IMG/VR virus record: IMGVR_UViG_3300037635_004223
Coordinates: 1 to 32,103 of that record
Strand: one strand, 5' to 3'
DNA: 32,103 bases
Source of the DNA: a virus
Made by a program: the position numbers and the translations under genes. Shown in pieces: positions 1 through 32,103 of the stretch. Every line of letters starts with the position of its first letter. Position 1 is the stretch's first letter. The notes under the pieces were generated by a model. That model ran no database searches and was not told the DNA's origin. It saw nothing but the letters and a program-made list of their open reading frames with translations.

Positions 1-144
1 AGCAGCAGTAAGAAGGCGTTGAGTATCACACTCTTCTCCCTCTAACTCTTGAATACGGTAGACAAAAGCTTCATGGTCTTTTGATGGCTCACTGGTAACT
101 CCATCTACGAATTCTAGATATCGGTTGAAATCAACTTGACTCAT
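1..144 (-). CDS. mazG: MazG-like nucleotide pyrophosphohydrolase, N-terminal part (cut by window edge)
   Basis: Only the first 48 codons are present; the reading frame is open to the window edge. The product starts MSQVDFNRYLEFVDGVTSEP and ends in QRLLTAA. This resembles the start of the cyanophage MazG-like all-alpha NTP pyrophosphohydrolases, which hydrolyse (d)NTPs and have been proposed to lower alarmone levels in the host. The metal-binding EExxE core would lie beyond the edge, so the assignment rests on N-terminal resemblance and on its usual company in cyanomyoviruses. An extended -10 promoter (TGCTATAAT) lies about 25 bases before the ATG, so it is probably expressed early and separately from the genes upstream. 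I see no clear Shine-Dalgarno sequence. Confidence 0.6.
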   Translation of the reverse strand, partial: MSQVDFNRYLEFVDGVTSEPSKDHEAFVYRIQELEGEECDTQRLLTAA

Positions 145-169
145 AATTTTTTTATCGTGCTACTGATCT

Positions 170-178
170 ATTATAGCA
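170..178 (-). promoter_or_regulatory. Extended -10 early-type promoter for the MazG-like gene
   Basis: On the minus strand this reads TGCTATAAT, a perfect extended -10, with no recognisable -35. It lies between the stop of the 183-1376 gene and the MazG-like ATG at 144, about 25 bases before that start. The same box recurs before other early-type genes in the window. Confidence 0.7.
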
Positions 179-182
179 TATT

Positions 183-1376
183 TTAAGTCTGAACACCCAT
201 CCTATCAGATTTTCTAGTATATCCATTTTTAGTCCTTAAGAAAATTTTATTAGACTTAAAGTCATCCGCCACCAAGGAAGAAAATTTTGGTGTTTTACCG
301 ATGATATCAAACTTCACATAGATTACTTTATTTTCGATAGCATCCTGGAATATTTTATTATATGAAGTATTATTTTTGGAATCTGCAGAAACCATCTTCT
401 CGGATTCATACATAATTTCATTCAATGTGACTTGCTCACCCTTACCACTTAAGTAAGAATTACTCTCTAAAAATGGGAGCATAGCATTATAGTCAAACGC
501 ATCATCCTTATATCCAGTCCTTAGCCTATTGGCAACATCTTGAGCGGCTGCTAAGGGAGGACCCCCTGGTAAATTGGCAGCAGCAAGTATAGGACCACTA
601 ACAACAGTACCCTCATTTAGTTGTCTCAGTACTGCATATTGTGGTGTGTTTTGCCATTTGGCTAACTTCTGTGGGTCTTTACTCAATAAATCAATAATAT
701 CACCAGGCTTAACTACGTTAGTAGTTGTACCAGATTTTGCTGATATCGAATATGCTTTAGTCGGAGTCTTAATTACATAATCCAAGAGAGGTTCGTTTGG
801 TCTACTTGGGAAAAATATTTTAGATGATGCAGATATAGTAATCTGTTTTGATTGTAAAAGCCTATCTTTAATAATAGCAATTGGACCGAGAATCTCACCG
901 AAGTCCTTTTTAATATCATTTATTGGTAGATTTGGACTATACACACTATTAACATATGATAGTGGCTTCTTCTTCATATAATAAAGAACAAGTGCCTCTA
1001 GATATGTTTTGATAAAAGGTGCCAAATCACCATCAGAAATACTATTCAGCAGAACTTTTACATAATTATCTAACGTATAATCTTTATCAACTATACCAAA
1101 TGCCTGTGGTTTTAAATTAACTCTTGTCTGAGATCCAGGTTTTTGTAAATTATTGAAAGTTACTAGGTACTGCTTGTTATCCTTTACTCGTAGTATTGGG
1201 TATTTAGTATTATAGTCCGAAGACATAGCAATAACTTCTTCCCCAGCACCAATCTTTTGTGTCAAAATTCTGGATGGATTGCTTGGATCATAGCCAATAG
1301 AGTCCTTTTTCATATTGGTAGGAACATTTTGACCCCTAAAGTATTTTGACCACGCTTGGTTACCAGTAGATGCCAT
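183..1376 (-). CDS. Conserved cyanophage protein with a possible PD-(D/E)XK nuclease core
   Basis: 397 residues, not recognised with certainty. The N-terminal ~90 residues look beta-rich. The middle holds a pattern typical of restriction-endonuclease-like folds: E161 in a helix (DFGEILGP), D199 at the end of a strand (PLLDY), and S212-A213-K214 in the next strand (ISAKSG), with a proline-rich approach (FPSRPNEP) before the aspartate. That is E...D...xAK, an accepted PD-(D/E)XK variant. No signal peptide or membrane segment is visible. It starts 14 bases after the Mom-like gene, with AGGAAGG before the ATG, so it is probably the last gene of the gp43-uvsX-gp41 transcript. A DNA end-processing or host-DNA-degrading role is inference only; a structural protein is possible. 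Confidence 0.5.
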   Translation of the reverse strand: MASTGNQAWSKYFRGQNVPTNMKKDSIGYDPSNPSRILTQKIGAGEEVIAMSSDYNTKYPILRVKDNKQYLVTFNNLQKPGSQTRVNLKPQAFGIVDKDYTLDNYVKVLLNSISDGDLAPFIKTYLEALVLYYMKKKPLSYVNSVYSPNLPINDIKKDFGEILGPIAIIKDRLLQSKQITISASSKIFFPSRPNEPLLDYVIKTPTKAYSISAKSGTTTNVVKPGDIIDLLSKDPQKLAKWQNTPQYAVLRQLNEGTVVSGPILAAANLPGGPPLAAAQDVANRLRTGYKDDAFDYNAMLPFLESNSYLSGKGEQVTLNEIMYESEKMVSADSKNNTSYNKIFQDAIENKVIYVKFDIIGKTPKFSSLVADDFKSNKIFLRTKNGYTRKSDRMGVQT

Positions 1377-1390
1377 TACATAATACCTTC

Positions 1391-2005
1391 CTATTGGTAT
1401 TTAGTTTCTTTCCACTTAATGCTCTTCTTAAGATTCTTATCATAGATTAGTAAAAATCTATGCTTTCTACTTCTAGGTCTCCACTCACCTTCAACACCTT
1501 TAACAGATCCCCTTGAGTGCTTAATATATGTTCCATCTGACTGCTTTATCCAAAAGTCTTTCTTAGCATCAGATAGCCCATAGTACTTAAAGTTAGTTGC
1601 TTTGTATATAGTACCCTCATGATGAGCACTATCAGCATAACTTAGTATTGCTTTTACATTAACATCCTTCCTAAACATTTTAATACATCTAGAAACAAAC
1701 CAAGATGTAATATTATATTCAGCTCTCTGAGTTTCTGGATGAATACATAAACGCGAAAGTTCCCAGAGACCATCTTGCTGATCTCTGGGTAAACCAAACG
1801 CACCTACAGCAATCTCAGGAACAGGTATCTTTGTGAAGATACAAGCCCCTAGACAGCCACTAACATGAAGAACTTCATCTTTATATAGACCATAGTTATA
1901 GCCACTTTTAAAGTCCTTTGACTCATCTTTCAGATAGTGATAAGTATATAGTATATCCTGTATTTGTTTCTTAGAACTACGTTCTATGATGAAGTCACTT
2001 TTCAT
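1391..2005 (-). CDS. Mom-like DNA modification protein (GNAT-like fold)
   Basis: 204 residues. It resembles the phage Mu Mom family, GNAT-like proteins that convert adenine in DNA to a carbamoylmethylated form and so protect phage DNA from restriction. Family-like segments are the YHYLKD pair H23-Y24, ELSRLCIHP (residues 82-90), NITSWFVSRC (98-107) and SYADSAHHEGTIYKATNF (122-139) with D125 and Y134. From memory, Mu Mom depends on a His-Tyr pair plus an Asp and a Tyr in equivalent places; I could not verify the alignment. The ATG shares one base with the gp41 stop (TAATG), so it is translationally coupled to the helicase and expressed with the replisome. A plain GNAT acetyltransferase is the main alternative. 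Confidence 0.65.
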   Translation of the reverse strand: MKSDFIIERSSKKQIQDILYTYHYLKDESKDFKSGYNYGLYKDEVLHVSGCLGACIFTKIPVPEIAVGAFGLPRDQQDGLWELSRLCIHPETQRAEYNITSWFVSRCIKMFRKDVNVKAILSYADSAHHEGTIYKATNFKYYGLSDAKKDFWIKQSDGTYIKHSRGSVKGVEGEWRPRSRKHRFLLIYDKNLKKSIKWKETKYQ

Positions 2006-3387
2006 TAGAAGTTTAGTTTGGCGAACTTTTCTTTAAATGGTTTGGGTGAGTCATCAGAGTTCTCATACTCTTCTTCCCCTCCTCCCATAATATCATCTTG
2101 AGCTGATTGCTCGCAGTCATAAAGGCGCATCTTGGCGCGGTCAATACCGACAACAAAACGCTTGTGGATGGTGGGATCATTGTATCTGTTCTTAAGTTGT
2201 TTTACCATAATTTGTCCCAGACCTTCTAGCTCCTCTGTTGAGATGAGCGCTACCATAAGGTCAGCAGTGGCTGGAAGCCCGAAGGATTCAGAAGTATCTG
2301 TGATATCCACATCACTGTTTCCATAGCCGCTACGGGTCGTCTGGGTGGCGCTGACAATGGGTAGGTTGAACTCTACCGCTAGACCACGTAGCTCCTCAGC
2401 AATGCTCTTGACGAGTGTGTATGAGTTAGCATTCGCTCCTGCCTTGATACGGCTGGAAGCACAGATGTTTAGATAGTCAATGAAGATAATATCTGGGCGG
2501 AAGTTTTTCTTGAGTTGTAGCTCATTTAGAAGTGCCTTGAAGTGACCAGAGTGTGCCTGGGCAGTGGGGTATTCCTTGATGATAAGGGAACCTTGAACTT
2601 TCTTGGCTACCTTGGTTACCTTATCCTCAAACATTTTCTTGGATAGGCTTGAAATATCTTGGATATTTACATTGAGTAGGTTGGCATCAATACGTTCCGC
2701 AATCTTCTCCTCAGCCATCTCAGCAGTAATGTATAGAACATTCTTACCTTGCATCAAAGAAGCAGCAGCCACGTGACACATAAAGAGTGACTTACCAACA
2801 CCAGTACCAGCCAAGGCAATGTTGAGTGACTTGTTAGTCAGACCACCCTTGGTGATCTTATTGAGTAGCTCAATATCAAATGGGATCTTATCTTCCTTAC
2901 GTGTATAGAAGTCAAAACGCTCAGAGGCATCTTCAATGTAGTCGTGTCCTACATTACTATCAAAGGAGACCGCCAGAGCGCTTGAGAGGATGCTAGGAAT
3001 AGCGTCCTCTGTCTTCTGCTTACTATCACCATTAGCAATACCCACAGACTCCATAAGGGCGTTGTAGATGGCTTGCTTCTTACACCACTTCTCCGTAGTA
3101 TCTTGCATCCACTCATCAGTACCTGTTACATCATCAAAGGATGTGAGGATGGTACGAATGTTTTGAACTTCAGTTTCAGAGAGGTTATTACGTGCCTCTA
3201 CCTCGATTCCAAGTGCTTCTTTAGATGGGCGAGCGTTGTACTTGACCATGTATTGGGCAATCTCCTCAAAGAGGACTCGCTCTGATGAATCGTGGAAATA
3301 GTCAGGTTCAATAAATGGAATGACTTTGCGTGAGTAGTTTTCATTATATACTAATGATCGTAGAATAAGGTTTTCAATTCTTTCCAT
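2005..3387 (-). CDS. gp41: gp41 replicative DNA helicase (DnaB-like)
   Basis: 460 residues, close to T4 gp41 (475). This is the hexameric 5'-3' helicase that unwinds the fork ahead of gp43 and partners the primase. It has an N-terminal helical domain (about 1-165) and a RecA-type ATPase core with Walker A GTGVGKS (194-200), Walker B IIFIDYLN around D304, and the motif SATQTTRSGYG near residue 350 typical of DnaB family members. The acidic C-terminal tail (EEEYENSDDS) before KFAKLNF is family-like. AGGA lies 7 bases before the ATG. It follows uvsX by 12 bases and overlaps the Mom-like start by one base. Confidence 0.97.
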   Translation of the reverse strand: MERIENLILRSLVYNENYSRKVIPFIEPDYFHDSSERVLFEEIAQYMVKYNARPSKEALGIEVEARNNLSETEVQNIRTILTSFDDVTGTDEWMQDTTEKWCKKQAIYNALMESVGIANGDSKQKTEDAIPSILSSALAVSFDSNVGHDYIEDASERFDFYTRKEDKIPFDIELLNKITKGGLTNKSLNIALAGTGVGKSLFMCHVAAASLMQGKNVLYITAEMAEEKIAERIDANLLNVNIQDISSLSKKMFEDKVTKVAKKVQGSLIIKEYPTAQAHSGHFKALLNELQLKKNFRPDIIFIDYLNICASSRIKAGANANSYTLVKSIAEELRGLAVEFNLPIVSATQTTRSGYGNSDVDITDTSESFGLPATADLMVALISTEELEGLGQIMVKQLKNRYNDPTIHKRFVVGIDRAKMRLYDCEQSAQDDIMGGGEEEYENSDDSPKPFKEKFAKLNF

Positions 3388-3399
3388 TAAATGTCCTAG

Positions 3400-4407
3400 T
3401 TAGTTTCCATATGAGAATGTTCCTTTAGCAATTACTTCTAGCTTTTCCATAACTTCTGGTGTGAAGTATTGCTCTGGATCTTTAAGAATGGTTTTAGCAT
3501 AGGTCTTTTTGCCATCACCCATATCATAACGTCCTGCGACGTTTTTCCACATACCACCCTTTTCACCTAGCTCTAGAAGACCAAAGTACTTATCAAGTCC
3601 TCGCTCATCATAATACAAACGGACGCCTACGTCCATATTCTCTTTACTTAAACGCGACTTAGCAGTCTTTGCCTTGATAATGTTTCCAACAATCTCTGTT
3701 CCATCCTTCTCTTTCTTCTTAGAGAGATGAATGATAGTAGAAGCGGCATACTTAAGACCAGAGCCACCACCCATTTCCTTTGTAGGAACATAAGCACCGA
3801 TAACGTCATATGTGTGGTTTGTTACTAGCATTGGAATCTTAGCCTGTCCTAGCTTCAAAGTCAACATACGGAATGCTCCTTTGATTAGCTGGGATTTAGT
3901 CATATCGCGGACTTGCTTATCGTCTAGCGCATCGTTGATCTCCTTATTAGTGGAGAGCATACCAAGGGAGTCTAGCACAAACATACAAGGCTTACGGTCT
4001 GCCTCAGGTGTCTTTAGATACATATCAACAATCTTAAGTGCCTTTGTGCGGAACTCTTCGATTGTTACGACATTGACAACAGCCAAACGGTTAAGGTCGA
4101 TGCCACGTGATGAAAGAAGTGACTTATTGACTGCTGCTTCAGTATCAAAATAAATGCAAGATGCATCGGGACTAGAATCCAGGAAGTTCTTGACGACTGC
4201 GAGTGAGAAAAAAGTCTTACCAGTAGAGCTTTCCCCAGCAATTGCAGTAATTTTGTCACCAGAAACGCCACCGTACAAAGACCCAGATACAAGAGCATTA
4301 AAGATGAATGAACCAGTGTCCACATATGTCTCGGTTTCGTCAATGTCTGACGCAATCTTAGAGTAGTCGCCACCAATCTCATTTACAATATCCTTTAGAA
4401 AATCCAT
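3400..4407 (-). CDS. uvsX: UvsX RecA-like recombinase
   Basis: 335 residues. RecA/Rad51-family strand-exchange protein used in T4-like phages for recombination-dependent replication and repair. The ATPase core holds Walker A GESSTGKT (58-65), the catalytic-glutamate strand FDTEAAVN, Walker B MFVLDSLG, and the L2-like region around GGGSGLKYAAS. The length is somewhat below T4 UvsX (391), as in other cyanomyoviruses. It follows a 76-residue gene by 9 bases and precedes gp41 by 12, in a gp43-small-small-uvsX-gp41 operon. I see no strong Shine-Dalgarno sequence before its ATG. Confidence 0.97.
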   Translation of the reverse strand: MDFLKDIVNEIGGDYSKIASDIDETETYVDTGSFIFNALVSGSLYGGVSGDKITAIAGESSTGKTFFSLAVVKNFLDSSPDASCIYFDTEAAVNKSLLSSRGIDLNRLAVVNVVTIEEFRTKALKIVDMYLKTPEADRKPCMFVLDSLGMLSTNKEINDALDDKQVRDMTKSQLIKGAFRMLTLKLGQAKIPMLVTNHTYDVIGAYVPTKEMGGGSGLKYAASTIIHLSKKKEKDGTEIVGNIIKAKTAKSRLSKENMDVGVRLYYDERGLDKYFGLLELGEKGGMWKNVAGRYDMGDGKKTYAKTILKDPEQYFTPEVMEKLEVIAKGTFSYGN

Positions 4408-4416
4408 AGTTGTTAA

Positions 4417-4647
4417 TTAGAAATCAAATTTGTCGAAGGGGTTTTCCCCATCTCCGTTTTTACTTTTTAAGTTGTCTAGTGTATCCATAAGACATTCACT
4501 AGACTCAATGCTCTCAACAGTAAAGAGAATCTTCGCAATGCTTTCGCAAATCATAGGGCGCTCATTTCTAGCAGCATATGCTAATGCGTTCCTTAATGCG
4601 GCTTTAGCGTCATCAAGGGAGTCAATTACTGTCTTAGACAGTGCCAT
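4417..4647 (-). CDS. Small conserved hypothetical protein between gp43 and uvsX
   Basis: 76 residues, predicted mostly helical, with an alanine-rich central helix (DAKAALRNALAYAARNE) and an acidic tail ending NPFDKFDF. The tail recalls the acidic C-termini of single-stranded-DNA-binding or clamp-interacting partners, but I assign no function. A strong Shine-Dalgarno sequence (AAGGAGG) lies 7 bases before the ATG, which overlaps the end of the preceding small gene by 14 bases. It sits 9 bases before uvsX and is surely co-transcribed with it, so a recombination or replication accessory role is the natural guess. Confidence 0.8.
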   Translation of the reverse strand: MALSKTVIDSLDDAKAALRNALAYAARNERPMICESIAKILFTVESIESSECLMDTLDNLKSKNGDGENPFDKFDF

Positions 4648-4810
4648 TGGATTTCCTCCTTATTTCGTATAGGTATTCTAGCACATCAACACGAATATTG
4701 ATCAATTCGTCTAGACATTTCTGATCCCTAGCTTGAGACCTCAGATCCTCATCAACCTTAATGACTGATTCAATAAAAAGGTCCAATGCTAGTAATTCTG
4801 TATCATTCAT
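4634..4810 (-). CDS. Small conserved hypothetical protein directly after gp43
   Basis: 58 residues from the ATG at 4810, preceded by GGATAA seven bases upstream and starting 4 bases after the gp43 stop. A TTG eight bases inside gp43 in the same frame would add four residues, but I prefer the ATG. The sequence is charged and helical (ELLALDLFIESVIKVDEDL, then DELINIRVDVLEYLYEIRRK) with no known motif. It overlaps the start of the next small gene by 14 bases, so the two are probably translationally coupled. Function unknown. Confidence 0.75.
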   Translation of the reverse strand: MNDTELLALDLFIESVIKVDEDLRSQARDQKCLDELINIRVDVLEYLYEIRRKSNGTV

Positions 4811-4814
4811 ATTA

Positions 4815-7415
4815 TTATCCAAAAAACGATTCTAGTGTAACTGTTTTCTCGGAATGCCAACCAATAGAATCAAGAATGATTTTTAGTGGCTCCAAGAAAC
4901 TTTTGTTGAACTGTAAGTCATAATCAATGTACCGCTCTAGATTTAGCTCCTTAGGGAAGTCTGAAATGAATGAAATAACATTCTCTCCAATCTTATTAGG
5001 CACCTTTAAGTAGCAGAACTTGATCTTCTCCCCATTATTAATCAATGAGTACTTCTTATCTAGCCCATTCTTTTTGATGTAGTGATTGAATAGAAGTGCT
5101 CCTCGACAATGGATGGGAGTTCCCTTAGCATAAATGCTGACTGGGGACTTATATTTAACAACATCACTAACAGATCTAGGGAATGAAATCTGTTCTGGTG
5201 GAAGCATCTTAAACTGAAGTCTACAACTATCAATGTAGTCAATAACTTCGTCCTCAGTGCCCACCATAACAAGCTTGAGTGCCTCTTTAATCATTGACCT
5301 ACACGGAGCAGGGGTGGATGATTTGACTGCCTCAATGCCCATCATTTTGAGCTTAGGTTGAGCATAACGCACACCCTCACTATCCCATACATTCAGAATG
5401 TAACGCTTCTTAGCGGTCCAAATACCACGGTCTGCGATATTCTCCCTCTTCATCTGCATCTTCTGATCATACGCATTCACATAGTGAGCAAGCTCTTGAT
5501 ATGAATTATCAATAAAGGGCTCAATCTTAGCTTGACAGAATCCATCTAGTGCGTCAACAATCTTCTCTTTAGATACATCCTTATCACCAAACACCTTATC
5601 AACAACAGGTCCCATATGTAGGTAGATTGAATCAGTGTCTGACGCAATAACATAGTCAACCTTGTCTGTACCTAGTGTCTTATTCATATACCCATTGAGC
5701 TTATTCTCAATCCAGCGAATAGAAGTCTGACCAGATAAGGTGATAGCCTCAGCATTTGCTAGTTTGAAATACCTGAAGTATTGATTACCAATAGCACCAT
5801 AAGCACTGTTAAGAGAAATCTTCTTCGCCATTTGAATGTTGTTACAGCGGGAGATCTCCTTTTCAAGTGCTTTAGAAGGCTTCGTCTCATTGAGCTGCTT
5901 GGCTGCGAGCATTCTCTTCTTAAAGATAACTCGTTCTGCATACATCTTCTCCATTAGTTCGGGCAACATTCCCTTAACACGACGGTAGATAGCGCCGTTA
6001 GCAGTCATAGTCCAGTCAAGAACCTTCAATGGAGATAAATCTAGCTCCATATCCAAGACCTTATAGACATTAATCTTGCCCGATAGCTGCCTAATTTCAA
6101 TCATAGCTTCTAGCTTCTCTTGATCATATGACGGGTCATTCTGTGCATTATGAATCATAATGTTTAGATCATCCATAGTAATAAGCGTCTCTGGGGAGAT
6201 CGCATACTGCATAATCAAGTGAGGATATAGTGAGTTAAGGTCAAAGCTCACAACGTAATCATACTTACCTGGCTTAGGTTCCTTAACATATGCTCCAGCA
6301 TACTTTGAGTCCTTATCAACTTTTACTTTTGGTGGGATGACGACCTTCTTATCACGAAGATAATTGTAGATAATAGTATCCCACATACGCACTTGATAAA
6401 ATACGTCACGGAAGTTTACCTTAGCGTCAAAAGCCATAGTAAGAGCAAGGTCAATAAGTTTCATCTTATCTTCCAAGCGGTCAACTAATTCCACGTCAAT
6501 GATGTTGTATTCAACAAACTTCTGCCAACCTTGGCGATAGAAATCTTTGAAGGTTTCAAACTCACTGTGATCCAACTTCTTCTGCCCAAGCTCTACATCA
6601 GCAATATGATCTAGACGATAGCTTTCCTGATTAGAATATGTGAACTTTTTATATAGATTGAGATAGTCAAGTTGAGTAACACCAGCAATATCAAAGTAGA
6701 TCTTCTCCTGACCTTTGATAAAGTGCTTCTCTTCGGATACTAGCTTCCACGGTGACAACGTTTTCATTGTCTTGGAACCTAACAGACGCTCAATGCGGTT
6801 ACAGAGATATGGAATATCATAATATTCCAAGTTCCATCCAGTAACAACGTCTGGGGTATCCTTTGTCCACCAAGCTAGGAATGAATTGAGTAGATGATGC
6901 TCATCATAGCAGGGGCGAAAGTCAACATTCTCCTGCTTATTGGTGAAGTCGCCGTGCTTAGTTTGACCCCAAGTAATAATCTTCTTGGTATTATAGTCCT
7001 GAACTGTGATTAACAGTACTTCCTCGGCAGCATTCTCTGGGTCTGGGAAACCCATTTCAGTCTCAACCTCAATATCAACAGTGACCATCTTCATCAATGA
7101 TGTATCAAATTTGATATCACCAGGATAGTTTTCAGCTAAAAATTGAAAGATGAAGCGCTCATTCCCATAGACATTGAAGTTTTCAACTTCATCATACCTC
7201 TTGATAAACTCACGACACTCCTTAATTGTTCCAGGTTTTATTGGCTCTACATTCTCACCATCAAGTGTCTTCCAGTCACTATCTTTCTTGGAAGACACAA
7301 ACAATGTAGGTGAAAAGTTTTTCCTTACATTAAAACGCTCACCGTTCTCATATCCCCTGAAGAGAATAGAGTTTCCGTACATTTGTACATTGGTGTAGAA
7401 CTTATTTTTAGACAT
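4815..7415 (-). CDS. gp43: gp43 family B DNA polymerase
   Basis: 866 residues, near T4 gp43 (898). Replicative polymerase with 3'-5' proofreading. Exonuclease motifs: Exo I VTVDIEVE (D114, E116), Exo II GWNLEYYDIPYL (about 193-204) and Exo III YNIIDVEL (D307). Polymerase motifs: A FDLNSLYPHL (D392), B KKISLNSAYG (531-540) and C ASDTDSIYL (D593, D595), followed by the KKRYILN block. All catalytic residues are intact, and I see no intron, split or intein. Its ATG shares one base with the stop of the preceding Sm-like gene (TAATG), so translation is coupled. The promoter for this operon is probably the extended -10 at 8117-8125. Confidence 0.98.
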   Translation of the reverse strand: MSKNKFYTNVQMYGNSILFRGYENGERFNVRKNFSPTLFVSSKKDSDWKTLDGENVEPIKPGTIKECREFIKRYDEVENFNVYGNERFIFQFLAENYPGDIKFDTSLMKMVTVDIEVETEMGFPDPENAAEEVLLITVQDYNTKKIITWGQTKHGDFTNKQENVDFRPCYDEHHLLNSFLAWWTKDTPDVVTGWNLEYYDIPYLCNRIERLLGSKTMKTLSPWKLVSEEKHFIKGQEKIYFDIAGVTQLDYLNLYKKFTYSNQESYRLDHIADVELGQKKLDHSEFETFKDFYRQGWQKFVEYNIIDVELVDRLEDKMKLIDLALTMAFDAKVNFRDVFYQVRMWDTIIYNYLRDKKVVIPPKVKVDKDSKYAGAYVKEPKPGKYDYVVSFDLNSLYPHLIMQYAISPETLITMDDLNIMIHNAQNDPSYDQEKLEAMIEIRQLSGKINVYKVLDMELDLSPLKVLDWTMTANGAIYRRVKGMLPELMEKMYAERVIFKKRMLAAKQLNETKPSKALEKEISRCNNIQMAKKISLNSAYGAIGNQYFRYFKLANAEAITLSGQTSIRWIENKLNGYMNKTLGTDKVDYVIASDTDSIYLHMGPVVDKVFGDKDVSKEKIVDALDGFCQAKIEPFIDNSYQELAHYVNAYDQKMQMKRENIADRGIWTAKKRYILNVWDSEGVRYAQPKLKMMGIEAVKSSTPAPCRSMIKEALKLVMVGTEDEVIDYIDSCRLQFKMLPPEQISFPRSVSDVVKYKSPVSIYAKGTPIHCRGALLFNHYIKKNGLDKKYSLINNGEKIKFCYLKVPNKIGENVISFISDFPKELNLERYIDYDLQFNKSFLEPLKIILDSIGWHSEKTVTLESFFG

Positions 7416-7696
7416 TAATCACTAATAGCAACGAGGTATTCTGCGAGGAGTTTGGTATCTGGAGTTACCATAGTCAAGATATTATCAGACAAAATTGCCA
7501 TTTTAGTATCTGGGGTGACGTGCTTTCCAGGAAATCTTGTGAGGGCTTTTTCTAAATCACTATTTGATTCATCAAACAATACTGGATCAATCATAACACA
7601 ATCTGGTTCACCTATCTCGTGCTCTATGACCTCTTCTAACTTTGTCACAATAATACGACCATCCTTTAGAAGGAGGACTCTAATCATTTCATCCAT
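7415..7696 (-). CDS. Sm-like (LSm-fold) protein, gp43-proximal
   Basis: 93 residues from the ATG at 7696, chosen because AAAGGAAA lies about 5 bases upstream; it overlaps the previous gene by 8 bases. The start MDEMIRVLLLKDGRIIVTKL followed by a polar stretch and CVMIDPVLF matches the first strands of the Sm-like fold found in cyanophage proteins; a crystal structure of such a protein of putative cyanophage origin is known. The second half (TPDTKMAILSDNILTMVTPDTKLLAEYL) corresponds to the last strands and C-terminal helix. It resembles the genes at 7689-8096 and 10364-10657 in layout. Coupled to gp43 by a one-base overlap. A role in RNA binding or translation control is inferred from the fold only. 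Confidence 0.65.
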   Translation of the reverse strand: MDEMIRVLLLKDGRIIVTKLEEVIEHEIGEPDCVMIDPVLFDESNSDLEKALTRFPGKHVTPDTKMAILSDNILTMVTPDTKLLAEYLVAISD

Positions 7697-8096
7697 TTTT
7701 ATTTCCTTTATAAGATTCAACTAATGTATCTAGTGGCTTTGAAACAACGACAACAACAGATTTTAGGATGGTGAATTTTCTCTCCTTGGACAATGGCATC
7801 CAAACATCATATGCAATAGAACTAGTAAACACACCATCAGTCATAGATGAAGATTGAATACTCGCTAATAGTGGCTGCTCAAGTATGTAAGAATCATTAC
7901 CAATATTTTCTGTATATTGACTAACAAGAGTTGTTCCATCCATTAGCAGGAATAGTCCAATCGGTTTCTCTACAGGAGAATGAAAATCATATGTTTCTTC
8001 TGTAACTAATGATTTTTTATCTTTATTAAAAGAAGTCATAGTATATCTTGGCGTACTTCCATCATCTTGGGCGCCTCTGTCATAATCATTATTCAT
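7689..8096 (-). CDS. Sm-like (LSm-fold) protein with N-terminal extension
   Basis: 135 residues. A polar, probably disordered N-terminus (about 40 residues, NNDYDRGAQDDGSTPRY) precedes a core with Sm-like layout: PIGLFLLMDGTTLVSQY, then YILEQPLLASI, DVWMPLSKERKFTI and VVVVVSKPLDTLVESY. The order 'strand, ExP, xWxPxS, strand, VVxVxxPxxxLxxxY' is also seen in the protein at 10364-10657, so the two are probably paralogues. First gene after a terminator and an extended -10 promoter, and first in the operon leading to gp43. It overlaps the next Sm-like gene by 8 bases. Function unknown. Confidence 0.65.
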   Translation of the reverse strand: MNNDYDRGAQDDGSTPRYTMTSFNKDKKSLVTEETYDFHSPVEKPIGLFLLMDGTTLVSQYTENIGNDSYILEQPLLASIQSSSMTDGVFTSSIAYDVWMPLSKERKFTILKSVVVVVSKPLDTLVESYKGNKNG

Positions 8097-8116
8097 AGGA
8101 TTTTATAGCTCTATCC

Positions 8117-8125
8117 ATTATAGCA
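8117..8125 (-). promoter_or_regulatory. Extended -10 early-type promoter of the gp43-uvsX-gp41 operon
   Basis: Reads TGCTATAAT (inside TGTGCTATAATGG) on the minus strand, 21 bases before the start at 8096 and directly after the T-tract of the 8129-8166 terminator. No -35 is visible; that position falls in the terminator hairpin. Confidence 0.75.
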
Positions 8126-8128
8126 CAT

Positions 8129-8166
8129 AAAAAAGGGGGCTGCCTTGGTTTTTGCCAAGACCCCCC
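8129..8166 (-). terminator. Rho-independent terminator after hsp20
   Basis: On the minus strand a GGGGGTCTTGG arm pairs with CCAAGGCAGCCCCC around an AAAA-type loop, followed by TTTTTT. It ends the hsp20 transcript and isolates it from the gp43 operon. Confidence 0.85.
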
Positions 8167-8191
8167 GTAATGCGACGACGATATACTTTAT

Positions 8192-8617
8192 TTATAACCA
8201 GTCCTTACGCTTCTGATGCTCTGGAATTACTCTTTGTAACTCAATACTCAAAATACCGTCAGCGTAATCAACCTCTTCAATAACAACATCATCAGAAATA
8301 GTCCATACTCTAGTGAAGTCCCTTGCTGCTACTCCCTTATGGATAAACTCAATGGCTTCATCATCACGGGTACTATGACCCTCAACAAATAGTTTGTTGT
8401 TTTCACTGTAAACTTTTACTTCATCTTTTTTGAAACCAGCCAGAGCAACCTCCAACTTGAATCTCACATTACTCATCTTAATTAAATTGTAAGGTGGATA
8501 GTTTTCCTTACTTTCGTGAACGGCACCCATTCGGTGAAACCATTCATCCATTCCAATAGAATGTCTTTCAATATCCTTGACGAACTTATCTAAGTCGCCA
8601 GCTCCGTACATCTTCAT
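8192..8617 (-). CDS. hsp20: Hsp20 small heat-shock protein (alpha-crystallin domain)
   Basis: 141 residues, ATP-independent holdase chaperone common in cyanomyoviruses. The alpha-crystallin domain runs from about residue 45: YNLIKMSNVRFKLEVALAGFKKDEVKVYSENNKLFVEG with the classic A-x-x-GF and L-x-V-x-G patterns, ending in GILSIELQRVIPEHQKRKDWL. I chose the ATG at 8617 because GAGGAG lies 5 bases upstream; the open frame runs on to 8737, but that extension covers a terminator and the promoter. A late box (TATAAATA, 8671-8678) 54 bases upstream and terminators on both sides make it a single-gene late unit, which suggests a role in virion protein folding or assembly. Confidence 0.93.
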   Translation of the reverse strand: MKMYGAGDLDKFVKDIERHSIGMDEWFHRMGAVHESKENYPPYNLIKMSNVRFKLEVALAGFKKDEVKVYSENNKLFVEGHSTRDDEAIEFIHKGVAARDFTRVWTISDDVVIEEVDYADGILSIELQRVIPEHQKRKDWL

Positions 8618-8670
8618 TTGTTCTCCTCGTAAGCGAGATGTTGTGTGTGGACCCCGAAGGCATCCACCAC

Positions 8671-8678
8671 TATTTATA
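8671..8678 (-). promoter_or_regulatory. T4-type late promoter of hsp20
   Basis: Exact TATAAATA on the minus strand, 54 bases before the hsp20 ATG and 12 bases after the end of a terminator. This is the gp55-dependent late sigma recognition box in T4-like phages. Confidence 0.8.
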
Positions 8679-8690
8679 ATCCAAGGCATC

Positions 8691-8720
8691 AAAAAGGGGG
8701 AACGGAAACCCGAACCCCCT
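8691..8720 (-). terminator. Rho-independent terminator upstream of hsp20
   Basis: On the minus strand AGGGGGTTCGG, a GTTT loop, then CCGTTCCCCCT and a run of T. It would stop transcription coming from regA or from the CATAAATA box at 8802-8809. Confidence 0.8.
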
Positions 8721-8801
8721 ACAAATACTATAGTCAATAATATATAATGTAGATTTTACACTCTTTCACTTACCCTTAACACTTGAGCCTTGACTCCCAA
8801 C

Positions 8802-8809
8802 TATTTATG
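8802..8809 (-). promoter_or_regulatory. Possible late promoter in the regA-hsp20 gap
   Basis: CATAAATA on the minus strand fits the NATAAATA late consensus. It lies in the 239-base gap between regA and hsp20, followed after about 80 bases by the 8691-8720 terminator, with no ORF between. It may make a short non-coding transcript or be a spare hsp20 promoter. Confidence 0.4.
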
Positions 8810-8847
8810 GGGATAAGATGAAATTGGTTACATTACTACACGTATCA

Positions 8848-8863
8848 GTCTTGAAATCAAGAC
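8848..8863 (-). repeat. Palindrome overlapping the regA stop codon
   Basis: GTCTTGA and its reverse complement TCAAGAC are separated by two bases, a perfect inverted repeat. The regA TGA lies within it. There is no T-tract, so it is not a standard terminator. It could protect the mRNA 3' end or be a protein-binding site. Confidence 0.5.
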
Positions 8864-9279
8864 TTTCTACCACCAATGTTGTACTTGGGCTCCAGCACCC
8901 ACTCACCCTTCTCCTTATATGAAAGAACCTTAATTTGGTTCAAAGGAGCAATATCAATAATTTGATCCTCATTAGCAATAGTAACAAGATTCCAATCAGA
9001 TAGAAGCTTAGTAATACGATTGCGACGCTGAAGGTCGTTAAGTGTGATATTTGTATGTTTACCATCAAGAGCAAAAAGCTCCTTAAAGTGAACAATAAAA
9101 TACCTTCCCTGCTTGTGGAGGATATGACAAGATTGGTAGATTTTTTTCTCTCTACGAGAAGCTACACCAATACGAGTAAGTGTCTCTCTCACTTTTAAAA
9201 AATCATCGGGCTCGGATAGAAAAATTTCTACCATATGGGAAGGTTCCCAATATACTAAGCCCCTCTCGTCTGCTTGCAT
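8857..9279 (-). CDS. regA: RegA translational repressor
   Basis: 140 residues. In T4, RegA binds the initiator regions of early mRNAs and represses their translation. The core follows T4 RegA closely: EIFLSEPDDFLKVRETLTR, then YQSCHILHKQGRYFIVHFKELF, the LLSDWNLV block, and ending LSYKEKGEWVLEPKYNIG. The start at 9279 is supported by AGGGGGA about 9 bases upstream and overlaps gp62 by 25 bases. An internal ATG (residue 16, at MVEIFL) would give a T4-length protein but has no Shine-Dalgarno sequence. The stop codon lies inside a perfect palindrome. Confidence 0.95.
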   Translation of the reverse strand: MQADERGLVYWEPSHMVEIFLSEPDDFLKVRETLTRIGVASRREKKIYQSCHILHKQGRYFIVHFKELFALDGKHTNITLNDLQRRNRITKLLSDWNLVTIANEDQIIDIAPLNQIKVLSYKEKGEWVLEPKYNIGGRKS

Positions 9280-9659
9280 GGATTTAATCCCCCTGTGTTA
9301 AGTTTTTCATAGATGTAATCAAGTTGTTCATTAGATAAAATGTTCAAAGCTTGTTCTGCCTTTTCGGAGGAGAATCCGTAGTACTGACGCACCGCTGCTA
9401 TGTTCTGTATTTTATCTTTCCTCAACCAGGGAGAGAATCTTTTCCTCTTCCTAAGACTATTTATAAAAAAATCATATTGGAGACGTTTATCCAAGTTAGG
9501 AAACTTATTCATTTCATTAGATTGCATCAATGAATCCATTTGACCAGACAGGCATTTGTTGATAATAAAGGGGGGATACTCTTTCTCAACATCAGGATCT
9601 CCATCAATAAGATTCTCCTTGGTGAGGTTGATACTGTTTAGCCAGTCTTTCAAATCCAT
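9255..9659 (-). CDS. gp62: gp62 clamp-loader small subunit
   Basis: 134 residues, shorter than T4 gp62 (187) as is usual in cyanophages. It partners gp44 to load the gp45 sliding clamp. Matches to the cyanophage family are MDLKDWLNSIN at the start, EYPPFIINKCLSGQMD, then QYDFFINSLRKRKRFSPWLR and IAAVRQYYGFSSEKAEQAL. No ATPase motif is expected or seen. It follows the glycosyltransferase by 27 bases and overlaps regA by 25. I see no Shine-Dalgarno sequence, and a TATAAT-like sequence just upstream is too close to the ATG to be its promoter. Confidence 0.9.
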   Translation of the reverse strand: MDLKDWLNSINLTKENLIDGDPDVEKEYPPFIINKCLSGQMDSLMQSNEMNKFPNLDKRLQYDFFINSLRKRKRFSPWLRKDKIQNIAAVRQYYGFSSEKAEQALNILSNEQLDYIYEKLNTGGLNPCKQTRGA

Positions 9660-9686
9660 AATATTATACTAAAGAAACATTGTAGG

Positions 9687-10361
9687 TTAATGTGCTTGAT
9701 ATGTCCAGCTTTTGGATTTAGAAAGTATCTCATCTGCCTTGGACATATCAGTTCTATGTGCGTGGTACCAGTATTCTAGATTAGAGTGACCGTATATTTT
9801 ATGATAGATTTTGTGGATATACTCAACTGTTAGTCCATACTTAGAAATATTTCTAGAGCAAAGGTAATCATCAACGCGGTGTTGTGGATTAAAGAAGTTG
9901 TCTCTGGGAACTTTATATATTGAAGATATTATATCTTCAGGTGTTCTATTTAAATCGGGTTTCCAATAATCAATACAATCACTGCTAACCCACGAAATGT
10001 AGTTTGCTACCGAGATGTATCTACCGTCACGTCTAAAATACTTATCTATTTCATATCTACCCAGAGCAACATTATTATCAGGGACAACAACAGTGTCTGG
10101 AGTAATCAGTGAAGTTATATCATAAAACTCAGGGTGAATAAGAACATCACTATCAATATAAATTGACCAGTCACTGCTTGCCAAGTCGTAGATCTGAAAC
10201 TTTTCAAATGTGATTGGATAATTTGGATATTTTCTTTTAGTTATGAAAGTAAGCTGGGCGCCAATTCTATCAGCGTACTGTTCTATTAACGGATAGGTAT
10301 GTTTAGTAACCTCCGGTTCATAGTCATTTATATTAAGAACAAAGATAGTTTTGGTCGTCAT
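9687..10361 (-). CDS. GT-A-type glycosyltransferase-like protein
   Basis: 224 residues. The N-terminal strand KTIFVLNINDYE, the FEKFQIYDL block and a DxD motif in SIYIDSDVLIHPEFYDIT (about residues 70-86) are typical of GT-A fold nucleotide-sugar transferases of the glycosyltransferase 8 or 32 type. Aromatic-rich DDYLCS and IYHKIYGHSN segments could form the acceptor site. It lies 2 bases after an Sm-like gene and 27 before gp62, inside the clamp-loader operon, an unusual place for a surface-sugar enzyme. Substrate unknown: phage DNA, virion protein or host glycan are all open. No membrane segment. Confidence 0.7.
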   Translation of the reverse strand: MTTKTIFVLNINDYEPEVTKHTYPLIEQYADRIGAQLTFITKRKYPNYPITFEKFQIYDLASSDWSIYIDSDVLIHPEFYDITSLITPDTVVVPDNNVALGRYEIDKYFRRDGRYISVANYISWVSSDCIDYWKPDLNRTPEDIISSIYKVPRDNFFNPQHRVDDYLCSRNISKYGLTVEYIHKIYHKIYGHSNLEYWYHAHRTDMSKADEILSKSKSWTYQAH

Positions 10362-10363
10362 AA

Positions 10364-10657
10364 TCAGCTAATAATTTTACCTGCGTTTGATGGTTTGATA
10401 ATTGGAGAGAAGATGTCATTATAGTTACGAACTACATCTTCATTGGGGTCTGTAACATATACAACGTAGTTGGCTCTAATGCGGAGCTCTTTTACATCGG
10501 GGGAGATCACTGGGGACCAAGGTGCGAAACCAACAGTACCATCTCGTCCTGGAACTAACACGATTGGATTGTTTATGATCAATTCTTCAGCCTGCTCTTT
10601 GATTAGATCAGCAATAACATCCTCACCAGAATGCATACGGATAAGCTTTACGTTCAT
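10364..10657 (-). CDS. Sm-like (LSm-fold) protein in the clamp-loader operon
   Basis: 97 residues. The start MNVKLIRMHSGEDVIADLI with following LIINNPIVLVPG matches the Sm1-type strand pattern, and VKELRIRANYVVYVTDPNEDVVRNYNDIF gives the last strands and terminal helix. I recall this as the cyanophage Sm-like family for which a homologue found in marine metagenome data was crystallised. It sits 2 bases after the glutaredoxin-like gene and 2 before the glycosyltransferase. Two shorter-similarity relatives lie at 7415-7696 and 7689-8096. RNA chaperone or scaffold activity is inferred only. Confidence 0.75.
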   Translation of the reverse strand: MNVKLIRMHSGEDVIADLIKEQAEELIINNPIVLVPGRDGTVGFAPWSPVISPDVKELRIRANYVVYVTDPNEDVVRNYNDIFSPIIKPSNAGKIIS

Positions 10658-10659
10658 AA

Positions 10660-10908
10660 TTAAATAAGTCCTTGTTCTTTTAGATAGTGTAATGTTTCTT
10701 TTAGTCCGCCAATGTGCTGGTAGCCAACGGCAACCTGGGGGAACTCGGCAGTATCACCAAACTCGGATCGGAATTGGCGATCATTAAAGTCTTCGTCTAG
10801 TTGATATTCTAGGAACTCACCATTAAGACTAATGAGTAAGTCTCGGCAACGGTCGGATTCTTGTCCGCCGTTGGTATATAAAACAATTGTATTACTTGGA
10901 AAATTCAT
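10660..10908 (-). CDS. Glutaredoxin-like protein lacking the CxxC active site
   Basis: 82 residues with a thioredoxin fold outline: first strand TIVLYT, helix CRDLLISLNGEF, then EYQLDED, the cis-proline segment EFPQVAVG (P57) and the terminal GGLKETLHYLKEQGLI as in glutaredoxins. The usual CPYC is replaced: a gap-free match places QESD at residues 16-19, and the only cysteine is C21. Dithiol reduction is therefore unlikely. It starts by ATGA overlap with the gp44 stop, so it is coupled to the clamp loader. Confidence 0.8.
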   Translation of the reverse strand: MNFPSNTIVLYTNGGQESDRCRDLLISLNGEFLEYQLDEDFNDRQFRSEFGDTAEFPQVAVGYQHIGGLKETLHYLKEQGLI

Positions 10909-11855
10909 TGGAAGTCACATTCAATCATAATTTCAGTTAGGGCAGCTAGGAGGTTAATCTCCTGGTCAGCAACAAAGCTACTTTGATATTGATATTTCGC
11001 AATAATAAGAACAGCAGCAGCTATAGATGGTCCTTGAAGGTGGGAATACAAAGCATCATATACTTTACGGAGAATAGCATTTGTATCGTTGTCTAGGTTA
11101 GAAACAACCCACTTACGGACTTCAGTAAAGTTACTTGACTTTAGGTCACGCATAAGATCCTCAACCTTGATCTCGGAGAATGAAGCGAGAATACCAGAGT
11201 CAATCTTACCGCCAGAAGAATAACGCTGAACCTCATTGAGGACACGACGGAAGTCTGGGAAGTGCTTTTGGACTAGCTCGGCTAGAACTTTAGGCTCTGC
11301 CTCAATACGTTCCTGCTCTAAGATGCCCGTAAGGCGCTTGAAGAAGGCAGCAGCAACCTGCTGCTTGTCTTTACCCTTGAGACTAAACTCAACTACAGCA
11401 CAGCGGCTGTGGAGGGGCTCAATGATCTTGTTCTTGTAGTTACAAGTAAAGATGAAACGGCAGTTCTTATAGAACGCTTCCATATTTGCTCGGAGAAGAA
11501 GCTGAACATCGTTACCCGTATTGTCTGCCTCATCAATGATGATGACTTTATGCTTTGCTTCACTAGTCAAAGACATAGTAGAAGCAAAGTTTTTAGCTTG
11601 GTTGCGGACAGTATCAAGGAAGCGTCCTTCATCAGAACCGTTGATCACATAGTAATCAGCACCAATTTCATTACAAAGTGCCTTAGCAATGGTTGTTTTA
11701 CCAACGCCAGGGGGACCAGCAAGTAATAAATTAGGGATCTCTCCCTTATCCACAAATTGACTAAAGGTCTCCTTGATATGGTCAGGTAAGATGCATTCAT
11801 CAATCTTCTGTGGGCGGTATTTTTCCACCCATAAGAAGTCAGTACGCTCACTCAT
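10905..11855 (-). CDS. gp44: gp44 clamp-loader large subunit (AAA+ ATPase)
   Basis: 316 residues, matching T4 gp44 (319). With gp62 it opens the gp45 clamp and places it on primed DNA. Motifs: N-terminal WVEKYRPQKIDE, Walker A GPPGVGKT (47-54), Walker B VIIIDEAD (D108, E109), sensor 1 FTCN (136-139) and the SRC arginine-finger motif (150-152). All catalytic residues are present. It is the first gene of the clamp-loader operon, 21 bases after the stop of 11877-12401, and no separate strong promoter is visible before it, so it may be read through from the promoter at 12424. Confidence 0.97.
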   Translation of the reverse strand: MSERTDFLWVEKYRPQKIDECILPDHIKETFSQFVDKGEIPNLLLAGPPGVGKTTIAKALCNEIGADYYVINGSDEGRFLDTVRNQAKNFASTMSLTSEAKHKVIIIDEADNTGNDVQLLLRANMEAFYKNCRFIFTCNYKNKIIEPLHSRCAVVEFSLKGKDKQQVAAAFFKRLTGILEQERIEAEPKVLAELVQKHFPDFRRVLNEVQRYSSGGKIDSGILASFSEIKVEDLMRDLKSSNFTEVRKWVVSNLDNDTNAILRKVYDALYSHLQGPSIAAAVLIIAKYQYQSSFVADQEINLLAALTEIMIECDFQ

Positions 11856-11876
11856 AATAAAAAGATAATAAAGTAA

Positions 11877-12401
11877 TCAAACCCAGGAGGGCTTGCGTTC
11901 AGGTTTGCGGAGATAGTTGGCTGAGACCCAGGGCTTTGAAGAGATGTACATCTTGTACGCTTCAAAGGTTGAGATTGATTGGTCTAGCTTGAACTCATCA
12001 GGCATAGCACGGGCGAACCCGCAAGCTCCAGTATAGCACGAAATTGGCTTACCTGTAGTCCTAATAAAAACTTCTTCTGCGCCAAGCAGGGACTGCTCAC
12101 AAGCGTGATGCTTACCGTAGCGATGGGTATACTCGGCACACAAGGCGTGACCGTGTGCGATGAGCCACGCTAGGTTCTCGTCACATAAAGAAGCCCATAC
12201 AGTACAGGGGTGGTTACGAAAACCTCCCGTTGTTTTGTATGGGGTTCCGTCTGCCTTAAAGACTTGACCGCAGTCACGGTACCAATGTGAGTAAATCACA
12301 GATACCATTTGGCAGCACTCAAGCGGCATTTTTACAACGTGCTTGTCTGGCAGTACACGGGCACTGCCATCTGGGTCTTGTTCGGTACAGAAGATATTCA
12401 T
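11877..12401 (-). CDS. Conserved phage protein, possibly pyrimidine-dimer-glycosylase-like
   Basis: 174 residues, Cys- and His-rich. Distinct blocks are LPDKHVVKMPLECCQM near the N-terminus, NHPCTVWASLCDENLAWL and CAEYTHRYGKHHACE in the middle. Proteins with this DKHVVKM...NHPC...EYxxRYGK pattern are common in phages; some carry a pyrimidine dimer DNA glycosylase label, but I cannot confirm catalytic residues, so function is open. The His/Cys content would suit metal binding. An extended -10 variant (TGCTACTAT) 23 bases before the ATG gives early expression just after the late fibre island. No Shine-Dalgarno sequence seen. Confidence 0.6.
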   Translation of the reverse strand: MNIFCTEQDPDGSARVLPDKHVVKMPLECCQMVSVIYSHWYRDCGQVFKADGTPYKTTGGFRNHPCTVWASLCDENLAWLIAHGHALCAEYTHRYGKHHACEQSLLGAEEVFIRTTGKPISCYTGACGFARAMPDEFKLDQSISTFEAYKMYISSKPWVSANYLRKPERKPSWV

Positions 12402-12423
12402 ATGGGTTGCTTTCGCTTACCAT

Positions 12424-12432
12424 ATAGTAGCA
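12424..12432 (-). promoter_or_regulatory. Extended -10 early-type promoter variant before 11877-12401
   Basis: Reads TGCTACTAT in TGTGCTACTATATGG on the minus strand, 23 bases before the ATG at 12401. It shares the TGTGCTA context of the other early boxes but has TACTAT for TATAAT. It probably also serves gp44 and the rest of the clamp-loader operon. Confidence 0.6.
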
Positions 12433-12437
12433 CATCA

Positions 12438-13493
12438 TCAGGTGATTGAGATGATCTGACCATTAACAATTTCTATAAGTTCACCACCTGTAAGAGTTCT
12501 GATCTCTGTAAGACCAGTATCTTCGGGAACAGCATACAAGCTGTAACCAAAGTTCTTACCAGAGTATCTGAAGCCGACACCAACTGTTGAGAATTCTACA
12601 TCACCATCAGGCAATCCTGTTGAGGTATTGAGATATGATGAGTAAATAAACTCATCAGCATCCTGTGGACCTGCTGTATTCAATAGATCAAGGGTCATCT
12701 CCCTACGAGGAACACCAGGGAATACATCAGTAGGATCTACACCAAAGTACAATAGTACAGGTGTGCCTGGTGTATGTGCTTCGGGTGCCCTAGAGTATGT
12801 GACTTTAGAACGATACCAAGTTTCCTCATTACCCAAAGAAAGTTTGGGTGCTGTATAGAATTGAAAGAATGGATATGTTGTAGTGGAAGACCACGGGGTG
12901 AATAGACACCAACCACTCTCCAAATTACCTAGCAAACCAACAGCTTCACCTTCAGCATTGGGCTTGGGTGTCCAGAAGTTCCAACGGATGTAGCTACCAC
13001 CAGTTGTTCTATGATACCAACCACCTGAGTTTGCATTGGGGTTGATAGCACCTGGAGTTGCGTCTGTGTATACGCGACGGTCAGTATTAACGATTAGTCT
13101 GGAAGCACTAGCATCAGCAGAAGCAATCTCTTGGACTTCACTAGTCTTTGCTAAATCTTCCCCATCAACTGATAATGTACTAGCATTAGCGGAAACAGCA
13201 GTACCACCAAGATATAGCGTATTTCCAGTTGCATAGATGTCTCTCCACTGATTTGTGGGGGAGCCAAGGTCATATGTATCGTCAGCATCTGGGATTAAAC
13301 TTTGGTTAACTGGACCAGATACTGAGGTTACACCAGCAACAGCGACACCACCAGGTGTAGTACCATCAGAGACTCTTAATGATGCGGTATTTGGATCATA
13401 GAATAAATCACCCTCATTACCAATAAAAGTTGAAGCCTCTACATCACCAAGTTTTTCTACAAAAGCTCTAAAAGTTGTATTTACAATCGTCAT
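12438..13493 (-). CDS. Virion structural protein, likely tail fibre or fibre-associated
   Basis: 351 residues. The N-terminus has the fibre-type motif FIGNEGDLFYDPNTASLRVSDGTTPGG (about 23-49 in parts), followed by DADDTYDLGSPTNQWRDIYATGNTLYLGG, a cyanophage structural repeat. The C-terminal half is Tyr/Trp/Ser-rich and beta-like (SGGWYHRTTGG, FTPWSSTTTYPFFQFY, GVGFRYSGKNFGYSLY). Unlike three nearby fibres it has no S74 domain. Two late boxes lie 15-37 bases before its ATG, giving late expression. Receptor-binding or adaptor role is inferred. Confidence 0.7.
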   Translation of the reverse strand: MTIVNTTFRAFVEKLGDVEASTFIGNEGDLFYDPNTASLRVSDGTTPGGVAVAGVTSVSGPVNQSLIPDADDTYDLGSPTNQWRDIYATGNTLYLGGTAVSANASTLSVDGEDLAKTSEVQEIASADASASRLIVNTDRRVYTDATPGAINPNANSGGWYHRTTGGSYIRWNFWTPKPNAEGEAVGLLGNLESGWCLFTPWSSTTTYPFFQFYTAPKLSLGNEETWYRSKVTYSRAPEAHTPGTPVLLYFGVDPTDVFPGVPRREMTLDLLNTAGPQDADEFIYSSYLNTSTGLPDGDVEFSTVGVGFRYSGKNFGYSLYAVPEDTGLTEIRTLTGGELIEIVNGQIISIT

Positions 13494-13507
13494 TGTTTAG
13501 TAAATTA

Positions 13508-13515
13508 TATTTATC
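13508..13515 (-). promoter_or_regulatory. Late promoter box (GATAAATA), proximal copy
   Basis: GATAAATA on the minus strand, 15 bases before the ATG at 13493. It is probably too close to be the main start, or it works with the second box at 13523-13530. Confidence 0.4.
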
Positions 13516-13522
13516 ACAGAAG

Positions 13523-13530
13523 TATTTATA
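13523..13530 (-). promoter_or_regulatory. Late promoter (TATAAATA) for the 12438-13493 gene
   Basis: Exact TATAAATA on the minus strand, 30 bases before the ATG at 13493 and directly after the upstream stop codon. The spacing matches the other late genes here. Confidence 0.75.
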
Positions 13531-13989
13531 TTAAAATAATAAAGTGTACACTGATGATAGCCCACTATTATCCATCAGATTATTCAAATATACTTGATCT
13601 TCTGAATCGGGCGGAACTAATTCTAACAATTCATTAAAGGCTGCTTGGATGAGAGGCTGAATCCGAAGTCCATTTTTAGCATCCCCAATCAACGCAATAA
13701 ACTCAGTGGCAACTACATTTACTGTAAGGCTATTAGAAGCACTAGCCCTAACCTTCATATAATATGGAGAGCTTATAAGACCCACCCAAAAACTAACATA
13801 ATCTACAGTAATTACATCATCTTCTGGTACATACTCTGCTGCCGTTTCCGTTCCTATCGCAACAAATGCTTTGTATTCTTTATTATCCTCATCAACTGGG
13901 ATAATATATTTTGCATCAACACCTTCAATAAAACCAATAACTATAGTTTTTTCAAGGTCTCCCCACCGATATGAAGTTATGGAAGTCAT
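13531..13989 (-). CDS. Hypothetical late protein in the fibre island
   Basis: 152 residues, not recognised. It contains a beta-rich N-terminal half (TIVIGFIEGVDAKYIIPVDED, VITVDYVSFWVGLISSPYYMKV) and a helical, acidic C-terminus (PLIQAAFNELLELVPPDSED). No signal peptide or transmembrane segment. A late box (AATAAATA) 21 bases before the ATG and position between fibre genes suggest a virion component, fibre chaperone or small adaptor. Its stop directly borders the next gene's late box; no terminator is visible. Confidence 0.65.
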   Translation of the reverse strand: MTSITSYRWGDLEKTIVIGFIEGVDAKYIIPVDEDNKEYKAFVAIGTETAAEYVPEDDVITVDYVSFWVGLISSPYYMKVRASASNSLTVNVVATEFIALIGDAKNGLRIQPLIQAAFNELLELVPPDSEDQVYLNNLMDNSGLSSVYTLLF

Positions 13990-14009
13990 AATATATTAGA
14001 TATACAATT

Positions 14010-14017
14010 TATTTATT
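14010..14017 (-). promoter_or_regulatory. Late promoter (AATAAATA) for the 13531-13989 gene
   Basis: AATAAATA on the minus strand, 21 bases before the ATG at 13989. It overlaps the stop codon of the 32-residue ORF upstream. Confidence 0.6.
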
Positions 14018-14114
14018 ACATAAAATAATCACCAAAAATTGACAATATAGTAATGTAGATTAGTAATATCATAAAAAAACCAAAGATGATAAAGAAAGAT
14101 AATTCTGGACCCAT
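14016..14114 (-). CDS. 32-residue single-pass membrane protein
   Basis: A short ORF of 32 codons: a polar start (MGPEL), a hydrophobic helix of about 20 residues (SFFIIFGFFMILLIYITILS) and a short tail ending GDYFM. It looks like a small photosystem- or holin-like single-span peptide, but I match it to no known family. It is preceded by an early-type box (TGCTATATAAT, 14133-14143) 19 bases upstream and a terminator before that, giving it a private transcription unit among late fibre genes, which argues that it is real. No clear Shine-Dalgarno sequence. Confidence 0.55.
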   Translation of the reverse strand: MGPELSFFIIFGFFMILLIYITILSIFGDYFM

Positions 14115-14132
14115 AATTTAGTCTATAGTTTT

Positions 14133-14143
14133 ATTATATAGCA
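14133..14143 (-). promoter_or_regulatory. Early-type promoter of the 32-residue membrane ORF
   Basis: Reads TGCTATATAAT on the minus strand, related to the other TGCTATAAT boxes but with two extra bases, so either TATATA or TATAAT could be the -10. It lies 19 bases before the ATG at 14114 and directly after a terminator T-tract. Confidence 0.55.
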
Positions 14144-14144
14144 T

Positions 14145-14169
14145 AAAAAAGACCCCCCGAAGGAGGTCT
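14145..14169 (-). terminator. Rho-independent terminator after the 708-residue fibre
   Basis: On the minus strand AGACCTCC, loop TTCG, GGGGGTCT, then a T-tract. It ends the 14190-16316 transcript and is followed at once by an early-type promoter. Confidence 0.85.
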
Positions 14170-14189
14170 GTTATCAAAATGAGATATTA

Positions 14190-16316
14190 TCAGTTGTTAG
14201 CTTTTAGAGCCTTGACTTCAGCGGAAAGTTCCTTGACGGCTTCTACTAGAAGACCTACAAGACCGTTGTAGTCAACACGCTTGTGCTCACCGTTATCAAT
14301 TAGCATAGGCATAATTGCCTCAACTTCCTGCGCAATGATACCAGCAGTAGAGCCAGAACCATCTTTCCAGTCGAAAGTTACGCCACGGATGGCTTCAACT
14401 TTCTCAACTGCGTTAGGGATTTCAGCGATGTTTTCCTTAAGGTCAGCATCAGAAGAAACAGTGAATGCCTGAGCAAACATCTTACCAGAAGCAGTTACGC
14501 TGCTGATGCCACTGATATTGGAAGAACCGTCACCAACTAGGTCTCCAGTGATATCAAGGTTATTGATACCTGCAAAGTCCTTACTAGCATCTAGAACAAC
14601 TGCGTTAGAAGCAGTTGCGGTTCCTTTGATAGAACCATCTAGGTAGTTAAGCTCGGTAGCAGTGGAAGTAACTTCCTGAACACCTAGGTAGAAGTTGTTA
14701 GCTGCAGTTAGCTTGTTAGCAACTAGGCTACCGTCAGATGGGTTGAATGTAGCTAGTAGTGAGGTGTTTAGTTCCTCATTAGCAGCAGTACCACTATTAT
14801 CACCATCAACGAATGTTAGATAGTGAGCAGCAGATGTATTGGTACGAACTGTCTTAACTTGGTCTGCAGAATCTGCATTACCAGTTAGTTCACCTACAAG
14901 AGATGTAGCTGAAAGAACGTTAATACCAGCAATATCCTTACTAGCATCTAGAACAACTGCGTTAGAAGCAGTTGCGGTTCCTTTGATAGAACCATCTAGG
15001 TAGTTAAGCTCGGTAGCACTAGCATTAAGATTGACATTATCAATCGTAATGAACTGGGAGTGCATCGTTCTGACACCTGTGATGTCAGTGAAGTTATCAC
15101 CAGTGATGTTTCCATTAGCTGTAATATCACCAGAAACAGTTAGGCTGGCAAGAGTACCAACAGTCTGTAGTGCTGAATTAACAATGGATGAACCTAGAGC
15201 ACCAGATTCAATGACTTTAGTTCCATTGATACGGAACTCCTTACCAGAAGCAATATCAATGTGCTCGGAAGCCGTGAAGGATCCAGTTGAAGCGATCCAG
15301 TTGAAGGTCTTATCGGTTGCACCCTTTAGAGTGAAACCACCGCCATCAGCAGTAGCATCAGTAGGAGAAGCAGTATTACCAAGGGTAATATTCTTATCTT
15401 CTGTTGTGATGGTGGTTGTATTGATAACGGTTTGTGAACCATTAACAGTTAAGTCACCAGTAACAACAATCTCTCCAGCAGTTAGGATGTTAGATGATGG
15501 GTTGTATTGGATACCAGCATCTGTGAAGACGTTCTCCTGAGTACCAGTACTATTATCCGCGTTAACGAATGTTAGGTAATGGGCAGCATCAGTAGCTGTG
15601 GTGACTGTCTCTACGGAAGTAGCAGCAGCGCCACCACCAAGAGCATTATCAACACCGTTCTCTAGGTCCTGTAAAGCAGCCTTAATGGTGCTGGAGTCTG
15701 AGATGGTGCTTCCAGTGAAAGTACCAAGGTCCTCAGAATCTTTAGCAACACCAGAAAGTGTGGCGGCTTTATCAATATGGACTTCGTTAGCAGCAATAGC
15801 TAGGTTGGCATTGACAACTAGTGAATTGAGTACAGCATCTGCAGCTAAGCGAGTAGATGCTTCATTATCCAACAAAGTCTGGGTTGTTGGGTCTGCTTCT
15901 AGGGTGTCTAGACGACCAGACAATGCTGACTCAGCATTATCGGAAGCGGTTTCATTGGCATCCACATCAGCCTGAACAGCAGCTAGTGCTGTGGCGGTTG
16001 TTGGATCAGCCTCTAGGGTGTCCAAACGACCAGACAATGCTGACTCAGCATTATCGGAAGCGGTTTCATTTGCATCTACATCTGACTGAACAGAGGAGAT
16101 TGCAGAATCAACATATGCCTTAACAGCATGTTGGGTAGGGAGTGCTGATGCACTATCACTACTTAGATCGGTCTCATTTAGAACGTCAGAAATAGCTAGT
16201 CCTGATGTTCCAACTTCTAATTCAGCTGGATGGACTTTGGTAAAAGTACCGACGCCAGCATTCACAATATGACGATGCTCGTCAATAATGACGACTTCGT
16301 TAATTTCGTATGACAT
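14190..16316 (-). CDS. Long tail fibre with C-terminal S74 intramolecular chaperone
   Basis: 708 residues. N-terminus YEINEVVIIDEHRHIVNAGV resembles the start of the 18194-19426 fibre and is likely the attachment end. Then come two near-identical 38-residue coiled-coil repeats (DVDANETASDNAESALSGRL), a long beta-rich shaft, and two identical copies of SATELNYLDGSIKGTATASN within an 84-base perfect DNA repeat. The C-terminus is a peptidase S74 domain: SDADLKENI with S622 and K627 as the expected Ser-Lys pair, then GIIAQEVEAIMP and [17 protein letters not shown]. Such domains trimerise the fibre and then cut themselves off. A late box lies 100 bases upstream at 16416; a terminator follows. Confidence 0.88.
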   Translation of the reverse strand: MSYEINEVVIIDEHRHIVNAGVGTFTKVHPAELEVGTSGLAISDVLNETDLSSDSASALPTQHAVKAYVDSAISSVQSDVDANETASDNAESALSGRLDTLEADPTTATALAAVQADVDANETASDNAESALSGRLDTLEADPTTQTLLDNEASTRLAADAVLNSLVVNANLAIAANEVHIDKAATLSGVAKDSEDLGTFTGSTISDSSTIKAALQDLENGVDNALGGGAAATSVETVTTATDAAHYLTFVNADNSTGTQENVFTDAGIQYNPSSNILTAGEIVVTGDLTVNGSQTVINTTTITTEDKNITLGNTASPTDATADGGGFTLKGATDKTFNWIASTGSFTASEHIDIASGKEFRINGTKVIESGALGSSIVNSALQTVGTLASLTVSGDITANGNITGDNFTDITGVRTMHSQFITIDNVNLNASATELNYLDGSIKGTATASNAVVLDASKDIAGINVLSATSLVGELTGNADSADQVKTVRTNTSAAHYLTFVDGDNSGTAANEELNTSLLATFNPSDGSLVANKLTAANNFYLGVQEVTSTATELNYLDGSIKGTATASNAVVLDASKDFAGINNLDITGDLVGDGSSNISGISSVTASGKMFAQAFTVSSDADLKENIAEIPNAVEKVEAIRGVTFDWKDGSGSTAGIIAQEVEAIMPMLIDNGEHKRVDYNGLVGLLVEAVKELSAEVKALKANN
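14578..14661 (-). repeat. Perfect 84-bp direct repeat, copy 2 in gene order
   Basis: Identical base for base to 14935-15018 within the same fibre gene. It encodes the SATELNYLDGSIKG...VVLDASKD segment. No silent differences, so the duplication is recent or kept identical by recombination. Confidence 0.95.
14935..15018 (-). repeat. Perfect 84-bp direct repeat, copy 1 in gene order
   Basis: Identical to 14578-14661; the two copies are 357 bases apart (119 codons), so the frame is kept. Recombination between them would delete or add 119 residues of fibre shaft. Confidence 0.95.
15913..15956 (-). repeat. 44-bp exact core of a 114-bp tandem repeat, distal copy
   Basis: Matches 16027-16070 exactly over 44 bases, with flanks that differ by a few bases. 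The period is 114 bases (38 codons), encoding a coiled-coil repeat in the fibre's N-terminal part. Confidence 0.9.
16027..16070 (-). repeat. 44-bp exact core of a 114-bp tandem repeat, proximal copy
   Basis: Partner of 15913-15956. Both copies encode ETASDNAESALSGRL. Confidence 0.9.
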
Positions 16317-16415
16317 TTTTCGTTTCTTAAAGTATAGACTACAATAATGTACGTACTAATAATGTAGCATATCTCCTTCATCAATGCGAAATATAAGTTA
16401 GAAGATACTATCTAC

Positions 16416-16423
16416 TATTTATA
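16416..16423 (-). promoter_or_regulatory. Late promoter (TATAAATA) for the long fibre gene
   Basis: Exact TATAAATA on the minus strand, overlapping the stop codon of 16419-17480 and 100 bases before the ATG at 16316. The 102-base leader holds no supported ORF and is longer than in the other late units. Confidence 0.7.
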
Positions 16424-17480
16424 AAGATTTATTTTGTCGTAAAGATTTAATTTCCATTTTTAGTAGTTGATTATCCTTCGAGAGATCCTTTACAGCCTCA
16501 ACTAATAGTCCAATAATTCCATTATAATTTACAGATTTAGTTCCATTATATTCATTAACAGCTTCTGGTAGGCATCTCTCAACATCTTGGGCAATAACAC
16601 CAACATCCAGACTACCATCATTAATCCAATTAAATTTAACACCCTCAATTCCTGCCAACACTTCTAGTGGACTCTCAATTTTTTTAATATTTTTCTTTAG
16701 CCTTTCATCTGAAGTTGTACTAAATTTAGTTGCATTAGCTGTTCCACTAACTCTTAAACTTCCTCCAGTGGAAGTATCATCTCCATCAGAAGCCAATGTA
16801 GTTACGCCTACAGACTCAAATGTACCAGGAGTAATAATAGTATCTGAAAATGATGCCGTAAATGTTCCACCAACAGATGTTAGATTAATCTGGCTATCAG
16901 TACCTAAGATATTAAGAGTGTCTCCTTCATAGTTAAAACCATCAGTAACAGAAGTATCACCATAGAATTGTAATATCTTTTGCTGGGGTAGATAGCGCAT
17001 CTTCATTGTTGCGCCATCTAATGATAATGGATCTGTTATAAACTCTGTAGTAACATCATCCATATCTCTGATGTTAACAGCACCACCGCCACCTAATGAA
17101 CCCAGCTGTATCTGTATTCTATCTAGCAAAAGCTTGTAGTGAGTTTGAAACTCCGCCTGCGTCATATACTTTGGAGTATTGACTAGGGCTAGTGGATCGC
17201 TAGTTTTTTCAGTTAGTGTAATACTTTTTCTATCAAATTGCTCTAATTTAGACGCAATATCTTCTACACTTTTTAAAGTATTTTTTTGTTCTACTATTTT
17301 CTTAGGCTTTTTAGGGGACCGCTTAGGGGACCGCTTTCTTACCTTTTTGCCTGTCCTAATTCTCTCTTCTTTTAGCTGAGTTTTTAGTTCACCTAAAACT
17401 GAATCCAATGAGAAATCCATTTCTGGCAATTCCACATCAAAAACCGAAGTTTCTGTAATTCTATTATTATCCCAACCCAT
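16419..17480 (-). CDS. Tail fibre with S74 chaperone domain and a basic N-terminal patch
   Basis: 353 residues. After an acidic start (TSVFDVELPEMDFSLDSVLGEL) comes a strongly basic stretch at residues 40-61 (KKVRKRSPKRSPKKPKK), then a helical linker and a conserved segment LVNTPKYMTQAEFQTHYKLL. The C-terminus is an S74 domain: SDERLKKNI with S257 and K262, GVIAQDVERCLPEAV, and NYNGIIGLLVEAVKDLS, followed by a coiled-coil end. Late box GATAAATA 32 bases upstream. The gene is notably A/T-rich compared with its neighbours. A fibre or baseplate-associated role is inferred from the S74 domain and context. Confidence 0.8.
   Translation of the reverse strand: MGWDNNRITETSVFDVELPEMDFSLDSVLGELKTQLKEERIRTGKKVRKRSPKRSPKKPKKIVEQKNTLKSVEDIASKLEQFDRKSITLTEKTSDPLALVNTPKYMTQAEFQTHYKLLLDRIQIQLGSLGGGGAVNIRDMDDVTTEFITDPLSLDGATMKMRYLPQQKILQFYGDTSVTDGFNYEGDTLNILGTDSQINLTSVGGTFTASFSDTIITPGTFESVGVTTLASDGDDTSTGGSLRVSGTANATKFSTTSDERLKKNIKKIESPLEVLAGIEGVKFNWINDGSLDVGVIAQDVERCLPEAVNEYNGTKSVNYNGIIGLLVEAVKDLSKDNQLLKMEIKSLRQNKSL
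17311..17334 (-). repeat. 12-bp tandem duplication encoding RSPK-RSPK
   Basis: Two exact copies of a 12-base unit (ttaggggaccgc on the plus strand) side by side. They encode the repeated RSPK tetrapeptide in the basic patch of the S74 fibre. Confidence 0.9.
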
Positions 17481-17511
17481 GATAATTATATCTATTACTT
17501 CTTATCAGTAT

Positions 17512-17519
17512 TATTTATC
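17512..17519 (-). promoter_or_regulatory. Late promoter (GATAAATA) for the 16419-17480 gene
   Basis: GATAAATA on the minus strand, 32 bases before the ATG at 17480 and 2 bases after the T-tract of the previous terminator. Confidence 0.7.
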
Positions 17520-17521
17520 AT

Positions 17522-17548
17522 AAAAAAAACCCCCACTTTGGTGGGGGG
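17522..17548 (-). terminator. Rho-independent terminator after the collagen-like gene
   Basis: On the minus strand CCCCCAC, loop CAAA, GTGGGGG, then eight T. It is followed directly by a late promoter. Confidence 0.9.
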
Positions 17549-17556
17549 TATGTAAC

Positions 17557-18111
17557 TTATGGTAGAGTTGGCAATGAAGAGATATTAACTGCCGGACCAG
17601 GAGGACCAGGAGGACCAGGAGGTCCAGTTACGCTAGGACCTGGAGGACCAGGAGGTCCAGTTACGCTAGGACCTGGAGGACCAGGAGGTCCAGTTACGCT
17701 AGGACCTGGAGGACCATCAGGACCAGTAGGACCATCAGGACCAGTAGGACCATCAGGACCAGCAGGACCAGGAGGACCAGGAGGACCAGTTACGCTAGGA
17801 CCTGGAGGACCATCAGGACCAGTAGAACCAGTTACGCTAGGACCTGGAGGACCATCAGGACCAGTAGGACCATCAGGACCAGTTACGCTAGGACCTGGAG
17901 GACCATCAGGACCAGTAGGACCATCAGGACCAGTTATGCTAGGACCTGGAGGACCACCAATACCAGTAGCACCAGTAGGTCCAACGACTCCAATAAAGTT
18001 AGCATCAGTAACTGCGGAAATCCATTGGTCACCAGTCCAAGAAAATAGGACACCATTAGATTCGAAAGTATCGCCAACATCAGGATTGGATGGGAAAATT
18101 ATAGATGCCAT
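17557..18111 (-). CDS. Collagen-like virion protein
   Basis: 184 residues from the ATG at 18111, chosen because a late box lies 27 bases upstream and a longer open frame would run back through a terminator. An N-terminal ~45-residue head ([14 protein letters not shown], then [17 protein letters not shown], a head common on cyanophage fibre proteins) is followed by about 45 Gly-X-Y triplets ([19 protein letters not shown]) running almost to the end, with only [10 protein letters not shown]-like residues after it. Gly-X-Y repeats form triple helices in phage tail fibres. Many Y positions are proline, a substrate-like pattern for prolyl hydroxylases. Late, single-gene unit. Confidence 0.85.
17594..17960 (-). 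repeat. Low-complexity Gly-X-Y coding repeat
   Basis: Nested repeats of 9 and about 33-36 bases built from ggacca/ggtcca units. The block 'gttacgctaggacctgga' occurs six times with exact or one-base-changed copies. Such DNA is prone to length change by slippage or recombination. Confidence 0.85.
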
Positions 18112-18137
18112 ATCAAATATAGTTTTAATTATGTATA

Positions 18138-18145
18138 TATTTATA
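18138..18145 (-). promoter_or_regulatory. Late promoter (TATAAATA) for the collagen-like gene
   Basis: Exact TATAAATA on the minus strand, 27 bases before the ATG at 18111, two bases after the preceding terminator T-tract. Confidence 0.8.
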
Positions 18146-18147
18146 AT

Positions 18148-18171
18148 AAAAAAACCCCCCAATATGGAGGG
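18148..18171 (-). terminator. Rho-independent terminator after the 410-residue fibre
   Basis: On the minus strand CCCTCC, loop ATATT, GGGGGG, then seven T. Confidence 0.85.
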
Positions 18172-18193
18172 TCTTATAATTATAGTCAATTGA

Positions 18194-19426
18194 CTATTTT
18201 GATTTGTACTCGTCCAAAAGAACGGATAGTTCATTGACTGCTTGAATCAATAAGCCAACTAGACCATTGTAGTTAACGGTCATCCTGTTTTCGCTATCAG
18301 CTACCAGCTGCGGATAAACAGACTGCACTTCTTGAGCAATAACGCCCACGGAAGAGCCAGAACCATTTACCCAATCATATTCAACACCACGAAGCTGTTC
18401 TAATTTATATAGAGCAGATGTAATGCCTGTGATATTAGTCTTAAGACGTTGATCGGATAGAGCATTAAACTCTTTTGACTCTAGAGTTCCAGTAGATGGA
18501 TTGTAAGTCAACTCCTCATTAGCAGTACTATCAGTATAGATAGTAGCACCAACACCAACGCCACTTAAGAATGGTACTGGGTATGAAACATTATCCTGGT
18601 TGTCAAAACTAGTTACTGATACCGCAGCACCAACGACTAGACCGCTTAGGTTAGAACCATCACCGTAGTATGATCCAGCGGTTACGCTATTGATTCCACT
18701 AATATTAGTAGCACCATCACCTATGAGGTTACCATTTGCAGTTAGATCACCACTTACAAGTAAAGTACCACCTATAGTGGCATCATTAGTGACAGTTAGT
18801 GCAACACCAGGACCACTGATGTTTACTCCACCTAGATTCTGATAAGTACCAGTTAGGTCAACAGAACCACCGCTAATATTAGTTAGTTTAGAACCATCAC
18901 CTTCATAGAAGGCAGCAGTCATAGTACCAGCAATACTAACGTCGTCTGGTAGACCGATCGTTACTGTATCAGTTACTGTATTGATTCCGACAGTTACTTC
19001 GTCATCAGTACCTTCAATTATTAACTTGCCACTTGTGAGGTCAATAAGTGCTGTATCAACACCAACATTAACGCTCAATACCGCAGCTGAAGCAGCTGGG
19101 TTGGAATCGACCCAAATTGGGTCTCCGTCATTATCATATCTTGTAAACTGCCTTAATACACTAGAGTCATAATAAATGTCCCCCTCTTGTAAAGGAGAAC
19201 CATCTTCTCTGGTGGCTGGGGCTTCGCTTGAAATAAAAGAACCTGGAGGTAAGTCGGTTAAACTAGCACCGCTTCCTACAAATTTTGTAGCTGTGACTAC
19301 GCCTGATTGGGCGTCCAATTGTATAGTTTCACCAACATAGAGAGCGGTAGTAATACCTGCGGTATTAACACCAATTAACTCTCTATTATCGTTAATAATG
19401 ACCAAATCTTGTAATAGAAAAGCCAT
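18194..19426 (-). CDS. Tail fibre with C-terminal S74 chaperone domain
   Basis: 410 residues. The N-terminus [21 protein letters not shown] resembles that of the 708-residue fibre. A segment [26 protein letters not shown] follows, a motif typical of cyanophage structural proteins, and then a beta-rich shaft with [11 protein letters not shown]-type repeats. The S74 domain begins at SDQRLKTNI (S324, K329) and continues [15 protein letters not shown] and [17 protein letters not shown]. The catalytic pair is intact, so self-cleavage is expected. Late box AATAAATA 32 bases upstream, terminator downstream: an independent late unit. Confidence 0.87.
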
Positions 19427-19457
19427 TAATGGATATTTTTATGTGTGTATACAGAAC

Positions 19458-19465
19458 TATTTATT
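19458..19465 (-). promoter_or_regulatory. Late promoter (AATAAATA) for the 410-residue fibre
   Basis: AATAAATA on the minus strand, 32 bases before the ATG at 19426. Confidence 0.65.
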
Positions 19466-19518
19466 ATTTTCTGAGTTTTGAGAGCACTAGGAATAGACAC
19501 TAAAAAACCCCGTTATTA

Positions 19519-20802
19519 TCAATTTGTATTGCCAATAGTAAAGAAGCCACCTGGATCAGTTGAAGTTGCCAACTCACTAACCACACAACAACCACGTCCA
19601 TTATCCACTTGAATCGCACCACTGCTATTTCCATTACCGGTAAAAGTGACACTACTTAGAAAATTGCCAGATAAATCATAAATATAAACCACTTTAGTAG
19701 CACCAAAATTATTATTTCTTGGGTCTAGTACAAAAATTCTACCCGCACCAGCGACTACAGCTTTTCCCCAACCAAAAGAATCGGCAGCAGCGGGCTTTGG
19801 TATACTGAACAATAATGTACCACTAAAATTATAAACACGAACAACCCGATTCCATGTTCCTGTAACAATAAGACCACTCGTAATTGAGACCTGGGATATG
19901 GTTGAGCTACTAACAAAGGCTAACCTATCACTAGCGGCACCAGTAATTGTTCTCTCAAATGCACGTGTGGATGAATTGTAAACATTCAACATACCATTAT
20001 CGCTGGATGAGCCACCACCAGTGGATGCTCCTAGTATAAGTTTACCATCTTTAATATAAGAAAGAAATACCCTAGAAAAGGCATAAGGTTCTGGGCAGAA
20101 TATTCTTGTTATAAAACTACCACTTAGACTATAGATATAAGTGGATCCATTAGCAACTCCACCAGCACCAGTACCAGTTGAAGCATCTTCAACAATCGCA
20201 ATGATCCCATCACCAACAGAAACCCACACACCAAAGTTTTGCATTGATGGTTGAGATATTGTTGCTTCCAAAGCACCAGTGAATAAATTATAGACATATA
20301 CTGCTCTCGCCGTAAAAGCACCAACCACAAACTTACCATCTCCGGCAGCACACGTATATCCATACTGACTAGCATTAGAAGGTCCAGTTTTACTATACTT
20401 TGCTGCTCCTTTTATATCATAAACACCAGCAATTCCAAAAGAGCCAGCACCTTGTCGACCCGAGAGCCCAACAATACCTTCACTTACAGCTATCCTAGCA
20501 CCATATTGGGATTGTGTTTCCCCAAAACTAGTACCCTTCTTACCGGAGATGCCGTAAGACCACATATAGTTTAAGTAATTTTCTCCCGTCTCTAAATAAT
20601 CTATATTTGATCGGTTTACCATTACTTTATCAGTATATTCTACATCATATCTTCTGTCTTTTGGTAACTTATAGTTTGTAGAACCTCTCCTCACTAGGAG
20701 ATGATTATATGACTTTGCACCAGATTTTAAGTTAGACGCAGTATCACTATACTGAGTTGATCCAGATTGAACTTGAAACTTATCAGAATTGTTAATAGAC
20801 AC
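19519..20802 (-). CDS. Beta-propeller (FG-GAP-like) fibre protein, psbA-distal side
   Basis: 427 residues from a GTG at 20802. Most of the protein is repeated blade-like units of the type GDGKFVVGAFTARAVYVYNL, GAGRIFVLDPRNN and VYIYDLSGNFLSSV, resembling integrin-type FG-GAP or SMP-30-like propellers. The first ~80 residues (INNSDKFQVQSGSTQYSD, then LLVRRGSTNYKL and VMVNRSNIDY) parallel the protein at 22143-23498. I chose the GTG because it aligns with that paralogue's ATG and stands 26 bases from a degenerate late box. A TTG at 20823 would add 7 residues; further upstream an in-frame TAA blocks an ATG at 20838. Likely a host-recognition fibre component. Confidence 0.75.
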   Translation of the reverse strand: MSINNSDKFQVQSGSTQYSDTASNLKSGAKSYNHLLVRRGSTNYKLPKDRRYDVEYTDKVMVNRSNIDYLETGENYLNYMWSYGISGKKGTSFGETQSQYGARIAVSEGIVGLSGRQGAGSFGIAGVYDIKGAAKYSKTGPSNASQYGYTCAAGDGKFVVGAFTARAVYVYNLFTGALEATISQPSMQNFGVWVSVGDGIIAIVEDASTGTGAGGVANGSTYIYSLSGSFITRIFCPEPYAFSRVFLSYIKDGKLILGASTGGGSSSDNGMLNVYNSSTRAFERTITGAASDRLAFVSSSTISQVSITSGLIVTGTWNRVVRVYNFSGTLLFSIPKPAAADSFGWGKAVVAGAGRIFVLDPRNNNFGATKVVYIYDLSGNFLSSVTFTGNGNSSGAIQVDNGRGCCVVSELATSTDPGGFFTIGNTN

Positions 20803-20827
20803 AATATAGTTACCACTTACCAATTAA

Positions 20828-20835
20828 TATTTAGA
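20828..20835 (-). promoter_or_regulatory. Degenerate late promoter (TCTAAATA)
   Basis: One mismatch to TATAAATA on the minus strand, in the place where the other fibre genes have their late box: after a terminator and 26 bases before the proposed GTG start. It may be a weak late promoter. Confidence 0.4.
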
Positions 20836-20849
20836 CATTTTTAGACATT

Positions 20850-20871
20850 AAAAAACCCCCCTTGCGGGAGG
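20850..20871 (-). terminator. Rho-independent terminator after psbA
   Basis: On the minus strand CCTCCC, loop GCAA, GGGGGG, then six T. Nearly identical to the terminators at 22109-22133 and 23528-23552. Confidence 0.9.
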
Positions 20872-20891
20872 CTGTTGAAGTTGATTCAATA

Positions 20892-21968
20892 TCAACCAAT
20901 AGAAGGAGCAACTAGAGCAACTGGTGTTGACTCAGAAGATGCTAGATCCAATGGGAAGTTGTGAGCGTTGCGCTCGTGCATTACTTCCATTCCTAGACCA
21001 GCGCGGTTTAGAACGTCTGCCCAGGTATTGACTACCTTACCTTGTGATTCAACAATAGACTGGTTGAAGTTAAAGCCGTTTAAATTGAAAGCCATTGTGG
21101 ATACACCAAGAGCGGTGAACCAGATGCCTACAACCGGCCATGCGGCAAGGAAGAAGTGTAATGAACGTGAGTTGTTGAATGAGGCATATTGAAAGATCAA
21201 GCGACCAAAGTAGCCATGAGCAGCCACGATGTTATAGGTCTCTTCCTCTTGTCCAAACTTGTAACCGTAGTTCTGTGATTCGGTTTCAGTTGTCTCTCTT
21301 ACAAGTGAAGATGTAACAAGTGAACCGTGCATTGCGCTGAACAATGAACCACCAAAGACACCAGCTACTCCAAGCATATGGAAGGGGTGCATCAAGATGT
21401 TATGTTCTGCCTGGAAGACTAACATATAGTTGAATGTTCCAGAGATTCCAAGAGGCATCGCATCAGAGAAAGAACCTTGTCCAAAAGGATAGACTAGGAA
21501 GACAGCAGATGCAGCTGCTACTGGTGCGCTGTATGCGACCATAATCCATGGGCGCATACCTAAACGATAGGATAGTTCCCATTCGCGTCCCATATAGGCG
21601 TAGATTCCAATGAGGAAGTGGAATACCACTAGTTGGAAAGGACCGCCATTGTAAAGCCACTCATCAAGTGAAGCAGCTTCCCAGATGGGATAGAAGTGTA
21701 GACCGATTGCATTTGATGAAGGGACAACAGCACCAGAGATGATGTTGTTACCGTACATTAGAGAGCCAGCTACTGGCTCGCGGATGCCGTCAATGTCTAC
21801 GGGGGGTGCTGCGATGAACGCAACGATGAAGCATGTGGTTGCGGCGAGTAAACATGGAACCATCAACACACCAAACCAGCCCACATAGAGGCGGTTATTG
21901 GTGGATGTGACCCACTCACAGAAGGATTCCCAAGGGGAAGACTCGCGCATTGCGATTGAAGCTGTCAT
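20892..21968 (-). CDS. psbA: PsbA, photosystem II D1 protein
   Basis: 358 residues, full length, no intron. Phage-made D1 replaces photodamaged host D1 and keeps photosynthesis running during infection. Key residues, offset by one from host numbering, are intact: Y160 (tyrosine Z), H189, H197 (P680 ligand), the [13 protein letters not shown] cluster-binding tail with cleavage after A343, and a 15-residue C-terminal extension. Residue 129 is Glu (GREWELSYR), the form linked to high-light D1. I chose the ATG at 21968 ([16 protein letters not shown]); the open frame upstream covers the promoter. It has a sigma70-type promoter, an upstream late box, and terminators on both sides. Confidence 0.99.
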
Positions 21969-22038
21969 ATTATATTCTCGTAGTAAGTAAAGATGTAAGA
22001 AGAAACGTGAAGTTTTATCTCGTTTCCCTGACTTATAT

Positions 22039-22067
22039 AGTATAACAGATTGCTTATGTGTCGTCAA
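22039..22067 (-). promoter_or_regulatory. Sigma70-type promoter of psbA
   Basis: On the minus strand TTGACG (22062-22067), a 17-base spacer and TATACT (22039-22044). This is the only promoter in the window with a good -35. The expected start gives a leader of about 65 bases before the psbA ATG. Confidence 0.85.
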
Positions 22068-22082
22068 GCACATAAAGGGCAG

Positions 22083-22090
22083 TATTTATA
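22083..22090 (-). promoter_or_regulatory. Late promoter (TATAAATA) upstream of psbA
   Basis: Exact TATAAATA on the minus strand, between the upstream terminator and the sigma70-type promoter, 115 bases before the psbA ATG. It would give a second, late psbA transcript. Confidence 0.7.
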
Positions 22091-22108
22091 CTCATCTTTT
22101 ACAGGCAT

Positions 22109-22133
22109 AAAAAAAGCCCCCCTTGTGGGAGGC
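22109..22133 (-). terminator. Rho-independent terminator before psbA
   Basis: On the minus strand GCCTCCC, loop ACAA, GGGGGGC, then seven T. It ends the 22143-23498 transcript. Confidence 0.9.
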
Positions 22134-22142
22134 TCTATCTAA

Positions 22143-23498
22143 TCAATCATATAAGTAAATAGATTTGTTTGCTTCAAGATATGCAGTGACAACAAACTTA
22201 CCAGTATTAGACATAGAAACACTATACCCATACCTACTACCCGATGTCGAAGGACGAAGTGTTTGCTTTAGGTTCCTATTATAATCATAAACATATACTG
22301 AACCATTACCAAATGGGGCAATTGCTGGATCACCAAAATCACCTTTTCCGTGTGCCCCAACAATAATTCTACCGGAACCAATAGAAACCGAGGCACCATA
22401 ATATAACTTCGGTGTAAGAGTGGGTGCCTGCATCTTCCCAAGATATGTGCCATTGGTCTGATATAAGTATACCGCACCAACATTGGTGTCATTGCCAGAA
22501 TTGCTTCTAGTCCCTGGAGCACCGATTACAATAAGACCGTCAGCTGTATCTATTGACCACCCAAAAAGTGCAGCAACAGCATTAGCATTACCATCATCAG
22601 GATTGACAATTTTTTGTTCTCCTGTTCCATTAATATTATAGGTATATACTGCTCCACAGCCTGCGCTGGTACCATCGTATCCAGGAGCACCCGCGAAAAC
22701 CTTATCATCATCACTGATTGCGACTGACTGTCCCAAATCCCACTGCTCATCTCTATCAGAAGCAACCATTTTTGTAATATAATTCCAGGTAGAGCCTGAC
22801 CTACTATAAAGATATGCGCCGCCAGATTGATATGGACCAGCGCCAAAAAATGAACCCCAACCTGGAGAACCAACAACCAACCTATCACGATTTGCATCAA
22901 CAGAATATCCAAATTTGGCATTGTCCAAAGGATCTGCTGCCGTTAATAGTTGTTGGAAGTTGCCACTCATATTGTAGACATAAAGTGCTCCGATATCATC
23001 ACCAGAAGAAACTCCCCCTTGAGCATAGTCAGTTGCACCAACATAAAGTTGACTATATTGATCACTAATTTTGACAGCTGCACCGTAATCAATAAAATAT
23101 GAGGCTGGATCAGTTATGGTTGTTAATAGAGTTCCACTATAGTTAAATACTTTAACATCATCACTCCCATTAATCCTAGTCATAAACCTATCATTCCCAG
23201 CAGCAATTGGGTCTGAAGTGGCACCAGTAGTCGGTATTGACTGCCCATACTGCCACATATAGTTAAAGTAGTCCTCACCACTCACGGTATAGTCTACACC
23301 TGATCGGTTTACATATAGCTTGTCACTGTAATCAACATTATATCTATTTAACCTTGACTGCTTATAATTAGTACCAGATCTATTAACTAATAGGTTATCA
23401 TAAGTCTTAGTATTATCTCTGAAAAGATTGGCAGTAGTTTTGTATTGTGTACTACCAGACTGCACCTGGAACTGATCAGAATTTTGGATCGTAGACAT
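22143..23498 (-). CDS. Beta-propeller (FG-GAP-like) fibre protein, psbA-proximal side
   Basis: 451 residues. An N-terminal ~85-residue module (QNSDQFQVQSGSTQYKTT, LLVNRSGTNYK, LYVNRSGVDYTVSGEDY) is shared with the protein at 19519-20802. Then come at least five blade repeats with the FG-GAP pattern: FGYSVDANRDRLVVGSPGWG, GQSVAISDDDKVFAGAPGY, FGWSIDTADGLIVIGAPG, YGASVSIGSGRIIVGAHG and YGYSVSMSNTGKFVVTAY, each followed by a V/LYxY strand. This predicts a seven-bladed propeller as in integrin alpha chains. Late box TATAAATA 23 bases before the ATG, terminator downstream. Likely a virion adhesin; target unknown. Confidence 0.8.
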   Translation of the reverse strand: MSTIQNSDQFQVQSGSTQYKTTANLFRDNTKTYDNLLVNRSGTNYKQSRLNRYNVDYSDKLYVNRSGVDYTVSGEDYFNYMWQYGQSIPTTGATSDPIAAGNDRFMTRINGSDDVKVFNYSGTLLTTITDPASYFIDYGAAVKISDQYSQLYVGATDYAQGGVSSGDDIGALYVYNMSGNFQQLLTAADPLDNAKFGYSVDANRDRLVVGSPGWGSFFGAGPYQSGGAYLYSRSGSTWNYITKMVASDRDEQWDLGQSVAISDDDKVFAGAPGYDGTSAGCGAVYTYNINGTGEQKIVNPDDGNANAVAALFGWSIDTADGLIVIGAPGTRSNSGNDTNVGAVYLYQTNGTYLGKMQAPTLTPKLYYGASVSIGSGRIIVGAHGKGDFGDPAIAPFGNGSVYVYDYNRNLKQTLRPSTSGSRYGYSVSMSNTGKFVVTAYLEANKSIYLYD

Positions 23499-23520
23499 TT
23501 ACTGTACCCGATTACAAAAT

Positions 23521-23528
23521 TATTTATA
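23521..23528 (-). promoter_or_regulatory. Late promoter (TATAAATA) overlapping a terminator T-tract
   Basis: Exact TATAAATA on the minus strand, 23 bases before the ATG at 23498. Its first base is the last T of the preceding terminator. Confidence 0.8.
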
Positions 23529-23552
23529 AAAAAAGCCCCCCTTGCGGGAGGC
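23528..23552 (-). terminator. Rho-independent terminator after the gp45 unit
   Basis: On the minus strand GCCTCCC, loop GCAA, GGGGGGC, then seven T. It separates the gp45 transcript from the late fibre island. Confidence 0.9.
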
Positions 23553-23560
23553 TATGATTA

Positions 23561-23719
23561 TCAATGTTTGGGGCGGTCTTCTCCGTCATATTCAGAGAAA
23601 GCGAGGTTAATAAGGTAGTATATGTAATAGCTTGCCCCTGCTACGGCTAGGAATGTAAGAAATATTACACTCCATACTGGGTCAGCTGGGTTTTCGTGAG
23701 CTCTTAATAGTAAGTTCAT
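23561..23719 (-). CDS. 52-residue membrane protein coupled to gp45
   Basis: A short ORF of 52 codons whose ATG shares one base with the gp45 stop (TGATG). The start MNLLLRAHENPADPVW is followed by one hydrophobic span of about 24 residues (SVIFLTFLAVAGASYYIYYL, then INLAF) and an acidic/basic tail SEYDGEDRPKH. Topology is probably one transmembrane helix with a short tail. Tight coupling to the clamp gene and the terminator just after its stop support it as a real gene. I do not recognise it; a holin-like or photosystem-associated small peptide cannot be ruled out. Confidence 0.7.
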   Translation of the reverse strand: MNLLLRAHENPADPVWSVIFLTFLAVAGASYYIYYLINLAFSEYDGEDRPKH

Positions 23720-24387
23720 CAGCCGAAGCTGCTGTCTGGCTCAAGCGCAATGAAGTACTCTACATTGTTCTTCTGTCCAGTGAACTGTGCTAGAAGTTTC
23801 TGAGAGATTACAACGTCATAGTTGCCTGCGAGAATCTTGTTTGTGTTCTCAACCTTGAAGTTGAAGCAGAAGTCATCGGCAGTCTCGCCAACATCAACAG
23901 AGAAGATGTTAGAAGAGTCATTCTTCTTATCGCGGACAACCAAGCTAATGGTTCCTTCTTCACCAACAACAGAAAGGTCAGGGAGCTTATAGACGCTGGC
24001 TGCCTTCACAAGCTGTAGAAGCTGTGAGTGGTCCAACTGGAAGCTCACATCACTAGAAGGAAGTACAAGCTGCTTCTCTGGGGGTGCTACGATGACTTCT
24101 GGGTCAGCAAAGTGATAGTTCACACGGCGCTTACCTTCACGGATAACAACATAGGTGTCGTTAGAGAAGTCTAGGGTGTAGTCATCGTGGAGTGATAGAC
24201 CGTTTAGGAACTCATTGAGATCATAGATCGCAAAGGTGCGAGGGAAGGTCTCCTCAACAGTTGCTTCAGCCAAAATATTCTTCATGACTGAAATAGTTCT
24301 CAATGTGTTGCCCTCACCAACAATAATGCTCTGGTTGATTGAGCTAAAGTTCTTAAGAACTGAAATAGTTGAGTCAGATAGTTTCAT
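23719..24387 (-). CDS. gp45: gp45 sliding clamp
   Basis: 222 residues (T4 gp45 is 228). Trimeric PCNA-like clamp that tethers gp43; in T4-like phages it also activates late transcription, which fits the many late boxes here. Family features: MKLSDSTISVLKNFSSINQS at the start, the FPRTFAIYDLNEFLNGLSL segment, and the end NKILAGNYDVVISQKLLAQF with EYFIALEPDSSFG. An extended -10 promoter (TGTGCTATAAT) lies 42 bases before the ATG, so it is an early unit with the 52-residue gene behind it. Confidence 0.95.
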   Translation of the reverse strand: MKLSDSTISVLKNFSSINQSIIVGEGNTLRTISVMKNILAEATVEETFPRTFAIYDLNEFLNGLSLHDDYTLDFSNDTYVVIREGKRRVNYHFADPEVIVAPPEKQLVLPSSDVSFQLDHSQLLQLVKAASVYKLPDLSVVGEEGTISLVVRDKKNDSSNIFSVDVGETADDFCFNFKVENTNKILAGNYDVVISQKLLAQFTGQKNNVEYFIALEPDSSFG

Positions 24388-24428
24388 AACAAATAGATAT
24401 TTTTTGGGATTATTGGAGAAGTGTAATT

Positions 24429-24437
24429 ATTATAGCA
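24429..24437 (-). promoter_or_regulatory. Extended -10 early-type promoter of gp45
   Basis: TGCTATAAT inside TGTGCTATAATAATTAC on the minus strand, 42 bases before the gp45 ATG. No -35 seen. Confidence 0.75.
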
Positions 24438-24439
24438 CA

Positions 24440-24907
24440 CTATCGCCCAGTTGGGCTATGTGTTTCTACTGCATCTTCACTGAATGGAAGTTCTGCGAAG
24501 TGATATAGGAGAATAGCATAGTGAATTACTTTCAAGATATCTTGACGATTCTTACCATTCTTCTTACCAAAGCGTGAAAGATACTTGATAGCATTACTGC
24601 GACAGAATGCCTCACTATCACCAATGGAATCAATAAGGTCCAAAGTTTGGATCTTACTGTCCTCTGCTACATAGTGACCATTATAAGTACCAGAGAGATA
24701 TGCTTCAACCTCTCGGAGGATTTTGCCTTCACTGTACTTCCAAAAATTAGCGTCCTTTGCAGTTTCTGTAACGACAACAGGAGAACCAGTCAATTCATCT
24801 TCAGTGAAGTGCTCTCGCCCCATCCAGATACCTTCAGCGGTCATTTCATAACCACGATCACGCATCGCTTCTAATTCGTCTTGTAGCATAGCCCAGGAGT
24901 TAGTCAT
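24440..24907 (-). CDS. DUF3310-type protein
   Basis: 155 residues. The C-terminal part CRSNAIKYLSRFGKKNGKNRQDILKVIHYAILLYHF (about 105-140) follows the DUF3310 pattern (A-x-KYL-x-R-x-x-K-x-G-x-x-x-DL-x-K), a family found across phages and sometimes labelled as nucleotide-kinase related, without proof. The N-terminal half (MLQDELEAMRDRGYEMTAEGIWMGREHF) is not recognised. It has its own TGCTATAAT promoter, with GAGGT about 7 bases before the ATG, and lies between CobS and gp45. Possibly involved in nucleotide metabolism, by guess only. Confidence 0.7.
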   Translation of the reverse strand: MTNSWAMLQDELEAMRDRGYEMTAEGIWMGREHFTEDELTGSPVVVTETAKDANFWKYSEGKILREVEAYLSGTYNGHYVAEDSKIQTLDLIDSIGDSEAFCRSNAIKYLSRFGKKNGKNRQDILKVIHYAILLYHFAELPFSEDAVETHSPTGR

Positions 24908-24921
24908 AAAATTACCTCAAT

Positions 24922-24930
24922 ATTATAGCA
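24922..24930 (-). promoter_or_regulatory. Extended -10 early-type promoter of the DUF3310-type gene
   Basis: TGCTATAAT inside TGTGCTATAATATTGAGG on the minus strand, 15 bases before the ATG at 24907, so the leader is very short. Confidence 0.75.
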
Positions 24931-24933
24931 CAA

Positions 24934-26064
24934 TTAAAATTCAGATGGGTCAACTGAGGATGCAGTTACTTCACTGGACTCAAAGTCAACGTCATTATCA
25001 ACAGCACCGTAAAGGTCCATAAAGGACTGGCGTGTCTCATCGTCAAAGCGATTGAGGCAGATGTTGATAGCTTTTGCCTTATCACCAAAGATGCTGTAAG
25101 CGCGGATGATGTGGACTAGTCGGCGAGTGGAGATGATCTCATCAACACCACCATCATAGAAGGTCTTACGGATGATGTCACCCCAGTCAGCAAGACGCTT
25201 ACAGAAAGTAGCATCGTCAATACCCAATGTCTTGGCGTATCCTTTGAGCATCTTGGTTTCTGTTACTACAGAAGGATATGACTGATCAAATGTAATTGGG
25301 AAGCGCTCAAGGAAAGCTTCGTTCAGAACGTTGGTGCCGATAAAACGACCGTCATCTGATCCCTTACCCTTTGTATTCGCAGTCGCGATAACATTGAATC
25401 CCTCTGTTGGAGTAATGTACTGTCCAATCTTCTTAAGGAATATCCCTTTGCCTTCAAGAATGCTCTGCAGGCATAGGATTTTGTTGGATGCCAGGTCAAT
25501 CTCGTCAAGCAATAGGATTGCACCACGTTGGAGTGCCTCAATAACGGGACCGTTATGCCAAACAGTGGCACCATCAACAAGGCGAAAACCGCCAATAAGG
25601 TCGTCTTCATCAGTTTCAATAGTGATGTTTACACGGATAAGCTCGCGTCCTAGTTGAGCGCAAGCTTGCTCTACACTAAAAGTCTTACCGTTACCAGAAA
25701 GACCAGTAATGAATGTGGGATAGAATAGATTTGACTTGATTACTTGCTTTACATCAGCGAAGTTTCCAAATGGAACAAAGGTTGAGTCTTTAGTAGGAAC
25801 TAGGTTCTGCTCAACCATAGGAGTAGCTTTTACAGCAGAAGGAGCTTCTACTGTGTGCTCAAGTTCTGCTTTTACTTGGGAGATATTAAGGTTCCACTTA
25901 CCACGACCAGACTTATATTCTTCTAGGCGGCGGGTTACTGTTTGGTAGGTCAGTCCTTGAATTGCACAGAATGCACGAACATCAGCAGCTGAAATCTCCT
26001 CACTGTAGTTAGAGCGCAGATTGTCTAGCATCTCTTGAGTAGTCATAGCGAGTTGGCGAGGCAT
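24934..26064 (-). CDS. cobS: CobS-like AAA+ ATPase
   Basis: 376 residues from the ATG at 26064 (MPRQLAMTTQEM); a second ATG at 26046 is possible, and the open frame upstream covers the promoter. CobS is the AAA+ subunit of aerobic cobaltochelatase, but it belongs to the MoxR/CbbQ group that pairs with VWA proteins in other remodelling jobs. Features: an N-terminal helical region (about 1-60), Walker A GLSGNGKT (121-128), the ETDEDDLIGGF loop typical of this group, Walker B LLLDEID (184-190) and sensor 1 IATAN. Widespread in cyanomyoviruses. Own early-type promoter, and in the same region as the CobT-like partner. Confidence 0.92.
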   Translation of the reverse strand: MPRQLAMTTQEMLDNLRSNYSEEISAADVRAFCAIQGLTYQTVTRRLEEYKSGRGKWNLNISQVKAELEHTVEAPSAVKATPMVEQNLVPTKDSTFVPFGNFADVKQVIKSNLFYPTFITGLSGNGKTFSVEQACAQLGRELIRVNITIETDEDDLIGGFRLVDGATVWHNGPVIEALQRGAILLLDEIDLASNKILCLQSILEGKGIFLKKIGQYITPTEGFNVIATANTKGKGSDDGRFIGTNVLNEAFLERFPITFDQSYPSVVTETKMLKGYAKTLGIDDATFCKRLADWGDIIRKTFYDGGVDEIISTRRLVHIIRAYSIFGDKAKAINICLNRFDDETRQSFMDLYGAVDNDVDFESSEVTASSVDPSEF

Positions 26065-26088
26065 AGTTGGCTTGTTTGGTATGTGATT

Positions 26089-26099
26089 ATTATAGAGCA
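26089..26099 (-). promoter_or_regulatory. Early-type promoter of cobS
   Basis: Reads TGCTCTATAAT (then AATCAC) on the minus strand, 25 bases before the ATG at 26064 and directly after a terminator. The same TGCTCTATAAT form precedes the CobT-like gene. Confidence 0.7.
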
Positions 26100-26100
26100 T

Positions 26101-26121
26101 AAAAAAGCCCCATAGTGGGGC
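26101..26121 (-). terminator. Rho-independent terminator after the PiuC-like gene
   Basis: On the minus strand GCCCCA, loop CTA, TGGGGC, then six T. Confidence 0.9.
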
Positions 26122-26130
26122 AGTGGACAC

Positions 26131-26799
26131 TTACCATTCTGTTTCTGTCATTCGATGAAAATTTGTAAGAATTGTTTCAGCCATAAATTCAGGATTTTGT
26201 ATGGCTTCTTCTATTGAGGGTGGTCTTCCAGTTCTCATTAATTGTTTTCTTAAACTATGTAAATGGCTATAAATATCTGTCATATAATCTGGAGGAAATT
26301 TACTATGGGTCCAGAATACACTAACATCACGCCTACCCCTAGTTACTTCACTTACTTCGTGAATAAATCCAGTATTATATGTAACGGCATAACCAGCATC
26401 TAGTTTATGTTCACTAATTTCATGATCATAAATCCTTAAGTATCCACCATCATATTCATTGGGGTTATTTAAAAACACAGTAGTACTGTAATGACCTACT
26501 TCAGGAGCATCTTGGTGTGGTCTATAGAATCCTCCGACATTAGTTCTAGAATATATGGGCACATTTGTAGATTTGGCTGCGACTTTTCCTAAAAAAGGAT
26601 AATCATGGTCTAAAGCTTCAAAAATTATTTTAGATATTTCTACAATATTTTCATTACTACGACAGTACTCTGAATTATTTTTTAATGACAAATCAGTATG
26701 ATCAGTTGAGTTGGTTCCATTTACCCACAAACCACCATCCATCATAGATTGTATCTGTGAAAGTTGTTCTTGATCCAACAATTTTCTAATATAAATCAT
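26131..26799 (-). CDS. PiuC-like 2-oxoglutarate/Fe(II) oxygenase (PKHD-type hydroxylase)
   Basis: 222 residues, the PKHD-hydroxylase length. Fe(II) ligands are the HxD in YRPHQDAPEVGHYSTTVFLN (H-x-D) and the distal His in YNTGFIHEVSEVTRGRRDV, with the arginine ten residues on (GRRD) to hold 2-oxoglutarate. YDGGYLRIYD is the usual beta-strand between them. Close in layout to bacterial PiuC/YbiX, which are linked to iron uptake and are common in cyanomyoviruses. It starts by an ATGA overlap with the LOG gene and is followed by a terminator, so LOG and this gene form a two-gene early unit. Substrate unknown. Confidence 0.9.
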   Translation of the reverse strand: MIYIRKLLDQEQLSQIQSMMDGGLWVNGTNSTDHTDLSLKNNSEYCRSNENIVEISKIIFEALDHDYPFLGKVAAKSTNVPIYSRTNVGGFYRPHQDAPEVGHYSTTVFLNNPNEYDGGYLRIYDHEISEHKLDAGYAVTYNTGFIHEVSEVTRGRRDVSVFWTHSKFPPDYMTDIYSHLHSLRKQLMRTGRPPSIEEAIQNPEFMAETILTNFHRMTETEW

Positions 26800-27335
26800 T
26801 TGTTTAAATGCTCCAATAGTGCTGTGGCTTCACCGAAACGGTCAACATAGTGAACGTAATCCATCTCTTTATTAGATAGAAAACCATTCTCAACCATCTC
26901 TTCTTCTAACCAATCTTTGAGAGTTCTCCACATTCTACCAACACAAATGATTGGCTTCTGTTCAATATGGTTTACTTGGATTAGTTGATAGATCATAGCC
27001 ATTTCTAGGAGAGTACCAATTCCACCAGGGGTAACAATAAAGGCATCACAATTTGAGAAAGTATCCAATCTAGTGAAGAAGTCATCATGCTTGGTGTAAT
27101 CGTATACGTACTGGTTGACTGCTTCCTCAAATGGAAGATAAATTGCTTCTGCTTCTGACCTAGTAAGGTCAACAGACGCTGCGCCCTTGTTTGCTGCTTC
27201 CATAGTGCCTGGTCCACCGCCAGTGACTACAATCCAACCAGATTGAGCGCAACGCTTTCCTAGCTGCTCTACTGCGGCATAGAGCTTAGTGTCTGGATCG
27301 GTTCTAGATGAACCAAAAATTGCTACTTTTTTCAT
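26796..27335 (-). CDS. LOG-family (Rossmann-fold) nucleotide phosphoribohydrolase-like protein
   Basis: 179 residues. It carries both family signatures: GGGPGTMEAANKGA (about 39-52) and the catalytic TPGGIGTLLEM (P-G-G-x-G-T-x-x-E). The N-terminal KVAIFGSSRT is the Rossmann strand-loop. LOG proteins release adenine-type bases from nucleoside monophosphates; some are still labelled lysine decarboxylase. Catalytic glutamate and arginine appear present. It is coupled to the PiuC-like gene by a 4-base overlap, and a TGTTATAAT promoter lies 21 bases before its ATG. Nucleotide salvage from degraded host DNA/RNA, or a signalling nucleotide, is a reasonable guess. Confidence 0.88.
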   Translation of the reverse strand: MKKVAIFGSSRTDPDTKLYAAVEQLGKRCAQSGWIVVTGGGPGTMEAANKGAASVDLTRSEAEAIYLPFEEAVNQYVYDYTKHDDFFTRLDTFSNCDAFIVTPGGIGTLLEMAMIYQLIQVNHIEQKPIICVGRMWRTLKDWLEEEMVENGFLSNKEMDYVHYVDRFGEATALLEHLNK

Positions 27336-27355
27336 GTGTCTATCTAATCACATAC

Positions 27356-27364
27356 ATTATAACA
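27356..27364 (-). promoter_or_regulatory. Extended -10 early-type promoter of the LOG-PiuC unit
   Basis: TGTTATAAT inside TGTGTTATAATGTATG on the minus strand, 21 bases before the ATG at 27335 and 6 bases after the end of the CobT-like gene. Confidence 0.7.
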
Positions 27365-27366
27365 CA

Positions 27367-29532
27367 TCAAGCAATGAGTGAGATGAAATCACCTAATACT
27401 TTCTTGTTATTCTTCTTACTTTTTAGAGACTTACTAAACGCTGACTTAATTTTAGCTTTAGTGGCTCCTTCATCCACATCAAATTCAGCAGACTCTTGGA
27501 CTGTATCAGAATCCACGATGTAGTACTTGTTATACCCAGCATTAGTTAGAGCAATTGTTTTCTCTTTCTTCCACTTCGCAATTTGTACTTCATCATACTG
27601 AACTGCTTGACGGACAAACCACCCACCACGTTTTTCCAAAATACGGAATCCAGTAAAGGTAGTTTGGGGGAACTCACAACGTAAGTCCTCCAAGATTGCT
27701 GAGGTAACGCCACCTAACTTCTCCTTATCAATTTTACGAACAGTGCCTGTGACTCGGTTGCGAAGATATCCATTTTGATGACCCAATCGTCCCACACTTA
27801 TTTTAGTTTGACCATCGTATGACTGAATTTCAGTTGTATACCTAGTCCAACCAGCTTCACCATCAGTGAGAACCATTACGTGTGCTTTCTCAACATTATT
27901 ACGTTGTTTGAAATCTGGGAGAATCTTACGTAAAGTGATTAGTGCTTCATTTAGAGGAGTACCAGAAAGACCCACTCTACTAGGAACAATATTTCCACCC
28001 CTAGTCGTATAGGAAGATGCGACCATAAAGATAGTTTCTATTTGGCGCAGCAACTCCTTACGGTTGACTTTACTAGTAAGAATATTCATCATACTAAACT
28101 CATCACCAACAACTAACTCATTGGGAGTATCACTGTTCGCATAATAGTTTGCGTTATCACGATTCCACTCATTAGTAAATGCGTAGACATCAAATGGAAT
28201 ATTAACTTTATCACAGAACATAACGATAGAGATAAGTTGCTTGATGGTATCTTCTAGGATGCCACACATAGAACCAGACCAATCCAAGACAAATATTAGA
28301 CCATGATTCTTACCTTTAGGTAAGGTTGTTACTTTTTTGAACAAGTCTTCGTTGTACTTATATGTATGAAGTTTAGTACAATCTAATACACCAGTCCTAG
28401 ATGTTGAAGATCGTGAATAGGCAGCAGCTGACTTCTTACATTCAAACTCCTTCACCATATAGTTGACTTCACTTTGGATGTTGCGCTTAAATTCATTGAA
28501 CTTCTTATCGTAACCACCAAATAATGTATTGATAAAGTAATCAGCATTTTCTGGATTGGTATTATAAAAAAATTCACGTTGTTTCGCAAATGAAGAGTTA
28601 ATATATTCATGTATTTCTTTGTTAGAAGCAATGTACTTATCAGTAGAGAATGATGGGTAAGTTAGATATAGTGGCTCATTATACGTACTCTTTGTAGCCA
28701 TATCTTCAAGGTTCTCATTGAAGTTTTCCATAGTACTTACTTCGTCAGTAAGATTTCCAGCAGAATCTCCACCGACATTTTCCCCATCATTGCTTTCAGT
28801 TCTCTCAATGGGATGATCATCACCATCCTCCTCCTGTGGAGCACCACCTTCACTAGATTCACCTTCACTATCGGATGGCGCTTCTTCAGGCTCTTCGCTT
28901 TCTCCACCATCAGTTCCCTGTGGGTCTTCAGTGCTCTCTGAAGAAGAACTAACTTCTTTATTAGCAGATTGCTGCTGTTCTTCTTTCTGCTCCTCGTGGA
29001 GGGCATAGAGAGCCTCTGCTGCTGCCAAAGCATCATCGAAGGTGACTGCTGCAGCACATTGGTCCACAACAACCATCTCAGCAGCTGTGAAAGGGACCTT
29101 TACAAAGTTACCAATCTTAAAGTGTAGGTTTACGCGGTCAGCAATGTTCATAGATGATATATCTTCATCAGCAATACCAAAGAAGTCTTGATCATGGAGT
29201 TCGTGGTACCCACGGAAGAATGTCTTGGGTAGACCCGCATACTTTTTCTTCATCAACACTTCAATACGCACATCTTCCGTGACGTTGATGAAGCCCTGTG
29301 GAACTTTAGTCTTCTTTCTCCAATCCTCATTGGGCGTAAAGAGAGCGTGAGCTACTTCGTGTGCGATAAGGAGGTTGAATACATTATTAGATGCTTTCTC
29401 CCAACGGGGGAGAGTGAGTACGCGACTCTGGACGTTAAAACTAGCGGTGCTTACGTTCTTATGCTCAACCAAGAGGTCTTCTGTTGCGAGCAGACGGGCA
29501 AGTGTGCCTTTGACTTCTAGGTTGACTGACAT
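27367..29532 (-). CDS. cobT: CobT-like VWA protein with HExxH metallopeptidase motif
   Basis: 721 residues. The N-terminus has a zinc-metallopeptidase motif H58-E-V-A-H62 (IAHEVAHALF) followed by NVTEDVRIE (about 83-91), a plausible third-ligand region. Residues about 185-270 are a very acidic Glu/Asp/Ser linker typical of CobT. The C-terminal VWA domain has the MIDAS motif D417-W-S-G-S421 (FVLDWSGSMCG) and VLTDGEAGW further on. This is the usual partner of a CobS/MoxR-type ATPase. Canonical cobaltochelatase also needs CobN, absent here, so CobN would be the host's, or the pair does something else. Own TGCTCTATAAT promoter. Confidence 0.88.
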   Translation of the reverse strand: MSVNLEVKGTLARLLATEDLLVEHKNVSTASFNVQSRVLTLPRWEKASNNVFNLLIAHEVAHALFTPNEDWRKKTKVPQGFINVTEDVRIEVLMKKKYAGLPKTFFRGYHELHDQDFFGIADEDISSMNIADRVNLHFKIGNFVKVPFTAAEMVVVDQCAAAVTFDDALAAAEALYALHEEQKEEQQQSANKEVSSSSESTEDPQGTDGGESEEPEEAPSDSEGESSEGGAPQEEDGDDHPIERTESNDGENVGGDSAGNLTDEVSTMENFNENLEDMATKSTYNEPLYLTYPSFSTDKYIASNKEIHEYINSSFAKQREFFYNTNPENADYFINTLFGGYDKKFNEFKRNIQSEVNYMVKEFECKKSAAAYSRSSTSRTGVLDCTKLHTYKYNEDLFKKVTTLPKGKNHGLIFVLDWSGSMCGILEDTIKQLISIVMFCDKVNIPFDVYAFTNEWNRDNANYYANSDTPNELVVGDEFSMMNILTSKVNRKELLRQIETIFMVASSYTTRGGNIVPSRVGLSGTPLNEALITLRKILPDFKQRNNVEKAHVMVLTDGEAGWTRYTTEIQSYDGQTKISVGRLGHQNGYLRNRVTGTVRKIDKEKLGGVTSAILEDLRCEFPQTTFTGFRILEKRGGWFVRQAVQYDEVQIAKWKKEKTIALTNAGYNKYYIVDSDTVQESAEFDVDEGATKAKIKSAFSKSLKSKKNNKKVLGDFISLIA

Positions 29533-29555
29533 AGTGTATCCGTTTCAATGAAATT

Positions 29556-29566
29556 ATTATAGAGCA
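29556..29566 (-). promoter_or_regulatory. Early-type promoter of the CobT-like gene
   Basis: TGCTCTATAAT (then AATTTC) on the minus strand, 24 bases before the ATG at 29532, just after a terminator. Matches the cobS promoter through the whole box and next two bases. Confidence 0.7.
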
Positions 29567-29568
29567 TT

Positions 29569-29588
29569 AAAAAGCCCCTTGACGGGGC
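29569..29588 (-). terminator. Rho-independent terminator before the CobT-like gene
   Basis: On the minus strand GCCCC, GTCAA loop, GGGGC, then five T. Confidence 0.88.
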
Positions 29589-29600
29589 AGTGGTCAGTTA

Positions 29601-30311
29601 CTAAATTGGTTTTTTTTCTGTAGCAATATATTCAGTGAGTTCTGTAAGATCACTAGGCGCAGGATTACATGTCTTATAAGTAGAATATCGACAGCACCAG
29701 CCAGTAAGTAAGTACTTAACACCACTAGTTAATTCTTCACCCCTATGTGTCCAAAATGGACTGGCAGGAAATAATAGTAACTTACCAGGTTCAGAAATAA
29801 CACTCTTACTTACTCCACAATTATAAAATTGCGTTTTTCCATTATCCAATTGATCAGTCCTATCATTTAGATACAAAATGTAAGTAAATATTCTATTATT
29901 GACAAATGCTACATTATAATTACTTTCTCTGTGAACGAAGCTAGGAAGCTCAACTACTTCACTAGAAGCATCATCATGCCAATGGTAATGACCACCAGGG
30001 GTAGTTCTTTGAATCTGATATCCACGATCATGGAACATATTAGGTGTGGAGTAATTACAATTTTCAATAAGAAAATTCATATAATCCACAAAATATGGAG
30101 TAAATGTTTTATATAATATATCATCAATGTCATCCCATTCCCGATGACTACTAATAGGCAAATCATCTGAAATTTTTGTTTCGCTTATACCGTTACCACT
30201 CATTCCACGTGTAACACGATCATCATTTTCAAACCTATCAATTATCTCATTACACAACTCTATATCAATAACATTTGGATATTCGATAATGTAGTCTTCA
30301 AATGATCTCAT
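29601..30311 (-). CDS. 2OG-Fe(II) oxygenase, prolyl 4-hydroxylase-like
   Basis: 236 residues. Fe(II) ligands are the HxD in GGHYHWHDDASSEV and the distal His in SPFWTHRGEELTSGVKYLLTGWC, with K in VKYLL as the likely 2-oxoglutarate anchor (P4H families use Lys here). The strands ILYLNDRTDQLDNGKTQF and PGKLLLFPASPFW are classic P4H features. It differs from the PiuC-like protein in anchor residue and layout, so the two are not recent duplicates. It lies between the His-rich peptide gene (15 bases) and a terminator. Substrate unknown; a collagen-like virion protein in the same genome is one candidate. Confidence 0.88.
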   Translation of the reverse strand: MRSFEDYIIEYPNVIDIELCNEIIDRFENDDRVTRGMSGNGISETKISDDLPISSHREWDDIDDILYKTFTPYFVDYMNFLIENCNYSTPNMFHDRGYQIQRTTPGGHYHWHDDASSEVVELPSFVHRESNYNVAFVNNRIFTYILYLNDRTDQLDNGKTQFYNCGVSKSVISEPGKLLLFPASPFWTHRGEELTSGVKYLLTGWCCRYSTYKTCNPAPSDLTELTEYIATEKKPI

Positions 30312-30325
30312 AATAATTTAAAAAT

Positions 30326-30460
30326 TTAATGTAAGTGTACAACTCCATTACCATGAACGTGGGGGACAGCACCGTCATATAGATGTGGTTGTCCGTGGTC
30401 AAATCCCCCAGTAGCTAAAGCAAGGATACCAGCAAAGATTGCGATTTTAATATACTTCAT
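30326..30460 (-). CDS. 44-residue His-rich exported peptide
   Basis: A short ORF of 44 codons. It starts with two lysines and a hydrophobic stretch (MKYIKIAIFAGILALATGG), a signal-peptide or signal-anchor pattern. The remaining ~25 residues hold six histidines (H22, H26, H34, H36, H42, H44) and two aspartates, ending VVHLH. That suggests metal binding (Zn, Cu, Ni or Fe) in the periplasm or at the membrane. It sits between gp46 (15 bases) and a 2OG-Fe(II) oxygenase (14 bases), so it is probably co-transcribed with both. No Shine-Dalgarno sequence is obvious. Family not recognised. Confidence 0.6.
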   Translation of the reverse strand: MKYIKIAIFAGILALATGGFDHGQPHLYDGAVPHVHGNGVVHLH

Positions 30461-30475
30461 AAGGGAATAGTCAAT

Positions 30476-32103
30476 CTATTTTTTATTTAGTTTTGAAAAT
30501 CCCCTCTCCTTTTCAAACTTAAGAACAGAATCAAAGCGTTCGTGTAGCTCTGTCTTGTGGCTGATGATAAAGATATTAGCATCTTTAACAACGTAACGGA
30601 TGATCTTAAGGAACTCTTCTGTACCAAATCCATCAAGTGAGCTGTCGAATACCTCATCCATAATAAGGAGATTTGTATTAATTGAATTGCGGACTCTAGC
30701 AACCTCACGCCAGGTGAATAGAAGTGAAAGGTCAATACGCATCTTCTCGCCCTCGGAGAATGAAGCATAGGAGAAACGTTCATGGATTGGGGATACAACA
30801 GTTTCATTGAACTCTTCATCTAGGTTGAAGTTGATGTAGAACTCCATCATCTGAAGATACTTATTAACGTGCTTGTTAATAAGTGGGATGTACTTCTTAA
30901 TGATACTAGCCTTAACTCCACCATCCTTAAGTAGATTGTTTACAAACTGGTGCTTCTCCATCTCAACCTTCAAATCAGATATCTCATCAACGCTACTCTT
31001 TAGCTTTTTGATAATTGAGTTGAGGTTCTCTTTAGATTCTGCTTGATTGTCAATAGACTCTCTAATCGCAGATACTTCAGACTGTAAGTTGGTAATAGTC
31101 TTATTGATATTAGAAATATCAGAATTACTTGAAGCTAATGTTTTATTTAATTCTAATACTTGACCAGAGATATTATTAAAGTTGCTTTCTCTGATTTCTT
31201 CCTTTTCAATAGCACCTTCCAACTCCTGGTATCCAGCTTTGAGTTTTTTAGCATCTATACCAAGCTCCGTTAGTTTAGTTTGACGTAGATCCTCATCAAT
31301 ATCCTGAGTACAAGTGGGACAAGTTTTATTATCATTAAAGAACTTATGGTTTTTGGACAGGGTAGTAATCTTTTGCTGGATCTTACCCTTCAGTCCGCCA
31401 AGCTCACGAAGCTTATCTCCAGCCCCCTTTAGTTCTTCTAGCTCAGCATTAAGCTGCTCAATCTTACCTAGAACATCAATATTAGATTCCTGTAGTTGTT
31501 GCTGCTCAATCAAATGCTCCTTAACAGACTCATTCTTTTTATTGATATTTGCCTCACCACGTTTTGTGATATCATCAATAAATTTAGCTTGCATCTCACC
31601 CTTCTCTTTAAGAGAGGATTTCTTCAACTCAAGGATCTTTAATTGATCGCGGACAGTACGAACACGGTCCTTTACAATTGAAGACATTGAACTAAAGACA
31701 CGGATGTCTAGTAGGTCTTCAATAACCTCGCGACGGTGAGCAGCCGATAGCTGCATAAAAGGAACAAAAGTAGAGCTTCCAAGGATTACAATCTGGGTAA
31801 AGGACTTATAATTAACTTTAAGAATGTTCTCTTCTAGTGTGACTTGATTATCTCGGTCATCACCCCTTTTTTCAAGAAGCTTTCCATCAACTTCAATATC
31901 AAATACGTTGGGCTTAATACCACGTCTAACTAAATACTGGCGGTTGTTGTTACTAAACTCAATCTCTACAAGACAGTTCTTTTCAATTACACTATTTACC
32001 AACTGGGGTTTGTTAATCTTACGAAATGGCTTGTTAAACAATACAAAAGTCAAAGCATCCAGGATGGTTGACTTACCAGAGCCATTACTACCGATAATTA
32101 GAT
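30476..32103 (-). CDS. gp46: gp46 recombination endonuclease subunit, N-terminus cut off
   Basis: 541 residues are visible; the first part (perhaps 25-30 residues) lies beyond the right edge. SbcC/Rad50-like ATPase that with gp47 resects DNA ends for recombination and host DNA breakdown. Walker A GSNGSGKST is at the edge, a long coiled coil flanks the zinc hook CPTC (NKTCPTCTQDIDED), and the C-terminus holds the signature SFSEGEKMRIDLSLLF and Walker B LLIMDEVFDSSLDGFG, then FIISHKTEL. Any start codon seen inside the window is internal. It precedes the His-rich peptide by 15 bases. Confidence 0.96.
   Translation of the reverse strand, partial: LIIGSNGSGKSTILDALTFVLFNKPFRKINKPQLVNSVIEKNCLVEIEFSNNNRQYLVRRGIKPNVFDIEVDGKLLEKRGDDRDNQVTLEENILKVNYKSFTQIVILGSSTFVPFMQLSAAHRREVIEDLLDIRVFSSMSSIVKDRVRTVRDQLKILELKKSSLKEKGEMQAKFIDDITKRGEANINKKNESVKEHLIEQQQLQESNIDVLGKIEQLNAELEELKGAGDKLRELGGLKGKIQQKITTLSKNHKFFNDNKTCPTCTQDIDEDLRQTKLTELGIDAKKLKAGYQELEGAIEKEEIRESNFNNISGQVLELNKTLASSNSDISNINKTITNLQSEVSAIRESIDNQAESKENLNSIIKKLKSSVDEISDLKVEMEKHQFVNNLLKDGGVKASIIKKYIPLINKHVNKYLQMMEFYINFNLDEEFNETVVSPIHERFSYASFSEGEKMRIDLSLLFTWREVARVRNSINTNLLIMDEVFDSSLDGFGTEEFLKIIRYVVKDANIFIISHKTELHERFDSVLKFEKERGFSKLNKK

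Follow-up and report, generated by a model that had tools for sequence, protein, structure and literature searches.

A Mom-family protein encoded in the replication operon of a T4-like cyanophage, and a candidate nuclease gene beside it

Introduction

Does a cyanophage encode a true Mom protein among its replication genes, and if so, what might the protein do there? To our knowledge, Mom chemistry has been worked out in phage Mu only. We studied a stretch of 32,103 nt (IMG/VR record IMGVR_UViG_3300037635_004223, positions 1 to 32,103), here called the window, in which a mom-like gene adjoins the gene for the replicative helicase. The cyanophage origin proposed in the initial annotation is right: the window is part of the genome of a marine T4-like phage, and its nearest isolate is Synechococcus phage S-CAM7, with 87% DNA identity. 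By one account Mu Mom guards DNA against restriction (PMC6483171). A mom gene in a replication operon is unexpected because Mu mom is a late gene and premature or excess Mom is toxic (PMC4461284).

Results

Mom family membership and active-site residues

The mom-like ORF had been placed at 1391..2005; it is open and encodes 204 aa as claimed, on the minus strand (2005 to 1391). The product scored 74.8 bits with the Pfam Mom family (PF25680), for which the cut-off is 27.1 (E 9.6e-21), the alignment running over residues 5–203 of 204 and profile positions 2–200 of 202, and it matched PHROG 1384, "Mom-like DNA modification protein", at 1.8e-29. When a profile of the window Mom and 67 relatives was compared with the PDB, phage Mu Mom (8BV8) was found at 3.2e-9 and no other chain was found. 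The AlphaFold model of the protein (pLDDT 69.7, pTM 0.63, poor after residue 144) also had 8BV8 as its best Foldseek match (2.2e-6), and in VIA the model aligned with 8BV8 with a Z of 11.0 and an rmsd of 3.0 over 131 residues, at 24% identity, the highest identity in the list.

The Mom-type blocks on which the initial annotation was based are all in place: the N-terminal HY at residue 23, ELSRLCIHP at 82, NITSWFVSRC at 98 and SYADSAHHEGTIY at 122. Fifteen residues are invariant in the 68 Moms, namely H23, Y24, E82, L83, R85, L86, C87, S101, S122, Y123, D125, H129, G131, Y134 and A136. Aligned with Mu Mom, in the 241-aa annotated numbering, the His23-Tyr24 pair (1934..1939, minus strand, as for all window features that follow) corresponds to Mu H58-Y59; ELSRLC, residues 82–87 (1745..1762), includes the counterparts of Mu E108, L109 and R111; SYAD, residues 122–125 (1631..1642), corresponds to Mu S146-F-A-D149; and Tyr134 (1604..1606) corresponds to Mu Y159. 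Ser101 (1703..1705) is the counterpart of Mu S124; the crystallized protein of 8BV8 is, by its title, the inactive mutant S124A. The window protein thus has the H-Y pair and aligned counterparts of Mu R111, S124, D149 and Y159; the H-Y, R111, S124, D149 and Y159 positions we take to be the active site of Mu Mom. That the product is a true Mom-family protein is strongly supported on three counts: sequence profile, catalytic residues and fold.

Two other accounts of the protein were weighed. It has a GNAT fold, and many other GNATs were among the VIA matches of the model with scores about as high as that of 8BV8, as would be expected of an ordinary acetyl-CoA-dependent acetyltransferase. An intact acetyl-CoA site had been named beforehand as a sign against Mom; since the loop motif Q/R-x-x-G-x-G/A occurs in 0 of the 68 Mom relatives, no such sign was found. 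With Mom as the only PDB sequence match, the profile search places the product in Mom rather than in another GNAT family, and an ordinary acetyltransferase is exceedingly unlikely. It is also improbable, to a lesser degree, that the protein is a Mom homolog of changed chemistry, acting with another acyl group, on another base or on RNA. Identity to Mu Mom is low, so that base or acyl group could differ, and the Mom tree has very long branches; against this, all of the invariant active-site residues are common to Mu Mom.

Operon position and the gp41-mom junction

Upstream of mom, on the same strand, lie the genes for the gp41 replicative helicase (2005..3387; 460 aa; PHROG 19, DnaB-like helicase, 3e-136; Pfam DnaB_C 1.2e-19), the UvsX recombinase (3400..4407; PHROG 97, 3e-95) and the gp43 DNA polymerase (4815..7415; PHROG 262). 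The claimed overlap of the mom ATG with the helicase stop is real: the sequence at the junction is TAATG (2003..2007). It is kept in the related contigs L002 and L004, and in L005 the two genes abut as TAAATG. The further claim, that Mom is made with the replisome and so could act on new DNA at the fork, went beyond the evidence, as an overlap alone shows neither binding nor action at the fork; the arrangement suggests shared transcription and possible re-initiation only. In Mu, com lies upstream of mom; no com upstream of and overlapping mom was found in the window, where the upstream gene is gp41. From the low dN/dS of mom, 0.20 against L002, 0.08 against L004 and 0.04 against L005 (for which dS is saturated), the gene is judged to be under purifying selection. 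A weak Shine-Dalgarno sequence was considered as a brake on mom. The gene has none (duplex energy +1.9), which is uninformative because gp44, gp45 and many other window genes also lack one.

Relatives of the window Mom

At least 217 stretches in IMG/VR encode relatives of the window Mom. Of the 80 relatives that were fetched, the majority show 63–72% identity, and their genes stand in the late region, immediately ahead of a tail-fiber gene of ~1960 aa. The window arrangement (gp41-mom-ORF397-mazG where complete, ORF397 being the gene after mom) was seen among these 80 only in L002–L005 and in the fragments L079 and L085. The tree places the four gp41-linked Moms and that of Roseobacter phage CRP-212 in one group (support 93/99), inside a supported 40-row clade that contains all of the late-region copies. 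Because the gp41-linked group nests in that clade, the tree indicates that mom has changed place, the likely direction being from the late region to the replication operon. The placement of mom by replication genes is not unique to the window lineage, since mom is also beside the DNA polymerase gene in Enterococcus phage phiSHEF2 and Salmonella phage FSL SP-031. No consistent nuclease partner was found near the late-region (group I) Moms, whose neighbors are 2OG-Fe oxygenase genes, HNH/homing genes and small ORFs.

Other arrangements were noted among the relatives. Synechococcus phage S-SSM7 is a further bearer of Mom. In CRP-212, Mom and MazG are in one reading frame (L083:9977-10927). In L203:1-4648, and similarly in L204–L207, L209, L211 and L213–L215, a second Mom-family gene adjoins mom (PF25680, 1.2e-18 in L203), with DruA-like (PF14236) and glycosyltransferase-like genes nearby; the cluster may be a DNA hypermodification locus with several enzymes. 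In L220, L223, L224 and L242, the gene immediately upstream of mom is radical-SAM-like.

ORF397, a candidate nuclease gene downstream of mom

The initial annotation made no mention of the ORF at 183..1376, of the replacement of mom and this ORF in S-CAM7, or of the late location of most relatives. The ORF, here ORF397 (397 aa), starts 14 bp downstream of mom and has its own Shine-Dalgarno sequence, AGGAAGG. N153, E161, D199, S212 and K214 are invariant in 44 homologs, and among them E161 ... D199 ... S212-x-K214 (735..896) is a candidate catalytic triad of the PD-(D/E)XK pattern, E ... D ... (D/E/S)xK. In the structural model (pLDDT 89.8), helix 152–170 and strands 186–188, 200–203 and 208–215 fit a REase-like order. 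The match lists are filled by the SH3-like N-terminal domain (1125..1340; VIA Z about 7 to SH3-like domains): Foldseek and VIA searches with the whole model returned such domains almost exclusively, plus a single weak match to a tRNA splicing endonuclease, and the similar models in the viral structure library are phage proteins without names. No Pfam, PADLOC or PDB match was found for the core.

Homologs of ORF397 occur widely in the neighborhood of mazG, DUF6267 and cytidylyltransferase genes, and most have no Mom beside them. Mom was absent from four named records and from 14 of 15 contigs searched, the exception being a contig that had been fetched through Mom. Conversely, of 20 late-group Mom contigs, just one contained a convincing member of the ORF397 family.

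Genes just after some of the homologs (L105, L107, L110 and L119) encode proteins with similar M-x-S-F/L-x-x-F/Y-L/I-x-E starts, such as MKSFFQFLSE, MHSFKEYLEE and MISLSQYITE. These resemble the capsid-targeting leaders of T4, and by analogy proteins bearing them may be packaged and injected. In many phages (L089, L119) a DUF6267 gene with a KWDGAP motif, nucleotidyltransferase- or ligase-like, follows the ORF397 homolog.

Exchange of mom and ORF397 in S-CAM7

S-CAM7 gp41 is 98.9% identical to that of the window, and S-CAM7 mazG is 91% identical to mazG of L002 and L004. Between these genes S-CAM7 lacks mom and ORF397 and has instead a 376-aa ORF that is annotated as restriction enzyme CviJI and matches the PADLOC type II REase models (REase_II) at 3.8e-9. 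Mom was absent from the whole S-CAM7 record. The S-CAM7 enzyme and ORF397 have an N-terminal domain in common (hhalign E 1.5e-4). L005, with a gp41 only 76% identical to that of the window, retains both genes (Mom 82% and ORF397 63% identical), and mom and ORF397 are linked in all contigs of the window lineage. Because S-CAM7 swaps both genes and L005 keeps both despite its diverged gp41, comparison of these genomes indicates that in this lineage mom and ORF397 are exchanged as a unit. Given the invariant E/D/SxK triad and the N-terminal domain common to the S-CAM7 enzyme, ORF397 may be a nuclease partner of Mom.

S-CAM7 also carries a tRNA with a CUA anticodon (L082:858-931; called Pyl, amber-reading), which was confirmed by ARAGORN; no tRNA with this anticodon was found in the stretch of L101, a relative of the window.

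REase-Mom pairs in a second Mom group

In Synechococcus phage DSL-LC03 an annotated type II restriction endonuclease gene overlaps mom. A search with the DSL-LC03 Mom gave 80 loci, about half of which have a member of one of two unrelated ORF families, C3 and C4, just upstream of mom; a count by script, in which DSL-LC03 was included, found 22 members of each. In C3, E94, D117 and QxK are invariant, and the Pfam matches, to EcoO109I, are weak (best 2e-5). The invariant residues of C4 are E72, D94 and ExK; no Pfam match was found for this family. Neither C3, C4 nor ORF397 gave a meaningful PDB sequence match, and no profile similarity of the ORF397 core to C3, to C4 or to the core of the S-CAM7 enzyme was found. 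The nuclease activity of C3 and C4 is predicted from motifs, that of the DSL-LC03 protein from annotation.

Because the first loci had been fetched through Mom, a reverse search from C3 and C4 was carried out. The mom gene was directly downstream in 23/23 intact C3 loci and 28/28 C4 loci, 2 further C3 loci, cut off at the contig end, being outside the intact count. The overlap with mom was 32–68 nt in 51/51 intact loci, and was 38 nt in 33 of them; the contigs that cover this group are L171–L250 and L265–L316. By parsimony the Mom tree needs four partner changes, at least two of them forced by supported branches, which indicates that, over a constant Mom, at least two swaps of the nuclease have taken place. 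No REase-like ORF of the C3/C4 type lies upstream of and overlapping the window mom.

Discussion

As a whole, the observations are best explained by a Mom-family enzyme of GNAT fold that, very probably, carries out N6-adenine carbamoylmethylation of phage DNA and is encoded in the replication operon. If catalytically active, Mom would modify adenines of phage DNA at N6 by transfer of a carbamoylmethyl (glycinamide-type) group, the acyl group and the base being predictions from the sequence, and the modified adenines would shield the DNA from restriction nucleases. With its gene in the gp43-uvsX-gp41 operon, Mom would be made with the replication proteins, and the DNA would be modified during copying and not, as happens in phage Mu, at a late stage. 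As had been anticipated, virion DNA would then be likely to carry a modified adenine.

Whether ORF397 has any part in this is a separate matter. One reading, which extends the modification explanation and does not contradict it, makes mom and ORF397 a phage-borne cassette akin to restriction-modification, in which Mom would mark phage DNA and ORF397, as a PD-(D/E)XK-type nuclease, would cut unmarked host or rival DNA. This reading, which we consider plausible but short of probable, draws on the 14-bp gap, the common operon and the linkage throughout the lineage; on the single type II restriction-enzyme relative that stands in place of both genes in S-CAM7 between near-identical flanks and has an ORF397-type N-terminal domain; and on the invariance of the triad in the 44 homologs. 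There are precedents in the candidate REases C3 and C4, which overlap mom in every intact locus, and in the Mom-REase fusions of jumbo phages, predicted to be such pairs (PMC7824862). It is weakened by the many ORF397 homologs without a neighboring Mom, by the near absence of the ORF397 family from late-group Mom contigs, and by the core of ORF397, which resembles neither database families nor the other candidate nucleases. The same distribution, with homologs near mazG, DUF6267 and cytidylyltransferase genes and with group I Moms standing alone before a tail-fiber gene, favors instead an independent anti-restriction mom beside an unrelated conserved phage gene, ORF397 having, e.g., a head or recombination role. 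We give this reading an even chance; it does not readily account for the clean exchange of both genes for a restriction-enzyme gene.

Whichever part ORF397 plays, the Mom enzyme itself can be set against known systems. With Mu Mom (8BV8) it shares a full-length profile match, a GNAT-like fold and the same invariant residues, including that at S124; Mu mom, in contrast, is a late gene under the control of C, with com before it (PMC4461284), whereas the window mom follows gp41 in a replication operon that has no com. The Mom-MazG protein of CRP-212 is the nearest named relative (57% identical) and is also encoded among replication genes, but there the Mom frame runs on into MazG, while the window lineage has mazG as a gene of its own, following ORF397. 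The late-region Moms of T4-like IMG/VR contigs belong to the same protein subfamily and differ in their place before the tail-fiber gene. In the jumbo-phage fusion (PMC7824862), Mom is likewise tied to a nuclease, with predicted modification and restriction parts, but in one polypeptide, where the window has separate ORFs and ORF397 is the candidate nuclease. In the DSL-LC03 pair, too, the mom gene of a cyanophage shares an operon with a gene of nuclease type; this Mom is of another subgroup, and the nuclease gene is upstream, overlapping and of different families.

For the jumbo-phage fusions, Iyer and colleagues predicted that Mom shields the DNA of the phage and that the nuclease is directed against DNA of hosts or rivals (PMC7824862). 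The overlapping C3 and C4 pairs fit that prediction and carry it over to cases in which the two parts are separate genes. For the DSL-LC03 group, synteny gives good support to a phage-borne restriction-modification system in which Mom is the modifier; for the window lineage such a system is a candidate. A broader proposal, which at present we regard as tentative and rather doubtful, is that marine T4-like phages carry exchangeable restriction-modification cassettes with Mom instead of a methyltransferase and a swappable nuclease; in the window, mom and an SH3-PD-(D/E)XK protein would be made with replisome genes, so that new phage DNA would be protected while host DNA is cut.

In sum, the window mom adds a member to a family already known, and the place it occupies is unusual. 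That place raises the question of how early expression of Mom, toxic when mistimed in Mu, is tolerated. If Mom is active here, Synechococcus phages would carry a hypermodified adenine, with effects on host restriction, on the sequencing of viral DNA and on phage competition. Of larger interest is a possible role of Mom as the protective partner in swappable restriction cassettes of phages, so far predicted from jumbo-phage fusions; the REase-Mom pairs bear on this role.
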